A stretch of DNA of 64,000 nucleotides from Sphingomonas parva (ex Maeng et al. 2020). Lineage in GTDB: Bacteria > Pseudomonadota > Alphaproteobacteria > Sphingomonadales > Sphingomonadaceae. The stretch is from assembly GCF_004564275.1 (NCBI RefSeq), contig NZ_SPDV01000007.1, positions 124,001 to 188,000 of the forward strand, in the 5' to 3' direction. Below the pieces are notes generated by a model. The model saw nothing but the letters and a program-made list of their open reading frames with translations, was not told the DNA's origin and did no database searches. The position numbers and the translations under genes were made by a program. Positions 1 through 64,000 of the stretch are shown piece by piece. Within the stretch, counting starts at the first letter, position 1. Each line of letters opens with the position of its first letter.

Positions 1-797
1 TGCTGGATCGCGCCGGAGATGCCGACGGCGACGTAGAGTTCCGGAGCGACGATCTTGCCGGTCTGGCCGACCTGATAATCGTTCGGCGCATAGCCCGCAT
101 CGACCGCCGCGCGGCTGGCGCCGACGGCCGCGCCGAGCTTGTCGGCCAGCGGATCGATATATTGGTGGAACTGCTCGGCCGAACCGAGGGCACGGCCGCC
201 CGAAACGATGATCTTGGCGCTGGTCAGCTCCGGACGCTCCGAAGCGGCGATCTCGGCCCCGACGAAGCTCGACAGGCCTTGGTCACCCGCGCCCGAGACG
301 CGCTCGACGGTCCCCGATCCGCCCTCGCGCGGCGCCTTGTCGAAGGCAGTGGCGCGCACCGTCAGCACCTTTTTCGCGTCCGAAGACTTCACCGTGGCGA
401 TCGCATTGCCCGCGTAGATCGGGCGGACGAACGTGTCCTCGCCCTCGATCGCGATGACGTCCGAGATCTGCATGACGTCGAGCAGCGCCGCGACACGGGG
501 TGCGATGTTCTTGCCGGTCGTCGTCGCAGGCGCGACGAACGCATCGTGGCCTTCCATCAGCGAGACGGCGAGCGGCGCGACGTTCTCCGCCAGCTGATGG
601 GCCAGCGACGCATCCTCGGCGAGGTGGACCTTGCCGACGCCCGCGATCCTCGCGGCGGCTTCGGCGACGGCGGCGGCACCCGCGTCGCCGGCGACGAGGA
701 GGTGAACCTCGCCGAGGCTGGCGGCCGCGGTCACCGCGGAAAGCGTGGCGTCCTTCAGATCGCCATTCTCATGTTCGACGAGTACGAGGGTCTTCAT
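1..797 (-). CDS. etfA: Electron transfer flavoprotein alpha subunit, 3' end missing
   Basis: FAD-carrying subunit of the soluble EtfAB heterodimer, which passes electrons from acyl-CoA and other dehydrogenases to ETF:ubiquinone oxidoreductase. The frame opens with [17 protein letters not shown] and shows the family's C-terminal FAD-binding block: [12 protein letters not shown], then [16 protein letters not shown], then [18 protein letters not shown]. About 265 codons are visible and the gene runs off the left edge; a family length near 310 suggests about 45 residues are missing. The start ATG overlaps the etfB stop by 4 bases (ATGA), so the two subunits are translationally coupled. Confidence 0.96.
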
Positions 798-1543
798 CCG
801 ATCACTCCCACGGTCCGGAGGCGGTCGATCAGCTCGTCGACGGAGCCGACCTTGACGCCGGCTTCACGCTTCGACGGCTCGCGCACCTGCAAGGTCGTCA
901 GGCGCGGCGCGATGTCGACCCCGTAATCGGCCGGGCTCTTGGTCGCGAGCGGCTTCGACTTCGCCTTCATGATGTTCGGCAGCGAGGCGTATCGCGGCTC
1001 GTTGAGGCGAAGATCGGTGGTGACGATCGCCGGCAGCTTCAGGCGCACCGTCTCGAGCCCGCCGTCGACCTCGCGGGTGACGCTGACCGCCTCGCCCTCC
1101 ACCTCGACCTTCGACGCGAAGGTGCCCTGCGCCCAGCCGAGCAGCGCGGCGAGCATCTGGCCGGTCTGGTTGGAATCGTCGTCGATCGCCTGCTTGCCCA
1201 GGATCACCATGCCGGGCTGCTCCTCGGCCGCGATCTTGGTCAGGATCTTGGCGACGGCGAGCGGCTCGACATTGTCGTCGGTCTGGACGAGGATCGCGCG
1301 GTCGGCACCCATCGCGAGGGCGGTGCGCAGCGTCTCCTGCGCCTTCGCCGGACCGATCGACACGACGACGATCTCCGTCGCGACGCCCTTCTCCTTCAGG
1401 CGGATCGCTTCCTCGACCGCGATCTCGTCGAAGGGATTCATGCTCATCTTGACGTTGGCGAGATCGACGCCGGTGCCGTCGGCCTTGACCCGCGGCTTCA
1501 CGTTATAGTCGATCACCCGCTTCACCGGGACGAGAAGCTTCAT
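794..1543 (-). CDS. etfB: Electron transfer flavoprotein beta subunit
   Basis: The 249-residue AMP-binding partner of EtfA. It begins [19 protein letters not shown] and carries family landmarks: [27 protein letters not shown], and the ETF-beta signature region [32 protein letters not shown] purine-rich Shine-Dalgarno (GAGAGGA) lies just before the ATG. It is the first gene of the etfB-etfA pair. A 235-base gap with a large palindromic element separates it from sucC upstream. Confidence 0.97.
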
Positions 1544-1564
1544 GCTGTCCTCTCCTCAAAAGCC

Positions 1565-1740
1565 CCCTCCCCTCGAGGGGGAGGGTTGCGCAGCCTTGGC
1601 GAGCCTCTTCGGCGAGCTTAGGCGAAGCTGGGAGGAGGTGACAGACGCGGCGAGTCACCGCCGACGGTGTCACCCTCTCCAACTCCCCTAGCTCAGCTTC
1701 GCTTCGCCAAGGCTTCGTGTCCTCCCCCATCCGGGAGAGA
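1565..1740. repeat. Large palindromic intergenic module
   Basis: The gap between etfB and sucC is filled by nested inverted repeats. CCCTCCCC (1565-1572) pairs with GGGGAGGG (1578-1585). AGCCTTGGCGA (1592-1602) is the exact reverse complement of TCGCCAAGGCT (1704-1714). GGTGACA (1637-1643) pairs with TGTCACC (1668-1674). A CTCCCCC...GGGAGAG element ends the unit near 1740. No convincing gene lies here. It looks like a dispersed non-coding repeat, and on RNA could fold into a long hairpin at the 3' end of sucC. Confidence 0.6.
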
Positions 1741-1778
1741 ATGAACGCGACGCCAGTAGCTTGACCCTTACGTTAACG

Positions 1779-2978
1779 TCAAGCAGCGTCCTTCACCGCC
1801 GCGACGATCTTCTGGGCAGCGTCGCCGAGATCGTTCGCGGGGACGATGGCGAGGCCGGAATCGGCGAGGATCGCCTTGCCTTCCTCGACATTCGTGCCCT
1901 CCAGACGGACGACGAGCGGCACCTTGAGATCGACCTCGCGCGCCGCGGCGACGATTCCGTCGGCGATGATGTCGCAGCGCATGATGCCGCCGAAGATGTT
2001 GACGAGGATGCCCTTCACCGCAGGATCGGAGAGGATGATCTTGAACGCCGCGGTGACCTTCTCCTTGGACGCGCCGCCGCCGACGTCGAGGAAGTTGGCC
2101 GGGAAGGCGCCGTTCAGCTTGATGATGTCCATCGTCGCCATGGCGAGGCCGGCGCCGTTCACCATGCAGCCGATGTCGCCGTCGAGCTTGATGTAGGCCA
2201 GATCGTACTTGGACGCCTCGACCTCCATCGGATCCTCCTCGGTCTCGTCGCGCAGCGCCTCGACGTCCGGGTGGCGGAACAGGGCGTTCGAGTCGAAGCT
2301 CATCTTCGCGTCGAGGACCAGGAGCCGGCCGTCCTCGGTCTCGACCAGGGGATTGATCTCCAGCATCGCGCAGTCGAGCGCGAGGAACGCCTCGTAAAGC
2401 TTCTTCGCGAGCGCCTGGGCCTGCTTGTTGAGATCGCCCTGGAGCTTCAGCGCGAAGGCGAGGGCGCGTCCATGGTGCGGCATGAAGCCCTGCACCGGGT
2501 CGATCGTGATCGTCGTGATCCGCTCCGGCGTATCGTGGGCGACGGCCTCGATGTCCATGCCGCCCTCGGTCGAGACGACCATGGCGACGCGGCCGGTGGC
2601 CCGATCGACGAGTAGCGCCAGATAATATTCCTTGGCGATGTCGACGCCGTCGGTGACGTAGAGGCGGTTCACCTCCTTGCCCGCTTCGCCGGTCTGGATG
2701 GTGACCAGGGTCTTGCCCAGCATCTCCTCGGCGTTGGTGCGCACCTCGTCGACCGACTTGGCGAGGCGAACGCCGCCCTTGGCGTCCGGTCCGAGCTCCT
2801 TGAACTTGCCCTTGCCGCGGCCGCCGGCGTGGATCTGCGCCTTGACGACGTAGAGCGGCCCGGGAAGGCGGCCGGCTGCGGCGACGGCTTCCTCGACGGT
2901 GAGAGCGGCATGGCCGGCGGGAACGGGGATGCCGTGCTTGGCGAGCAGTTCCTTCGCCTGATATTCGTGGATGTTCAT
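1779..2978 (-). CDS. sucC: Succinyl-CoA synthetase beta subunit (ADP-forming)
   Basis: TCA-cycle enzyme subunit that binds the nucleotide and succinate; with SucD it makes succinate and ATP from succinyl-CoA. At 399 residues it has the expected length. It starts [20 protein letters not shown] and has an N-terminal ATP-grasp domain with [15 protein letters not shown], then [20 protein letters not shown]. The C-terminal ligase domain contains [16 protein letters not shown] and [12 protein letters not shown] sucD is normally directly downstream, but here the next gene on this strand is etfB. Confidence 0.97.
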
Positions 2979-3057
2979 GGGGAGGGGAGCTTCCTCGTAA
3001 GGTGGAAGGGTTGGCGGCCCTTAAGCACAGGAGAGGGCGGAATCCAAGCGCACCGGC

Positions 3058-3375
3058 TCAGGTCGAAAGCGCGCAGCCCACCCCCGCCCGGGCGATCACG
3101 GCATAGACTTCCGGATCGAGATCGGAGCGATGGGCGAGAAGGAATGCGGGAAGCCCCATCTCCTTCGGCCGCTCGCCGGCCTTGTCCTTGAGCCGGCTGA
3201 TGCTGCGCAGCTGCGCGATCGAGAGCTTGTCGACCATGCGCTCGGCGATGCAGCTCGAAACCGGCCTCGAGAGCCCGGCGTCGGTCAGTGCGGTCTCGAT
3301 CCGGTTCTCCGCCACGGCCCCGCAGCCGGCGAGCGAGAGGCAGGCGGCGGCAGCAAGCAGGGCAGTGCGCATCAT
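3058..3375 (-). CDS. Small putative lipoprotein
   Basis: A 105-residue protein of unknown function. The start is set at MMRTALLAAAACLSLAGC because GGAGAG precedes the double ATG and the sequence then reads as a lipoprotein signal with lipobox LAGC. The mature part (GAVAENRIETAL onward) has two further cysteines, in SCIAERM and VGCALST, which might form a disulfide. A longer upstream extension of the frame is not signal-like and was dropped. It is divergent from the membrane protein starting at 3455. Confidence 0.65.
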   Translation of the reverse strand: MMRTALLAAAACLSLAGCGAVAENRIETALTDAGLSRPVSSCIAERMVDKLSIAQLRSISRLKDKAGERPKEMGLPAFLLAHRSDLDPEVYAVIARAGVGCALST

Positions 3376-3454
3376 CTCTCCATTCCCGATCCGATTTCGA
3401 ATAGCCGGCGATACGCTGCGGAACAACGCCGGCCCGGACCGATTGGATGCCGCG

Positions 3455-3895
3455 ATGCCGACGAACCTCGCCGAATGGACGATCCGGATGGTGATGCTGG
3501 TCCTCGCCGGCCTCGTCACCCTGTCGATCCTCGGCTCGCTTGCCGCCGTGTCGAACGATGCCGCCTGGGCGCCGCGCGGCTTTTCCTCCGAACCGAACGA
3601 GGCCTCGACGCCTCCGTCTCAAGACCGCCCAGCCTCGCAGGTGCCCGAGAGCCAAATGGAGCGGACAGCCGAGCGGAACGCCGCTCCGCCGGCGTCCACC
3701 GAGGGCGGTGGCGTCCGGAGCCCGGCCTCGGCAACGCCGGCGGAGACCACCGGGCAGGACCGCTGGCTGGAGGCGATCGCTTATGCCTTGCTGGCCCTTG
3801 CGGGACTGCTCGCCCTTGCTATCCTCCTGCTCTGGCGGGGGCTTCGTCACATGCGCCGGATCGCCGACGCAGCCGAGGGGCGGCTGCGCTACTGA
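3455..3895 (+). CDS. Two-helix membrane protein, unknown function
   Basis: A 146-residue protein I do not recognise. It starts MPTNLAEWTIRMVMLVLAGL, with one hydrophobic helix near residues 11-31. A charged, proline/alanine-rich stretch follows (about 40-100), then a second helix around YALLALAGLLALAILLLW and a basic C-terminal tail. Topology would place the loop in the periplasm. The start was chosen at the ATG directly before the first helix. The Shine-Dalgarno is weak. Confidence 0.55.
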   Translation: MPTNLAEWTIRMVMLVLAGLVTLSILGSLAAVSNDAAWAPRGFSSEPNEASTPPSQDRPASQVPESQMERTAERNAAPPASTEGGGVRSPASATPAETTGQDRWLEAIAYALLALAGLLALAILLLWRGLRHMRRIADAAEGRLRY

Positions 3896-3935
3896 ATCAC
3901 GCGCCCGCGCGCCGGGCGGCAACAGGGAGAGACCA

Positions 3936-4820
3936 GTGACCCTCAAGCCGATCCTCGTCCGGGCCCTGCCCGTCGTCGCTTTTGCTGCCGCGGCCGTGGC
4001 AGCCGCACCCGCCGCGGCGCAGGCGCAGGACTCGGAAGCTTTGCCCGACCGGACGAGCGACCGTCCTGCGGACCGCAACAGCCTGACCATCGGCGCGGGC
4101 GCCGCCTATATCCCGAGCTACGAGGGGTCGGACGATTACATCGTCCAGCCGATCGGCGTCGCCATGGGAAAGGTCTCCGGGATCAGCTTCATCACCCGCG
4201 GGCCGGGGATCGCCATCGACCTCATCCCCGATGCCGAGGATGCACCGATCACCCTCGAGCTGGGACCGGTTGCCTACGTCCGCCTGGACCGCACCGCCAG
4301 GATCAAGGATGCCCAGGTTCGCGCGCTCGGCGAGATCGACACGGCGATCGAACTCGGCTTCCAGACAGGGATCGCGAAGCAGGGGGTTCTCCACCAATAT
4401 GACAGCCTCGGCATCCGCGCGACCTGGCAGTACGATCTGACCGACACCCACAAGAGCGCGGTTTTCAGCCCCTCGATCGAATACAGCACTCCGCTCAGCA
4501 CGCGGACCTATGCGACTCTTAGCGCATCGGCCGAGCATGTCGGCGACGGCTACGCCCGCACCTATTTCAGCGTCAGCCCGGCGGGCTCGCTCGCCAGCGG
4601 CCTTCCCGTCTACAATGCGAACAGCGGGTGGAAATCGATGCGGCTCGGTCTGTTCCTCGCGCAGACGCTGACCGGCGACCTGCGCAATCCGGGTCTCTCC
4701 CTGTTCGGCGCGGCGGCCTATTCGCGCCTGCAGGGGGATTTCAAGCGCAGCCCGATCGTGTCGATTGCCGGCGATGCGGATCAATTCTCGGGCTTGCTGG
4801 GGCTGGCCTACACGTTCTAG
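3936..4820 (+). CDS. MipA/OmpV family outer-membrane protein
   Basis: Predicted outer-membrane beta-barrel of the MltA-interacting protein (MipA/OmpV) family, 294 residues. The GTG start is preceded by AGGGAGAG. The first residues are a signal peptide ending in AAPAAAQAQ. The mature part opens with the family block LTIGAGAAYIPSYEGSDDY, alternates short amphipathic strands and ends in the aromatic LLGLAYTF typical of barrel proteins. In other bacteria MipA bridges murein hydrolases and synthases; that role here is inference. Confidence 0.85.
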   Translation: MTLKPILVRALPVVAFAAAAVAAAPAAAQAQDSEALPDRTSDRPADRNSLTIGAGAAYIPSYEGSDDYIVQPIGVAMGKVSGISFITRGPGIAIDLIPDAEDAPITLELGPVAYVRLDRTARIKDAQVRALGEIDTAIELGFQTGIAKQGVLHQYDSLGIRATWQYDLTDTHKSAVFSPSIEYSTPLSTRTYATLSASAEHVGDGYARTYFSVSPAGSLASGLPVYNANSGWKSMRLGLFLAQTLTGDLRNPGLSLFGAAAYSRLQGDFKRSPIVSIAGDADQFSGLLGLAYTF

Positions 4821-4860
4821 CCTCCACGCGGGAACCTCCCGCGTCTCCGGGACTTGAGAC

Positions 4861-5304
4861 ATGTTAGTAATCTGGGAGCGTCTCTGCGTGTTGAGAGGAT
4901 GTTCTGGACTGGTGGTCGCCGGACTATGCCTTACTGCGGCTCTTCCCGCGAATGCGCGGAAGCCCGGGCCGGAACCTCAATCGCCTCTAGCCGCGGCGCG
5001 GGCCCATGAGGCTCTCGTCCTCAGCGGGATCGGCCGGACCAGGCATGCGCGTGCGCTTCCCCTGGTACCGATGGCCGGCGTCCGCGACGCCGGCGACAGC
5101 CTCGGCGACCTGCGCACCGCGCCTCCGCAGACGCGCATGCTGCGCAGCCTTCCGCTTCACGAGCAGGTGGATGTCGGCCTGGGCCTTTTCGCGGTCACCG
5201 GCGCGACGGTGAAGGAGCGCGAGCTCGGCCGCACCGATCCGATCCGCGACGTGGCGCCGCGAACCAGCCGCGTCGCCGGCGCAGGGCTTCGCGTCAACTT
5301 CTGA
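4861..5304 (+). CDS. Putative exported protein, unknown function
   Basis: A 147-residue frame starting MLVIWERLCVLRGC, with a hydrophobic stretch near residues 15-32 ending in LPANARK, a possible signal peptide with an unusually long n-region. The remainder is proline- and arginine-rich with no motif I recognise. A hairpin at 5321-5349 follows closely, supporting the 3' end. It sits 40 bases after the MipA gene and may be cotranscribed. Confidence 0.45.
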   Translation: MLVIWERLCVLRGCSGLVVAGLCLTAALPANARKPGPEPQSPLAAARAHEALVLSGIGRTRHARALPLVPMAGVRDAGDSLGDLRTAPPQTRMLRSLPLHEQVDVGLGLFAVTGATVKERELGRTDPIRDVAPRTSRVAGAGLRVNF

Positions 5305-5320
5305 TCGCCGGACACGAAAA

Positions 5321-5349
5321 CGCCCGCCCCGGCGTTGCCGGAGCGGGCG
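5321..5349. terminator. Bidirectional terminator hairpin
   Basis: CGCCCGCCCCGGC, a 3-base loop, then GCCGGAGCGGGCG: a 13-base stem with one mismatch between two converging genes (4861-5304 forward, 5371-5586 reverse). On the reverse strand the stem is followed by TTTTCG, so it fits an intrinsic terminator for the reverse gene best. Confidence 0.6.
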
Positions 5350-5370
5350 CCTCCTTGAAATGGGCAGCCG

Positions 5371-5586
5371 TTACGGCGTGACCGGAACTTCCTCGTCATC
5401 GTCGTTGGTGAGCAGGACCACGGCGACGACAAGCGCCACGATCACCGCCAACGGCAGGATGAAGCCGCCGCGAATCTCGCTGTCGGCCTGAACCGACTCG
5501 GCGGCCGGTGCCGGCGCGGCGCTCTGCGCTGCAGCGACGGTCGGCGCAGCGACAAGGCTGGCGGCCACAGCGGCCGCGGTGAACAT
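5371..5586 (-). CDS. Small single-span membrane protein with acidic tail
   Basis: A 71-residue protein of unknown function. The start is taken as MFTAAAVAASLVAAPTVAAA, which forms a clear signal peptide cut near AAAQ. TTG codons two and three codons upstream are alternative starts. The short mature part has one strongly hydrophobic helix, GGFILPLAVIVALVVAVVLL, followed by the acidic tail TNDDDEEVPVTP. Small proteins with this layout are frequent in sphingomonads (general impression). The upstream 200 bases are relatively AT-rich and likely contain its promoter. Confidence 0.6.
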   Translation of the reverse strand: MFTAAAVAASLVAAPTVAAAQSAAPAPAAESVQADSEIRGGFILPLAVIVALVVAVVLLTNDDDEEVPVTP

Positions 5587-5786
5587 CTTCAACAAGTCCC
5601 CAACTCCCCTTTGCTTGGTTCGACTTCGGTGTCTTCTTCTATAACGGGGATCAAGGGCGAGGGAGGGTTTCTCAACCAAAACGGTGGCAAAACGACACCA
5701 ATCCAAGTCGGCTGTGGCGAAGATGCCACATCTGGGTGCAGTCGCGGCCTTTCCCGAGTGAACCCGATCGCCTATAAGCACAAAGC

Positions 5787-6860
5787 GTGAACGCCCTGCG
5801 CAAGATCATCCACGTCGACATGGACGCTTTCTACGCGTCGGTGGAGCAGCGCGACCATCCCGAGTTGCGCGGCAAGCCGATCGCCGTCGGCGGAGGCGTG
5901 CGGGGCGTGGTCGCGGCGGCGAGCTACGAAGCGAGGCGCTTCGGCGTGCGCTCTGCGATGCCCGCGGTGACGGCACGCCGCCGCTGCCCCGAACTGATCT
6001 TCGTAAAGCCGAGGTTCGACGCCTATCGCGCCGTCTCCCAGCAGATTCGCGCGATCTTCCTGGACTATACGCCGCACGTCGAGCCGCTCAGCCTCGACGA
6101 AGCCTATCTGGACGTGACCGAGGACCTCAAGGGCATCGGCATCGCCACCAGGATTGCCGAGGAGATACGGGCCAGGATCCTGGCGGAGACCGGCCTCACG
6201 GCGTCGGCCGGAGTCTCGTACAACAAGTTCCTGGCGAAGCTTGCGTCCGATCAGAACAAGCCGAACGGACTTTGCGTCGTCACCCCGGCGCGCGGGCCGG
6301 CGTTCGTCGAGTCGCTGCCGGTCGCGCGCTTCCACGGGGTGGGGCCGAAGACCGCGGAGAAGATGAAGCGCTTGGGCATCGAGACGGGGGCCGATCTCAA
6401 GACGCGCAGCCTCGACTGGCTTGCCGCGCACTTCGGCAGCTCGGCCCAATATTATCACGACCTCGCCCGCGGCATCTGCCACCGGCAGGTGAAAGCCGAT
6501 CGTCCGTACAAGTCGGTCAGCGCCGAAGACACGTTCATGACTGACCTGGCGGAACCCCAGGCGCTGCTCGACGAGCTAGAGCGGATCGGCCGCCACGTCT
6601 GGACCCGGATCGAAGCGAAGGGGCTGAGGGGCCGGACCGTCAATCTCAAGGTCAAATACGCGGATTTTCAGATCGTCAGCCGCGCCCGATCGACGACGGT
6701 CATGGTCCGGGACGTCGAGGAGTTCGTCGAGACCGGGCGCGCCCTGCTCCGCACCCTGCTGCCGCCCGCCAAGAGCATTCGCCTGCTCGGCCTCGGCCTC
6801 TCCAACCTCATCGAGGGCGAAGCGGCGCCCGGTCCAGTGCCGCTCGAGCTCCCGCTGTAG
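5787..6860 (+). CDS. dinB: DNA polymerase IV (Y family)
   Basis: Translesion polymerase of 357 residues. The GTG start gives MNALRKIIHVDMDAFYASVE. Metal-binding catalytic residues are visible: D11 in VDMDAFYASVE and D104-E105 in SLDEAYLDV. The steric-gate region and the palm motif ASAGVSYNKFLAKLASDQNKP follow. The helix-hairpin-helix segment is at VARFHGVGPKTAEKMKRLGI, and the little-finger domain occupies the last 110 residues. I could not find a clear C-terminal beta-clamp motif of QL(S/D)LF type. It appears monocistronic. Confidence 0.96.
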   Translation: MNALRKIIHVDMDAFYASVEQRDHPELRGKPIAVGGGVRGVVAAASYEARRFGVRSAMPAVTARRRCPELIFVKPRFDAYRAVSQQIRAIFLDYTPHVEPLSLDEAYLDVTEDLKGIGIATRIAEEIRARILAETGLTASAGVSYNKFLAKLASDQNKPNGLCVVTPARGPAFVESLPVARFHGVGPKTAEKMKRLGIETGADLKTRSLDWLAAHFGSSAQYYHDLARGICHRQVKADRPYKSVSAEDTFMTDLAEPQALLDELERIGRHVWTRIEAKGLRGRTVNLKVKYADFQIVSRARSTTVMVRDVEEFVETGRALLRTLLPPAKSIRLLGLGLSNLIEGEAAPGPVPLELPL

Positions 6861-6897
6861 GGACGGGCGGATCCGAGAGGAGAGAGGCGGCTGCGGC

Positions 6898-7203
6898 CTA
6901 GATGATCTCGACCTCGTGGGCGCGCACGATGATCCTTTCCTGGCGGAACAGGATCTCGAGCTCGGCGCGGTACTTCTCCCACCAATTGCGGTCGATGCCG
7001 TCGCTCATCACCTCGAAGATCACGATCTGATCACGACTGCGCTCGCCCTCGTCTTCCCACAGGCCCTCGGCCGGGCTGCGGGTGAAGGCGGTGAGCCCCC
7101 CGAAGCGGGCGACGAGCTCCTCGCGCACCTGCTCGTAAGGCGCATGGCCGAAGCGGTGACCCTCGTTGTCGCAGAGCGGCAGGAGAATTTCGACGATGTG
7201 CAT
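6898..7203 (-). CDS. Conserved hypothetical protein
   Basis: A 101-residue soluble protein beginning MHIVEILLPLCDNEGHRFGH. Recognisable conserved pieces are REELVARFGGLTAFTRSPAEGLWED, a DQIVIFEVM strand, then WWEKYRAELEILFRQERIIVRA. I believe similar short proteins occur in many proteobacteria without an assigned function. It has no signal peptide or membrane segment. It is divergent from the thiC riboswitch region. Confidence 0.7.
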   Translation of the reverse strand: MHIVEILLPLCDNEGHRFGHAPYEQVREELVARFGGLTAFTRSPAEGLWEDEGERSRDQIVIFEVMSDGIDRNWWEKYRAELEILFRQERIIVRAHEVEII

Positions 7204-7257
7204 CTCCGATCAACGCAGCGGCTTCCTGAGTGCTCCGCTTTGGCCTATGGGGAACCA

Positions 7258-7352
7258 TTCCCCGGGGGACCGCGCCCAAGACGCGGTTGAGAGGCGGGCT
7301 TCCTGGCCCGCGACCCGTCGAACCTGATCCGGCTGACACCGGCGTAGGGAGG
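7258..7352 (+). ncRNA. TPP riboswitch (THI element)
   Basis: Leader of thiC. The diagnostic thiamine-pyrophosphate aptamer elements are present in order. P2 is ACCGCG pairing with CGCGGTT, followed by the conserved TTGAGAG. The second half reads CGAACCTGATCCGGCTGACACC, then GGCGTAGGGA, close to the consensus AACCTGATCTGGATAATGCCAGCGTAGGGA. About 50 bases separate it from the thiC start, a typical distance for control of translation or early termination when TPP is abundant. Confidence 0.93.
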
Positions 7353-7393
7353 GAGACGGATAGGCCAGACCTCGCCGCTCTCCATCCACCTAG

Positions 7394-9265
<1,872 letters not shown>

Positions 9266-9271
9266 GGGCCG

Positions 9272-9303
9272 GCGGCCGGCGCAGCATCTGTTGCGCCGGC
9301 CGC
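9272..9303 (+). terminator. thiC terminator
   Basis: GCGGCCGGCGC (9272-9282) pairs perfectly with GCGCCGGCCGC (9293-9303) around a 10-base loop. It begins six bases after the thiC stop and is followed a few bases later by TGTTTTCC, a short T-rich run. Confidence 0.65.
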
Positions 9304-9341
9304 GCCTTCGTGTTTTCCTGCTCCCGGCCAGGGGGAAGCCG

Positions 9342-9929
9342 ATGGACCGACGCAGGATGATGGCGACCGTGGCGGCAGCTCTCGCTGTCGCCGCCTGCGG
9401 CAGCGGGAGGGACACGCCGAGCTCGGATACGGCCGCCAATGGCGCCTCTCCGGCCGCGGCGGCCGCCGTCACTCCGCAACCGGCCTCGAACGCAGCAGCC
9501 GCGGCGGCGCCCGACGCCGCGCCAGTGCCCTACACTCTCGCCGCCAACGGGCTCGCGCCCGGCCTGACCTTCGGCATGCCGCAGGCGGATGTCGTCAGGG
9601 CGGCGACGGCCGTGTTCGGAACGCCGGAGCGCCGCGAGCACAATGACGCATGCGGCGAGGGACCGATGGATTTCGTCCAGTTCGGGAACCTCCAGCTCGG
9701 TTTCCAGGAGGGCAGGTTCGCCGGCTGGTCGCTCGGCGGGAGCAAACCGGTGCTGCATACGGCGGGCGGCCTGACTGTCGGCGCGCCGCGTAGCGCCCTG
9801 GGCGACACGCCGGTGGACGAGGAATCGAGCATCGGGCCAGAGTTCGACGTCGGCGGCGTCGGCGGATTCCTCGACGAGCAGGACAAGGTGATGGCCTTGT
9901 GGGCCGGCTCTCCTTGTCAGTTCCGCTGA
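9342..9929 (+). CDS. Putative lipoprotein, unknown function
   Basis: A 195-residue protein. The ATG is preceded by GGGGGAAG, and MDRRRMMATVAAALAVAACGS reads as a lipoprotein signal (lipobox AVAAC). An alanine/threonine-rich linker follows, then a globular part with LTFGMPQADVVRAATAVFGTPERREHNDACGEGPMDF over two strands. Two cysteines (DAC and SPC) may pair. No function assigned. Confidence 0.6.
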   Translation: MDRRRMMATVAAALAVAACGSGRDTPSSDTAANGASPAAAAAVTPQPASNAAAAAAPDAAPVPYTLAANGLAPGLTFGMPQADVVRAATAVFGTPERREHNDACGEGPMDFVQFGNLQLGFQEGRFAGWSLGGSKPVLHTAGGLTVGAPRSALGDTPVDEESSIGPEFDVGGVGGFLDEQDKVMALWAGSPCQFR

Positions 9930-9951
9930 ACAGCCGGAGCGTCGCGCGCGC

Positions 9952-10362
9952 GTGCTGAACGGCGCCGTGCTCGCGCACGTGGCGCTCGTCGTCCGCGACT
10001 ATGACGAGGCGATCGCCTGGTATTGCGAGAGGCTCGGCTTCACGCTCGTGGCGGACGACCACCAGCCCGAACAGGGCAAGAGATGGGTATTGGTCGCGCC
10101 GCCCGGCGGAGGGGGCACGAGCCTGCTCCTCGCGCGGGCCGCGACGCAAGAGCAGGAAGCACTCGTCGGCCGGCAGGCCGGCGGCCGCGTGTTCCTGTTC
10201 CTCCACACCGATGATTTCCGGCGGGATTTCGAGACGCTGAAGGCCCGCGGCGTCCGTTTCGTCCGGCCGCCGGCGGAGCAGCCTTACGGCATCGTCGCCG
10301 TGTTCGAGGACCTCTACGGAAATCTCTGGGATCTGGTCGAGCCGAGCCTGCCGCCGCGCTGA
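9952..10362 (+). CDS. VOC-family (glyoxalase/bleomycin resistance-like) protein
   Basis: A 136-residue vicinal-oxygen-chelate fold protein. It starts (GTG) MLNGAVLAHVALVVRDYDEA and has the paired beta-alpha-beta-beta-beta units of the family. The first is AIAWYCERLGFTLVADD; the second ends in AVFEDLYGNLWDLVEPS. Candidate metal ligands are H in LAHVALVV and E in VFEDLYGNLWDLVE. The substrate cannot be read from the sequence. It lies 22 bases after the lipoprotein gene. Confidence 0.85.
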   Translation: MLNGAVLAHVALVVRDYDEAIAWYCERLGFTLVADDHQPEQGKRWVLVAPPGGGGTSLLLARAATQEQEALVGRQAGGRVFLFLHTDDFRRDFETLKARGVRFVRPPAEQPYGIVAVFEDLYGNLWDLVEPSLPPR

Positions 10363-10488
10363 CGCCAGCCGCCCTCGCCGCGGCTCGCTCGGCGACTGGT
10401 CCGGATCGGAGATGGTCGTGGTCGGATCGTTCCCGCAGGCTGCAATCTTCGGTATGACAGTCCTTCTGAACCGATGGGGGGATTGGTG

Positions 10489-11721
10489 ATGAACAGAAAG
10501 CCGATTTTCGACGCCGTGCGCCAGCTGCTCGGGCGGGGTTTCAGCCAGTCGGAAGTGGAAACGCTCGATCGCGCCTGCGATCTTGCCGAAGCAGCAGTGG
10601 CTACGCCGCCCACGGCGGGCGAGATGCTTTCGAACCTGGCCGACGCGGTCAAAGCCGCGGTGAGCACCGCCAGGCACCGGCTCGGCGCCCTCTCGGAGAT
10701 CTTCGAGAGCGGCAATCGCGGACCCGGCACCGTCTCCTCCGGGGCCGGCGACCCTGGCGGTGTCTCCTACGGCGTCTATCAGCTTTCCTCGAACGCCGGC
10801 ACGCTCGGCGCCTTCCTCAAGGGCGAGGGCAAGCGCTGGGCGGCGGAGCTCGGCGCCTTCGTCCCGGGCAGCGGCGATTTCTCGAACCTGTGGAAGGCGA
10901 TCGCAAGCCGCGAGCCGGACGATTTCCGGGCGGCGCAGCACCAGTTCATCGAACGCACCCATTATCGCCAGACCGTTGCCGACGTGCTCGCGCGCAAGGG
11001 GCTCGATCTCGACAAGAGGCACGACGCGGTGCGCGATGCGACCTGGTCGGTGGCGGTCCAGCATGGCCGCGCCGCCACCATCCTGATCCGCGCCATCGAT
11101 GCCACCGACCCGACGCTGTCGCGCGACGATCCCGGCTATGACCGGGCGCTCGTCGAGCAGATCTACAAGGCCCGCACCGCCTATGTTCTGGAGGTCGCCG
11201 CCAACCCCAAGCTGCCGCAGTCCCAGCGCAACCAGCTGATCAGCATCACCAGGAACCGCTATCCGAGCGAGTGCGAGAAGTGCCTCGCGATGTTCAGGCC
11301 ATCTCCCGCGGCAACCCCCGCGCCGCCGCCGCCGCCCGACGCCGCGCCCGAGGCGGACGGCACGATCGACGGCAACATGGTCGCCCAGCAGCATGGCGTC
11401 GGGGTGAAAAGCAGTGCCGTGAAGATTGCACGGCTGCATCCCGCGATGGCGAAGGCGATCGCCGCCGTGGCTCAGGCGGTGCGCACCCTCGGCCTTCCGC
11501 AGGCGGTGATCACCTCCGGCAACGACAGCAACCACATGGCCGGGTCGCTCCACTTCAAGGATCGGGCGCTGGATTTCCGCGGCAACAACATCTCGGTGGA
11601 GCTCGGCAAGCGTTTCCAGCAGGAGGTCTCGCAGATCCTCGGCAGCGGCTATGACGTGCTCTTCGAGGTGTTCCTCAATCCCGCCAACAACCACCTCCAC
11701 GTGGAGTTCGATCCGAAATAG
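10489..11721 (+). CDS. Two-domain putative murein hydrolase (chitosanase-like plus M15-like)
   Basis: A 410-residue protein starting MNRKPIFDAVRQLLGRGFSQ (GGGGGA before the ATG). The first domain (about 60-270) contains LSEIFESGNRGPGTVSSG and GGVSYGVYQLSSNAGTL. It resembles a lysozyme/chitosanase-like fold found in VgrG-linked and phage-type proteins. A Pro-rich linker follows (about 270-290). The C-terminal domain resembles a zinc D,D-peptidase of the M15/DUF882 sort: H355 and D362 in SLHFKDRALDFR, H404 in HLHVEF. No signal peptide is seen, so export would need another route. Substrate and role are inference. Confidence 0.6.
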   Translation: MNRKPIFDAVRQLLGRGFSQSEVETLDRACDLAEAAVATPPTAGEMLSNLADAVKAAVSTARHRLGALSEIFESGNRGPGTVSSGAGDPGGVSYGVYQLSSNAGTLGAFLKGEGKRWAAELGAFVPGSGDFSNLWKAIASREPDDFRAAQHQFIERTHYRQTVADVLARKGLDLDKRHDAVRDATWSVAVQHGRAATILIRAIDATDPTLSRDDPGYDRALVEQIYKARTAYVLEVAANPKLPQSQRNQLISITRNRYPSECEKCLAMFRPSPAATPAPPPPPDAAPEADGTIDGNMVAQQHGVGVKSSAVKIARLHPAMAKAIAAVAQAVRTLGLPQAVITSGNDSNHMAGSLHFKDRALDFRGNNISVELGKRFQQEVSQILGSGYDVLFEVFLNPANNHLHVEFDPK

Positions 11722-11816
11722 AGCGTCCCGCCCCGCGACCGATCGCTTTCGCTCTATGAGAAAGGCAGGATTGGACGAAGGAATGCGGGAATGATGCACT
11801 TGGCGGGAGAAAGGCC

Positions 11817-12569
11817 GTGAACCAGCTTCGGCTGATCCAGGGCGGCCGCTCGGACGTCGCGGAAGGCGTCGCCGATTTCTCCGGCGTTGCCGGTCAGGTG
11901 CTGATTCCGGCGAGCGGGGACGTTCCCGAGATCTGCCTCGACCAGGTGCTGCGCAAGCAGCATTCCGAAGACCTTCTGCGTGCCGAGGGGGTTGCTGTCG
12001 ATCGCCACCTCCCCGTCGTCGAGGGCGAGGCGGGTCTGCAGCTCCCGACGCGAGCCGAGGTCGCCGATCGGGCGCTGGCGCTGGCTATCGTCGGCGCCAA
12101 GGGTGCCGGAATTCCGCAGATCGAGGTGGAGCGGATCATCGACGAGCGCGGCGCCTACGGCCTGTTCTCGCCTCTCGAGCAGGACTTCATCGACGACGAC
12201 GAGCCCAGCAGCGACCTGCGCGCCTGGTTCGCCTGGCGCTACGAAGCATCCTGGACGCTGATGTGGGCGCTGCGCCACTTCGACGGCGCTCTCGGGCGGC
12301 CGGATCGGAGGTGCGATTCCGATCGTCTGATGGACACGATCTTCGATATTCCCGATCTTGCCCGCCATCGGCTGCGGCCCGCCAACGAGATCCTCAACGA
12401 GGCCGATCTCGCCTACCGTTATCATATGGCGGCGCGACGTGCCGGCCTCGACGGGCGGCCGTCGCCGGAGGGAATCGATCCCGAGGTGGCGCGCGAGCGG
12501 CACCATGCCCTGACCTGGCTGACCTGCCATGGCGATTTCGATTGGGACGAGCTGATCGCCGCGGGCTGA
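11817..12569 (+). CDS. DUF4272 domain protein
   Basis: A 250-residue protein with a GTG start after GGGAGAAAGG. The family is recognisable from a helical module: RAEVADRALALAIVGAKG, then WFAWRYEASWTLMWALRHFD, then ILNEADLAYRYHMAARRAG and the ending ERHHALTWLTCHGDFDWDEL. DUF4272 proteins have no known function. There is no membrane segment or signal, so it is probably cytoplasmic. Confidence 0.8.
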   Translation: MNQLRLIQGGRSDVAEGVADFSGVAGQVLIPASGDVPEICLDQVLRKQHSEDLLRAEGVAVDRHLPVVEGEAGLQLPTRAEVADRALALAIVGAKGAGIPQIEVERIIDERGAYGLFSPLEQDFIDDDEPSSDLRAWFAWRYEASWTLMWALRHFDGALGRPDRRCDSDRLMDTIFDIPDLARHRLRPANEILNEADLAYRYHMAARRAGLDGRPSPEGIDPEVARERHHALTWLTCHGDFDWDELIAAG

Positions 12570-12660
12570 ACCGAGACCGGCAGACCCGCGGACACGTCCC
12601 GCTGGATAAGGCGGGGCGCTGCGCGATATGATGAGCGGATCACGAGCGAGAGGATCCGTC

Positions 12661-13503
12661 ATGCCGAACTCCCCCTGGGGCGCCCCCTATCACCACAGCC
12701 GCAGCTCGGGCGTCGCGGACGACATTGATTTCGAGATCAAGGGCCAGGAGCTGCAGTTCGTCGAGATCGAGCTGGACCCTGGCGAGAGCGCGGTCGCCGA
12801 GGCCGGCTCGATGGTCTGGAAGGACGCCAGCGTCGAGATGACAACCGTGTTCGGCAGCGGCGACGGCCAGGAGGGCGGGTTCATGGGCAAGTTGCTCTCG
12901 GCCGGGAAGCGCCTCGTCACCGGGGAGAGCCTGTTCACCACGGTCTTCACCCACCAGGGCGGCGGCAAGGCACGGGTCGCCTTCGGCGCTCCGGTGCCCG
13001 GGGCGATCCTGCCGATCCGCCTCTCCGAGGTCGGGGGGACGCTGATCTGCCAGAAGGACAGCTTCCTCGCCGCGGCACGCGGCGTGTCGATCGGCATCCA
13101 CTTCCAGCGCCGGATTCTCACCGGCCTCTTCGGCGGCGAAGGGTTCATCATGCAGCGGCTCGACGGCGACGGCTGGGTCTTCGTTCAGATGGGCGGCGCG
13201 GTGATCGAGCGCGAGCTTAAAGCGGGCGAGCAGCTCCACGTCGACACCGGCTGCATCGCCGCCTTCACCTCTTCGGTCGATTTCGATCTTGTCGGCGCCG
13301 GGGGCGTGCGCAGCGCCCTGTTCGGTGGGGAAGGCCTGTTCTTTGCGCGGCTGACCGGCCCTGGGAAGGTGTGGATCCAGTCGCTGCCGTTCGCCCGCCT
13401 CGCCGGACGGATGCTGCAGGCGGCGATGCCCGGCGGCCCAGGAGGCAATCGCGGCGAGGGCTCGGTGCTTGGGCCGTTCGGAGACCTCATCTCGGGGAAC
13501 TGA
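12661..13503 (+). CDS. AIM24 / TIGR00266 family protein
   Basis: A 280-residue protein of the AIM24 family, whose yeast member is a mitochondrial inner-membrane protein; bacterial roles are unknown. Start MPNSPWGAPYHHS follows GAGAGGATCC. Family hallmarks are DIDFEIKGQELQFVEIELDPGE split over two strands, AEAGSMVWKDASVEMTT, LFTTVFTHQG, a repeated FGGEG pair and LHVDTGCIAAF. The glycine-rich tail ends SVLGPFGDLISGN. It is probably a beta-rich cytoplasmic or peripheral protein. Confidence 0.88.
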   Translation: MPNSPWGAPYHHSRSSGVADDIDFEIKGQELQFVEIELDPGESAVAEAGSMVWKDASVEMTTVFGSGDGQEGGFMGKLLSAGKRLVTGESLFTTVFTHQGGGKARVAFGAPVPGAILPIRLSEVGGTLICQKDSFLAAARGVSIGIHFQRRILTGLFGGEGFIMQRLDGDGWVFVQMGGAVIERELKAGEQLHVDTGCIAAFTSSVDFDLVGAGGVRSALFGGEGLFFARLTGPGKVWIQSLPFARLAGRMLQAAMPGGPGGNRGEGSVLGPFGDLISGN

Positions 13504-13565
13504 CCTGCGGCGTTCGGAGCGAAGCCGCGGTTCGCGGGTTGAGAAGCGCGCACCAGGGAGGCTCC

Positions 13566-14198
13566 ATGCTCGAACACGTTCCGCATTGGCTCGGCCACGC
13601 GCTCCGCAAGGTCCGCGCCGGCGCCGAGAAACTGGCGATCCTCCAGCCGGAGCTGGGCGGCAGCTTCTCCGGCATCGACCTCTCCAGCCCGGCCTTCGCC
13701 GATGGGGCGCGGCTGCCGCCCCGCTTCACCGCCGACGGCGAAGGCGTTTCGCCGCCGCTGATCTGGGGTCCGGTGCCCGAGGGTACGCAGAGCCTGGCGC
13801 TGATCGTCGAGGATCCCGACGCGCCGGCGCCGCAACCGCTGGTCCATGCCGTCGTCTGGGGCATCCCTGCGGATGAAGCGCGTCTCGCCGAGGGCGCGAT
13901 CGTCGCCGACGGCGCCGGCGATACCGACGGCAGGGACGTGGGGCGCAATTCCTACTTCCTGGAAGGCTGGCTGCCGCCCGATCCGCCGACCGGACACGGC
14001 GAGCATGCCTACGCCTTCCAGCTTTTCGCCCTGGGCATAGTGCCGGACCTCGGCCGCAATCCGGGCCGGGCGGCGCTGGTCAGGGCGATGGCCGGCAACG
14101 TTCTCGCCGCGGGCTTGCTCACCGGAACCTACGGGCGCGAGATACCGGCCGGGCGCGGCCACTCCGGCCACCCGGTCGTCCCCGGCGCCGTGCGCTGA
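13566..14198 (+). CDS. YbhB/YbcL (PEBP) family protein
   Basis: A 210-residue phosphatidylethanolamine-binding/Raf-kinase-inhibitor-like protein. The ATG has a strong AGGGAGG ahead of it. Family blocks: LPPRFTADGEGVSPPLIWG, then ALIVEDPDAPAP (ligand-binding DPDxP), VHAVVWGIPAD and HAYAFQLFAL. It has an extra N-terminal stretch (MLEHVPHWLGHALRKVRAG) as seen in several alphaproteobacterial members. It is 62 bases after the AIM24-like gene. Confidence 0.9.
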   Translation: MLEHVPHWLGHALRKVRAGAEKLAILQPELGGSFSGIDLSSPAFADGARLPPRFTADGEGVSPPLIWGPVPEGTQSLALIVEDPDAPAPQPLVHAVVWGIPADEARLAEGAIVADGAGDTDGRDVGRNSYFLEGWLPPDPPTGHGEHAYAFQLFALGIVPDLGRNPGRAALVRAMAGNVLAAGLLTGTYGREIPAGRGHSGHPVVPGAVR

Positions 14199-14200
14199 CC

Positions 14201-14605
14201 TCAGGCGGGCAGGACGCCGCTCAGCACCCGCGCAGAGTGGTAGAGCCGCTCGCGCACGTCTTCCGCGAGCAGATCGGAAAGCAGGCGGTCGAAGCCCGGC
14301 CGATCCGCCGCCGCGGCCAGGGACAGCATCCCGGCGAGGGTCGTCTCGTCATGGCTGAGGCGGGGGCAGCAGGGCGGGCTGACCGAGAAAGGCTCCGGCC
14401 AGGCGGCGCCCACTTCCTCGAGGAGAAGCTGGAGATGGACCGCAGCACGGAGGCAGCCGAGCTGCGCTCGCAACGAATCCATCGTGCACCGTCCCGTCCC
14501 CCGGGCCGCAACCCAGCGGCGCAGCGCCCGCACGGCGCGGACTGCCTGATCGGGAAGCTCCTGCAACTCGGCCCTGCGCGCCAGACATTCGATCCGCATC
14601 TTCAC
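14201..14605 (-). CDS. Small helical protein with CCPR motif (DUF6628-like)
   Basis: A 134-residue helical protein. The block SPPCCPRLSHDETTLAGML, preceded by LLEEVGAAWPEPF, resembles the CC-PR-x3-DE core of a small sphingomonad family I recall as DUF6628; this is a weak match. The two adjacent cysteines could bind metal or form disulfides. It is convergent with the PEBP gene, 2 bases apart. Confidence 0.5.
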   Translation of the reverse strand: MKMRIECLARRAELQELPDQAVRAVRALRRWVAARGTGRCTMDSLRAQLGCLRAAVHLQLLLEEVGAAWPEPFSVSPPCCPRLSHDETTLAGMLSLAAAADRPGFDRLLSDLLAEDVRERLYHSARVLSGVLPA

Positions 14606-14731
14606 CTCCGATGCGGGACATTATTGCGACTAATTCTCAATAGCAAGGCTGCGGGCGAGGGTTGAAAGCGTCGGCCTGGTGCAAAGGTGGGCCGCATCGC
14701 GCGAGCCGAATGCGACCCTCCCTGCTGCCGG

Positions 14732-15382
14732 TCAGCGGGTCATGGCGTAGACACGCAGGACCGTGTTGGTGCGGGTGTCGATCTGATAGATCTGCCGGCC
14801 GTCGGTCCGGTAGACGATGCCGTTCCCGTCGCGGAACTGGCTGCGATAGGAAGAGGGCAAGGTGCCGAGGTTGCCCGAGACCCGCTCGCCCACCTGCAGG
14901 CCATCGCAATCGTCATTGCCGCCGAAGACCGAGCCGATCAGACCGCCGATTCCACCCTGGCGTTCGCACTGGACCTCCTCGTAAGGGCCGCCCTGGCCGG
15001 TATAATCGTCGTCATACAGATCGTCATTGGAGCCGTAGCGATTGCCGCGGCCGTCGGCGAGGGCGAGATCCTGGCGGAAGGTGCGGATCCGCTGCTGCAG
15101 ATCCTGCCGCTCCGCCTGGGTAAGCCCGTTCCGGCTGTACTGCCGCTCGAGGCGTGACAGCGCGCGAAGCTGCTGGCGCAGGGTCCTCGCTTCGGCACTG
15201 CTCACGGTGCCGGCGCTGATCCCGGATTGAAGGCGCGCGTCGAGACGCGCGATGCGATTGGCGAAGCTCGCCGCGCCATAGGCATTGGCGTTTACGTTGG
15301 CATTCGAACTGACCTGCGTCGCCGCCGGCGCCGCGATCGCTAGCGCCGACATGGCGCCAAGGGTTGCGAGAAGCTTGTTCAT
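14732..15382 (-). CDS. Secreted protein of unknown function
   Basis: A 216-residue exported protein. MNKLLATLGAMSALAIAAPA is a signal peptide, and AGGAGTG precedes the ATG. A helical, arginine-rich segment follows (RIARLDARLQSGIS and LRQQLRALSRLERQYSRNG). Then comes an acidic stretch DDLYDDDYTG and a glycine-rich stretch with two cysteines (ECQ/DDC region). The C-terminal part has YRTDGRQIYQIDTRTNTVLR, resembling a beta-rich repeat. No family assigned. Confidence 0.65.
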   Translation of the reverse strand: MNKLLATLGAMSALAIAAPAATQVSSNANVNANAYGAASFANRIARLDARLQSGISAGTVSSAEARTLRQQLRALSRLERQYSRNGLTQAERQDLQQRIRTFRQDLALADGRGNRYGSNDDLYDDDYTGQGGPYEEVQCERQGGIGGLIGSVFGGNDDCDGLQVGERVSGNLGTLPSSYRSQFRDGNGIVYRTDGRQIYQIDTRTNTVLRVYAMTR

Positions 15383-15532
15383 CGGACTCACTCCTACATC
15401 GCCCCTCGCGCGGACCATTCAACGAACTGGAAAGATGGACGTTTCCATCTTCCGTGGCCGAGGACTTCCCGACGCGACGCGCCGCCGCTAGCCTGCGCCG
15501 AGCAGCCGCGGCCAGTGCGGCGAGGAGGGGAT

Positions 15533-17584
15533 ATGCGGGCACTTTCGGGCAATCGGCTGCTTTGGGCGCTGGTCGCGCTGGCGGGAGCGGCTGCGCTGGG
15601 CGTCGTCGCGCTTCATCGCGGCGAGACGATCAACGCGCTGTGGATCGTGGTTGCAGCAATCTGCGTCTACCTCACGGCCTATCGCTTCTACGCCATGTTC
15701 ATCGCCCGGCGGGTGATCGGCATCGATCCTTCCCGCCGCACCCCGGCCGTGCGCCGCAACGACGGCCTCGATTACGTCCCGACCGACCGCTATACCCTGT
15801 TCGGCCACCATTTCGCGGCGATCGCCGGCGCCGGTCCGCTGGTCGGGCCGGTGCTCGCCGCCCAGATGGGGTATCTTCCGGGCACGCTCTGGCTGCTGGT
15901 CGGCGTGGTGTTCGCCGGGGCGGTCCAGGACTTCCTGATGCTGTTCATCTCCACCAGGCGGGACGGCCGCTCGCTCGGCGAGATCATCCGCACCGAGATG
16001 GGCAACGTCCCCGGCATCGTGGCGATGATCGGAATACTGGCGATCATGATCATCCTTCTCGCCGTGCTGGCGCTGGTGGTGGTGAAGGCACTGGCGGGGA
16101 GCCCGTGGGGGACGTTCACCGTGTTCGCGACGATGCCGGTTGCCCTCGTCATGGGCCTCTACGGCCGTTTCCTGCGCCCCGGGCGCATCGGCGAAGTCTC
16201 GCTGATCGGCTTTGCGGGGCTGATGGCCGCAATCGTCCTCGGCGGACAGGTCGCCTCCGATCCGCAATGGGGCCCTGCCTTCACCTTCTCGGCCGAGGCG
16301 CTTGCGCTGATGCTGATCGCTTATGGCTTCATCGCCTCGGTGATCCCGGTGTGGCTGCTGCTCGCGCCGCGCGACTATCTCTCGACCTTCCTCAAGATCG
16401 GCACGATCGTCGGCCTCGCGATCGGCATCCTGATCGTTCGACCGGAGCTCCAGATGCCGGCGGTGACGAGATTCGTCGACGGCACCGGGCCGGTCTTCGC
16501 CGGCAACCTCTTTCCCTTCCTGTTCATCACCATCGCGTGCGGCGCCGTTTCCGGCTTCCACGCCCTGGTCGCGTCGGGGACGACGCCGAAGATGATCGAG
16601 AGCGAGGCTCATCTCCCGGCGATCGGTTATGGCGCGATGCTGATGGAGAGCTTCGTCGCGATCATGGCTCTGGTCGCGGCGAGCGTGCTCGATCCGGCGG
16701 TCTATTTCGCCCTGAACAGCCCGGCGGCGCTGATCGGCACCACCACCGCCGATGCGGCGAACGCCGTCTCCGGCTGGGGGTTCGCGATCACCCCGGCGAT
16801 GCTCGACCAGGTGGCGGCGCACGTCGGCGAGGCGACCATCCTCTCCCGCACCGGCGGCGCACCGACACTGGCGGTGGGCATGGCCCACATCCTCTCGAAC
16901 GTCATTGGCGGGCCCGGGATGATGGCCTTCTGGTACCATTTCGCCATCCTGTTCGAGGCGCTGTTCATCCTCACCACGGTCGACGCCGGCACGCGCGTCG
17001 CGCGGTTCATGATCCAGGATCTGCTCGGCACCGCGGTGCCGCGGCTCAAGGAGACGCGGAGCTGGGCCGCCAATTTGCTCGCTACGGCGCTCGCGGTCGG
17101 CGGCTGGGGCTGGTTCCTCTACCAGGGCGTCACCGACCCGCTCGGCGGGATCAACACGCTCTGGCCGCTGTTCGGCATCTCGAACCAGATGCTGGCCGCG
17201 ATGGCGTTGACACTCTGCACGGTCGTGCTGTTCCGGATGAAGCGGGAACGCTTTGCCTGGGTGACCCTGCTCCCGGTCGGGTGGCTGCTGCTCTGCACGC
17301 TGACCGCGGGATGGCAGAAGATGTTCCACCCCGACCCCAAGATCGGCTTCCTCGCCCATGCGTCCCGCTATTCGGAAGCGCTCGGGCGCGGCGAAATCCT
17401 GGCGCCGGCGAAGGGTCTCGGCGAGATGCGGCGGATCGTCTTCAACGATTACGTCAATGCCAGCCTTTGCGCGCTGTTCGTCGCCGTGGTCCTGGCCATG
17501 GTCTTCTTCGGCGTCCGCGCGATCCTCGCTGCCCGGCGCAGCGACCGCCCGACGGCTCTCGAGGTCGCCGATGCGATGGCGTGA
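15533..17584 (+). CDS. cstA: Carbon starvation protein A (peptide/pyruvate transporter)
   Basis: A 683-residue polytopic inner-membrane protein. The ATG follows GAGGAGGGG. CstA/BtsT-family blocks include NDGLDYVPTDRYTLFGHHFA, AGAGPLVGPVLAAQMGYLPG, GAVQDFLMLFISTRRDGRS, FHALVASGTTPKMIESE and GGINTLWPLFGISNQMLAA. Family members import pyruvate or peptides with protons. Its stop overlaps the start of the small ybdD-like gene by 14 bases, the usual pairing. About 16 hydrophobic helices can be picked out by eye. Confidence 0.96.
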   Translation: MRALSGNRLLWALVALAGAAALGVVALHRGETINALWIVVAAICVYLTAYRFYAMFIARRVIGIDPSRRTPAVRRNDGLDYVPTDRYTLFGHHFAAIAGAGPLVGPVLAAQMGYLPGTLWLLVGVVFAGAVQDFLMLFISTRRDGRSLGEIIRTEMGNVPGIVAMIGILAIMIILLAVLALVVVKALAGSPWGTFTVFATMPVALVMGLYGRFLRPGRIGEVSLIGFAGLMAAIVLGGQVASDPQWGPAFTFSAEALALMLIAYGFIASVIPVWLLLAPRDYLSTFLKIGTIVGLAIGILIVRPELQMPAVTRFVDGTGPVFAGNLFPFLFITIACGAVSGFHALVASGTTPKMIESEAHLPAIGYGAMLMESFVAIMALVAASVLDPAVYFALNSPAALIGTTTADAANAVSGWGFAITPAMLDQVAAHVGEATILSRTGGAPTLAVGMAHILSNVIGGPGMMAFWYHFAILFEALFILTTVDAGTRVARFMIQDLLGTAVPRLKETRSWAANLLATALAVGGWGWFLYQGVTDPLGGINTLWPLFGISNQMLAAMALTLCTVVLFRMKRERFAWVTLLPVGWLLLCTLTAGWQKMFHPDPKIGFLAHASRYSEALGRGEILAPAKGLGEMRRIVFNDYVNASLCALFVAVVLAMVFFGVRAILAARRSDRPTALEVADAMA

Positions 17585-17768
17585 CGGCCTGAAAGCCGCA
17601 GCGCGCGCGGCGCGTCTGATGGTCGGCGTCCCGGACTATGAGGTCTATGCTGCGCACCGCCGTGCGGCCCACCCGGGCGAGCCGGTGATGAGCCGCGCCG
17701 AATTCCACCGCGAGCGCACCGAGCGGCGCTACGGCGGGGGGCCCGATCGGATCGGCCGCTGCTGCTGA
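17571..17768 (+). CDS. YbdD/YjiX family small protein (CstA partner)
   Basis: A 65-residue protein overlapping cstA by 14 bases. It shows the family core LMVGVPDYEVYAAHRRAAHP, then VMSRAEFHRERTERRYGG and a C-terminal RCC tail. In other genomes this short gene (formerly DUF466) almost always follows cstA or btsT. Related members end in cysteine-selenocysteine; this one ends in two ordinary cysteines encoded TGC TGC before TGA. Confidence 0.9.
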   Translation: MRWRDGLKAAARAARLMVGVPDYEVYAAHRRAAHPGEPVMSRAEFHRERTERRYGGGPDRIGRCC

Positions 17769-17823
17769 GCGAGCACACGCCAGGCGCCTATGCTTCGTGC
17801 GGCGCAGGCGTTAAGGGCCGGGC

Positions 17824-18762
17824 ATGACCGACGCCGCCATCGCCATTCGCGACCTTCAGAAGACGTACAAGGGGGGCAAGCAGGCGCTCCAGGGCGTGAC
17901 CCTGGACGTGCCGCGCGGCCAGATCTTCGGCCTGCTCGGGCCCAATGGCGCCGGCAAGTCGACGATGATCAACATCCTCGCCGGGCTGGTGAACAAGACC
18001 GGCGGCAGCGCCGAGATCTGGGGCTTCGATATCGACAAGCATCCCCGCAATGCCAAGGCCTCGATCGGCATCGTGCCTCAGGAGATCGTCTTCGATCCGT
18101 TCTTCACGCCGTCGGAGACGCTGGAAATCCAGGCGGGCCTCTACGGCGTGCCGAAGGCCCAGCGGCAGACCGCGGAACTGCTGCGCGCCGTCCACCTCGA
18201 GGATAAGGCCAACGCCTATTCGCGCACTCTCTCCGGTGGCATGAAGCGCCGCCTGCTCGTCGCCAAGGCCATGGTGCACTCGCCGCCGATCCTCGTCCTC
18301 GACGAGCCGACCGCCGGGGTGGACATCGAGCTTCGCCAGCAATTGTGGGACTATGTCCGCGAGCTCAACCGCAGCGGCGTCACCATCGTGCTGACCACCC
18401 ATTATCTCGAGGAGGCCGAGGAGCTCTGCGACCGGATCGCGATCATCAATCACGGCCGGCTGATCGCCAACGAGACGACGCGCACCCTGGTCGGCATGGC
18501 CCAGGAGAAAGCGGTCGAGGTCACCGTCGACCGGGACGTGGCCGCGCTTCCCGACGCTTCATGCTTCGAGAAGATCGAGCTCAAGGGAGAGCGGACGCTT
18601 GCCATCACCTACCGCAAGGACAAGGTGAACGCGGGCGAGGTGCTGGCGGCGCTGCAGCGGGACGGCCTCGGCATCGTCGATGTCTCGACCCGGGAGGCGG
18701 ATCTGGAAGACGTGTTCCTGAACCTGACGCGGGCGGCGAACACGGCGGCCGCTGCGATCTGA
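17824..18762 (+). CDS. ABC transporter ATP-binding protein (ABC-2 type)
   Basis: A 312-residue ATPase. Walker A GPNGAGKST is near residue 40, the Q-loop is PQEIVFDPFF, the signature is LSGGMKRRL and Walker B is ILVLDEPTAGVD with switch His in LTTHYLEEAEELCD. The C-terminal domain of about 80 residues is that of YadG/NodI-type ATPases that drive ABC-2 permeases. No permease gene is adjacent: the next gene, 18 bases on, is nadB. The partner must be encoded elsewhere or be lost. Confidence 0.93.
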   Translation: MTDAAIAIRDLQKTYKGGKQALQGVTLDVPRGQIFGLLGPNGAGKSTMINILAGLVNKTGGSAEIWGFDIDKHPRNAKASIGIVPQEIVFDPFFTPSETLEIQAGLYGVPKAQRQTAELLRAVHLEDKANAYSRTLSGGMKRRLLVAKAMVHSPPILVLDEPTAGVDIELRQQLWDYVRELNRSGVTIVLTTHYLEEAEELCDRIAIINHGRLIANETTRTLVGMAQEKAVEVTVDRDVAALPDASCFEKIELKGERTLAITYRKDKVNAGEVLAALQRDGLGIVDVSTREADLEDVFLNLTRAANTAAAAI

Positions 18763-18780
18763 ACCGGGAAGGGGGCGCGG

Positions 18781-20385
18781 GTGACAGGTGAGACGCACGA
18801 TTTCGACGTCCTCGTCATCGGCTCCGGCGCGGCCGGCCTCTCCGCCGCGCTGACCCTTGCGCCGCACCTGCGGATCGCGGTTCTCGCCAAGGGCGACATC
18901 TCCGCCGGCTCCACCGCCTGGGCGCAGGGCGGCATCGCCGCCGTGCTCGAGCCCGGCGACACGTTCGAGAGCCACATCGAGGACACGATCATCGCCGGCG
19001 CCGGGCTCAACCGGCGCGAAGCGGTCGAGTTCGTCGTCGAGAGCGCACCGGCCGCGATCGAGCGCCTCGCCGCGCTAGGCGTCCCGTTCAATGCCGGCGA
19101 CGAGGATTCGCGTTGGCACCTCACCCGCGAGGGAGGGCACAGCCACCGCCGGATCGTCCATGTCGCCGACGCCACCGGCCGCGCCGTCCAGCTCGCGCTG
19201 GAGAAAGCGGCGGCGCAGCACCCCAACATCAGCCTGATCCCCGACATGGCCGCGATCGACCTGGTGACGGGCAAGCACAGCGTCGCCGAGACCAGCGAGC
19301 GCCGCGTCTGGGGCGTCTATGCGCTCGATCGGGCGCGGGGCGGCGTGTCCTTGTTCACCGCACGCGCGACGATCCTCGCATCGGGGGGCGCGAGCCGGGC
19401 CTGGCTCTATTCGACCAACCCCAGGGGTTCGACCGGCGACGGCATCGCCATGGCCTGGCGAGCGGGCTGCCGGATCGCGAACATGGAGTTCAACCAGTTC
19501 CACCCGACCTGCCTCCACCATCCGGAGGTCAAGAACTTCCTGATCACCGAGGCGATGCGGGGCGAGGGCGGGCAGCTCAAGATCCCCGGCGGCGCCCGCT
19601 TCATGCCCGAGTTCGACGCGCGCGCCGAGCTCGCGCCAAGGGACATCGTCGCGCGGGCGATCGACCATGAGCTGAAGCGCCTCGGCCTCGACTTCGTCCA
19701 CCTCGACATCAGCCATCGCGACCCTGAGTTCGTGCGCGAGCACTTCCCGACCATCGCGGCGCGGCTCGCCGAGCCGGACATCGGCATCGACATCACCCGC
19801 GAGCCGATCCCCGTCGTCCCGGCGGCCCATTATACGTGCGGCGGGGTGATGGTGGATCTCGACGGCCGCACCGATCTCGAGGGGCTGTACGCGGCCGGCG
19901 AGGTGACGATGTCCGGCCTCCACGGCGCCAACCGCCTTGCGTCCAACTCGGTGCTCGAATGCCTGGTGTTCGGAGTGGCCGCCGCCCAGCACATCAATCG
20001 CAGCTGGGGGAACCTGGCGCCGCCTCCGCCGATCCGCGCCTGGGACGAGAGCCGGGTCACCGATTCCGACGAGGAAGTGGTCGTCCACCACAATTGGCAG
20101 GAGATCCGCCGCTTCATGTGGGACTATGTCGGCATCGTCCGGACCACCAAGCGGCTCGAACGCGCGCTTAACCGGGTCAACCTGCTGCGCCAGGAAACGC
20201 AGGAATATTACCGCCACTTCCGCGTGACGCCGGACCTGATCGAGCTCCGGAACCTGGTGGAGGTCGCCGGCCTTATCGTCCGCTCGGCCCTGACGCGGCA
20301 GGAAAGCCGCGGCCTGCACTACACGCTGGACTATCCGGACATGCTGCCGGACGCGGTCGATACCGTGCTGGTCCCGAAGGGGTAA
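18781..20385 (+). CDS. nadB: L-aspartate oxidase
   Basis: Flavoenzyme that oxidises L-aspartate to iminoaspartate, the first step of de novo NAD synthesis. 534 residues from a GTG start. The FAD-binding VIGSGAAGLSAAL is near the N terminus. Further blocks are GSTAWAQGGIAAVL, HPTCLHHPE, HYTCGGVMVDLDGRTDLEGL and NRLASNSVLECLVFG, followed by the helical C-terminal domain. nadA and nadC are not in the window. Confidence 0.96.
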   Translation: MTGETHDFDVLVIGSGAAGLSAALTLAPHLRIAVLAKGDISAGSTAWAQGGIAAVLEPGDTFESHIEDTIIAGAGLNRREAVEFVVESAPAAIERLAALGVPFNAGDEDSRWHLTREGGHSHRRIVHVADATGRAVQLALEKAAAQHPNISLIPDMAAIDLVTGKHSVAETSERRVWGVYALDRARGGVSLFTARATILASGGASRAWLYSTNPRGSTGDGIAMAWRAGCRIANMEFNQFHPTCLHHPEVKNFLITEAMRGEGGQLKIPGGARFMPEFDARAELAPRDIVARAIDHELKRLGLDFVHLDISHRDPEFVREHFPTIAARLAEPDIGIDITREPIPVVPAAHYTCGGVMVDLDGRTDLEGLYAAGEVTMSGLHGANRLASNSVLECLVFGVAAAQHINRSWGNLAPPPPIRAWDESRVTDSDEEVVVHHNWQEIRRFMWDYVGIVRTTKRLERALNRVNLLRQETQEYYRHFRVTPDLIELRNLVEVAGLIVRSALTRQESRGLHYTLDYPDMLPDAVDTVLVPKG

Positions 20386-20415
20386 CTCTTCTGCAGCGGC
20401 TGGCGCTGCGTTTGC

Positions 20416-20438
20416 CGGCCTGAGCCTGTCGAAGGCCG
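20416..20438. repeat. REP-like CTTCGACAGGCTCAGG element
   Basis: CGGCCT (20416-20421) and AGGCCG (20433-20438) flank a core that on the reverse strand reads CCTTCGACAGGCTCAGG, a short dispersed motif common in intergenic DNA of sphingomonads and other proteobacteria. It sits between the converging nadB and hydrolase genes and may help termination. Confidence 0.55.
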
Positions 20439-20495
20439 CTCCTCCTCTCGCAGGGGCTTCGCCAAGCTCCGTCCGGACGCGTGCAGGATCGGAAC

Positions 20496-21374
20496 TCAGC
20501 TCTCCAGGAACGTCTTCAGCGCCGCGCGAAACTTCGCCGGCTGATCGTACATGACCATGTGGCCGCTCTGATCGACGCGGATCAGGCGGACGCCCTTCTT
20601 CCCGCCATAGCCGCTGGCATAGCTGCGGTCGGCGGCGGCGTTGCGGCTTGCGTCGGGCGAGGCGTAGACGACGGTGAGCGGCGCCTGGATCTTCGCCAGC
20701 GCGGGGCCGAGGTCGGTAAGCGCCAGCTCGTGGGTGGCGCGGGCGACGAGATCGGGATCGCTCGGCCGGGTGTCCGCATCCGCATTGCCGAACATGCGGA
20801 TCGCCGAGGCGATCACCCTGCGGCCATCCTCGCTGTCGCCGAGGCCGCGCAGCGCATCGGCGAGACCGCGCACGCCGCTCGCCGAGGCGCCGACGATGCC
20901 GGCGGGCTGGGGAAGCATGTCGACGACCATGACCTTGCCGACCTGCGAAGGATGCTGCGCCGCAACCATCATCGCCAGCGTGCCGCCCATCGAATGGCCG
21001 ATCAACGCCGGCCTCTGGAGCTGCCGGGTCTCGATGTAACGGGCGATCTCGGCGGCGAGCGGCGCGATCACCGCTCCGCTGCCGTTGCCTCGCACCGGCG
21101 TGCCCGCGAAGCCGGAGACCTGGACGAGATGGTAGCGATAGCCCGGCAGGCCCGCGACCGTTCCCCTCCAGACGTCGCTCGACGCGGTGAGGCCCGGGAT
21201 CAGGATCACGTCCGGACCGGTTCCGCTGACCTGAACCGAGATGCGCGACGAGGAGAATGGCTGCGGGGACGGGCGCGCGGCAGCCGGGGCGGCAGTCTGC
21301 GCCGGCGAGAGGGTGGCGTTGCCGCCGGTCAGCGCGGCAAGCAGCGCCGCGGCGAGAAGGGGCTTCCAGGTCAT
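20496..21374 (-). CDS. Exported alpha/beta hydrolase
   Basis: A 292-residue serine hydrolase. MTWKPLLAAALLAALTGGNA is a signal peptide and an alanine/proline-rich linker follows. The fold shows DVILIPGLTASSDVWRGT (oxyanion region), the nucleophile elbow GHSMGG, a catalytic acid candidate in VVYASPDASRN, and His in DQSGHMVMYDQP. A helical cap lies between elbow and acid. Substrate unknown. It is divergent from polA, with 126 bases between the starts. Confidence 0.88.
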   Translation of the reverse strand: MTWKPLLAAALLAALTGGNATLSPAQTAAPAAARPSPQPFSSSRISVQVSGTGPDVILIPGLTASSDVWRGTVAGLPGYRYHLVQVSGFAGTPVRGNGSGAVIAPLAAEIARYIETRQLQRPALIGHSMGGTLAMMVAAQHPSQVGKVMVVDMLPQPAGIVGASASGVRGLADALRGLGDSEDGRRVIASAIRMFGNADADTRPSDPDLVARATHELALTDLGPALAKIQAPLTVVYASPDASRNAAADRSYASGYGGKKGVRLIRVDQSGHMVMYDQPAKFRAALKTFLES

Positions 21375-21500
21375 GTGGCGACGCCTAGCAAGGCTCGGTT
21401 TAACCGGCGATGACGCAAGCGACGGCGGGCCGGCCGGCGACCGCCCGCGTCCGACCGAAAGAATGTTTGTCCGCCGCGCTGCCTGCGCTAGAGCCGGACC

Positions 21501-24284
21501 ATGCCTCATCTCTATCTCGTCGACGGCTCCAGCTACATCTTTCGCGCCTATCACCGGCTGCCGCCGCTGACCAACCGGCATGGCCTCAACGTCGGCGCCG
21601 TCTATGGCTACACGACGATGCTGTGGAAGCTCGCCGAGAGCCTGCACAAGGAGGAGGGGCCGACCCATCTCGCCGTGATCTTCGACGCTGGGTCGAAGAG
21701 CTTCCGCAACGACGTCTACGATCAGTACAAGGCGCACCGGCCGCCGCCGCCGCCGGACCTCGTCCCGCAATTCCCGCTGATCCGCGACGCCACCCGCGCC
21801 TTCTCGCTGCCCTGTATCGAGGAGCCGGGGCTGGAGGCGGACGACATCATCGCCTGCTACTCCAGGGCCGCGCTCGCCGCCGACTGGAAGGTGACGATCG
21901 TCTCGTCCGACAAGGATCTGATGCAGCTGATCGAGGACGGGCGGCTCGATCTCTACGACACGATGAACGATCGAAAGCTCGGCCGCGACTATGTGCTCGA
22001 GAAGTTCGGTGTGCCGCCCGAGAAGCTGGGCGACGTGCTGGCGCTGATGGGCGACAGCGTCGATAACGTTCCCGGCGTGCCCGGCATCGGCCCCAAGACC
22101 GCCGCGCAGCTGATCCAGGAACATGGCGATCTGGAGAGCGTGCTCGCCGCCGCGCCCGGCATCAAGAAGCCGAAGCTGCGCGAGAACCTGATCGAGCATG
22201 CCGACAAGGCGCGTCTTTCGCGCGAGCTGGTCAGCCTGGTCTGCGACGCCCCACTGCCCGAGCCGCTCGACGCGCTCGAGATGAAGGGCATCCCGCCCGA
22301 GCCGTTGCGGGAGTTCCTGGAGGATCAGGGCTTCCGCGCGCTGATCGCGCGCCTGGATGGCACGAGCGGCGCGAGGACTCCCGCCGCCTCGGCCGGCGGC
22401 GGCGCTTCGCCCGCGGCGCGGCCGACGCAGGCCGAGGTACGCCCCGAGCCGAAGATCGACCGCTCCCTCTACGAGACGGTCACGACCGAGGAGGCGCTCG
22501 ACCGCTGGATCTCGGAGGCGCGCGCCAACGGCCTGGTTGCGCTCGATACCGAGACCGACGGCTTTGACTGCGTCACCGCCAAGCTTGTCGGGATCAGCCT
22601 CGCCACCGGCTGCAACAAGGCCTGCTACATCCCGCTGGAGCATGGCGGGCACGATCTGCTGTCCGAGCGGCCGGAGCAGCTGCCCGCCGCCCTCGTCCTC
22701 GCCAGGCTGAAGCCTCTGCTCGAGGATTCGGCGACTCTGAAGATCGGCCACAATTTCAAGTTCGACTGGATCGTGTTCGATCGCCGCGGGATCAAGGTGG
22801 CGCCGGTCGACGACAGCCTGGTGATGAGCTTCAACCTCGACGCCGGCGGCCTCAACAGCCATTCGATGGACGATCTGGCGAAGAAGCATCTCGATCACGA
22901 ATGCATCGCGTACAAGGACGTCTGCGGATCGGGGCAGAAGCAGATCAAGTTCAACCAGGTGCCGCTCGACCGCGCGACCGAATATGCCGCCGAGGACGCC
23001 GACGTGACGTTCCGGTTGTGGCGCCGGTTCAAGGCGCGGATGCCGCACGAGCGGGTCGAGCGCGTCTACGAGATGGTCGATCGGCCGCTGGTGCCGGTGA
23101 TCGCGCGGATGGAGCGCGAAGGCGTCAAGGTCGACCGGGAGGAGCTCGGCCGCCTCAGCCACGAATTCTCGACCCAAATCGCCGAGCTGGAAGGCCGCAT
23201 TTGCGGCGAGGCGGGCTGCACCTTCACGATCGGCAGCCCCCAGCAATTGGGCGACGTGCTGTTCAACCAGATGGGCCTGAAGGGCGGCCGCAAGGGCAAG
23301 TCCGGCACCTGGTCGACCGACGTCAACGAGCTCGAGCGCCTCTCGCGCGAGGGCGTGCCGATCGCTGCGATGGTGCTCGAGTGGCGCCAGCTCAGCAAGC
23401 TGAAGTCGACCTACACCGACGCGCTTCAGCAGCAGATCAACAAGGAGACGGGGCGGGTCCACACCAGCTATTCGCTCTCGGGCGCGCAGACCGGCCGCCT
23501 CTCGTCGACCGACCCTAACCTCCAGAACATCCCGATCCGCAGCGAGATCGGGCGGCGGATCCGCGACGCCTTCGTCGCGGACGAAGGCCATGTGATCCTC
23601 GCCGCCGATTACAGCCAGATCGAGCTTCGCCTCGCCGCCCATATGGCGGACGTTCCGCAGCTGCGCGAAGCCTTCGCTCGCGGCGACGACATCCACAGCC
23701 TGACGGCGCAGGAACTGTTCGGCGAGGTGACCCGCGATACGCGCGCCAGCGCCAAGACGATCAACTTCGCGATCCTCTACGGCATCTCGCGCTGGGGCCT
23801 GGCCGGGCGGCTGTCGATCACGGCCGACGAGGCGCAGGCGATGATCGACCGCTATTTCGATCGATTCCCCGGCATCCAGAACTATATCGCCGATACGCTG
23901 TCAAAAGTGCGCGAGACGGGCTTCACCACCACCCTGTTCGGCCGCAAGACCCATTTTCCCTCGATCCGGGCGAAGAACCAGGGCGAGCGCCAGGGTGCCG
24001 AGCGCGCGGCGATCAACGCACCGATCCAGGGCACCAGCGCGGACATCATCAAACGGGCGATGGTGCGCATGTGCCCGCGCCTGGAGCGCGAAGGCCTCGG
24101 CCGGGTGCGCATGCTGATGCAGGTCCACGACGAACTGGTCTTCGAGGTGCCGGAGGAGGATGTCGAGCGGGCGAGCATCGTCATCCGCGACGTCATGGAG
24201 CGCGCCGCGGAGCCGGCGGTGACTCTCAGCGTGCCGCTCGGCGTCGAGATCGGAACCGGGCGGAACTGGGGCGCGGCACATTGA
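21501..24284 (+). CDS. polA: DNA polymerase I
   Basis: A 927-residue full-length enzyme with three domains. The 5' nuclease (1-290) has LYLVDGSSYIFRAYH and DNVPGVPGIGPKTA. The 3'-5' proofreading exonuclease (about 315-520) is intact: DTETD near 350, GHNFKFD and YAAEDADV. The polymerase (520-927) has motif A ADYSQIELRLAAH near 702, motif B AKTINFAILYGIS near 751 and motif C VHDELVFE near 875. It replaces RNA primers and fills repair gaps. Confidence 0.98.
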   Translation: MPHLYLVDGSSYIFRAYHRLPPLTNRHGLNVGAVYGYTTMLWKLAESLHKEEGPTHLAVIFDAGSKSFRNDVYDQYKAHRPPPPPDLVPQFPLIRDATRAFSLPCIEEPGLEADDIIACYSRAALAADWKVTIVSSDKDLMQLIEDGRLDLYDTMNDRKLGRDYVLEKFGVPPEKLGDVLALMGDSVDNVPGVPGIGPKTAAQLIQEHGDLESVLAAAPGIKKPKLRENLIEHADKARLSRELVSLVCDAPLPEPLDALEMKGIPPEPLREFLEDQGFRALIARLDGTSGARTPAASAGGGASPAARPTQAEVRPEPKIDRSLYETVTTEEALDRWISEARANGLVALDTETDGFDCVTAKLVGISLATGCNKACYIPLEHGGHDLLSERPEQLPAALVLARLKPLLEDSATLKIGHNFKFDWIVFDRRGIKVAPVDDSLVMSFNLDAGGLNSHSMDDLAKKHLDHECIAYKDVCGSGQKQIKFNQVPLDRATEYAAEDADVTFRLWRRFKARMPHERVERVYEMVDRPLVPVIARMEREGVKVDREELGRLSHEFSTQIAELEGRICGEAGCTFTIGSPQQLGDVLFNQMGLKGGRKGKSGTWSTDVNELERLSREGVPIAAMVLEWRQLSKLKSTYTDALQQQINKETGRVHTSYSLSGAQTGRLSSTDPNLQNIPIRSEIGRRIRDAFVADEGHVILAADYSQIELRLAAHMADVPQLREAFARGDDIHSLTAQELFGEVTRDTRASAKTINFAILYGISRWGLAGRLSITADEAQAMIDRYFDRFPGIQNYIADTLSKVRETGFTTTLFGRKTHFPSIRAKNQGERQGAERAAINAPIQGTSADIIKRAMVRMCPRLEREGLGRVRMLMQVHDELVFEVPEEDVERASIVIRDVMERAAEPAVTLSVPLGVEIGTGRNWGAAH

Positions 24285-25828
24285 GCACGGCCGGGGGTGA
24301 CGGCGAGGACATCGCCGCGCTGGCCAAGGGCGGGCGGACGAACTTCTTCGGCTTCCTGCTGCGCCTCGCGGCGCGGCTGCCCTTCCTGTTCATTGCCGGC
24401 CGCCTCTACGGTCCGGAGCTGCTCGGGCGCTTTGCCTATGCCGTGATCGTGATCGAGTTCGCGGCCCAGCTCGCCACCCTTGGGCTGAAGCGCGGGCTTG
24501 CGCAGCAGCTCTCGACCACCGAGCAGCCGCATGCGTGCATCGTGATGGACGCGATCCTCGCCGCGCTGATCGCCTCGGGCGTCGCCACCGTGATCCTGAT
24601 GACCTTCCCCCGGGCGATGTTCCCGACCGGCGAGATCTACGGGGCGGAATGGCTGCTGCCGCTGGTGATCTTCGCGATCGCGGGCACCGATATCGCGCTG
24701 GCGGCGCTCGCCTACCGGCGCAATATCGGCGCGACGGTGACGGCGCGGGCGATCGTCGAGCCGTGGACGATCAGCATCGGCGCGGGGCTGCTCTTCTTCG
24801 TCTCGTCCCGTGACGGACTGATCTTCGCTTATGTCGTGTCGGTGGTATCGGCGCTGATCGCGGCGCTGATCCCGCTCTACAGAAGCTACGGCCTGCCCGA
24901 GGGCTGGAAGCCGAATCCGGCGCAGCTGCTTTCGGTCGCGCGCAAGAACATCCCGCTCGCCGCGGCGGACGCGATCGAATGGGGCTCGCGCCGCCTCGAC
25001 ATCGCCATCCTCGGCCTGTTCGTCGCGCCTTATTACGTCGGGGTCTATTATGTCGCGCAGCAGGTCGCCTCGCTGCCGCAGAAGCTGAAGACCAGCTTCG
25101 ATCCGATCCTCGCGCCGGTGATCACGCAGCGCCTCGCCGAGGGCGACCGCAAGGCCGTCGCCAGGCAGGTCCGCCAGGTCGGCTTCTGGGTGATCGCCGC
25201 CCAGTCCGGAGTCGCGCTGGCGCTCGGCATCCCCGGCGAGGCGGTGATGGGCCTGGTCGGCAAGGAGTTCGTCGGCGGGACAGGGGCGCTCGCCTTCCTG
25301 CTGGCCGCAGAGGTGATCGCGGCGACCGCCGCGGTGTCGGAGGCCGCCCTGGTCTACGTGGCCCGCCACCGCAACCTGATGATCTCGCTGCTGATGATCG
25401 GGCTTCAGGCCGCGGTGACGCTTGCGGTCATCGTCGCGATGCGAACCCTGGGATGGCCCCAACCGTGGCAGGCGGCGGGCGCAGCCTTCTCTCTGTGCGT
25501 CGCGCTGGCGCTGGGTTCGGTGCTCAAGGCACGGCTGCTCTGCCGGCTGCTCGACGCGCCGGTGCAGGGCTGGCGCTGGCCGTTGATCTGGGCGGCCGCC
25601 GGCGCGGTGGTCGTCGGCGTGGTGTTCACCTGGCTGCCGCCCTCGCTCGAATGGGTCGAGCTCTCCCTAGGGGTTCCCGCGATCCTGCTCACCTTCGGCG
25701 CGATCGTCTGGAAGCGCGGCTTCACCCATGAGGATCGGGTGCTGTTCCGCCGCAAGCAGGGCGAGGAGCCGACGCTTCCGACCCCGCTCGGCGTCACGCC
25801 GCCCGGCGCGGAGCCGCCTCGCCCCTGA
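24281..25828 (+). CDS. Oligosaccharide flippase family membrane protein
   Basis: A 515-residue polytopic membrane protein of the polysaccharide-transporter (PST/Wzx-like) branch of the MOP superfamily. No ATG or GTG fits, so the start is put at a TTG that overlaps the polA stop (TTGA). It begins MSTAGGDGEDIAALAKGGRT then NFFGFLLRLAARLPFLFIAG. About 12-14 hydrophobic helices and the motif ARKNIPLAAADAIEWGSRRLD are consistent with flippases. It may export lipid-linked sugars, but no glycosyltransferase genes are nearby. Confidence 0.82.
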   Translation: MSTAGGDGEDIAALAKGGRTNFFGFLLRLAARLPFLFIAGRLYGPELLGRFAYAVIVIEFAAQLATLGLKRGLAQQLSTTEQPHACIVMDAILAALIASGVATVILMTFPRAMFPTGEIYGAEWLLPLVIFAIAGTDIALAALAYRRNIGATVTARAIVEPWTISIGAGLLFFVSSRDGLIFAYVVSVVSALIAALIPLYRSYGLPEGWKPNPAQLLSVARKNIPLAAADAIEWGSRRLDIAILGLFVAPYYVGVYYVAQQVASLPQKLKTSFDPILAPVITQRLAEGDRKAVARQVRQVGFWVIAAQSGVALALGIPGEAVMGLVGKEFVGGTGALAFLLAAEVIAATAAVSEAALVYVARHRNLMISLLMIGLQAAVTLAVIVAMRTLGWPQPWQAAGAAFSLCVALALGSVLKARLLCRLLDAPVQGWRWPLIWAAAGAVVVGVVFTWLPPSLEWVELSLGVPAILLTFGAIVWKRGFTHEDRVLFRRKQGEEPTLPTPLGVTPPGAEPPRP

Positions 25829-25869
25829 GCACCGGCCCCGCTAAGCTGCCGAAAACGAGAAGGAGCTCG

Positions 25870-26835
<966 letters not shown>

Positions 26836-26869
26836 ACCGCTGCCGCGGTGGTCGCCCGGGCGCGCCGGA

Positions 26870-28462
26870 TCAGTGGCGGAAGTGGCGCATTCCGGTGAAG
26901 ACCATCGCAAGGCCCGCCTCGTCGGCGGCGGCAATGACCTCCTCGTCGCGGATCGAGCCGCCCGGCTGGATCACCGCGGTCGCGCCCGCCTCGACCGCGG
27001 CGAGCAGGCCGTCGGCGAACGGGAAGAAGGCGTCGGAGGCGACGGCCGAGCCGATCGTCCGCGGCTCCGCCCAGCCGGCTTTCTCGGCGGCGTCCTTCGC
27101 CTTCCATGCGGCGATCCGCGCCGATTCGAGGCGGTTCATCTGGCCGGCGCCGATGCCCGCCGTCGCGCCGTCCTTGGCATAGACGATCGCGTTCGACTTG
27201 ACGTGCTTCGCCACCGTCCAGGCGAACAGGCAGTCGGCGAGCTCGCGTTCGCTCGGCGCGCGCCTGGTCACGACCTTGAGAGCGGACGGCGAGACGTGGC
27301 CGTTGTCGCGAGACTGCAGGAGGTAGCCTCCGGCGATCGATTTCAGCGCGAGACCCGGGCGGTGCGGATCGGAGAGGGCGCCGGTGAGCAGCAGGCGGAG
27401 GTTCTTCTTGAGGGCGAACACCTCGCGCGCGCCATCGTCGGCGTCCGGCGCGATCACGACCTCGGTGAAGATCGCGGCGATCGCCTCGGCGGCTTCGCGG
27501 GTCAGCGGCTCGTTCAGCGCGACAATGCCTCCGAAGGCGGAGACGGAGTCGCAGGCGAGTGCCGCCTGATAGGCTTGCAGCAGCGACCCGCCGGTGGCGA
27601 CGCCGCAGGGGTTGGCGTGCTTGACGATGACGCAGGCGGGTCCCTTGCCGGCAAACTCGCCGACCAGCTCGAGCGCTGCATCGGCATCGTTGTAATTGTT
27701 GTAGCTGAGCGCCTTGCCCTGGACCTGCTCGGCCTGGGCGATGCCGCGGCTGTGCGGGCCGATCGGCAGGTAGAGCGCCGCCTTCTGGTGCGGATTCTCG
27801 CCGTAGCGCAGCGCCTCGCCCCGGCGCAGCGTCAGCGGCAGCGTCTCCGGGAACATCTGCCCCTGGTCGCCGAACGCGAACCATTGCGCAATCATGGCGT
27901 CATACGCCGCCGTGGCGGCAAAGGCCTTGGCGGCCAGATACTTGCGGAAGTCGAGCGAGGTCGCGCCCTCCGTCTCGTCGAGCGCGCGGGTCAGCTCCGC
28001 GTAATCGCCAGGATCGGTGACGATCGCGACATAAGCGTGGTTCTTGGCGGCGGAGCGGACCATCGACGGGCCGCCGATGTCGATATTCTCGATGATCTCG
28101 TCGCGCTCCGCGCCGCGGGCGACGGTCTGCGCGAACGGGTAGAGGTTGACGATCACCAGATCGATCGCGCCAATCGCATGCTCGGCCATCGAGGCGGCGT
28201 GGGCGGGATCGTCGCGGACCGCGAGGAGCCCGCCATGAACCTTCGGATGGAGCGTCTTGACCCGGCCGTCCATCATCTCGGGAAAGCCGGTGAGCTCCGA
28301 CACGTCCTTCACGTCGAGACCGGCCTCGCGGATCGCCTTGGCGGTGCCGCCGGTCGAGACCAGCTCGACGCCATGGTTCGCCAGCGCTCGGGCGAGGTCG
28401 ACGAGGCCGGTCTTGTCGGACACGGACAGCAGGGCACGGCGCACTTTCACCTGGTCTTGCAA
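26870..28462 (-). CDS. purH: Bifunctional AICAR transformylase / IMP cyclohydrolase
   Basis: Last two steps of purine synthesis in one 530-residue protein. The N-terminal MGS-fold cyclohydrolase has [19 protein letters not shown] and [13 protein letters not shown]. The C-terminal transformylase has the catalytic Lys-His in [14 protein letters not shown] (near residue 277) and [12 protein letters not shown]. It is the last gene of a reverse-strand run htpX-rsmB-rpe-heparinase-purH and lies 23 bases after the heparinase gene. Confidence 0.98.
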
Positions 28463-28485
28463 CGATCTACTCCCGGATACTTCGT

Positions 28486-30225
28486 TCAGGCCCGCTTGAA
28501 CGACCAGGCGATGGCCGTCCCGTCGGGGGGCGAATCGCCACTGATGACGAGCTGGAGGCTGGCATGCGGTTTCGCATCGCCGTCGATCCAGAGGCTGTCC
28601 TCGATCGCCAGCCGGCCGCCGCGGCAGCGGAACTGCCAGACGGTGGCGCCGCGGATCCGCAGCAGCGCGCCCTGCCCGTCGGCGGTCGTGGCGGCCTCGA
28701 CGGCCGGCGCGAGATGGAAGCGCACCGAGAAGGGAAGCTCCTCGCTGCGCCGCTTGCGGCCGTCATGGGTGAGCACGTCCTCGCCGCGCAGCTCGCGTCC
28801 GTCCGGCGACAGGGTCAGCGTCCGCTTGTGGACCAGCCCGAAGCGGCGGGCATAGCCATCGTGGCTCGCCTCGACTTGAACGACCCCGCCCGTCTCGTCG
28901 CGCGCCAGCTCGACCTGCGTGACGCCCTTTCCGAGCGTCCCGTCCTGATGAATCGCGGTGGAGTTGCGGTCGCCGAGCGTCAGCGTCGAATGGGCGGCCG
29001 TGGTGCGCAGCCCCTCCGCCAGCGCCTCGGGAAGCACGCCGAGCGCACCCGCAGCGCCGCCGCAATTGACCACGATGCGGGCAGCGCCTTCGCTGAACTC
29101 GAAGGCGAGAGTCGAGGCGCAGCCGCCCGACAGCACGCGGCCGGACGGCGGCGGGGCGGCGTCGAACACGACGACGCTGTGCTTGGCCTCGAGCCGTTGA
29201 TAGCCCCAGCCGCGCGGCTGGCGGAGCGGCCTGGCGCGGACGCCGGTGCCCTCGATCGCCGCCGCGACGCGCCGCCGCGACAGCATGTTGCCGCCCTGCC
29301 AGCTCGACAGCGCCTCGTCACCGAGCGTGACGCCGAGCAGCGCCGCAACGGCGCTCTCGAGGGCGTCGGCAACGGCCTCGGGCATGTCGTGCTCGCCGGC
29401 AAAATAGATCGCTCGAAGCTGGCTCAGCAGCTCGACCAGTGCCAACTGCTCGACGGGCGAGCGGCTGACGAGGCCCCCGTCGTCGTGGAGCCCGGTGGCG
29501 AGCGCCCGGAGGATTCCGGCTTCACCCCGGCTGAGGCGGGACGGGCCGCCCTGCACGATCAGGGCGGCGGCGATCGACCCTGCCCAGGCGGTGATACGGG
29601 CAAGGCCGATCGGCGCCTTCTCGGCCGTCTTGTCGAGATGCTGCGCGCCGCGTGACAGCGTCTTGAGCACCGAAGCGCGGTATTCGGGGTCACGGCTCGA
29701 AAGGATGTAGGGGGCGTAAGCCGCCCAGAAGAGGATCCGTCGTCCCCACAGATCGGCACGCCAGGCCCGATCGCTCGGCGCCTGCCCGCACGCCGCGATC
29801 CACTGGCGCATCGCCGCTTCGGCGGGCTTGGCGCCGCGCTCCCTGGTCGCGGCAGCGGCGAGGTCGCGCAGCCATTCGAAGCTCTGCAGATAATCGGAAA
29901 GATCCCGCGGCATGCCGGGATCGTCGAAGCGCATCGAGTCGATCGGGATACGCGCTGCGCGCCGGACGATGTGGCCCGCAAGGATCGCCTCGCCTGCGGC
30001 CTTGTCGCCGGCGACCGGATCCTTCGGCACGGCGAGCAGCTTGAGAGGGTAGCGGCCGCGGAGCCGGAAGCTCTGGAACGGAGTGCGCCACGACAGGCGC
30101 TGCAGGCGCCAGGCGACGCGTTCGACCAGGGAGACGCCGCGATCCCCGCCTGCGCGGATCAGCCGTCGCCCTTCGCCGATGCCGTCCTCGCGCCCCTCGG
30201 AGTCCGCCCGGCCCGCCGCGCTCAT
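28486..30225 (-). CDS. Heparinase II/III family protein
   Basis: A 579-residue protein with the two-domain layout of heparinase II/III-like polysaccharide lyases. A helical alpha/alpha barrel with [11 protein letters not shown] and [18 protein letters not shown] is followed by a beta-sandwich domain with [16 protein letters not shown] and [17 protein letters not shown]. The ATG overlaps the rpe stop by 4 bases (ATGA), so it is coupled to rpe. No signal peptide is apparent, so its true substrate may be a cell-surface or intracellular polymer rather than heparin. Confidence 0.85.
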
Positions 30226-30881
30226 CCCCTGAGACCCTTGATATTCTCCGCGTAGCGGTCGGGGCCGCCGCGGAACGTCGCGGTACCGGCGACGAGCACG
30301 TCGGCGCCGGCATCGATCGCCTGGCGGCAGGTCGCCGCATCGATGCCGCCGTCCACCTCGAGATCGATCGGCTTGCCCAATTTGTCGATCTGCTTGCGGA
30401 TCGCCTCGATCTTGCGGAGCTGCGAGGCGATGAAGCTCTGCCCGCCGAACCCCGGATTGACGCTCATCACCAGCACGAGATCGACCTCCTCGAGGACGTA
30501 ATCGAGCATCTTGGCCGGCGTCGCCGGATTGAGCGACACGCCGGCGCGCTTGCCCAGAGCCTTGATCCTCTGAAGCGTACGGTGGAGATGCGGCCCCGCT
30601 TCCGGATGGACGGTGATGATGTCCGCCCCCGCCTCTGCGAAGGCATCGAGGAACGGATCGACCGGCGAGATCATCAGGTGGACGTCGAACGGCTTGGCGG
30701 TGTGCGGGCGCAGCGCCTTCACGACGGCCGGTCCGATCGTCAGGTTCGGGACGAAATGGCCGTCCATCACATCGACGTGGATCCAGTCGGCGCCCGCGGC
30801 GTCGATCGCGCGGACTTCCTCTCCCAGCTTCGAGAAATCGGCGGAGAGGATCGAGGGGGAGATACGGACGGGCTGCTGCAC
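30222..30881 (-). CDS. rpe: Ribulose-phosphate 3-epimerase
   Basis: Pentose-phosphate and Calvin-type epimerase, (beta/alpha)8 fold, 219 residues from the GTG before [15 protein letters not shown]. An upstream TTG would add 12 residues. Signatures: [34 protein letters not shown] (metal and substrate ligands), [18 protein letters not shown] and [12 protein letters not shown]. It sits between rsmB (51 bases) and the coupled heparinase gene. Confidence 0.96.
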
Positions 30882-30932
30882 GCCCGATCCGATAGACCGG
30901 GGCGCGCGGAGGCACAAGGAAAGCGAGGCCGG

Positions 30933-32192
30933 TTAATCCGCGCTGCGGCGGAAGCGTGCGATGAAGAAGCCGTCGGCGCCGCCGGCCTCGGCAAAGACGC
31001 CGGGCAGCATCCTGATGCGATGGCCTTCGACCGGAATGGTTTCCGGCAATTCCCCTGCGGAGACGTGGGCGGCCTGATAGCTTCGGTGGGTCCGCAAGAA
31101 GCCTTCGGCCACCTGCTCGCCCTCCTCCGGCTCGAGCGAGCAGACCGAATAGACCAGGGTCCCGCCGGGCTTCAGCCAGCCGGAGACGCGATCGAGCATC
31201 GCCGCCTGGGTCTCGGCCAGCTCGGCGATCGCCTTCGGCCGCACGCGATGCAGGACGTCGGGGTGGCGGCGATAGATGCCGGTCGCGGAGCAGGGCGCAT
31301 CGAGCAGGATCGCATCGACCTTCTCGGGGGGGCTCCACCGCATGATGTCTCCCGCGACGATGCGCGCCGATAGGCCGGTGCGGGCGAGATTTTCCGAAAG
31401 TCGTGCGAGACGACTCTCCGAGGAATCGACCGCCGTCACGTCGAACCCTGCCGAGGCGAGCTGCATCGTCTTGCCGCCAGGTGCGGCACAGAGGTCCAAT
31501 GCGGTCCGCCCTTCGCCCGTGCCGAGGAGCCGCGCCGGGATCGAGGCGGCGACGTCCTGCACCCACCAGCGTCCCTCGCCATAGCCGGTGAGCCCGGCGA
31601 CCGCGGTCCGGCCGGGCAGACGCAGGTGGCCGGGCAGCAGGCCGACGCCGTCCATCTGGTCGCTCGGCTCCGCACCGGCGGCGAAGATCAGGTCGAGCGG
31701 CGGCGGGGCGGCGAGCAACGCGGCCGCGGCGGCCACGACTTCGGGCCCCCAATGCCGTTCCCATCGCGCCGCAACCGCGGGCGGCAGGGACGGCGGCGTA
31801 GGAAGCGACGCGCCGCCGCGCATCAGCGTTCCGAATACGCCGTGGACCAGCTTGCGCGGTCCTCCGTGAACCAGCGGCAGCACGGTCGCGATCGCCGCGT
31901 GCGGCGGGGTGTCCATCGCCAGCGCCTGAACGAGGGCGATGCGGAGCGCCGACCGGGCCTTGGCATCATCGGGCAGCGGCCGCCGGGTGGCGCTGTCGAT
32001 CAGCGCATCGAGATCGGCAAGCCGCCGCAGGGCCTCGGCGGCGATGGCATGGGCGAAGCCGCGATCGTCGGCACGGGTCAGATCGCGCGCCGCCACGTCG
32101 AGCGCGGCCTCGAGCGGCAGGCCCTTGCGCAACACCGCGTCCAGCAGGCGCAACGCCGCCCGGCGGGCCGGCAGACCGGCAACGTCATCCAT
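30933..32192 (-). CDS. rsmB: 16S rRNA m5C967 methyltransferase
   Basis: A 419-residue RNA methyltransferase. The N-terminal 130 residues are the NusB-like RNA-binding domain (ARRAALRLLDAVLRKGL). The Rossmann domain carries DLCAAPGGKTMQLA for SAM binding. Two cysteines typical of m5C enzymes are in DAPCSATG (catalytic PCxATG loop) and YSVCSLEPEEGEQ. It is 29 bases downstream of htpX. Confidence 0.95.
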   Translation of the reverse strand: MDDVAGLPARRAALRLLDAVLRKGLPLEAALDVAARDLTRADDRGFAHAIAAEALRRLADLDALIDSATRRPLPDDAKARSALRIALVQALAMDTPPHAAIATVLPLVHGGPRKLVHGVFGTLMRGGASLPTPPSLPPAVAARWERHWGPEVVAAAAALLAAPPPLDLIFAAGAEPSDQMDGVGLLPGHLRLPGRTAVAGLTGYGEGRWWVQDVAASIPARLLGTGEGRTALDLCAAPGGKTMQLASAGFDVTAVDSSESRLARLSENLARTGLSARIVAGDIMRWSPPEKVDAILLDAPCSATGIYRRHPDVLHRVRPKAIAELAETQAAMLDRVSGWLKPGGTLVYSVCSLEPEEGEQVAEGFLRTHRSYQAAHVSAGELPETIPVEGHRIRMLPGVFAEAGGADGFFIARFRRSAD

Positions 32193-32221
32193 AATGATCT
32201 CAGGCTTTCAAAGCGTCGCGA

Positions 32222-33154
32222 CTAGGACCGCTTCCGGAGCGGATCAAGCGCGCTGCGCGTCCCGCCCCGCCGGGCAGTGACGGGGACGGTCGGAGAGGAA
32301 GCGCCGTGCGTGGTCCGAGCAAGGCCCATCTCGCCTGCGATACGCTGGAGCGCCGCAATCCGGTTGGCGGTGTCCGGATGGGTGGAGAACAGGCTGTCGC
32401 GCCCGCCGCTGCCGCCCGGCACGATGTAGAGGGCGGCGAGCGCGGGATTGCGCGCGGTCACCGGGTTCGGCACCCGCGCCGCGCCGCGGTGAAGCTTGGC
32501 CAGCGCGGAGGCGAGAGCGCGAGGATTGCCGCAGATCTCGGCGCCGATCCGGTCGGCGCCATATTCGCGAGTGCGGCTGATCGCGAGCTGGACGATCATC
32601 GCGGCAAAGGGCGCGAGGAAGATCGCGCCGATCATCGCCAGCGGATTGGCCCGTTCGCCGTTGTGGAAGAAGAAGCCGAAATTGGCGAGCATCGAGACCG
32701 CGCCGGCGATGGTCGCGGTCATCGTCATGATCAGCGTGTCGCGATTGCGGACGTGGCCGAGCTCGTGGGCCATCACCGCCTCGATCTCGTCGCGCTCGAG
32801 AACGGCGAGCAGGCCGGTGGTCGCGGCGACCGCCGCGTTAGCGGGATCGCGCCCGGTCGCGAAAGCATTGGGATGGGGCGAATCGATCAGGTAGACGCGC
32901 GGCATCGGCAGCCCGGCACGGGCGGCGAGGCGGGCGATCATGCCGGCGAATTGCGGGCATTCCTGCGCCGTCACCTCCTTGGCATTGTGCATGCGAAGGA
33001 CGATCCGGTCGGCATTCCAGAAGGTGAACAGGTTGAGCGCCGCGGCGACGATCAGCGCGATCAGCGCGCCGCCCGCGCCGCCGAGCGCGTAGCCCAAGCC
33101 CATGAACAGGGCGGTGAGCCCGGCCAGGAGCATCAGGGTCTTCATGCCATTCAT
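32222..33154 (-). CDS. htpX: Protease HtpX
   Basis: Membrane-bound M48 zinc metalloprotease of 310 residues that degrades misfolded membrane proteins. The N terminus has two hydrophobic helices ([19 protein letters not shown]). Zinc ligands H130 and H134 with catalytic E131 lie in [14 protein letters not shown], with the third ligand in EYGADRIG. Two more hydrophobic segments follow the active site. First gene of the reverse run leading to purH. Confidence 0.96.
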
Positions 33155-33235
33155 CTTGGGTCGATCATCTTGCGAACGTGCCTTTCACGTCCGAAATGTG
33201 GGGTGATCGAACCCTTTGTTCAATTGGAAGCCCCC

Positions 33236-33406
33236 GTGACCGGCAAGCGCCCCCCGCACGTCAAAGCCCCAGCCTATCTCTCGAAGAGCCCGCCCGTGCC
33301 GCAGCCGGCACCGGCCGCCGAAGCGCAGGAGGTCGGCGGCCCGAAGGGCGAGGAGCCGACCCGCTACGGCGATTGGGAGAATAACGGCAGGGCCTGGGAC
33401 TTCTAA
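33236..33406 (+). CDS. DUF1674 protein (SDHAF4-like)
   Basis: A 56-residue protein. The conserved C-terminal block GEEPTRYGDWENNGRAWDF is diagnostic of DUF1674. The eukaryotic member SDHAF4 is a chaperone that guards flavinylated SdhA before succinate dehydrogenase assembly. The GTG start follows GGAAG. The N-terminal half is proline-rich and probably disordered. No sdh genes are in the window. Confidence 0.85.
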   Translation: MTGKRPPHVKAPAYLSKSPPVPQPAPAAEAQEVGGPKGEEPTRYGDWENNGRAWDF

Positions 33407-33411
33407 GTCGC

Positions 33412-34395
33412 TCAGGCGCCCTCGGCCCTCAGCGGCCGGGCGAGAAGGCGCTCGACGACCTCTCCCACCGAACCTTCGCCGGACAGCAAGGCGCAGACGG
33501 CGGCGACGATCGGCATGTCGACGCCGGCGGCGCGCGCGGCGCGATCGAGCACCGGCGCAGTGAACGCGCCTTCCGCGACGGTGCGGCGGTCGCGCAGCAG
33601 CTCCGCCGCGCTGCGACCTTCGCCCAGGCCCTTGCCCAGGCTGAAGTTCCGCGAGCTGGTCGAGGAGCAGGTGAGGACGAGATCGCCGAGACCCGAGAGA
33701 CCGGCGAGCGTCTCGGCCCGGGCGCCGCGGGCGAGGCCGAAGCGAGTCATCTCGGCGAAGCCGCGCGAGATCAGCGCGGCGCGGGCGTTGAGGCCGAGGC
33801 CGCGTCCTTCGACCACCCCGCAGGCGATCGCCAGGACGTTCTTCACCGCCCCGCCGATCTCGGCGCCGATCACGTCGTCCGAGAGATAGGGCCGGAACCA
33901 TGGCCGGGCGAGGCGGGCGCGAAGGCGCTCGCCGACCGCCTGCGCCTCGACGGCAAGCGTGACGGCGGCCGGCTGGCGCGCCGCCACCTCGTGCGCGAAG
34001 GTGGGGCCGGAGAGGACGGCGATCGGCGCGTCGGGCTGCTCCTCGCGGGCGACGTCGTGCATCAGCTTCGTGGTCGATTCCTCCATGCCCTTGGCGCAGA
34101 GGATCAAAGGAGCCTCCAGCCGGGGCATGGCAGCGAGCACCGCCCGCATGTGCTGCGCCGGTGTCACCACCAGCAGCGCCTCGCAGCCGGCCAGGGCAGA
34201 AAGATCGTCGGTGGCACGGATCGCCGGATCCAGGGCGATGCCCGGCAGGAAAAGCCGGTTCTCACGCGCGGCGTTGATGCTCTCCACCACTTCGGACTCG
34301 CGCGCCCAGAGCAACGCCTCGCCGGAGCCCGCCGCGACCTGCGCAAGGGCCGTGCCCCAGGCGCCGCCGCCAATCACGCCGATCGTTCCCGTCAC
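33412..34395 (-). CDS. gpsA: Glycerol-3-phosphate dehydrogenase (NAD(P)+)
   Basis: Makes sn-glycerol 3-phosphate for phospholipid synthesis; 327 residues. The nucleotide-binding motif is IGVIGGGAWGTALAQ. SGPTFAHEVAARQPAAV follows, and the catalytic lysine is in EIGGAVKNVLAIACG. The substrate loop is GLSGLGDLVLTCSSTSSRN. It is 34 bases downstream of tsaD on the same strand. Confidence 0.97.
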   Translation of the reverse strand: MTGTIGVIGGGAWGTALAQVAAGSGEALLWARESEVVESINAARENRLFLPGIALDPAIRATDDLSALAGCEALLVVTPAQHMRAVLAAMPRLEAPLILCAKGMEESTTKLMHDVAREEQPDAPIAVLSGPTFAHEVAARQPAAVTLAVEAQAVGERLRARLARPWFRPYLSDDVIGAEIGGAVKNVLAIACGVVEGRGLGLNARAALISRGFAEMTRFGLARGARAETLAGLSGLGDLVLTCSSTSSRNFSLGKGLGEGRSAAELLRDRRTVAEGAFTAPVLDRAARAAGVDMPIVAAVCALLSGEGSVGEVVERLLARPLRAEGA

Positions 34396-34429
34396 CAGAT
34401 CCCCCCTCGTTGCGACTGCCCGGCCGTGC

Positions 34430-35464
34430 TCACGCCTTCACACCGGCGCCGCGCACCTTTTCCGCGTCAGGATCGAGCGGCCAGCGGGCGCGCGCCGGCG
34501 CGTCGAGTCCGTCGATCAGCCCCGCCTCGAAGCGCAGGGCCCCGGCCCAGCCGATCATCGCCGCATTGTCGGTGCACAGCCAGAGCGGCGGTGCGACGAA
34601 CGGGAGATCGTGCGCAGCGGCAAGATCCGTGAGAGCGCCGCGGATCGCCTTGTTCGCGGCAACGCCGCCCGCCACCACCAGCGCCGTCGCCCCGCGTGCC
34701 TCGCGCAGCGCCCGCGCGGTGCGATTGACGAGGCAATCGACCACCGTCTGCTGGAAGGACGCGGCAAGATCGGCCGGGCGATAGGCGCCGCCGTCGCGGG
34801 CGCGCAGCACCGCGCTCTTCAGCCCGGCGAAGGAGAAATGCGGCTCGGGCGAGCCGACCAGCGGCCGGGGCAGGGGCACCGCATTAGCATCGCCCGCCTC
34901 GGCGGCGCGCTCGACGGCCGGCCCGCCGGGATAGCCGAGGCCGAGCAGCTTGGCCGTCTTGTCGAAAGCCTCGCCGGCCGCGTCGTCGATCGTGGTGGCG
35001 AGGCGGCGGTAGCGACCCAGCCCCTCGACGAACAGCAACTGGCAATGTCCGCCGGAGACGAGGAGCAGCAGATAAGGGAAAGCCAGATCGGGCTCGCTCA
35101 GCATCGGCGAGAGCGCGTGACCCTCGAGATGGTTGACCGCGACCAGCGGCTTGCCGCTCGCCAGGGCCAGTCCCTTGGCCGTGACCAGGCCGACCATCAC
35201 GCCGCCGACCAGGCCGGGCCCTGCGGTGGCGGCGATCGCATCGACGTCGGCAAGCCGCACCTTGGCTTCGGCCAGAGCCTCTTCGATCAGGCTCGGCAGG
35301 ATCTCGACGTGCGCGCGCGCGGCAATCTCGGGAACCACGCCGCCGAACGGCCGGTGCTCGCTCTCCTGCGTGGCCAGGCGGTGCGCCAGCACCCGCCGCT
35401 CGCTGGTGACGAGTGCGGCGGCCGTCTCGTCGCAGCTCGATTCTATTCCGAGGATCAGGCTCAT
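34430..35464 (-). CDS. tsaD: tRNA N6-threonylcarbamoyltransferase TsaD
   Basis: ASKHA-fold enzyme of 344 residues that finishes the t6A37 modification of ANN-decoding tRNAs. The start is MSLILGIESSCDETAAALV; a longer upstream frame lacks family similarity. Metal-binding histidines are in NHLEGHALSP. Other blocks are ATAGPGLVGGVMVG, PYLLLLVSGGHCQL and AGGVAANKAIR. It is divergent from hemC with 43 bases between the start codons, and precedes gpsA. Confidence 0.97.
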   Translation of the reverse strand: MSLILGIESSCDETAAALVTSERRVLAHRLATQESEHRPFGGVVPEIAARAHVEILPSLIEEALAEAKVRLADVDAIAATAGPGLVGGVMVGLVTAKGLALASGKPLVAVNHLEGHALSPMLSEPDLAFPYLLLLVSGGHCQLLFVEGLGRYRRLATTIDDAAGEAFDKTAKLLGLGYPGGPAVERAAEAGDANAVPLPRPLVGSPEPHFSFAGLKSAVLRARDGGAYRPADLAASFQQTVVDCLVNRTARALREARGATALVVAGGVAANKAIRGALTDLAAAHDLPFVAPPLWLCTDNAAMIGWAGALRFEAGLIDGLDAPARARWPLDPDAEKVRGAGVKA

Positions 35465-35507
35465 CGACGCTTCCCTGCCACCGCCGGAGGCGCTAGCCAA
35501 GCGCCCC

Positions 35508-36419
35508 ATGATGGGTACCCTCCGTATCGGCACGCGCGGCTCGCCTCTGGCGCTCGCCCAGGCGCGCATGGTCGCCACCGCATTGCGCGGCACGCATGGC
35601 TGGGGCCCCGAGCATATCGAGATCGTCCCGATCACCACGACCGGCGACATCGTTCGGGACCGGCCGCTGGCGGAGATCGGCGGCAAGGGATTGTGGACCA
35701 AGGAGCTGGACGCCTGCCTGGGCGACGGCCGGACCGACATCTCGGTTCACTCGATGAAGGATGTCGAGACATTTCGGCCGGCCGAGCTCGAGATCGCCGC
35801 GATGCTGCCGCGCGCCAGCGTCAGCGACCGGCTGATCGGCGCCGCCAGCCTCGCCGCCCTGCCGGCAGGGGCGCGGGTGGGGACCTCGTCGCCGCGGCGC
35901 GCCGCCCAGATCCTGGCGCGACGGCCGGACCTGGTCATCGTGCCGTTCCGCGGCAATGTCGAGACGCGGCTCAGGAAGCTCCAGCAGGGCGAGGCCGATG
36001 CCACCTTGCTCGCGTCCGCGGGACTGGAGCGGCTCGAGCATGACGAGATCGGAGTCGTCTTGGACGACTTCCTGCCCGCGCCGGCGCAGGGCGCCGTCGG
36101 GATCGAGGTGCGTAGCAGCGATCGCCGCATGCGCGCGCTGATCGCCGCGATCGATCACCGGCCGACCCACCTTTGCGTGCGCGCCGAGCGCCGGCTGCTC
36201 GAAGGCCTGGGGGGAACCTGTCGGTCGCCGATCGCCGCGCTGGCCCAGCTCGACGGCGATACCATCCACCTTCGCGGCGAAATCCTGACTCCGGACGGCG
36301 GAGAAGTCGAACGCTGCGACGAACGCTTCGCGGCCGACGATCTCGACACTCCTCTCGAGATCGCGCGCTGCCTTCTCGGCAAGGCTTCGCCGGCGCTACG
36401 GGCGCTCTTCGCCGGGTGA
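35508..36419 (+). CDS. hemC: Porphobilinogen deaminase (hydroxymethylbilane synthase)
   Basis: Polymerises four porphobilinogens into hydroxymethylbilane; 303 residues. Signatures: RIGTRGSPLALAQARMV, EIGGKGLWTKELD, DISVHSMKDVET, GTSSPRRAAQI, LLASAGLERL, and the dipyrromethane cofactor cysteine C238 in GGTCRSPIAAL. Start is at ATGATG. The stop overlaps the hemD GTG start by 4 bases. Confidence 0.97.
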   Translation: MMGTLRIGTRGSPLALAQARMVATALRGTHGWGPEHIEIVPITTTGDIVRDRPLAEIGGKGLWTKELDACLGDGRTDISVHSMKDVETFRPAELEIAAMLPRASVSDRLIGAASLAALPAGARVGTSSPRRAAQILARRPDLVIVPFRGNVETRLRKLQQGEADATLLASAGLERLEHDEIGVVLDDFLPAPAQGAVGIEVRSSDRRMRALIAAIDHRPTHLCVRAERRLLEGLGGTCRSPIAALAQLDGDTIHLRGEILTPDGGEVERCDERFAADDLDTPLEIARCLLGKASPALRALFAG

Positions 36420-37093
36420 ACCGCGTCCTCGTCCTGCGGCCGCAGCCGGCGGCTGAGGAGACGGCTGCGCGGGCGCGCGCCCGCGGACTTCGCCCGATCG
36501 TGGCGCCGCTGTTCGAGATCCGGCCGCTCGCCTGGGAGATGCCGGCTCCCTGCGACGCACTGCTGCTGACCAGCGCCAATGCGGCGCGTCATGCCGGCAT
36601 GCTGCCCGATCTCCCCTGTTACGCCGTTGGGCCGGCCACCGCCGAAGCAGCGCGTGCGGCCGGCCTGCGCACCGTGATCGAAGGGCGCGACGACGGCGCT
36701 GCGGCGCTCGCGCTCGCGACCGCTGACGGCCACCGCCGCATCCTACACCTCTGCGGGCGCGAGCACCTCCCGATCGAGCAGGACGGCGTCGAGATGGTCC
36801 GCCGCTTCGTCTATGCCGCCGAAGCGGCCGCCGAGCTGCCCGCCGCGGCGCGACAGGCGATCGCCGACGGCGCCGTCGTCCTGCTCCATTCGCCGCGGGC
36901 GGCACGGACCTTCGCCGCGCTGGCCGAGCGCAGGCAGGAGATCCGCGTCGCCGCGATCAGCCCCGCGGCGGCGGCCGCGGCGGGAAGCGGCTGGGCCGCG
37001 ATCGCCTCGGCGTCGGAACCGCGCGATCAGGCATTGCTGGAAGTCGCAGCGCAGCTGTGCAAGGCTGCGGCCGCGCAAGACGGGGATCGGTAG
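36416..37093 (+). CDS. hemD: Uroporphyrinogen-III synthase
   Basis: Cyclises hydroxymethylbilane with inversion of ring D; 225 residues. The family is divergent, but NRVLVLRPQPAAEETAARAR, ALLLTSANAARH and VLLHSPRAARTFAAL mark the two lobes. Position directly after hemC with a GTGA overlap secures the call. A coupled membrane protein of the mitofilin type follows, 2 bases on. Confidence 0.9.
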   Translation: MNRVLVLRPQPAAEETAARARARGLRPIVAPLFEIRPLAWEMPAPCDALLLTSANAARHAGMLPDLPCYAVGPATAEAARAAGLRTVIEGRDDGAAALALATADGHRRILHLCGREHLPIEQDGVEMVRRFVYAAEAAAELPAAARQAIADGAVVLLHSPRAARTFAALAERRQEIRVAAISPAAAAAAGSGWAAIASASEPRDQALLEVAAQLCKAAAAQDGDR

Positions 37094-37095
37094 AG

Positions 37096-38007
37096 ATGGA
37101 GTACAATGCGGGCGAACGCATCGCCGCCCAGCGGCCGCGACGGTCGATCCTGTCCTATCTGCTGGTGCCGCTGATCGCATTCCTCGCCGGCGTCGCGGCG
37201 ATGGGCTGGGCGCTCTCGCGCTGGGACGACGCCGCGGTCCGGCTGGGCATCATCGCGCCCGCGCCGCCCGCCCCGCCGGCCGCGGCCGTGACCCCGCCCC
37301 CGCAGCAGGCCCAGCCGATCCCGGTGCTCGCCGCCGATCCGAGCGGGCGGGTGATGGTCGATCCGGAGGCGACCCGCCGTCTCGCCCAGCTCGAGCAGCG
37401 GGTTGCGCAGCTCGATCTCCAGTCGCGTGCCGCCGTCGGCAATGCCGATCGCGCGGAAGGCCTGCTCGTCGCCTTTGCCGCCCGGCGCGCGCTCGATCGC
37501 GGCGTCGCGCTCGGCTATATCGAAGGACTGCTTCGCCAGCGCTTCGCCCAGACCCAGCCGCAGGCGGTGGCGACGATCATCACCGGCGCGCGCGAGCCGG
37601 TGACGCTGCAGGAGCTGCAGGAGCAATTGCGCGGACTCTCGCCGTTCCTGCTCGGCGGAGGGCCGGACCAGAGCTGGTGGACCGCGTTCAAGACCGAGAT
37701 GGCCGGGCTGATCTCGGTGCGGCGCGAAGGGACGCAGTCGACCCTCGCCTCGGAGCGGCTGCGCCGCGCCACCGCGAGCCTCGAGGGCGGCCAGGTGGAA
37801 GTCGCGCTGGCGGAGGTGACGCGGCTTCCCGGCAGCGCCCGTGCCGGCGACTGGATCGCCAAGGCGCGCCGTTATCTCTCGGCGCGCCGCGCGCTCGACG
37901 AGATCGAGACCGCTGCCTTGCTCGAGTCACGGCCGTCGCCGCGCGTGCCCACCCAGCCGGTCGCGGCGCCGCAGCCGGCCGGCGCCCGCCCGGCGGAGCC
38001 CCGCTAG
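37096..38007 (+). CDS. Mitofilin/Mic60-like membrane protein (hemX position)
   Basis: A 303-residue inner-membrane protein with one N-terminal helix (ILSYLLVPLIAFLAGVAAMGW). A proline-rich linker follows, then a coiled-coil-prone stretch with ARRLAQLEQRVAQLDLQSR, and a C-terminal helical domain containing LASERLRRATASLEGG and WIAKARRYLSARRALDEIE, as in mitofilin-domain proteins. In alphaproteobacteria Mic60 homologues sit in heme operons beside hemD, as here. It may shape intracytoplasmic membranes or assist heme enzymes. The ATG is 2 bases after hemD. Confidence 0.75.
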   Translation: MEYNAGERIAAQRPRRSILSYLLVPLIAFLAGVAAMGWALSRWDDAAVRLGIIAPAPPAPPAAAVTPPPQQAQPIPVLAADPSGRVMVDPEATRRLAQLEQRVAQLDLQSRAAVGNADRAEGLLVAFAARRALDRGVALGYIEGLLRQRFAQTQPQAVATIITGAREPVTLQELQEQLRGLSPFLLGGGPDQSWWTAFKTEMAGLISVRREGTQSTLASERLRRATASLEGGQVEVALAEVTRLPGSARAGDWIAKARRYLSARRALDEIETAALLESRPSPRVPTQPVAAPQPAGARPAEPR

Positions 38008-38732
38008 ATCTCGAGCAGCGCGTAGGGCCGGCCGAACGCCGGCTCGACGACGAACTGGGCGACATTGAACACCGGGACGCCGCCCGGGGTCCGGCCCGAA
38101 TAGGCGCCGCGATGGGCGTGGCCGTGGACCACCGCCTTGACGTTGTCGAACCGGTCGATGGCATTGGCCAGGCGCGACGAGCCGAGGAAGGGGAAGATCT
38201 CCGGCGGCTCTCCGGCGACGGTCTCGGCGATCGGCGAGTAATGGAGGACGGCGACGGTGCGCTCGGTGCGCAGCGAGCGCAGCGCATTCTCGAGCTTGCG
38301 CGCCTCGTTGCGGGATTCGTCGACGAACACCTTGATCGCGTCCTCACCGAACGCCCCGAGCTCGCCGCGCCCGAAGCCGCCCACGAAGCCTTTGACGCCG
38401 GCAAAGCCGACGCCTTTCACCACAATTGCCTGCTCGTCGAGGACGGTGACTCCGGCCGAGGTGAGGATCCTGCACACCGCGTCGGCGTCTCCGGCCTCGT
38501 AATCGTGATTGCCGAGCACCGCCACGACCGGGATCGAGCAGGCGCGCAGATCCTCGGCGAGCAGCTCGGCCTCGGCGGCCTTGCCGAAGTTGGTGAGGTC
38601 CCCAGCAAGGGCGAGCACATCGGCATTGTCCGATATCTCGGCGAACAGGTCCCGGTAGCGGTTGTGGGAGGTCTCCGTGACGTGGAGGTCGCCGATCGCG
38701 GCGAGGGTGATCGTATCAGTGTTTTCGCTCAT
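38004..38732 (-). CDS. Calcineurin-like metallophosphoesterase
   Basis: A 242-residue phosphoesterase with the full di-metal motif set: AAIGDLH, LALAGDLTNFG, LGNHDYEAG, VLHYSPIAE and GHAHRGAY. Start MSENTDTIT. It runs convergently into the mitofilin-like gene (4-base overlap) and overlaps the upstream nucleotidyltransferase-like gene by 17 bases, so the two are probably one transcript. The substrate is unknown. Confidence 0.9.
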   Translation of the reverse strand: MSENTDTITLAAIGDLHVTETSHNRYRDLFAEISDNADVLALAGDLTNFGKAAEAELLAEDLRACSIPVVAVLGNHDYEAGDADAVCRILTSAGVTVLDEQAIVVKGVGFAGVKGFVGGFGRGELGAFGEDAIKVFVDESRNEARKLENALRSLRTERTVAVLHYSPIAETVAGEPPEIFPFLGSSRLANAIDRFDNVKAVVHGHAHRGAYSGRTPGGVPVFNVAQFVVEPAFGRPYALLEI

Positions 38733-39504
38733 GCCGTTCCTCGAGGCCCTTGCCGACGACGTCGGCGAAGCCCCATTCTCCGATGTCGGTGACGTAATCG
38801 CGCGGGCTGAGCAGCCGGCCGCGGCAGATGTCGATGCCGCCCGGCGGCAGCTCCGCCTGCGCCCGGATCCGCTCCAGCAGCTCGTCGAACACCCAGCGCG
38901 GAATGCGGTCGCGCTTCGTCGGGTAGATGAAGCGGAAATTGAGGATGTGGATGAACAGGAGCTCCCAATAGAGCTCCATCGCGGTCATCAGCCGCTTCCA
39001 GTCGATCTCGTCGTGCTTCTTCAGGATGACGTGCACGACGTCGGCGCCGTCGTAGCGGTAGCGATCCTGGATGAAGAGCTTCGAAAGGATAAATTCGGTC
39101 GGCGGGGTGATCCGCACGGTCGAGCCGTAGACCTCGACCTCGTACACCTCGCGGAACCAGTCGTCGTTCACCGGCAGGCTCGCCGACGAGATGTTGAAGA
39201 TCACGTCGAAGAAATGCTCTCCGCGCCAGACCTTGCCGATCCAGCGCTCGTCCTCGACCTCGATCTCGTAGCCCTTCGCCTTGAAGAAGGCGAGGATACG
39301 CGGCGCGTCGCTGACCTTGCAGAAGATGTCGAGGTCCTTGGTCGGCCGGGTGATGCCGGTGTAGCAGCCGAGCGCATAGGTGCCCGAGAGCAGGAACGGG
39401 ATCTGGGATTCGTTGAGCAGGCGCAGGCTCTCGACATAGAAATCGACAGCTTCCGCGGGCGGTTCGAAGACCGAGGCATCGATGCTGTCGAGTCTGTTGC
39501 TCAC
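38716..39504 (-). CDS. Nucleotidyltransferase-fold protein
   Basis: A 262-residue protein from a GTG start (VSNRLDSIDASVFEPP). The minimal nucleotidyltransferase core is visible: FLLSGTYALGCYTGITRPTK, then DLDIFCKVSDAPRILAFF, with the DxD metal site in KDLDIFC and a third strand FFDVIFNISSA. The C-terminal half is helical (KLFIQDRYRYDGADVVHVIL). It resembles AbiEii/aminoglycoside-type nucleotidyltransferases. It overlaps the phosphoesterase gene by 17 bases. Confidence 0.75.
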   Translation of the reverse strand: MSNRLDSIDASVFEPPAEAVDFYVESLRLLNESQIPFLLSGTYALGCYTGITRPTKDLDIFCKVSDAPRILAFFKAKGYEIEVEDERWIGKVWRGEHFFDVIFNISSASLPVNDDWFREVYEVEVYGSTVRITPPTEFILSKLFIQDRYRYDGADVVHVILKKHDEIDWKRLMTAMELYWELLFIHILNFRFIYPTKRDRIPRWVFDELLERIRAQAELPPGGIDICRGRLLSPRDYVTDIGEWGFADVVGKGLEERHERKH

Positions 39505-39620
39505 CCGGTTCCTGCGCTTTCCTGTTGGTGCGAAAGCGGAAGAACGGAACTGGCCCGGAAGCGTTCCGATGTCCGGCCGAGCGCGCAGCACGGATCGCAC
39601 CGGCGCGCCGAGGCGGGCGG

Positions 39621-40304
39621 TCAGAGCGCGTTGATCGCCGCGTGAACCTTTGCTTCCGCATCCTTGCGGGGGAGCCCGGGCGGTATCGCCTCTCCGAAGT
39701 GCATCGTCACCACGCCCGGCCGCTTCACGAAGCTCCGCCGCGGCCAGACCTTGCCGCTGTCGAGCGACAGGGGCACCACCGGCAGGTCGAGCGCGCGGTA
39801 GAGGCCGGCGAAGCCGGGCTGCAGGGGCGGCGTCTCCCCGACCGGAACGCGCGTGCCTTCCGGGAAGATGACGATCGGCCGGCCTTCGGCGACGGTCTCT
39901 GCCGCGGCGCGGAGCATGCGCCTGAGGGCGGTCGCCCCGCCGGCGCGCTCGACGGGGATCAGGCCGTAAGAGCGGGCGAGCCGACCCCAGACCGGTATCT
40001 CGGCGAGCTCGCGCTTCATCACGATCCCCGGATTGTCGAGGATCGCGACCAGCTCCATCGTCTCGTACATCGACTGGTGCTTGGCCGCGATCAGCACCGG
40101 TCCGCTCGGCACCGCGCCCTCGATCCGGGTGCGGATGCCGAGCAGCACGGCGGCGCACCAACGATGATAGAGCGCCCAGCCGCGCGCGATCGCGCGGACC
40201 GCCGGACGGCCGCCGACCAATCCGATCGGCACCGCCACCAGGATGGCGACCACCGTGACGCTGTAGAAGACGATCAGGAAGGCGATCGAACGGACGAGGT
40301 TCAT
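39621..40304 (-). CDS. 1-acyl-sn-glycerol-3-phosphate acyltransferase (PlsC-like)
   Basis: A 227-residue lysophospholipid acyltransferase, membrane-attached by an N-terminal hydrophobic segment (IAFLIVFYSVTVVAILVAV). The catalytic motif appears as H76-QSMY-E81, HX4E rather than HX4D. The phosphate-binding motif FPEGTRVPVGE and the PGFAGLYRALDLPVVPL block are intact. Its ATG overlaps the ydcF-type stop by one base (TGATG). Last gene of the ftsE-ftsX-ydcF-plsC run. Confidence 0.92.
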   Translation of the reverse strand: MNLVRSIAFLIVFYSVTVVAILVAVPIGLVGGRPAVRAIARGWALYHRWCAAVLLGIRTRIEGAVPSGPVLIAAKHQSMYETMELVAILDNPGIVMKRELAEIPVWGRLARSYGLIPVERAGGATALRRMLRAAAETVAEGRPIVIFPEGTRVPVGETPPLQPGFAGLYRALDLPVVPLSLDSGKVWPRRSFVKRPGVVTMHFGEAIPPGLPRKDAEAKVHAAINAL

Positions 40305-40834
40305 CAGACGCCGACCAGCACCGCCGCGCGGCGCAGCAGATATTTGTTATATTCGGTGAACAGCGCCCGGAAGCTGGGGTTGCTCGCCACCGCATCGCCG
40401 ATCACTTCGACATCGCCCCCGAGGCGCCGCGAGAGTTCGAAGCGTGCCCGCGGCATGTGCCAGTCGGTGGTGACGAGCCGCAGGCTGCGGAACCTGTGCT
40501 TCTCCATCCAGCGCGCGACCTCCTCCGCATTCGAGCGCGTATCGACCGATTCCCGGCCGAGATCGATGCAGCAGCGGAACAGGGCGTCGTTGCCCGGATA
40601 TTCGGCGGCGAGCTCGGGCGGGCGGACGGTTCGTGCGACGCCGGAGACGAGCATCCGCTTGGCCACGCCCCGTTTCAGCAGATCGAGGCCGCGCTCCATG
40701 CGGTAGGCGCCGCCGGTGAGCACGACCACGGCATCGGTCCGCTCGTCGCCGGCCGGCTGCGGCAGCAGCACCGCGAACGCGGCGTAGCCGAGCAGGTAGA
40801 GCAAAACGACGAAAGACAAGGCACGCGAGATCAC
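40304..40834 (-). CDS. YdcF/SanA (DUF218) family protein
   Basis: A 176-residue DUF218 protein, membrane-anchored by ALSFVVLLYLLGYAAFAVLL. Core motifs: DAVVVLTGGAYRMERGLDLL, SRSNAEE-like DTRSNAEEVARWM, and LVTTDWHMPRARFELSRRL. The family affects envelope barrier functions in E. coli (SanA, ElyC). The GTG start overlaps the ftsX stop (GTGA). Confidence 0.9.
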   Translation of the reverse strand: MISRALSFVVLLYLLGYAAFAVLLPQPAGDERTDAVVVLTGGAYRMERGLDLLKRGVAKRMLVSGVARTVRPPELAAEYPGNDALFRCCIDLGRESVDTRSNAEEVARWMEKHRFRSLRLVTTDWHMPRARFELSRRLGGDVEVIGDAVASNPSFRALFTEYNKYLLRRAAVLVGV

Positions 40835-41727
40835 AACATCCTCCCCAAGGCGCGGAGGATCGTCGCCCGCGCCACTACCGTCGCCAGCGCGACGCCAAAA
40901 ACCGGCAAGGCCACCAGCACCGCCCAGCTCAACACCGGCAGATGCGCGGAGCCGAGCAGATCCGAGCCGAGCGCGCCGACGCGCGCGCCGATGACCAGAA
41001 GAACGAGCGAGGCGGCGATCAGCCCCACGATGCCGCCGAACAGCGCGTCGAGCGCAATGCGGCGCTGGAACAGGCGGGCGACCTGGACATCGGTCGCGCC
41101 CATCAGGTGAAGCACCTCGATCGTGCTGCGATGGGTATCGAGCGACGCGCGCGCGGCGAGCACGACGGTTGCCGCTGTCGCCCCGATCATCAGCAGCACC
41201 AGCGCCCCGGCCAGCCACCGCAACGCGCGGATCAGCCCGGCGAGCGGCGCCAGCCACTGGGCATTGTCGTCGACCCGCGCAGACGGCGCGACCTCGGTCA
41301 CCGCGGCGCGCAGGCTCTCCAGCCGCGCATAGGCCGCCGGCGAGAGATCGACCTCGATCATCGCCGGGATCGGCAGGTCGCCCTCGAGGCCTCCGGGGCC
41401 GAGCCAGGGCTCGAGCAGCGCCTCCATCTCTTCCGATCCGATCCGCCGAACGCTCTCGACGCCTTCCTGCCCCTCCAGCACGGCCAAAGCGGCGCGTGCC
41501 TGCGCCTCGCGCCGGTCGGGGTTGGGTTCGACGATCTGCACGGTCGCCCGCGTACCCGTATCCTCGTCGAGGCTCGACGCCGCAGTCCCGAGGCCAAGCC
41601 CGGCGGCAGCGGCGAGCACGGTCAGGAACATCATGATCGCGATTACCCACGGCATCGGACCGGAGAGACGCCCCTCCGGCAGCAGCCGCCGATCGGCGGC
41701 GCCGAACTTGCGGACGTTGCCCTTCAC
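40831..41727 (-). CDS. ftsX: Cell-division ABC transporter permease FtsX
   Basis: A 298-residue integral membrane protein. One helix follows the N terminus (PMPWVIAIMMFLTVLAAAAG), then an extracytoplasmic domain of about 130 residues. Three C-terminal helices follow, with LDTHRSTIEVLHLMGATDVQ and VARLFQRRIALDALFGG, the conserved cytoplasmic FtsX loop. With FtsE it controls murein hydrolysis at the septum. The ATG overlaps the ftsE stop (ATGA). Confidence 0.93.
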   Translation of the reverse strand: MKGNVRKFGAADRRLLPEGRLSGPMPWVIAIMMFLTVLAAAAGLGLGTAASSLDEDTGTRATVQIVEPNPDRREAQARAALAVLEGQEGVESVRRIGSEEMEALLEPWLGPGGLEGDLPIPAMIEVDLSPAAYARLESLRAAVTEVAPSARVDDNAQWLAPLAGLIRALRWLAGALVLLMIGATAATVVLAARASLDTHRSTIEVLHLMGATDVQVARLFQRRIALDALFGGIVGLIAASLVLLVIGARVGALGSDLLGSAHLPVLSWAVLVALPVFGVALATVVARATILRALGRML

Positions 41728-42470
41728 GGCTCGGCCCGGCGGGGCGGATGGCGCAGCGCGCCGGTCGGATCGAGCAGCTCGCCCCGATCGAGCCGGAGCA
41801 TCTCGGCCCGGCCGATGCTCGAGATCAGGTGGAGATCGTGGGTCGCGACGACGATGGTGGTGCCGAGCTTGTTGAGACTGTCGAACAGGTGGAGCAGGCG
41901 CTTGGCCATTTCCGGATCGACGTTGCCGGTCGGCTCATCCGCGACAAGCAGCTCCGGCCGCGCGATCACCGCGCGCGCGATTGCCACCCTCTGCTGCTCG
42001 CCGCCCGAGAGCGTGGCGGGACGCGCCGAGGCGCGGTGGCCGAGCCCGACCCAGGCGAGCATCTCCTTCACCGGAGTCTCGAGATCATGCTCCTCGACGC
42101 CCGCCACCCGCAGCGGCAGCGCGACATTGTCGTAGGCGGAAAGGTGCGGCACCAGCCGGAAATCCTGGAACACCACGCCGATCCGCCGGCGAAAGCCCGG
42201 CAGGCGCTTGCGCGGCATGGTCACGATGTCCTCGCCGAACAGCCGGATCAGTCCCCGGCTGGGGCGCTGGGCGAGGTAGAGCAGACGCAGCAATGACGTC
42301 TTGCCGGCGCCCGACGGTCCGGTGAGGAAGTAGAATCCCCCCTCGCGCAACGAAAAGCTGAGGTCCGAAAGCGTCTCCGCCCCCGTGCCGTAGCGCAGGC
42401 CGACATTGTCGAACTGGACGATGCTGCCGGGGATGTTCAGGCCCGCCTCCGCTCCACTGCCTCCCGCCAT
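41724..42470 (-). CDS. ftsE: Cell-division ATP-binding protein FtsE
   Basis: A 248-residue ABC ATPase. Walker A GPSGAGKTSLL, Q-loop VVFQDFRLVPHLSAYDNVAL, signature LSGGEQQRVAIARA, Walker B LLVADEPTGNVD and switch His in VVATHDLHLI. It has a glycine-rich extension of about 17 residues before the usual start. First gene of the ftsE-ftsX-ydcF-plsC unit, divergent from the MJ0042 protein gene with 134 bases between. Confidence 0.96.
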   Translation of the reverse strand: MAGGSGAEAGLNIPGSIVQFDNVGLRYGTGAETLSDLSFSLREGGFYFLTGPSGAGKTSLLRLLYLAQRPSRGLIRLFGEDIVTMPRKRLPGFRRRIGVVFQDFRLVPHLSAYDNVALPLRVAGVEEHDLETPVKEMLAWVGLGHRASARPATLSGGEQQRVAIARAVIARPELLVADEPTGNVDPEMAKRLLHLFDSLNKLGTTIVVATHDLHLISSIGRAEMLRLDRGELLDPTGALRHPPRRAEP

Positions 42471-42604
42471 TCAGGCTAGCTGGCGTCAATGGCATGCCGG
42501 GAGGCGCCGCGTAAACTACCCAAAACCGCGCATTTGCTTGCATGCGCAGCCAAACCTGTGCTTGGATTCGGCACAATTACAAAGCGAGCGGGGCCGCCCA
42601 AGAC

Positions 42605-43372
42605 ATGATCCTCAGCTGTCCAGCCTGCAACACGCGCTACGTCGTGCCGGACAGCGCTGTCGGCGCGTCGGGCCGCCAGGTCCGCTGCGCCAATTGCCGC
42701 CACAGCTGGTTCCAGGAGCCGGCGCCGGTCCGTCCCTCCGCCGCCGCGACGGCGGAGCCGGCCCGCGAGGCCGCGCCTCCGCCGCCCCCGCCTCCGCCGC
42801 CACCGCCCCCTCCGCCGGTGGCGCCGATCCAGATGCAGAAACGCGAGGTGCCGCACGCGACGGTTCGCCCCGCTGCCGACATCCTGGGCCCCGCTCCCGA
42901 ACCGGAAGCCGAGAATTTCGACGCGTTCGCGCACGAGCCGCCGTTCCGCCCGCGCCGCAACCGCGCCAAATTGTGGACCATCCTGGCAGTTGTCGCGGCG
43001 ATCGTGATGATCTCGGCCTGGGCGGCGATCCTCTATTTCGGAGTCCCCGGCACCGGCGGCAGCCTGGCGATCGGCCGCGGCGGCGGCACGGCGCTGACCA
43101 TCGAGGGCAAGGGCGAGCGCGGCAGGATGGCGAGCGGGAACGAGCTGCTCACCGTCAGCGGCCAGATCAAGAACCCGACCAATTCGGTACAGCGTGTGCC
43201 GCCGATCCGCGCCGAGCTGCGCGATGCGCAGGGGCGCGCCGTCTACACCTGGCCGATCTCGCCCCCCGTCTCGAAGCTGCAGCCGGGCGCCACCGCGACC
43301 TTCAACAGCGCAGAGGTGGACGTGCCGCGCGGCGCCACTGCGATCAACCTCAGCTTCGGCCCGGCCAGCTGA
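42605..43372 (+). CDS. MJ0042-type zinc-ribbon membrane protein
   Basis: A 255-residue protein. The zinc ribbon at the N terminus reads [14 protein letters not shown] then [10 protein letters not shown] (C-x2-C...C-x2-C). A long proline tract follows (about residues 60-80). A single membrane helix is at [20 protein letters not shown]. The C-terminal domain resembles DUF3426 ([20 protein letters not shown]). Family members are common and uncharacterised in alphaproteobacteria next to ftsEX. Confidence 0.85.
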
Positions 43373-43395
43373 GCGTGCGCGCGTCGAGGGTCTGA

Positions 43396-44499
43396 GTGCG
43401 GATCGGAATCCTCACCGGGGGCGGCGACGTACCGGGCCTCAATCCGTGCATCCGCTCGATCACCCTGTCGGCCGACGACCTCGGATGGGAGGTGGTCGGC
43501 TTCCGCCGCGGATGGGAAGGCGTGCTCGGGATCGACCCGACCGATTCGGAGAGCATCGCCCGGGGCAGCCTGACCCTGACGCGCGAGGGCGTGCGCGGCA
43601 TCGACCGGACGGGCGGCACCATCCTCCATACCTCGCGGCTGGATCCGCGGACCCTCGCAGCCGGCGACCAGACCACGAAGGTTCTCGACGTGCTCTCCGC
43701 GATGGGCGTCGACGCGATGATTACCCTGGGCGGGGACGGAACGTTGCGCTTTTCCGCGCATCTCTCCGAACAGGGCGTGCCGGTGATCTCCATCCCCAAG
43801 ACGATGGACAACGACGTCTACGGCACGGATTATTGCATCGGCTTTTCTACGGCGGTGAGCCGCTCGGTCGAGGCGATCAACGCGCTTCGTACGACGGTCG
43901 AGAGCCACGAGCGGATCGGCGTGATCGAGCTGTTCGGGCGGCGCAGCGGCGAGACGGCGCTGCTCGCCGGCTTTCTCGCCCAGGTCGATCGCACGGTGAT
44001 CTCCGAGGTGCCGGCCGATCTCGACCGGCTGCTGCCGCTGCTCGAGGAGGACAAGAGGTCCAGCCCCGGACATTATGCGATGTGCGTCGTCTCGGAAGGC
44101 GCGCGTCTCGAAGGGGAGAACGGCAATGGCGACAGCCAGCTGTCGCGATCGGCGAGCGAGCGCGACGACATCGGCGTCGGCCATCGCCTTGCCCGCGCCG
44201 TCAAGGCGCGGCTCGGCTGCGGGGTGGTGCTCCAGGAGCTCGCCTATCTCATGCGCGCCGGCGAGCCCGACGCGATGGACCGCATGGTCGGCCTCGCCTT
44301 CGGGGGCCTCGCCATCCAGCTGCTGCAGCGCGGCGAGGCAGGACGCATGGTGACATTGAAGGGCGGCAATTACGGCCACGTCCCGGCCGGCACCCTGCTC
44401 GAGGGCATCAAGAGCGTCGACGTGCCGAGCCTCTACGACCGGACGGCCTATCGCGCGAAGCTGATGCGCGTCGAGGGCATGCCGATGTTCCTCTACTGA
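43396..44499 (+). CDS. pfkA: 6-phosphofructokinase, mixed ATP/PPi signature
   Basis: A 367-residue phosphofructokinase that phosphorylates fructose 6-phosphate. N-terminal GILTGGGDVPGLN, phosphoryl-donor loop GGDGT (residues 112-116), catalytic PKTMDND (D138, D140), GRRSGETALLAG and CVVSEGARLEGE. The residue that matches E. coli Gly104 is G115, as in ATP enzymes. The one that matches Gly124 is K135, as in pyrophosphate enzymes. Sequence alone does not settle the donor, though G115 favours ATP. Confidence 0.93.
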   Translation: MRIGILTGGGDVPGLNPCIRSITLSADDLGWEVVGFRRGWEGVLGIDPTDSESIARGSLTLTREGVRGIDRTGGTILHTSRLDPRTLAAGDQTTKVLDVLSAMGVDAMITLGGDGTLRFSAHLSEQGVPVISIPKTMDNDVYGTDYCIGFSTAVSRSVEAINALRTTVESHERIGVIELFGRRSGETALLAGFLAQVDRTVISEVPADLDRLLPLLEEDKRSSPGHYAMCVVSEGARLEGENGNGDSQLSRSASERDDIGVGHRLARAVKARLGCGVVLQELAYLMRAGEPDAMDRMVGLAFGGLAIQLLQRGEAGRMVTLKGGNYGHVPAGTLLEGIKSVDVPSLYDRTAYRAKLMRVEGMPMFLY

Positions 44500-44513
44500 C
44501 CGCAAAAAGCCGA

Positions 44514-44542
44514 TTGCGCCCCCCGAAACCCTTTGCTAGAGG
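44514..44542 (+). promoter_or_regulatory. Possible promoter for tRNA-Leu
   Basis: TTGCGC (44514-44519), a 17-base spacer, then TAGAGG (44537-44542). The -35 is good and the -10 is weak. Transcription would begin near 44549, about 40 bases before the tRNA. Tentative. Confidence 0.3.
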
Positions 44543-44588
44543 CCCGCTCCTGCCAGCCACCGGGGCAGATCCTCCGGTGCAATCACGT

Positions 44589-44675
44589 GCGGTCGTGGCG
44601 GAACTGGTAGACGCGCAGCGTTGAGGTCGCTGTGGCCGAAAGGCCGTGGAAGTTCGAGTCTTCTCGACCGCACCA
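44589..44675 (+). tRNA. tRNA-Leu (anticodon GAG)
   Basis: The acceptor stem GCGGTCG pairs with CGACCGC, and the A discriminator is followed by an encoded CCA. The anticodon stem CAGCG/CGCTG closes the loop TTGAGGT, anticodon GAG at 44623-44625 (reads CUU/CUC). The variable arm TGGCCGAAAGGCC is long, as in class II leucine tRNAs, and the T arm has GTTCGAGTC. A CCTGCC/GGCAGG hairpin (44680-44697) follows. Confidence 0.97.
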
Positions 44676-44819
44676 TTTTCCTGCCCCTTCCGGCAGGCCC
44701 GACGAAAGCCTGGATCCAACACCCCCTTCCGGGGAGCCGCCTTTCGATTCCAGCCTCTGCGCGATCGCCCGGCAAGCTTTGCTGGATTTGCACGGGTCCC
44801 GTCGCTAGGCGTGCGCGCA

Positions 44820-46175
44820 ATGGCCACTTCCCCACCTTCGAGCCCACCTTCGAGCCGCGTCTTCGGCTTCTGGATTTGCCTCGCTTTGGTCATCGGCAAC
44901 ATGGTGGGATCCGGCGCGTTCCTCCTGCCGCAGGCGCTGGCACCGTTCGGCTGGAATGCGATCTTCGGCTGGATAGTGACGATCGCGGGCGCCCTGTGCC
45001 TCGCCTTCGTCTTCGCCACTCTGGCGCGGCACTTCCCGCGCGCCGGCGGCCCCTATGCCTTCTGCCGCGAGGCATTCGGGCGGGCGCCCGGCTTCGTCGT
45101 CGCCTGGAGCTACTGGATCTCGGTGTGGACCGCCAACGCGGCGATCTCGGTCGGCGCGACGAGCTATTTCGTCCACCTCTTTCCGAGCCTGGCCGGAGCG
45201 CCCGCCTGGATCGCCCTCGGCTTCGTCTGGACGTTCACGCTGATCAATTGCGTCAGCCTGCGCGGCGTCGGCGGCGTCCAGCTGGCGACGACGATCCTGA
45301 AGCTGCTGCCGCTCGCCGCGGCGATCGTGCTGACCCTGCTCGTCTCGAGCGGAGTCACGGATGCCTCGGCCCCGGTGCCGCCGCTGCGCGGCGAGGACAT
45401 CAGCCTCGCCGCGATTGCGGCGACCGTGACGCTGACGCTCTGGGCGATGGTCGGCTTCGAATCCGCCACGATTCCGGCGGGACACGTCGCCGACGCGGCC
45501 CGCACGATCCCGCGCGCGACCCTGATCGGCACGCTCGCCGCCGGGCTCATCTATCTCGTCGCCTGCTCGGGCGTCGCGCTGCTTCTGCCCGCCGAGCAGG
45601 CGAGCCAGTCGACCGCGCCGTTCGCCGATTTCATCGGCCGCTATTGGGGCGAGGGCCCGGCCTCGCTCGTCGCGGTCTTCGCGATGATCAGCGCGCTCGG
45701 TGCGCTGAACGGCTGGGTGCTGATCCAGGGCGAGATGCCGACCGCCCTCGCGCGCGACGGCATCTTTCCGGCATGGATGGCGAAGACCAGCGGCGCCGGC
45801 GTACCTGTCCGCGCCCATCTGATCTCCAGCAGCCTGGTGACCGTGCTGATCCTCGCCAACCAGGCGCGATCGGTCGGGGATCTGTTCGCGGTAACCGCGC
45901 TGATTTCGACCCTCGCATCGGTCGTCGCCTATCTCGCCTGCTCGATCGCGGCTCTTTGGCTCCAGCAGCGCGCCAGAATCGGTCGCTCGGCTGCGCTGAC
46001 CGCGGCGGCGCTGGCCGGAGCCCTCTACTCTTTATGGGCGATCTACGGCGCCGGCCGAGAGCCGGTGATCTGGGGGCTCGGCCTGCTGCTGAGCGGCGTC
46101 CCCGTCTACCTTCTGATGCGGCGCAACCGCGGGCAGGGCATGGGTGTTACGTCTGCTTCGGGACGAGAAGAATGA
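44820..46175 (+). CDS. APC-superfamily amino acid permease
   Basis: A 451-residue transporter with 12 hydrophobic segments. Core motifs of the arginine/agmatine-antiporter and amino-acid permease branch: [51 protein letters not shown] and [16 protein letters not shown]. Substrate unknown; cationic amino acids or polyamines are likely by family. Starts 145 bases after the tRNA. Its stop overlaps the msrB start (ATGA). Confidence 0.9.
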
Positions 46176-46591
46176 GCGGCATCATGGATGATCAGGAGAT
46201 AGAGCGCCTCGATCTCCCGGAGCGTGCTTGGCGGGAGCGCCTCTCCGACCAGCAATATCACGTGCTTCGCGAGGCCGGCACCGAACGGCCTTTCACCGGG
46301 CGTTACCTCAACAACAAGGAAGCCGGCGAATATCGCTGCGCCGGATGCGGCGAGCTGCTGTTTGACAGCAGCGCCAAATATGACAGCGGCAGCGGCTGGC
46401 CGAGTTTCACCGAGCCGGCCAGCCACGCGGTGAGCGAGCATGGCGACACCAGCCACGGCATGCGCCGCGTCGAGGTCCGCTGCGCCCGCTGCGACGGGCA
46501 CCTCGGCCATGTGTTCCCCGACGGGCCCGGGCCCACGGGGCTGCGCTATTGCGTCAACAGCGCATCGCTCGATTTCAAGCCGCGCAAATAG
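46172..46591 (+). CDS. msrB: Methionine-R-sulfoxide reductase B
   Basis: A 139-residue repair enzyme that reduces methionine-R-sulfoxide. Zinc-binding pairs C56-x2-C59 (CAGC) and C104-x2-C107 (CARC); catalytic C127 in [13 protein letters not shown]. Substrate-site block [13 protein letters not shown] and [19 protein letters not shown] split over two strands. Coupled to the permease gene by a 4-base overlap, an unusual pairing. Confidence 0.96.
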
Positions 46592-46658
46592 ACTCGTATA
46601 AATCCCTAGGGGCTCGCCGCTTGTGACCGGGGGCCCTTCGCCCTATCCCTAGCGCCAC

Positions 46659-48773
46659 ATGGCCAGTGAAGCTCCGAAAAGGTCGCGGCTCAAGCGCACC
46701 CTGATTACGTTGTTCAAGGTCGGGCTGTACGGCTCGATCCTGGGTTTGATCGCCCTCGTCGTGGCGGTCGCCGTCGCGATGAGCCAGCTGCCCAGCTATT
46801 CCGAGCTCGTCCGCCGCGACAATCTGGGGCAGATGATCCGGGTTCGCGCGGCCGACGGATCGACCCTCGTCTCCCTCGGGCCGAGCTTCGGCCGATGGCT
46901 GAGCTCTGACCAGATCCCCGAGATCATGAAGAAGGCGATGGTCGCGGTCGAGGATCGCCGTTTCTATTATCACCCGGGCGTCGATCCGGTCGGCATCATC
47001 CGCGGCATCGGCGTGAGCTTCAGCCGGGACGACAAGGTCCGCGGCGTCTCGACGATCAGCCAGCAGCTCGCCCGCAACATCTTCCTGACCAGCGACCGCA
47101 GCTACGGCCGCAAGGTTCGCGAAGGAATCCTCGCTCTGGCGCTCGAGCGCCGCTTCTCGAAAGAGCAGATCCTCGAGCTCTACCTCAACCGCGTCTATTT
47201 CGGCGGCGGTGCATACGGCATCGACGCCGCGTCGCGCCGTTTCTTCGGCCATTCTGCGGATTCCCTCACTCTCTCGGAAGCCGCGATCATCGCCGGCCTG
47301 GTCAAGGCGCCGTCGAATTACTCGCCCACCGCCGACGCCGAAGCGGCGCGGGGACGCGCCGAGGTGGTCATCGACCTCATGCGGCGAAACGGCGACATCA
47401 CCAGCTCGGAGGCCTTCGCAGCCGAGCCCGCCGACGTCAGGATCGTTCCGACGCCGAAGCAGAACAGCGTCCGCTACTTCACCGACTGGGTGCTCCCGCA
47501 GCTCGATACGCTGATCGAGGAGAGCGTCGAGCCGATCGAGGTCTGGACGACGCTCGACCCCAACATGCAGAAGCTGGCCGATCAGGTGATCAATTCCGCC
47601 ACGCCGCAGGGCGCGCAGGGCGCACTGGTCGCGCTCGACCGCGACGGCTCGGTGCGCGCGATGGTGGGCGGCCGGGATTACGTCCAGTCGATCTACAACC
47701 GTGCGACCCAGGCGACCCGCCAGCCGGGCTCGTCGTTCAAGCTGTTCGTCTATCTCGCCGCGCTCGAATTCGGCTACACGCCGGAATCGGCGGTCGAGGA
47801 CAAGCCGATCACGATCAACGGCTGGAGCCCGCGCAATTCGAACCGCAATTTCGCCGGCGCGGTGACCCTCCGCCAGGCCTTCGCCCAGTCGATCAACACG
47901 GTCTCGGCGCAGCTCGCCCAGGAGGTCGGCTTCCGCACCGTCGCCGACATGGCGCAGCGCTTCGGCATCACCAGCAAGGTCAGCACACACCCCTCGATCG
48001 CGCTCGGCAGCTCCGAGGTTCGCCTGATCGACATGACCCGCGCTTATGCGTCGGTTGCCGCGCGGGGCACGGCGGTGGTTCCCTACGGCATCCGCCGGGT
48101 CACGACCGCGGAGGGCGAGCTCCTCTATCAGCACGATCCCGGCGAAGCGCGCGTGCTGGTCGCACCGCACGTGGCAGCCCAGATGACCGATCTTCTCCAG
48201 GCAGCGGTGATGACCGGAACCGGCCGCGCCGCCCAGATCGGCCGGCCGGTCGCCGGCAAGACCGGCACGACCAGCTCGAACAAGGACGGCTGGTTCCTCG
48301 GTTTCTCGAGCGGCCTCACCACCGGCATCTGGATGGGCCGGGACGACAACAAGGCAATTCCCGGCCTGCAGGGCGGACGTGCGCCGGCTCAGGCGTTCCA
48401 CGATTTCATGAGCCGCGCGGTGGCCAGCCGGCCGATCGAGCAGTTCCAGACCCAGGTGGCGCCGCCGGAATGGGCGACCGAGCCCGATCAGGAAGCCTGG
48501 TTCGACGCGCCGCCGAACTCTGCCGCCCAGGTCGATGCCGACGGCAATCCGATCGGCACGCCGGCCGAACCGGGCGGTGCGTCGCCGCCGGTCGAAGACC
48601 TTCGGCCGCAGCCCGACGAGAGCCTCGAGGATCTGGTCGAGCGGGCGACCAACCCCGATCGTCAGGAGCGCGTGCCGACGCCGCGCCGATCCGATGAGCG
48701 GGCGATACCGCCGCGCGAGCCGCGCTCAGGCGCCGATGCGGTGGAGCGCCGCCCCGTGGCGCCGCAACCATAA
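46659..48773 (+). CDS. Class A penicillin-binding protein (PBP1A family)
   Basis: A 704-residue bifunctional murein synthase. One membrane helix near residues 18-40. The glycosyltransferase domain has E98 in VAVEDRRFYYHPGVD, ISQQLARN and RRFSKEQILELYLNRVYF. The transpeptidase domain has SSFK at S358-K361, SIN at 411-413 and KTGT from K534. A proline/acid-rich tail of about 100 residues follows. It starts 68 bases after msrB. Confidence 0.96.
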   Translation: MASEAPKRSRLKRTLITLFKVGLYGSILGLIALVVAVAVAMSQLPSYSELVRRDNLGQMIRVRAADGSTLVSLGPSFGRWLSSDQIPEIMKKAMVAVEDRRFYYHPGVDPVGIIRGIGVSFSRDDKVRGVSTISQQLARNIFLTSDRSYGRKVREGILALALERRFSKEQILELYLNRVYFGGGAYGIDAASRRFFGHSADSLTLSEAAIIAGLVKAPSNYSPTADAEAARGRAEVVIDLMRRNGDITSSEAFAAEPADVRIVPTPKQNSVRYFTDWVLPQLDTLIEESVEPIEVWTTLDPNMQKLADQVINSATPQGAQGALVALDRDGSVRAMVGGRDYVQSIYNRATQATRQPGSSFKLFVYLAALEFGYTPESAVEDKPITINGWSPRNSNRNFAGAVTLRQAFAQSINTVSAQLAQEVGFRTVADMAQRFGITSKVSTHPSIALGSSEVRLIDMTRAYASVAARGTAVVPYGIRRVTTAEGELLYQHDPGEARVLVAPHVAAQMTDLLQAAVMTGTGRAAQIGRPVAGKTGTTSSNKDGWFLGFSSGLTTGIWMGRDDNKAIPGLQGGRAPAQAFHDFMSRAVASRPIEQFQTQVAPPEWATEPDQEAWFDAPPNSAAQVDADGNPIGTPAEPGGASPPVEDLRPQPDESLEDLVERATNPDRQERVPTPRRSDERAIPPREPRSGADAVERRPVAPQP

Positions 48774-49454
48774 GCGCGCCGGGGCGGGATCCGCCTCCAG
48801 CAGGGTCTCGACCAGGGCATGGAAGTGCGGGCCGTGGTTCATGTGCACCCGGTGCGCGACCTCGTGCGCGACGGTGGCGCGGCGCACCCAGTCCGGCGCA
48901 AGGATCAGCCGCCAGCTGTAGCGTATCGCTCCGCTCGATGAGCAGCTGCCCCAGCGCGACCGCTGATCGCCCACCGACACCCGCGTCACCCCGACGCCCG
49001 CCTTACTGGCGAACTCCGCCGTCTCCTTGCTGAGCACGTCGAGGGCGTGGCGCGCCAGCCAGCGCAGCAGCCGGGGCTGGACCGTCTCGCGCGGCCCCCC
49101 GGTGACGATCGTCCCGCCTTCCAGGCGGACGACGCGGGAGCGGCGCTCGTCCCACTCCACCGGGTGCGGCACGTCGTACAAGGGGATTTCCGTGCCGGGC
49201 CCCAGGCCCTGCGCCGGCTCGATCCGGGCGAGCTGCTGCTCGATCCACGCCCGATGGCCTGCGGCCCATTCCAGGGCCCTGCGGCGCGACACGCGGCGCG
49301 GGACGGTGAGCAGCACCTCCGCCGTGCGGGGATCGACCCGCAGCCGCATGACCCGGGCACGCGGCGAGACCGAAAGCCTCAGCGGCGCCTCGGTGCCACC
49401 GCCACGGAACACCAACTCCTTATCATCGGCCTTGGTGCTGGCTCGTCCGAACAC
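48726..49454 (-). CDS. YgjP-type (SprT-like) M48 metallopeptidase
   Basis: A 242-residue protein of the DUF45/YgjP family. The zinc site is HEVAHRVHMNHGPHF (H197, E198, H201, with H208/H210). The preceding block DQRSRWGSCSSSGAIRYSWR is the family hallmark. Its 3' end overlaps the converging PBP gene by 48 bases, so the two share antisense coding sequence. Biological role unknown. Confidence 0.9.
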   Translation of the reverse strand: MFGRASTKADDKELVFRGGGTEAPLRLSVSPRARVMRLRVDPRTAEVLLTVPRRVSRRRALEWAAGHRAWIEQQLARIEPAQGLGPGTEIPLYDVPHPVEWDERRSRVVRLEGGTIVTGGPRETVQPRLLRWLARHALDVLSKETAEFASKAGVGVTRVSVGDQRSRWGSCSSSGAIRYSWRLILAPDWVRRATVAHEVAHRVHMNHGPHFHALVETLLEADPAPARLWLRRHGAALHRIGA

Positions 49455-49458
49455 CGGC

Positions 49459-49899
49459 TCAGAGCTCGCGCTCGACGATATGGAACTCGAGATCGCCCGC
49501 GTCGGCCTCGCCGATCGTCCAGCCGCGGACGGACATCTCCGCGCGGTGAACGGCCTCCGGGTCGCCGCAGATCAGATAATGCCATTCGGGTAGCTTCTGG
49601 CCCGCCGCACGCAAACGGTAGGCGCAGGTCGTCGGCAGCCAGTCGAGCCGCTCCACCATGTCGGCCGTCAGCCGGATGCAATCGGGAACGAAGGCCCTCC
49701 GGCCACGATAATTGCTGCATCGGCCGGTCTCGCGATCGAGCAGCTTGCACGCGACATTGGTCGGATAGACATGGCCGGTTTCGTCATCCTCGAGCTTGTG
49801 CAGGCAGCATTTCCCGCACCCGTCGCACAGCGCCTCCCATTCGCTGCGGCTGAGCTCGCCGAGCGGCTTCTCCCAGAAGGGCTCCGTCACCGCACCCAT
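49459..49899 (-). CDS. YcgN/UPF0260 family protein
   Basis: A 146-residue cysteine-rich protein: CDGCGKCCLHKLEDDETG, then CKLLDRETGRCSNY, PDCIRLT and TTCAYRL. The family belongs to the zinc/iron-chelating YkgJ-YcgN group and has no proven function. Start MGAVTEPFWEKPLGE lies inside the 3' end of the SCO gene (13-base overlap). Confidence 0.92.
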   Translation of the reverse strand: MGAVTEPFWEKPLGELSRSEWEALCDGCGKCCLHKLEDDETGHVYPTNVACKLLDRETGRCSNYRGRRAFVPDCIRLTADMVERLDWLPTTCAYRLRAAGQKLPEWHYLICGDPEAVHRAEMSVRGWTIGEADAGDLEFHIVEREL

Positions 49900-50480
49900 C
49901 TCTCGAGCTCGGCGGCGATCGCATCGGGTGTCTGGTCGTGCGGCAGCATCGCAATCGGTTCTCCCTTGGGCCCCATCAGGAAGATGATGCGTGCGTGGTT
50001 CATCCGGTAGCCCTCCGGTGTCGGTTCCTTCGAATAATAGACCGCATAATGCTTCGCCGCATCGGCGATCTGCTGCGGGCTGCCGGTGAGGCCGATCAGC
50101 CGCGGATGAAAGGACGCGACATATTGCTTCAGCGCCGCCGGCGTATCTCGTTCCGGATCGACGGTGATGAACAGCGGCTGCACCTTGGCCGCCAATGCCG
50201 GGTCGCTCTTCTCGAACTGGCGCAGCGCCTGGCCGATCGCGGCGAGGTCGGTGGGGCAGACATCGGGGCAATTGGCGAAGCCGAAATAGACGATGCGGTA
50301 CTTGCCGGCGAAATCACTGTCGCGGACCTGGCGGCCGTTCTGATCGGTCAGGGTGAAGGGCCCCCCGATCGCGGCGCCCTGCAGCGGAGGCTCCTGCCGG
50401 GCATCGCTGCACGCGGCGGCGAGCACGCCCAAAAAGAGCGAAAGGATCAGGAAAATGCGAGACTTGGCGGTTTCGTTCAT
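49887..50480 (-). CDS. SCO-family lipoprotein (cytochrome oxidase copper chaperone)
   Basis: A 197-residue thioredoxin-fold protein. Lipobox LAAAC puts a lipidated C24 at the N terminus. Copper ligands are C71 and C75 in FANCPDVCPTDLAA, and H162 in YRMNHARIIFL. It would deliver copper to the CuA centre of cytochrome oxidase or act as a thiol reductase. Coupled to the YcgN gene. Confidence 0.93.
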   Translation of the reverse strand: MNETAKSRIFLILSLFLGVLAAACSDARQEPPLQGAAIGGPFTLTDQNGRQVRDSDFAGKYRIVYFGFANCPDVCPTDLAAIGQALRQFEKSDPALAAKVQPLFITVDPERDTPAALKQYVASFHPRLIGLTGSPQQIADAAKHYAVYYSKEPTPEGYRMNHARIIFLMGPKGEPIAMLPHDQTPDAIAAELERWVR

Positions 50481-50540
50481 GGCGCCGGCAGCCTTGCTTT
50501 GCTATGGGCCGGCGATCAAGTCGGGAGTGACGGGGTAAAG

Positions 50541-51143
50541 ATGGTGGGCAGGGGTTTGGCCGCCGCGCTGGTCGCGGCAACGCTGGTGATCGCAGCGCCG
50601 GCAACGGCGCAGAACTATTCGGACGCCTATACTTTCCTGAAGGCTGTCAAGGAACGCGACGGCGAAAAGGTCGCCTCCGTCCTCTCGCAGCCGGGCACGA
50701 TCGCGATCAATGCGCGCGAACGCGGCACCGGCGAAGGCGCGCTCCACATCGTCACGCGCGCCCGCGACCTGACCTGGCTCACCTATCTCCTCGGCAAGGG
50801 CGCCCGGGCCGACCTCCAGAACGAGCAGGGCAATTCCGCGCTCTCGATCGCGGCCCAGCTCGGCTGGACCGACGGCGCCCAGGTTCTGCTTGCCCGCAAG
50901 GCGAGCGTCGACCTTCCGAACAGCAGGGGCGAGACTCCGCTGATCCTGGCCGTGCAGCGGCGCGACATCGCGATGGTTCGCCTGCTCCTCGAGCGGGGCG
51001 CCAATCCGAAGAAGGCGGACAGCGTTGCCGGCCTCTCGGCGATCGATTACGCGGCGCAGGACGCCCGCTCGACGGCGATTCTCAAGCTGCTCCAGGAGAG
51101 CGGAGAGACGAAGGCCAAGCCGGTCGCCGGGCCGAAGCTCTGA
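50541..51143 (+). CDS. Exported ankyrin-repeat protein
   Basis: A 200-residue protein with signal peptide MVGRGLAAALVAATLVIAAP-ATAQ. Three ankyrin repeats follow: GEGALHIVTRARDLTWLTYL, GNSALSIAAQLGWTDGAQVL and GETPLILAVQRRDIAMVRLL, with a fourth partial unit GLSAIDYAAQDARSTAILKL. A periplasmic interaction protein is likely. Divergent from the SCO gene by 60 bases. Confidence 0.85.
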   Translation: MVGRGLAAALVAATLVIAAPATAQNYSDAYTFLKAVKERDGEKVASVLSQPGTIAINARERGTGEGALHIVTRARDLTWLTYLLGKGARADLQNEQGNSALSIAAQLGWTDGAQVLLARKASVDLPNSRGETPLILAVQRRDIAMVRLLLERGANPKKADSVAGLSAIDYAAQDARSTAILKLLQESGETKAKPVAGPKL

Positions 51144-51177
51144 GAAGAGGCGGCGCTCGCCGCCTGCTCGAAAGCTG

Positions 51178-51675
51178 TCAGCTGAATCCGGCGAGCGCCG
51201 GATCGAGATCCCCCACCAACCGCCGGGCGGCTCTCCGGGCGAAGCGCAGCGTCTCCGCCTTGCGCCGCGCGGGGGCCAGCTTGCGAAGCGCCGCGTCGCG
51301 GATCACGGCGGCGTCGTAGCGATCGGCGACGATCAGCCCGCACAGGTCCGGCTGGAAGCCGTCACCGTCGAATGGCCCCAGGTCGAAGCCGGCGGGCACC
51401 GCCCAGAAGAAGCGATCGCAATAATCGAGATAGTCGGGCCATTTGCCGTCGCCGAGCAGATCGGCCCGCGAGACCTTGATCTCGACGATGGTGATCAGGC
51501 CGGCGGAATCGATCGCCATCATGTCGGCGCGCCGCCCGTTCGGCAGCGGCACCTCGCAGAGGGCAAAAGCGTCCTGGTTGAAGAACAGCCGGGTGACGCC
51601 CCTGGCCACGTCCTGCGCGGCCAGGGGAGAATCTTGGAAGCAGGGTTCCGGGCGGGAACTCGGAGTCGAGGCCAT
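51178..51675 (-). CDS. mmcB: MmcB family DNA repair protein
   Basis: A 165-residue nuclease-fold protein (formerly DUF1052). Family landmarks are ARGVTRLFFNQDAFALCEVP, GRRADMMAIDSAGLITIVEIK and KWPDYLDYCDRFFWAVP. E-x-K in VEIKVS and R-x-D in GRRADM look like a restriction-like (PD-(D/E)XK) site. In Caulobacter MmcB aids repair of mitomycin damage (family knowledge). A GTG one codon earlier is an alternative start. Confidence 0.85.
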   Translation of the reverse strand: MASTPSSRPEPCFQDSPLAAQDVARGVTRLFFNQDAFALCEVPLPNGRRADMMAIDSAGLITIVEIKVSRADLLGDGKWPDYLDYCDRFFWAVPAGFDLGPFDGDGFQPDLCGLIVADRYDAAVIRDAALRKLAPARRKAETLRFARRAARRLVGDLDPALAGFS

Positions 51676-51718
51676 CACCCGGCAATAGAATGAAACAAGA
51701 ACGAATGCGAGTCCGCTC

Positions 51719-52414
51719 TCAGCGATAGAAGACGTGATTGCCCACCGCAGCGACTCGGCGGAGGCCACGCCAGGACGGCCGCACCTTCTTCGCGTGGAAG
51801 AACAGCGCGCGCGGCGCGTGACCGTCGGCGAGATCCTCTAGGGCGATGCGGGCAATCGCCACGGCTTTCCGCCACGCCGGCGAGCTGCGCGGCACTGCGG
51901 GCAGGCGGCCGCCGCGCACGAAGGAAAATTGGCCCTTCTGCTTGACGACACCGCAAACGCTGGAGGGAAAACGGCCGGAGCGGGCGCGGTTCACGACCAC
52001 CTCGGCGACGCTGAGCTGGCCGACGAGCGGCTCGCCCCTGGTCTCGAAATAGACCGCATTGGCGAGGCATTCGTGCTCCGCGCTGTTCGTCCGCGCGGTC
52101 GAATGATCGGCGACCAATTGGGCAAGGCTGCGGCGAACCGCAGCCGCCTTGGCCTGCGGCGCAGGCGCAATCGGGGCGGCGATCGCCGGCGCAGCCGGGA
52201 CGACTGTCTCAGGCACGGCGTCGGCTTGCGGCGCGGGCGCGGCATCCTGCGGCAACGAATTGTTAACGGCGATACCCTGATGAAGGGTCGGGTCGGAAGA
52301 AGAGACCGGCGGCGTCGTGAACTCCCAGGCGCGGGAGGGGCCGGCATAGAGGGTGCCGAATGCGGCAACCACAACAGCCGCGGAGATGCCCGCGGCATGC
52401 TTGATGCGAATCAT
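51719..52414 (-). CDS. Cell wall hydrolase (SleB/CwlJ-like)
   Basis: A 231-residue protein with an N-terminal signal anchor (AAGISAAVVVAAFGTLYAG). A proline/alanine-rich linker follows, then the hydrolase_2 domain: ECLANAVYFETRGEPLVGQ with the catalytic glutamate, VAEVVVNRARSGRFPSSVCG, and FSFVRGGRLP. Family members cleave glycan strands. It lies 43 bases upstream of mmcB. Confidence 0.9.
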   Translation of the reverse strand: MIRIKHAAGISAAVVVAAFGTLYAGPSRAWEFTTPPVSSSDPTLHQGIAVNNSLPQDAAPAPQADAVPETVVPAAPAIAAPIAPAPQAKAAAVRRSLAQLVADHSTARTNSAEHECLANAVYFETRGEPLVGQLSVAEVVVNRARSGRFPSSVCGVVKQKGQFSFVRGGRLPAVPRSSPAWRKAVAIARIALEDLADGHAPRALFFHAKKVRPSWRGLRRVAAVGNHVFYR

Positions 52415-52597
52415 CTGATCTCAAGTCGATGCGGCTGGCTCCGCCCGGAACCGGGTGCGTATTCCTAACCCTGTGCACCCAGGGGCTGCCCTCCGTCTCG
52501 CGTGGCCGGTCACCTCCCCAATAACCCCGGGTTCGGCCGGCCCCCGCTCTTGCGCGAAAGTGCTGACGGGGCCTTTACTCGTTGCGCCGATGGAACG

Positions 52598-52939
52598 TCA
52601 ACCGACCGAATTCATATCGGCGGCGAACCGTTCTGCGGACGGGACGTCCAGTTCGATCACCCAGAGGTCTGGGTCGAACCGACGCCGCCTTGCGAGGAAA
52701 TCGCTCATTTCCAGAGACTTGTCTGTCTCTGCCGTGAGCGCCAGCTGCCACGAATAGAGTCCGTCGGCGCCGAGCAGGCGCTCGTAGAGGCGCGGATTTG
52801 TCCCCTTTTCGGTCAGAATGACGAGGATAGATCCCGAACTTTCGTCGCCCTTGCTGAGAACGGCCGCGAACCCGCCCTCCGCCTCCGCCTTTCGGACCAA
52901 CGCTCCGATCAGGAGATTGGTGGAAAGCCGGGGAATCAT
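52598..52939 (-). CDS. DUF1491 family protein
   Basis: A 113-residue protein of the alphaproteobacterial DUF1491 family: MIPRLSTNLLIGALVRKAEA, KGDESSGSILVILTEKG and FDPDLWVIELDVPSAERFA. No function known. Overlaps the thioesterase gene by 4 bases. The 183 bases downstream to the hydrolase gene hold no gene. Confidence 0.9.
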   Translation of the reverse strand: MIPRLSTNLLIGALVRKAEAEGGFAAVLSKGDESSGSILVILTEKGTNPRLYERLLGADGLYSWQLALTAETDKSLEMSDFLARRRRFDPDLWVIELDVPSAERFAADMNSVG

Positions 52940-53421
52940 TCCGAAGCGTAACCGCGGAGCGTCGACAGCGGGATGTGGGAGCGCATGAACGTGCCCGTGC
53001 CCCGGGCAGCCTCTTCACCGCTCGAATCGATCAGCCGCGCTTCGCCGACGAGCACCCGTCGCCGGCCGCTTGCCCAGCGGCCCTCCGCAATGACCGGGCC
53101 CGTCCTCAGTGGACGGGTGAACAACAGGTTGAACGCGGTCGTCAGCAGGAAGCGATCGGTGACGAGGCTGTTGCACGCGTAGAAGGCCGCATCGTCCAGC
53201 ATCTTGAAGTAGACGGTGCCGTGCGCGGCGCCCGCGGCGTGGAAATTGCCCTCATGAATCTCGAAGCGGATGCGGGCGAAGCCTTCCTCGACGATCTCGA
53301 GATCGGACTCGAACAGCGCGTTGATCGGCGCGTGGCGATAGAGCGATTCGAGCGCCCGGTAATGCGCTTCGGCGCCGGCGAAGACGGCGGGCCGGCCGGC
53401 CGCCTCAGGCGGCGTGGGCAC
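52936..53421 (-). CDS. Hotdog-fold thioesterase (PaaI type)
   Basis: A 161-residue acyl-CoA thioesterase-like protein. HAPINALFESDLEIVEEGFA opens the fold; the catalytic region is GNFHAAGAAHGTVYFKMLDD, where PaaI proteins carry NPxGxxHGG. The asparagine is replaced here, so activity is uncertain. It overlaps ptsN by 17 bases. Confidence 0.82.
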   Translation of the reverse strand: MPTPPEAAGRPAVFAGAEAHYRALESLYRHAPINALFESDLEIVEEGFARIRFEIHEGNFHAAGAAHGTVYFKMLDDAAFYACNSLVTDRFLLTTAFNLLFTRPLRTGPVIAEGRWASGRRRVLVGEARLIDSSGEEAARGTGTFMRSHIPLSTLRGYASE

Positions 53422-53872
53422 TCTCGACTCCGGCGAGGAGGGCGAAGATCGCGTCCCGCGAGCGCGCGCCGCGAAGCTTTGCGACGATGTCTCGATCGCG
53501 AAGCGTGCGGCTGACGCTGGCCAGGGCCTTTAGATGGTCGGCGCCTGCATCGGGGGGCGAGAGGATCACGAACACGAGATCGACCGGCAGGGTGTCGACC
53601 GACTGAAATTCGATCGGGGCAGTCAGCCGCGCGAAGTAGCCGTAGACTCGCTCCAGTCCCTCGATCTTGCCATGGGGAATCGCGACTCCGCCGCCGAATC
53701 CGGTCGAGCCGAGCTTCTCGCGATCGCTGATTGCGCCGACGATGTCGCGCGCGGGAAGCCCTGTCTGGCGGCTGGCCGTGACGGCGACCTGCTGGAACAG
53801 CGCCTTCTTGTTCGCCGCCGAGAGGGCGGCATCAATGCCGTCCACGGTCAGCAGATGGGACAGATCACTCAT
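53405..53872 (-). CDS. ptsN: PTS nitrogen regulatory IIA protein
   Basis: A 155-residue EIIA-Ntr, the phospho-acceptor of the nitrogen PTS. The phosphorylated histidine is H67 in GGVAIPHGKI. The C-terminal LKALASVSRTLRDRDIVAKL is typical. It follows hpf by 64 bases, an arrangement common in proteobacteria downstream of rpoN; rpoN itself is absent here. Confidence 0.95.
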   Translation of the reverse strand: MSDLSHLLTVDGIDAALSAANKKALFQQVAVTASRQTGLPARDIVGAISDREKLGSTGFGGGVAIPHGKIEGLERVYGYFARLTAPIEFQSVDTLPVDLVFVILSPPDAGADHLKALASVSRTLRDRDIVAKLRGARSRDAIFALLAGVESAHAA

Positions 53873-53936
53873 CGAACTTGATTTCCACGGGCGGTACGCG
53901 CCGCCAACGCTTATCGGAGAGCAGGCTTCCCGAGGC

Positions 53937-54515
53937 TCATTCCGCCTTCGGTTCGACCCAGCCGATCGTGCCGTCCTCGCGGCGATAGACCATGTTGAAG
54001 CTGCCCGTGCCGCTGTTGCGGAACATCAGCGCATTGGTGTTGCGCAGATCGAGCATCATCACCGCATCCGAGACGCTCGCATCGGGAATGTCGACACGCG
54101 TCTCGGCCACCACCGGCGGGTGCTCGCCGGCCTCGTCGGCTTCGGCGTCGGCGGTCGCGAGGACGCGATATTCGGCGTTGGCGAGATCCTCGAGCGCCGC
54201 AGCCGGCACGGGCGCCTGGCGATCCTTGAGGCGGCGCGTGTAGCGTCGGAGCTGCTTCTCCACCTTGTCCGCGGCGCCGTCGAACGCGGCATGCGCATCG
54301 GCGGCACGATCGGTGCCCTTCAGCACCATGCCGACCGGCACGTAGGCGACGATCTCACAGGTGAAGCCGTGATCGTGCGGCCCCTTGCCGAAGGTCACCT
54401 GGGCGGAGATCGCGCGCGAGAAATATTTGTCGGCGATGGCATTCAGCCGTTGCTCGACGCGGCTCCGAAGCGCCTCGCCCGTATCGACCTGATGTCCCGA
54501 GACCCGGATGTCCAT
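53937..54515 (-). CDS. hpf: Ribosome hibernation promoting factor, long form
   Basis: A 192-residue HPF. The N-terminal S30AE domain starts MDIRVSGHQVDTGEALRSRV with GGAG before the ATG. The C-terminal dimerisation domain reads SDAVMMLDLRNTNALMFRN and RREDGTIGWVEPK. Long HPF drives formation of 100S ribosome dimers in stationary phase. A linker of about 35 acidic residues separates the domains. Confidence 0.95.
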   Translation of the reverse strand: MDIRVSGHQVDTGEALRSRVEQRLNAIADKYFSRAISAQVTFGKGPHDHGFTCEIVAYVPVGMVLKGTDRAADAHAAFDGAADKVEKQLRRYTRRLKDRQAPVPAAALEDLANAEYRVLATADAEADEAGEHPPVVAETRVDIPDASVSDAVMMLDLRNTNALMFRNSGTGSFNMVYRREDGTIGWVEPKAE

Positions 54516-54569
54516 GCGACACTCCACCACAGTTTTCGGGCGCGGATTAGGCCCCGCGCCGGGCAGGCG

Positions 54570-55283
54570 TCAACCGCGTGCGTCGATCCGGTTCCAGATC
54601 GGATCGGCGATCGTCGCGAGAAAGGCCGCGTGCGCCGCCAGCTCTTCCTCGCTCGGCGCATGCGGCCGCGGCGGGCGCACCGTCGCAACCAGCCGTTCGG
54701 GAACAAACCCTTCGGAAGGCTGAGGATTCTTCTCTTCCACGATGATCGTGTCGGCGAGCGAAAAGCCGATCTGGCGGCCGCCGGTCAGCTCCACATAACA
54801 TTGGGCGAGCAGCTGCGCGTCGATCAGCGCGCCGTGCTTGATGCGCAGGCTGCGGTCGACGCCGAACCGTGTACAAAGTGCGTCGAGACTGTGCTTCGCG
54901 CCCGGATGCTTGGTGCGGGCGAGCGCCAGCGTGTCGATCATCCGGCTCATGCAGATCAGCGGGCGGGCGCAATTGCCGAGCTCGTGATTGAGAAAGCCGA
55001 AATCGAAGCTCGCATTGTGCGCCACCAGCGGCGCGTCGCCGAGGAAATCGAGCAGCTCCTCCACTTTCTCGTGGAAGCGCGGCTTGTCCGAGAGGAAGAT
55101 CTCGGACAGGCCGTGCACCGCTTCCGCGCCGGCGGGCATCGAGCGGTCGGGATTGAAATAAGCGTGGAAGGTGCGGCCGGTCTCGACCCGGTTGACCAGC
55201 TCGACGCAACCGATCTCCACCATGCGATCGCCGGTGAGCGGATTGAGGCCGGTGGTTTCGGTGTCGAAGACGATTTCGCGCAT
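54570..55283 (-). CDS. dnaQ: DNA polymerase III epsilon subunit
   Basis: A 237-residue proofreading exonuclease of DEDDh type. D7 and E9 are in IVFDTETTGL, HNASFDFGFL gives the second aspartate, and the catalytic His and last Asp are in HGALIDAQLLA. It is 7 bases downstream of coaE in the gene run leaving the putative origin leftward. Confidence 0.96.
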   Translation of the reverse strand: MREIVFDTETTGLNPLTGDRMVEIGCVELVNRVETGRTFHAYFNPDRSMPAGAEAVHGLSEIFLSDKPRFHEKVEELLDFLGDAPLVAHNASFDFGFLNHELGNCARPLICMSRMIDTLALARTKHPGAKHSLDALCTRFGVDRSLRIKHGALIDAQLLAQCYVELTGGRQIGFSLADTIIVEEKNPQPSEGFVPERLVATVRPPRPHAPSEEELAAHAAFLATIADPIWNRIDARG

Positions 55284-55290
55284 GGCCGGC

Positions 55291-55881
55291 TTATGAGTTC
55301 CCGGGCTCGCTCAGACAAGCAACGATGCGGCGAACCGAGTCGCGAGTCTGCTCTAATGAGCCTCCCGTGTCGATCACGAAGTCGGCGCGCGCCCGCTTCT
55401 CCGCATCGGGGAGCTGCTGCGCGAGAATCCGCGCGAACTTCTCTTCGGTCATTCCCGGACGGGCCAGGACGCGATCGCGCTGGACGGCGGCCGGCGCGGA
55501 CACGACCGCGATCCTGTCGACGTCGCGCCACCCCTCTTTCTCGAACAGCAGAGGGATGTCGAGCACGACCAGCGGCGCCGCGGCGTTGGCGGCGAGGAAG
55601 GATTCGCGCTCCCGGGCAACGGCGGGATGGACCAGAGCCTCGAGCCGGCGGAGTGCCTCGGGCGCGGCGAGCACCCGCTCGGCGAGGGCGCCGCGATCGA
55701 CTCCGCGTGCGCTGGTAGTGCCGGGGAAATGAGTTTCGATCTCCGCGACGAGAGCGCCTTCCGGTCCCTGGAGGCGATGAACCGCCGCATCGGCATCGAA
55801 CACCGGCACGCCTTGCGCCGCGAACATCGCCGCGACCGTCGACTTGCCCATCCCGATCGAGCCGGTGAGGCCGAGCTTCAT
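55291..55881 (-). CDS. coaE: Dephospho-CoA kinase
   Basis: Last step of coenzyme A synthesis; 196 residues. P-loop GLTGSIGMGKSTVAAMF at the N terminus, VFDADAAVHRL for substrate, and LDIPLLFEKEGW. Its ATG overlaps the aroE stop (ATGA). Confidence 0.96.
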   Translation of the reverse strand: MKLGLTGSIGMGKSTVAAMFAAQGVPVFDADAAVHRLQGPEGALVAEIETHFPGTTSARGVDRGALAERVLAAPEALRRLEALVHPAVARERESFLAANAAAPLVVLDIPLLFEKEGWRDVDRIAVVSAPAAVQRDRVLARPGMTEEKFARILAQQLPDAEKRARADFVIDTGGSLEQTRDSVRRIVACLSEPGNS

Positions 55882-56699
55882 GACGTCAGCAGTGCCCGCA
55901 GCTCGTCGTCGCAATCGGCCGGTGGAGCCGCGCCGAAGAAGAGGCGGAACGCGGATTTCGCTTGGCCGATCAGCATCGCCAGACCGTCGACCGGCGCCAG
56001 GCCCAGCGATGCCGCGCGGGCGAGCAGGGCGGTGTCCACCGGCGCATAGACCATGTCGAGCACGAACGCGTTCCCGGCCATGCTGCCGAGGCCGGCGAGC
56101 AGTGACTCCGGCATCGGATCGAAGCCCGTCATGCCGAGCGGCGTCGCGTTCAACAGGCCGGTCGCGTCGGCGAGAGCGTCCGTCGCCGCGCTGAAGGGGA
56201 GGGCTCTGCCTTGGCAGCCGAATGCGGCGAGCAGGTCTTCGGCCTTCGCGGGGTCTCGGGCGACCACGCGGATGTCCTGGACGCGCGCCTGCTTCAGCCA
56301 TGCCATCGCCGCACGTGCCGCGCCCCCGGCTCCAACCAGCACGATCGGGCCGTCTGCGCGACAGCCGCCGAGCGCCTCCGAGATGCCCAGCACGTCGGTG
56401 TTGAGCCCGCGCAAGCGGCCGTTCTCCGGCACGATGCAGTTCACGGCACCCACCTCGACGCTGTCGACGGCATCGAGTTGATCGATCACGGCGATCTTGT
56501 GGGGAATCGTGACGTTGCACCCGCGCCAGTCGCCATCCCCCCGGCGCGACCCGAGGAACTCGGCGAGTCCGTCCTGGGCCACCTGGGTACGGCAATAGCG
56601 TCCCGGCAGGCCGAGGCGCTCAAGCCATAGGCCGTGGATCAGCGGCGACTTGGAATGGGCGATCGGATCACCGATCACCTCGGCATAAGGAACGCTCAT
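55878..56699 (-). CDS. aroE: Shikimate dehydrogenase
   Basis: Reduces 3-dehydroshikimate with NADPH; 273 residues. SKSPLIHGLWLERLGLPG binds shikimate, the catalytic lysine is in CNVTIPHKIAV, the nucleotide-binding loop is LVGAGGAARAA, and NATPLGM follows. The ATG shares its A with the maf stop (TGATG). Confidence 0.95.
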   Translation of the reverse strand: MSVPYAEVIGDPIAHSKSPLIHGLWLERLGLPGRYCRTQVAQDGLAEFLGSRRGDGDWRGCNVTIPHKIAVIDQLDAVDSVEVGAVNCIVPENGRLRGLNTDVLGISEALGGCRADGPIVLVGAGGAARAAMAWLKQARVQDIRVVARDPAKAEDLLAAFGCQGRALPFSAATDALADATGLLNATPLGMTGFDPMPESLLAGLGSMAGNAFVLDMVYAPVDTALLARAASLGLAPVDGLAMLIGQAKSAFRLFFGAAPPADCDDELRALLTS

Positions 56700-57292
56700 C
56701 AACGTGCCAGATAGCCGCGCTCGCGCAATTGGGCGAGCAGGGGAAGGAGAGGCATGCCGAGCACGGCGAAATGGCTGCCCTCGATCCGGTCGAACAATTG
56801 CGCGCCGGGCCCTTCGACACGGTAGCCGCCGACGCTCCAGCGGATGTGCTCATATTCGCGGTCGAGATAGGCTTCGAGGAACGCCTCGCTCAGCGGCCGC
56901 ATCGACAGCTCGACCGTCTCGCAACACCACCAGGCCGCCACGCCGGCCTCGGCGATCACCGCGGCCGAATGGAGCCGGTGGGTGGTGCCGGCCAGCGCAC
57001 GCAACTGCGTCTTTGCATCGTCGCGCGATCTCGGCTTGCTGAGCATCGTTCCATCCGGCAGTTCCAGCGTCTGGTCGGAGCCGAGCACGAGGTCGCCCGC
57101 CACGCCCGTGACCGAGATCGCCTTGAGCTGGGCCAGCTCCTCGGCGATGCCACGCGCGTCGAATCCGGCGCCGCTGAGCCCCGCCTTGGCCGCTTCCTCG
57201 TCGAGCGAAGCCTCGGCTGTGTCGAACGGGACGCCGGCGCGGGCCAGCATCTCGCGCCGCGTGCTGCTCTTCGAAGCCAGCAGCAGCCTCAC
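56699..57292 (-). CDS. maf: Maf-family nucleoside triphosphate pyrophosphatase
   Basis: A 197-residue house-cleaning pyrophosphatase. N-terminal RLLLASKSSTRREML replaces the usual SPRR loop by SSTRR. VLGSDQTLELPDG carries the catalytic aspartate, with LSKPRSRDDAKTQL after it. GTG start overlapping the ppsR stop (GTGA). Confidence 0.93.
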   Translation of the reverse strand: MRLLLASKSSTRREMLARAGVPFDTAEASLDEEAAKAGLSGAGFDARGIAEELAQLKAISVTGVAGDLVLGSDQTLELPDGTMLSKPRSRDDAKTQLRALAGTTHRLHSAAVIAEAGVAAWWCCETVELSMRPLSEAFLEAYLDREYEHIRWSVGGYRVEGPGAQLFDRIEGSHFAVLGMPLLPLLAQLRERGYLAR

Positions 57293-58119
57293 CGATTTGC
57301 CCCGTTCGCCGCCGCATCGATCCGCTCGTTGCACAATTTCACGATCGCGTAGGCGGTCTCCTCGATCGAGCGGCGCGTCACGTCGATCACCGGCCAGGCA
57401 TTGTCGGCGAACAGCCGGCGGGCGAAAGCGAGCTCCGCCGCCACCGCGTCCGTGTCGACATAGTCGGTCTCCGGCGCCTGGTTCAGCGAGAGCAGCCGAT
57501 TGCGGCGGATCTGGATCAGCCGCTCGGGATTGGTGGTGAGGCCGACGACGAGGGGGTGCTTCAGGGTGAACAAATTGGTTGGCGGCGGCGCTTCCGGCAC
57601 CAGCGGAATGTTGGCGACCTTGTAGCCGCGGTTGGCGAGATAAATTGAAGTTGGGGTCTTGGAGGTGCGCGACACGCCGGCGAGGACGATGTCCGCCTCC
57701 TCCCAATTGTCCGATCCGATGCCGTCGTCATGGGCGATGCTGAACTGGATCGCGTCGACGCGCGCGAAATAGGCGGCGTCGAGCGCGTGCTGCCGTCCCG
57801 GCCGCGCCTTGGCCTGCTGGTTGAGCACCACCGAGAGAGCGTCCACCACCGGGTCGAGCGCCGAAACCGCATGGATGCCGCGGCGGCGGGTCTTCTGCTC
57901 GAGCTCGCGGCGGATGTTGCTGTTCACCAGCGTGTAAAGAACGAGGCCCGGGCGCCGCTCGATATCGTCCAGCACCCGGTCGAGATGCCCCTCGGAGCGG
58001 ACCATCGGCCAGAGATGGCGGACGACATCGATTTCGTCGAACTGGGCGAGGCAGGCCTTGGCGATCAGCTCCAGCGTCTCGCCGGTCGAATCCGACAGGA
58101 GATGGAGGTGGAGCGTCAC
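57289..58119 (-). CDS. ppsR: PEP synthase / pyruvate phosphate dikinase regulatory protein
   Basis: A 276-residue DUF299 protein that phosphorylates and dephosphorylates a threonine of PEP synthase or pyruvate phosphate dikinase. Begins LHLHLLSDSTGETLELIAKA; the P-loop is GVSRTSKTPTSIYLANRG. The GTG start is at the border of the putative oriC. It is the first gene on the left side of the origin and is translationally coupled to maf. This matches RP001 in Rickettsia, if my recall is correct. Confidence 0.93.
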   Translation of the reverse strand: MTLHLHLLSDSTGETLELIAKACLAQFDEIDVVRHLWPMVRSEGHLDRVLDDIERRPGLVLYTLVNSNIRRELEQKTRRRGIHAVSALDPVVDALSVVLNQQAKARPGRQHALDAAYFARVDAIQFSIAHDDGIGSDNWEEADIVLAGVSRTSKTPTSIYLANRGYKVANIPLVPEAPPPTNLFTLKHPLVVGLTTNPERLIQIRRNRLLSLNQAPETDYVDTDAVAAELAFARRLFADNAWPVIDVTRRSIEETAYAIVKLCNERIDAAANGANR

Positions 58120-58134
58120 GTGCGAAAAACCCCC

Positions 58135-58143
58135 TGTGGATAA
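58135..58143 (-). other. Perfect DnaA box
   Basis: TGTGGATAA on the forward strand, that is TTATCCACA on the reverse: nine of nine to the DnaA box consensus. It is 16 bases from the ppsR start. Confidence 0.7.
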
Positions 58144-58214
58144 GCGTGTTGAAAGCGCTAGCGGAAGCTTCGGGACGGTTGCAAGCGAACCATTTGTGCC
58201 CGTTAACCGCAATT

Positions 58215-58223
58215 CGATCCACA
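58215..58223 (+). other. Degenerate DnaA box
   Basis: CGATCCACA differs from the Caulobacter G-box TGATCCACA at one base and from TTATCCACA at two. Lies 72 bases from the perfect box and in the opposite orientation. Confidence 0.45.
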
Positions 58224-58402
58224 GAGTCGCAAAGACGGGAAACTTTCCCCGGGCGCGATGTGGAAGCTGGGGATGATTTTCGCGAATCCGCGGGCTTCTG
58301 CGCCGCTCCCAGAGTCAAGCTGTTTGCAAAAGCGGGTGGAGCGAATAAACCCCAGCTTCCGGCACCCTACAACCTTCATCAGACTCTCTTCTAATAAGAC
58401 TC
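58224..58402. promoter_or_regulatory. Cluster of five GANTC sites
   Basis: GAGTC at 58224, GAATC at 58284, GAGTC at 58312, GACTC at 58382 and GACTC at 58398 (first bases). CcrM methylates GANTC in alphaproteobacteria. Five sites in 179 bases is dense for GC-rich DNA, where about one per 300 bases is expected by composition (my estimate). Confidence 0.6.
58262..58360. repeat. Inverted repeat in the origin region
   Basis: GGAAGCTGGGG (58262-58272) is the exact reverse complement of CCCCAGCTTCC (58350-58360), 77 bases apart. A related GGAAGCTTC stands at 58163-58171. It could be a paired protein-binding site or a cruciform base. No protein is assigned. Confidence 0.5.
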
Positions 58403-58414
58403 TTAGATAGAGAG
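58384..58414. repeat. AT-rich imperfect hairpin before hemE
   Basis: CTCTCTTCTAA (58384-58394) pairs with TTAGATAGAGAG (58403-58414) with one bulged base, loop TAAGACTC. It is the AT-richest stretch of the gap. Either the DNA unwinding element or part of the hemE promoter/leader. Confidence 0.4.
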
Positions 58415-58436
58415 GAGAGCGGAGCCCGCGCCTTTC

Positions 58437-59462
58437 ATGCCTTCGTCCGACAAGCTCCTGCTCAGCGTGCTGAGCGGGAAAAAGCCCGAGAAAACACCGA
58501 TTTGGCTGATGCGCCAAGCCGGCCGCTACCTTCCCGAATATCGTGCGTTGCGCGCCGAGAAAGGCGGCTTCCTCGATCTCGCGACCGATCCTCAGGCCGC
58601 AGCCGAGATCACCCTCCAGCCGATCCGGCGCTTCGGTTTCGATGGCGCGATCCTGTTCTCCGACATCCTGATCGTGCCCTGGGCCCTGGGCCAGGACCTG
58701 CGCTTCGAGGCCGGCGAGGGACCGCGCCTGTCGCCGCCGCTGGTCGGGGCGAGCCTCGCCTCGCTGGATCGCGTTCCCGCGCGTCTCGAGCCGGTTTTTC
58801 AAACTGTGGAGAAAGTCGCCGCCTCGTTGCCCGCTGAGACGACCTTCCTGGGCTTCGCGGGAAGTCCCTGGACGGTGGCGACCTACATGGTCGCGGGAAA
58901 GGGCAGCAAGGATCAGGGCGAGACCCGCCGCAAGGCCTATGCCGATCCACAGGCGTTCGGCGAGATTGTGGAGGCGGTCGCGGAGATGACCGTCGATTAC
59001 CTTTCGCGCCAGATCGAGGCAGGCGTCGACGCGGTCCAGCTGTTCGACAGCTGGGCGGGCTCGCTCTCGCCGGCTCAGTTCGAACGCTGGGTGATCGCGC
59101 CGACCGCGCGGATCGTATCGGCGCTGAAGGCCCGCCATCCCGGTGTGCCGGTGATCGGCTTCCCCAAGGGCGCAGGGGGCAAGCTGCCCGCTTATGCGCG
59201 GGAGACGGGGGTCGACGCGCTGGGGCTCGACGAAACGGTCGATCCCCGATGGGCGGCCGAAATGCTGCCGCCGGATCTGCCGGTGCAGGGCAATCTCGAT
59301 CCCCTCGCGTTGATCGCCGGCGGCGAGGCGCTTGCCAGCGCGGTCGACCGCATCCTATTGAGCTTCGCGAACCGACCGCACGTCTTCAACCTGGGGCATG
59401 GCATCTTGCCGGACACGCCGATTCCGCATGTCGAGCAGCTCATCGGCTTGGTGCGTCGGTGA
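58437..59462 (+). CDS. hemE: Uroporphyrinogen decarboxylase
   Basis: Decarboxylates uroporphyrinogen III to coproporphyrinogen III; 341 residues. Active-site blocks WLMRQAGRYLPEYR, FGFDGAILFSDILIVPWALG, and LGFAGSPWTVATYMV; QLFDSWAGSLSP and GILPDTPIPHVEQLI end the fold. First gene to the right of the putative origin. Its stop overlaps the hemJ GTG (GTGA). Confidence 0.97.
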   Translation: MPSSDKLLLSVLSGKKPEKTPIWLMRQAGRYLPEYRALRAEKGGFLDLATDPQAAAEITLQPIRRFGFDGAILFSDILIVPWALGQDLRFEAGEGPRLSPPLVGASLASLDRVPARLEPVFQTVEKVAASLPAETTFLGFAGSPWTVATYMVAGKGSKDQGETRRKAYADPQAFGEIVEAVAEMTVDYLSRQIEAGVDAVQLFDSWAGSLSPAQFERWVIAPTARIVSALKARHPGVPVIGFPKGAGGKLPAYARETGVDALGLDETVDPRWAAEMLPPDLPVQGNLDPLALIAGGEALASAVDRILLSFANRPHVFNLGHGILPDTPIPHVEQLIGLVRR

Positions 59463-59914
59463 TCGATGGCATCGAAAGCGCGCTCACTTTGACCTACGCC
59501 TGGCTCAAGGCAGGCCATGTTATCTTCGTGATCTTCTGGATCGCCGGGATGTTCATGCTGCCGCGTTATTACGTCTATCATCAGGAATCGGCGCCCGGCT
59601 CCGAGGAGGAGAAGCGCTGGATCGACCGTGAGGCCAAGCTCCGGCACATCATCATCACGCCTTCCATGATCCTGGTCTGGGTGCTGGGCCTTGCTCTGGC
59701 CTGGACCAGCGGCGCCTATACCGAAGGCTGGCTGCACGCGAAGGTGGCGCTCGTGCTCGTCCTCTCGGCTTACCATGGCTGGTTGATCGGCTATGGCCGC
59801 AAGCTCGCCAAGGGAGAGCGTCCGCTGAGCGGCAAGGCGCTGCGCATCATGAATGAGCTCCCCGGTCTCGCCACGGTGCTGATCGTCATCCTGGTGATCG
59901 TAAAGCCGTTCTGA
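59459..59914 (+). CDS. hemJ: Protoporphyrinogen oxidase HemJ
   Basis: A 151-residue membrane protein of the HemJ/CopD-like family (formerly UPF0093) with four helices. The first carries the conserved His in LKAGHVIFVIFWIAGMFMLP (H20). The conserved Lys is in WLHAKVALVLVLSAYHGW. It replaces HemG/HemY in many alphaproteobacteria, oxidising protoporphyrinogen IX. Coupled to hemE and followed by rho, the usual alphaproteobacterial order. Confidence 0.92.
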   Translation: MIDGIESALTLTYAWLKAGHVIFVIFWIAGMFMLPRYYVYHQESAPGSEEEKRWIDREAKLRHIIITPSMILVWVLGLALAWTSGAYTEGWLHAKVALVLVLSAYHGWLIGYGRKLAKGERPLSGKALRIMNELPGLATVLIVILVIVKPF

Positions 59915-59934
59915 CCCGCCCGAAGAGCCGGGTC

Positions 59935-59954
59935 ACCCCGGCGATAGCCGGGGT
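59935..59954. repeat. Palindromic repeat, ACCCCGGC GATA GCCGGGGT
   Basis: A perfect 8-base stem with a 4-base loop, 20 bases after hemJ. Elements of this form are common between sphingomonad genes. There is no T tract, so it may act with Rho rather than as an intrinsic terminator. Confidence 0.55.
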
Positions 59955-60037
59955 CTCAGCGAGGCTTCGTACGTCAATCGATCGCCCGTCCCGTGAGATC
60001 GCGCCCCCCGGGTCGCACGAATCCCGCGGCCCTGCTG

Positions 60038-60066
60038 TTGACTTGGATCGGGTCGGAGCCTAACTC
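60038..60066 (+). promoter_or_regulatory. Predicted promoter of rho
   Basis: TTGACT (60038-60043), a 17-base spacer, TAACTC (60061-60066). Strong -35 and fair -10. Transcription would begin near 60073 and give a leader of about 100 bases that is rich in C and poor in G in its second half. Confidence 0.5.
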
Positions 60067-60173
60067 CACACAAGTCGTTGGCCTGCCGTCCGTGTAGGCG
60101 ATCACCCCAAATCGTGAATCCTCTCGCGAACCGCACGACACCCGCACTCCATTTTTGCCGAGTTCTCCCCCCG

Positions 60174-61430
60174 ATGCATCTCAAGGACCTGAAGCTCAAA
60201 TCCCCCGCCGACCTCGTCGCCATGGCCGAGGCGATCGGCATCGAGGGGGCCTCGACCCTGCGCAAGCAGGAGCTGATGTTCTCCATCCTCAAGGTCCAGG
60301 CCGAGAACGGCCAGGAAATCATGGGCATGGGAACGATCGAGGTGCTTCCGGACGGCTTCGGCTTCCTGCGCTCGCCGGAAGCGAACTATCTCGCCGGTCC
60401 CGACGACATCTACGTCGCGCCGAACCAGGTCAGGAAGTTCGGCCTGCGCACCGGCGACACGGTCGAGGGCGAGATCCGCGGGCCCAAGGAGGGCGAGCGC
60501 TACTTCAGCCTCGTCCGCGTCAGCCAGATCAATTACGACGATCCGGACGCCGTCCGCCACCGCGTCAATTTCGACAATCTCACCCCGCTCTATCCGAACC
60601 AGAAGCTGCGGCTCGACACGCTCGATCCGACGGTGAAGGACAAGTCGGCGCGGGTGATCGACATCATCTCGCCGCAGGGCAAGGGCCAGCGCGCGCTGAT
60701 CGTCGCGCCGCCCCGTACTGGCAAGACCGTGCTCCTCCAGAACATCGCCAAGGCGATCACCGACAACCACCCGGAAGTGTTCCTGATCGTGCTGCTGATC
60801 GACGAGCGGCCGGAGGAAGTCACCGACATGCAGCGATCGGTGCGCGGCGAGGTCGTCTCCTCGACCTTCGACGAGCCCGCCAGCCGGCACGTCCAGGTCG
60901 CCGAGATGGTGATCGAGAAGGCGAAGCGTCTGGTCGAGCACAAGAAGGATGTCGTGATCCTGCTCGATTCGATCACCCGCCTCGGCCGCGCCTACAACAC
61001 GGTCGTTCCCTCGTCGGGCAAGGTGCTGACCGGCGGTGTCGACGCGAATGCGCTGCAGCGCCCGAAGCGCTTCTTCGGCGCGGCCCGCAACATAGAGGAA
61101 GGCGGCTCGCTCTCGATCATTGCTACCGCGCTGATCGACACCGGCTCGAAGATGGACGAGGTCATCTTCGAGGAGTTCAAGGGCACCGGCAACTCGGAGA
61201 TCGTGCTCGACCGCAAGGTTGCCGACAAGCGCATCTTCCCGTCGCTCGACGTGGGCCGTTCCGGCACCCGCAAGGAGGAGCTGCTCGTCGATCAGGCGAC
61301 GCTCTCGAAGATGTGGGTCCTGCGCCGCATCCTCATGCAGATGGGCACCGTCGACGCGATGCAGTTCCTGCTCGACAAGATGAAGGACGCCAAGTCGAAC
61401 GAGGACTTCTTCGCCTCGATGAACTCGTAA
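60174..61430 (+). CDS. rho: Transcription termination factor Rho
   Basis: A 418-residue hexameric RNA helicase. The N-terminal domain is [20 protein letters not shown]. The RNA-binding CSD has [12 protein letters not shown] near residue 62. Walker A is [15 protein letters not shown] near 178. Q-loop and R-loop blocks are [19 protein letters not shown] and [17 protein letters not shown]. Follows hemE-hemJ, with its own promoter and a C-rich leader. Confidence 0.98.
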
Positions 61431-61443
61431 GGCTTCGCGAGAT

Positions 61444-61463
61444 CCTCCCCGCTCGCGGGGAGG
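61444..61463. repeat. Hairpin repeat downstream of rho
   Basis: CCTCCCCGC (61444-61452) pairs perfectly with GCGGGGAGG (61455-61463) around a two-base loop. It resembles the GC-rich core of the module at 1565-1740 and is probably a dispersed intergenic repeat. Confidence 0.5.
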
Positions 61464-61485
61464 GGGACCGCACGATGTGGGGTGG

Positions 61486-61505
61486 AGGGGGTCGTGAGAC
61501 CCCCT
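61486..61505 (+). terminator. Intrinsic terminator of rho
   Basis: AGGGGGTC pairs with GACCCCCT around GTGA, followed by TTCGTGTTTG. It is 56 bases past the rho stop. The remaining bases to 61662 show no gene. Confidence 0.5.
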
Positions 61506-61662
61506 TCGTGTTTGTGAGACCTGCGTCATCAGCCACCGGCGCGGCTCGCAAGCGTCACTGTCTTCCGGCTGCCTCCGGTCATGACCCTGCTGTCCCGCCC
61601 TCTACGGTCTTGCGGGGCCTACGCAGGCCGATCATTCCTAGCCAGCGGAGACCATCCGTGGG

Positions 61663-62643
61663 TTAAGGAAGCAGCACCGTCGAGCCGGTGGTCGCGCGGC
61701 TCTCGATCGCCCGGTGGGCGTCCGCGGCCTCGAGGAGCGGGAAGGTCGCACCGATCCTCACCTGCACCACGCCTTTGTCGATCATCTCGAACAGTCGCGC
61801 CGCCGAGGCCCGCATCTCGTCCGGCGTGGCGCAATAGTCGCCGAGCGTCGGCCGGGTGACGAAGATCGAGCCGGCGCTGAGCAGGTCGAGCGCAGTGAAC
61901 GGCGGCACCGCTCCAGAAGCATTGCCATAGGTGACGACGAGGCCCCGCCGCGCCACCGAGCCCAGCGAGGCCGGCCACGAGGCCGCGCCGACGCCGTCGA
62001 GGACGACTTCGACCCCCTTGCCGCCGGTCAGCACCCGCACTTCCGCGGCGAGCTCGTCGAGCGGGCAGCAAAGGGCATGGTCGGCGCCGAGTTCGCGCGC
62101 GATCGCGGCCTTCCGACTGTCTCCGGCATGGGCGATCACGGTTGCGCCGACGGACTTCAACCAGGGCACCAGGATCGATCCGACACCCCCGGCGGCGGCA
62201 TGGACGAGAACATTGTCTCCGGGCGAAACCCTGGCGCAGCGTTCGATAAGATATTCGGCCGTCGTGCCCTTCAGCATCGTCGCGGCCGCCTGCTCGGCGG
62301 TAAGCGCCTCCGGTAGTTTCACCAGCCGCGCCGCATCGACCACCCGATGTGTCGAATAGGCTCCCAATGGGCCGGTAAAGTAACCGATCCGGTTTCCTTC
62401 CCGAAACTCGGTGACACCCTCGCCCACCGCCTCGACGATGCCGGCCGCCTCGTTCCCGAGGCCCGAGGGCAGGGGGACCTTGTAGAGGCCAGAGCGATGA
62501 TAGGTGTCGATGTAGTTGAGCCCGATCGCCTCATGGCGGACCAGAACCTGCCCGGGGCCCGGGCTGGGAGGATCGATGTGCTCGGCCGCCAGGATCTCCG
62601 GACCGCCCGTTTCGCGCAGGCAGAAAGCGTATGGCTCGCTCAC
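61663..62643 (-). CDS. Quinone oxidoreductase (zinc-independent MDR family)
   Basis: A 326-residue NADPH:quinone reductase. LNYIDTYHRSGLYKVPLPSG and GNEAAGIVEAVGEGV are in the catalytic domain. The dinucleotide-binding loop is HAAAGGVGSILVPWLKSVGA, and VLDGVGAASWPASL follows. It lacks structural zinc cysteines. The GTG start overlaps the stop of the dienelactone hydrolase gene (GTGA). Confidence 0.92.
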   Translation of the reverse strand: MSEPYAFCLRETGGPEILAAEHIDPPSPGPGQVLVRHEAIGLNYIDTYHRSGLYKVPLPSGLGNEAAGIVEAVGEGVTEFREGNRIGYFTGPLGAYSTHRVVDAARLVKLPEALTAEQAAATMLKGTTAEYLIERCARVSPGDNVLVHAAAGGVGSILVPWLKSVGATVIAHAGDSRKAAIARELGADHALCCPLDELAAEVRVLTGGKGVEVVLDGVGAASWPASLGSVARRGLVVTYGNASGAVPPFTALDLLSAGSIFVTRPTLGDYCATPDEMRASAARLFEMIDKGVVQVRIGATFPLLEAADAHRAIESRATTGSTVLLP

Positions 62644-63332
62644 CCGATGTGCTCCGCGAGGAAGGCCTCGGTGCGGCTGTCCGCGAGCCGGGCCGAGTTC
62701 TCGCTCCGCCGTTTGCCCATCTCCGCTGCGAAGCCGTGATCCTCGCCGGGATAGTCGTGGATGGTGACGCGGGGATGATCGTCGAGCGCGGCGTGCACCT
62801 CCTGCTGCTGCTCGGGCGGGACGAAGTGATCGGCGCCGGCGACATGGATCAGCAGGGGCCGCGAGATCGCGTGTCGCTCGTGAAGAATGTTGGGCAGTCC
62901 CACGGGATAATAGCCGACGCTGGCATCGACGTCGGTACGGGCCGCGGTCATGTACGCGAGGCGGCCGCCGAGGCAGTATCCAACGCAGCCCACCTTCCCA
63001 CCGGCGCCGAGCCGGGAGCGGGCGGCGCGGATCGCCGCCTCGATGTCGGCGATTCCCTGATCCTGGTCGAAACGACCCATCAGATCCAGCGCGCGCTTGA
63101 ACTCGGCCTCGACGTCGGGATCGAGCTCGACTCCCGGCTCGAGCCGCCAGAACAGGTCCGGAGCGAGCGCCAGATAGCCTTTCTGCGCCCAGGTGTCGCA
63201 CTTGCGGCGAATGCCGGCGTTGATCCCGAAGATCTCCTGGATCACCACGATCGCGCCTTTTGGGGTGCCGTCCGGTTCGGCCAGATAGGCTTGGAAGCGC
63301 TCCTGGCCGCCGAGGGTTTCGATCCCGATCAT
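62640..63332 (-). CDS. Dienelactone hydrolase family protein
   Basis: A 230-residue alpha/beta hydrolase with the cysteine nucleophile typical of the family: GYCLGGRLAYM. The acid is in HVAGADHFVPP, the histidine in YPGEDHGFAAEMG, and an early glutamate in VVIQEIFGINAGIR. Coupled to the quinone oxidoreductase gene. Its natural substrate is unknown. Confidence 0.93.
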   Translation of the reverse strand: MIGIETLGGQERFQAYLAEPDGTPKGAIVVIQEIFGINAGIRRKCDTWAQKGYLALAPDLFWRLEPGVELDPDVEAEFKRALDLMGRFDQDQGIADIEAAIRAARSRLGAGGKVGCVGYCLGGRLAYMTAARTDVDASVGYYPVGLPNILHERHAISRPLLIHVAGADHFVPPEQQQEVHAALDDHPRVTIHDYPGEDHGFAAEMGKRRSENSARLADSRTEAFLAEHIG

Positions 63333-63411
63333 CGCTTTCTCTCTCCTTGTGCCGGCGCGCTTCTATACACATAGCAGTTGGACGCGCGACAGATTGCGGG
63401 AGATCGGGACA

Positions 63412-63648
63412 ATGAAAATCACGGTGGATGTCGATTGCACGCCCGAGGAGGCGCGGCGCTTCATGGGCCTGCCTGATCTCACGCCGGTCCATAACGCTTA
63501 TGTCGAGCGGATGACCAAGGCGGTCAGCGAGGGCCTCACCGCCGAAGGCGCCGGCGAGCTGATGAAGAGCTGGGCGCCGATGAGCGACGCCGGACTCGCG
63601 ATGTGGCGAACGATGCTGGAGGGGATGAGCGGGCGGCGTGAAGGCTGA
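63412..63648 (+). CDS. DUF6489 small protein
   Basis: A 78-residue protein: [20 protein letters not shown] and [20 protein letters not shown], with a hydrophilic helix-rich end. I recall this as the small alphaproteobacterial DUF6489 family. It ends inside the start of mnmE (11-base overlap), which suggests coupling. Confidence 0.75.
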
Positions 63649-64000
63649 CGCCAGGACCATCTTTGCGCTCTCCACCGGGGCCCCGCCTGCGGCCATCGCC
63701 GTGGTGCGGATCAGTGGTCCCGACGCCGATCGAGCGCTCGCCAGTCTCGCCGTAGCCCCGCCTCCGCCGCGGACGGCGCGCCTGGCGGTTCTCCGCGGCG
63801 ACGGCGAGGTGTTCGATCGCGCGCTGGTGCTTCGCTTCCCCGGGCCGAACAGCGTCACCGGCGAGGATCTGGTCGAGCTTCATCTCCATGGCGGCCGTGC
63901 CGTCGTGGCCGCAGTGCTCGCCGCGCTCGCGCGCCAGGACGGGCTCCGGCCAGCCGAAGCGGGGGAGTTCACCCGCCGCGCCTTCGAGAACGGCCGGCTC
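63638..64000 (+). CDS. mnmE: tRNA modification GTPase MnmE, 5' part
   Basis: Only the first 121 codons are visible; the gene runs off the right edge. GTG start, then [36 protein letters not shown], and [20 protein letters not shown]. The tail [13 protein letters not shown] is the MnmE N-terminal THF-binding domain. The enzyme makes 5-taurino/cmnm5U34 with MnmG, usually next in the alphaproteobacterial origin cluster. Confidence 0.95.

Follow-up and report, generated by a model that had tools for sequence, protein, structure and literature searches.

A putative hemE-type chromosomal replication origin in a sphingomonad draft genome, with a triplet ladder beside its predicted melting site

The intergenic gap between the divergent genes ppsR and hemE (58120–58436) very probably holds the chromosomal replication origin (putative oriC), at the site known for alphaproteobacterial origins of the hemE/ppsR type. 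This assignment had been proposed by an earlier reading made from the sequence only (the sequence-only reading) and was supported here by the position of the gap, conservation of its DnaA boxes, an unstable duplex unwinding element (DUE), nearby parS-like sites and parAB, the polarity of the motif GGGNAGGG in most sampled relatives, and a remote dnaA. Coordinates refer to the window, i.e. the whole 64-kb stretch of DNA that was analysed, which comprises bases 124001–188000 of contig C7 (207,385 bases) in a draft genome of 4.49 Mb and 111 contigs. Its closest named relatives belong mainly to Sphingomonas, Sphingopyxis, Novosphingobium and Erythrobacter or are unnamed Alphaproteobacteria, and the genome is on this ground taken to be that of a sphingomonad. 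The position itself is ordinary and expected from relatives, and the gap adds one more putative origin of the hemE type. It also places the origin for a draft genome with dnaA elsewhere, where numbering or copy-number reasoning from dnaA would mislead. A ladder of triplets beside the DUE, which resembles the DnaA-trio array of Bacillus subtilis, is described as a more tentative lead.

Position and gene neighbourhood of the gap

The gap runs from the GTG start codon of ppsR (ending at 58119) to the ATG of hemE (58437), a distance of 317 bp, and has a G+C content of 0.555, with lower values in 33 of 63,684 windows of the same size. Its location between an RP001/DUF299 homologue and hemE, as claimed earlier, was borne out by the protein family models given in Table 1. 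Leftward from the gap, Pfam and NCBIfam models gave the order ppsR, maf, aroE, coaE and dnaQ; rightward, the order is hemE, hemJ, rho, two minus-strand genes, mnmE, mnmG, rsmG, parA and parB. Scores for aroE, maf and hemJ fell below the curated cut-offs of their NCBIfam models. The earlier flank order therefore stood, by Pfam, for dnaQ, coaE, aroE, maf, ppsR, hemE, hemJ and rho, but not for mnmE directly after rho, since two minus-strand genes, one alcohol-dehydrogenase-like and one for a dienelactone hydrolase, occupy the interval between them (61663–63332). Rfam models at gathering thresholds gave no match in 57000–60200. Elsewhere in the window, a tRNA-Leu (gag) gene lies at 44589–44675.

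Table 1. Features of the ppsR–hemE gap and its flanks (window coordinates; a dot marks features given without strand)
Feature	Coordinates	Strand	Evidence or remark
dnaQ, coaE, aroE, maf	54570–57289	-	Pfam, NCBIfam
ppsR (DUF299/RP001/COG1806 type; Kinase-PPPase)	57289–58119	-	PF03618, NF003742
Putative oriC, whole ppsR–hemE gap	58120–58436	.	Divergent ppsR/hemE arrangement kept in relatives
DnaA box 1, exact TTATCCACA, ppsR-proximal	58135–58143	-	TGTGGA aligned in 89/101 gaps, TGTGGATAA exact in 29/101
Conserved GCTAGCGGAA block adjoining box 1	58157–58166	.	CTAG aligned in 45/101 gaps
DnaA box 2, weak, G-box-like, CGATCCACA	58215–58223	+	CCACA core aligned in 53/101 gaps
DnaA box 3, decayed in window (GCTTCCACA)	58259–58267	-	TGTGG aligned in 60/101 gaps
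Central GANTC (GAATC), CcrM-type site	58284–58288	.	GANTC aligned in 77/101 gaps
IHF-like site (TCAAN4TT) GAGTCAAGCTGTTTGCAA	58312–58329	+	TCAAN4TT aligned in 58/101 gaps
AATAAACCCC block	58344–58353	+	CCC aligned in 93/101 gaps
Place of DUE-proximal (R1-type) DnaA box	58356–58364	+	[TA]TCCACAG aligned in 26/101 gaps
Triplet ladder zone: CTA CAA, one extra C, CTT CAT CAG	58367–58382	+	DnaA-trio-like; trio strand would be minus
DUE (predicted)	58374–58409	.	Least stable 36-mer; GANTC at 58382–58386 and 58398–58402
hemE	58437–59462	+	PF01208, TIGR01464
hemJ	59459–59914	+	PF03653; TIGR00701 131.4 bits, just below cut-off
rho	60171–61430	+	TIGR00767
mnmE, start only, runs off window end	63638–64000	+	L260:2239–3525

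The divergent arrangement of ppsR beside hemE was found in 75 of 80 loci from a search of genome contigs, in all 29 further loci laid out from a search of relatives, in all 20 sister-family loci and in all 29 others among the best 30 of 136 class-search matches. Four loci with full flank (L011, L038, L041 and L060) gave no ppsR match within 6 kb upstream of hemE. Unless stated otherwise, counts below refer to 101 distinct gaps (the family set), drawn from the genome-contig and relatives-search loci with the window included and three duplicate gaps removed; L011, L022, L038, L041 and L060 were dropped for want of a ppsR match (L022 is cut by a contig end), as was L014 (gap of 650, partial ppsR match). 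Among same-order genomes outside the family, 29 had a ppsR match, and 20 of these make up the sister-family sample. The class search covered 193 genomes, 136 with a match, and its best 30 loci, which comprise the window, 3 of the same family and 26 others, make up a sample weighted towards closer ppsR proteins. A sphingomonad-like hemE/ppsR locus also occurs in two records titled Bacillus sp. 2B10 (L053) and Microvirga sp. SRT01 (L008), titles that look wrong.

The origins of Caulobacter and Rickettsia prowazekii have been reported between hemE and COG1806 (PMC1914354), and an oriC near hemE has been predicted for Sphingopyxis granuli and for most Sphingomonadaceae in DoriC (PMC4741004). The predicted oriC of S. 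granuli TFA resembles the gap in its place near hemE, its DnaA boxes and its putative DUE (PMC4741004); it belongs to another organism, and parS, polarity, the IHF-like site and the ladder are additions of the present analysis.

DnaA boxes, predicted melting site and other conserved elements

The perfect DnaA box claimed by the sequence-only reading was confirmed as box 1, the sole exact copy of TTATCCACA in the window and one of nine in the 4.49-Mb draft. What is conserved is not the exact box as such, which is missing from the gap in three closed genomes of the same genus (G010, G012 and G023), and a single copy is weak evidence. The near G-box is also present, box 2 being one change from the G-box TGATCCACA; the window holds 25 one-change matches to TGATCCACA, the exact DnaA box included, so that a near G-box alone means little. 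The position of box 3 reads CTGTGGAT in many same-genus relatives. Exact DnaA boxes numbered 65, in 45 of the 101 distinct gaps (shuffle mean 0.1), and TCCACAG occurred in 217 copies in 97 gaps versus 3.7 in shuffles. Sphingomonas phyllosphaerae FA2 (G001) has five exact boxes genome-wide, three of them within 120 bp in the gap. As for the several DnaA boxes of a hemE-type oriC, one exact and two weak boxes were found in the window, and the array is kept in relatives. In a separate comparison, exact TTATCCACA was rarer than its reversed control in eight of eight genomes (9/17 in G000, 5/17 in G001, 8/12 in G002, 5/14 in G003, 6/13 in G010, 7/9 in G012, 16/20 in G018 and 7/10 in G023).

Of the 101 gaps, 44 have a box-like site with at most 2 mismatches that faces the DUE from no more than 55 bp before it, as against 6.6 in shuffles and 5 on the opposite strand. 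The corresponding figures are 18 (3.0 and 10) for the 20 sister-family gaps and 11 (2.4 and 7) for the 26 gaps of other orders among the best 30 of 136 loci. In the window, nothing before the DUE comes within 2 mismatches of a box, the best site having 3 and lying at another place; the position of the DUE-proximal box reads CTTCCGGCA, which is no recognisable box, and some relatives have TATCCACAG or TTTCCACAG there.

The AT-rich end noted earlier proved stronger than claimed, since the predicted DUE ranks first in instability among the 63,965 36-mers of the window. The least stable 36-mer was centred at most 90 bp from the hemE match in 97 of 101 gaps, and in the 24 bases before the DUE, G makes up only 3.4% of the top strand in the family set. 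The aligned stretch 58376–58412 holds GANTC in 70 of 101 gaps. The 13-mers of Escherichia coli contain GATC, and GANTC within the DUE stretch recalls them.

Dense GANTC sites were likewise confirmed, with 5 sites in 317 bp (Poisson P 0.0005), a density that is not unique to the gap, as 265 of 63,682 sliding windows, also near 51–52 and 53 kb, reach five sites. The motif occurs in all 101 gaps, in 493 copies (shuffles 154.8), and the central site is kept in all 25 rows of an alignment of the window's genus (window included). The genome has a match to the RAMA domain, which is found in CcrM-like enzymes; among 14 control genomes, only Caulobacter matches. GANTC sites have been reported within the Caulobacter origin, and loss of CcrM in Caulobacter left replication control unaltered (PMC3973325), so a methylation switch at the DUE is offered here as a passing thought.

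An IHF-alpha match above cut-off was found in the genome, and the IHF-like core TCAAN4TTR is present in 47 copies in 46 of 101 gaps versus 6.2 in shuffles. The copy in the window overlaps a GANTC and perhaps the hemE -35 region, and two of its positions do not fit WATCAN5WTR, which PMC1914354 uses as consensus. No CtrA site (TTAAN7TTAA, at most one mismatch) is present in the window, so Caulobacter-type CtrA control is not supported; some relatives of Caulobacter have few or no such sites (PMC1914354), and loss of ctrA in Sphingomonas melonis was reported to have no negative effect on growth (PMC8116508). The gap shares with Caulobacter crescentus Cori and alphaproteobacterial hemE/RP001 origins the flanking genes, DnaA boxes, a candidate IHF site and an AT-rich region (PMC1914354), but differs from Cori, which has five CtrA sites (PMC1914354) and moderate G-boxes with weak W-boxes (PMC4468827) where the window has an exact R-type box.

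Fixed blocks in the genus alignment (25 rows) are, in order, box 1, GCTAGCG, box 2, box 3, GANTC, a TCAAGCTGTT block, AATAAACCCC, a C- and A-rich stretch and the AT-rich end. The GCTAGCGGAA block is perhaps part of the ppsR promoter and the AATAAACCCC block perhaps the hemE -10 region. An AT-rich hairpin before hemE was considered and rejected, exact arms of at least 6 being found in 28 of 101 tails versus 12 to 17 in five shuffles, a mild excess. In five loci (L006, L007, L018, L047 and L053), a short hairpin of the type TCTTCT-loop-AGAAGA overlaps the apparent ribosome-binding site of hemE, whose start codon in these loci may be CTG.

Genome-scale markers and the place of the origin

The genome has two parS-like sites (at most 2 mismatches), each with one mismatch, at C7:188927 and 190875, 6.5–8.8 kb from the gap, and mnmE, mnmG, rsmG, parA and parB lie in their neighbourhood. 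In five of five relatives, all parS-like sites with 0–1 mismatch lie 5–19 kb from the gap; the few two-mismatch sites are farther away.

In other bacteria, the motif GGGNAGGG is polar and directed from the origin towards the terminus. Both this motif and GC skew were sampled at 20 stretches of 20 kb per chromosome in four relatives. With the origin fixed at the gap, agreement of GGGNAGGG was 57/65 in FA2, 57/63 in NAP1, 66/82 in G012 and 56/79 in G023, as compared with best values over all positions of 57, 57, 67 and 62, respectively. Polarity therefore fits an origin at the gap in three of the four relatives and less well in the fourth, G023, where the best fit (62 versus 56 of 79) lies 0.25–0.42 Mb from the gap. 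On the window's own contig, copies of GGGNAGGG on the left side have mixed orientations (12 forward, 15 reverse), and the short right part has a ratio of 6 to 0. The best fits of GC skew, which are weak and were made without a shuffled control, lay within one 20-kb step of the gap in FA2 and NAP1, at 16–76 kb from it in G023 and a long way from it in G012; as a sole test, GC skew was rejected as too weak in these genomes and wrong in one of four.

An origin elsewhere, e.g. next to dnaA, could draw on the standing of dnaA as the usual origin marker and on the skew of G012, which does not point to the gap. Against this, dnaA lies on another contig (C36) and is 0.4–1.8 Mb from the gap in five relatives, which agrees with a published remark on Sphingomonadales (PMC8116508), and in FA2 and G023 it is found near the terminus suggested by GGGNAGGG (L207, G001:C1:1242856–1244199, and L205, G023:C1:28–1362, respectively); we consider such a location extremely improbable. 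The G023 record begins at dnaA, some 1.4 Mb from the hemE/ppsR gap, and a numbering based on dnaA is misleading there. Hardly more credible is a gap that serves merely as the divergent ppsR/hemE promoter region, with DnaA, GcrA/CcrM or IHF acting as transcription regulators. The gap must indeed carry both promoters, its conserved TTTGCA/TTGGCA and TAA-CCC blocks resemble a hemE promoter, and intergenic DNA in this class is enriched in GANTC (PMC3973325); yet the size of the gap and its array of several boxes are conserved, its DUE is extreme, parS and parAB are close, and in most of the relatives sampled the switch in polarity falls at the gap or near it.

A triplet ladder beside the predicted melting site

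Just before the DUE lies a ladder of the motif 5'-CNA-3' (3'-GNT-5' on the other strand). Runs of at least three CNA units were found in 13 of 101 gaps of the family set versus 3.0 in shuffles, in 9 of 20 sister-family gaps versus 0.7 and, for other orders among the best 30 of 136 loci, in 12 of 26 versus 0.8. For C[AT]N, runs of at least three units occur in 77 of the 101 gaps and in 11 of the 20 from the sister family, where shuffles gave 23.9 and 3.9, respectively. These patterns were picked after viewing the sequences, 4 and then 13 being tested. In the family set, C recurs at spacing 3 (z 15) and at spacing 7 (z 10), the latter a sign of slip in the ladder, and the z-scores overstate independence because the rows are related by descent. 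The ladder of the window is imperfect, with two CNA units and then, shifted by one base, three of the C[AT]N type; forms in other relatives include CAACAACAACTACAA and CTACCACCACCACCA.

The DnaA-trio of B. subtilis is 3'-GAT-5' (5'-CTA-3' on the opposite strand), and its middle base is the most conserved (PMC8287927, PMC8235120). The ladder resembles a trio array in position and step, yet falls outside the published trio definition. As in the B. subtilis BUS, the order in relatives is box, spacer, triplet repeats and AT-rich DUE, the first base of the triplet (3'-G) and often the last (T-5') are shared, and some relatives have exact CTA repeats; unlike the BUS, the middle base is not kept as A, and in the window the DUE-proximal box is unrecognisable and the ladder out of step. 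The outer bases (first and third) are kept, as is the step of three, and the middle base is variable. DnaA may read the ladder as trios. More broadly, we tentatively suggest, at somewhat less than an even chance, that at hemE-type alphaproteobacterial origins DnaA opens the DNA on a variant trio ladder, 3'-GNT-5', with the middle adenine, the base regarded as defining the trio, relaxed, of which the sphingomonad family, window included, would have the most worn form. Trios without the middle adenine are suspected in PMC8287927, and the homologues named in its section 14, part 1, include no alphaproteobacterium. Among the papers listed, one listing being dominated by papers that lack the term, no report of alphaproteobacterial trios or of such a ladder was found outside the supplementary tables of PMC8287927.

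It is a serious possibility, if short of probable, that the gap is an origin whose ladder is not read by DnaA and instead belongs to the leader or promoter of hemE, serves in helicase loading or is just a G-poor strand, with an E. coli-like loop-back opening via the IHF-like site. The published trio rule (at least three NAN within 16 bp of a DnaA box) was not enriched, at 19 of 101 gaps versus 26.2 in controls, and in the window no NAN run of three lies by boxes with at most 2 mismatches, one run, CTTCTAATA, appearing when 4 are allowed. Three NAN before the DUE with no box condition were mildly enriched (54 of 101 gaps versus 40.5; 16 of 20 sister-family gaps versus 12.3; and, for other orders among the best 30 of 136 loci, 16 of 26 versus 12.3). 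The enrichment of the IHF-like core and the window's having only two CNA units in step point the same way. Three other results speak against this alternative. For other orders among the best 30 of 136 loci, the ladder adjoins the DUE even though the distance from DUE to hemE match varies from 37 to 117 bp; other low-stability spots in the same loci (587, 75 and 156 spots) have CNA runs of at least three in about 1% or less; and two gaps (L219 and L220, which share their final 130 bases yet count as two) contain exact CTACTACTA, the complement of canonical 3'-GAT-5' trios.

The order of elements in relatives is box array, IHF-like site, DUE-proximal box, triplet ladder and DUE. The E. coli oriC has a DUE, an R1-type box facing it, an IHF site and further boxes, all of which have likenesses here; it carries GATC in place of GANTC, and its flanking genes differ from hemE/ppsR. 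In the proposed course of initiation, DnaA would bind the box array (exact box 1, boxes 2 and 3, which are weaker, and an R1-type box next to the DUE, decayed here), and IHF could bend the DNA at the site between the array and the melting site. A DnaA filament would then extend on one strand across the triplet ladder, the AT-rich DUE would be opened, and the helicase would load there. The ladder is a testable lead, as the printed question of an adenine-free trio middle is open to tests with a scaffold and purified DnaA; it could interest specialists and may bear on how DNA opening begins in Alphaproteobacteria. One sister-family gap (L216) ends in a tail that reads CACCACCACCACCAG, i.e. five triplets at the ladder position.
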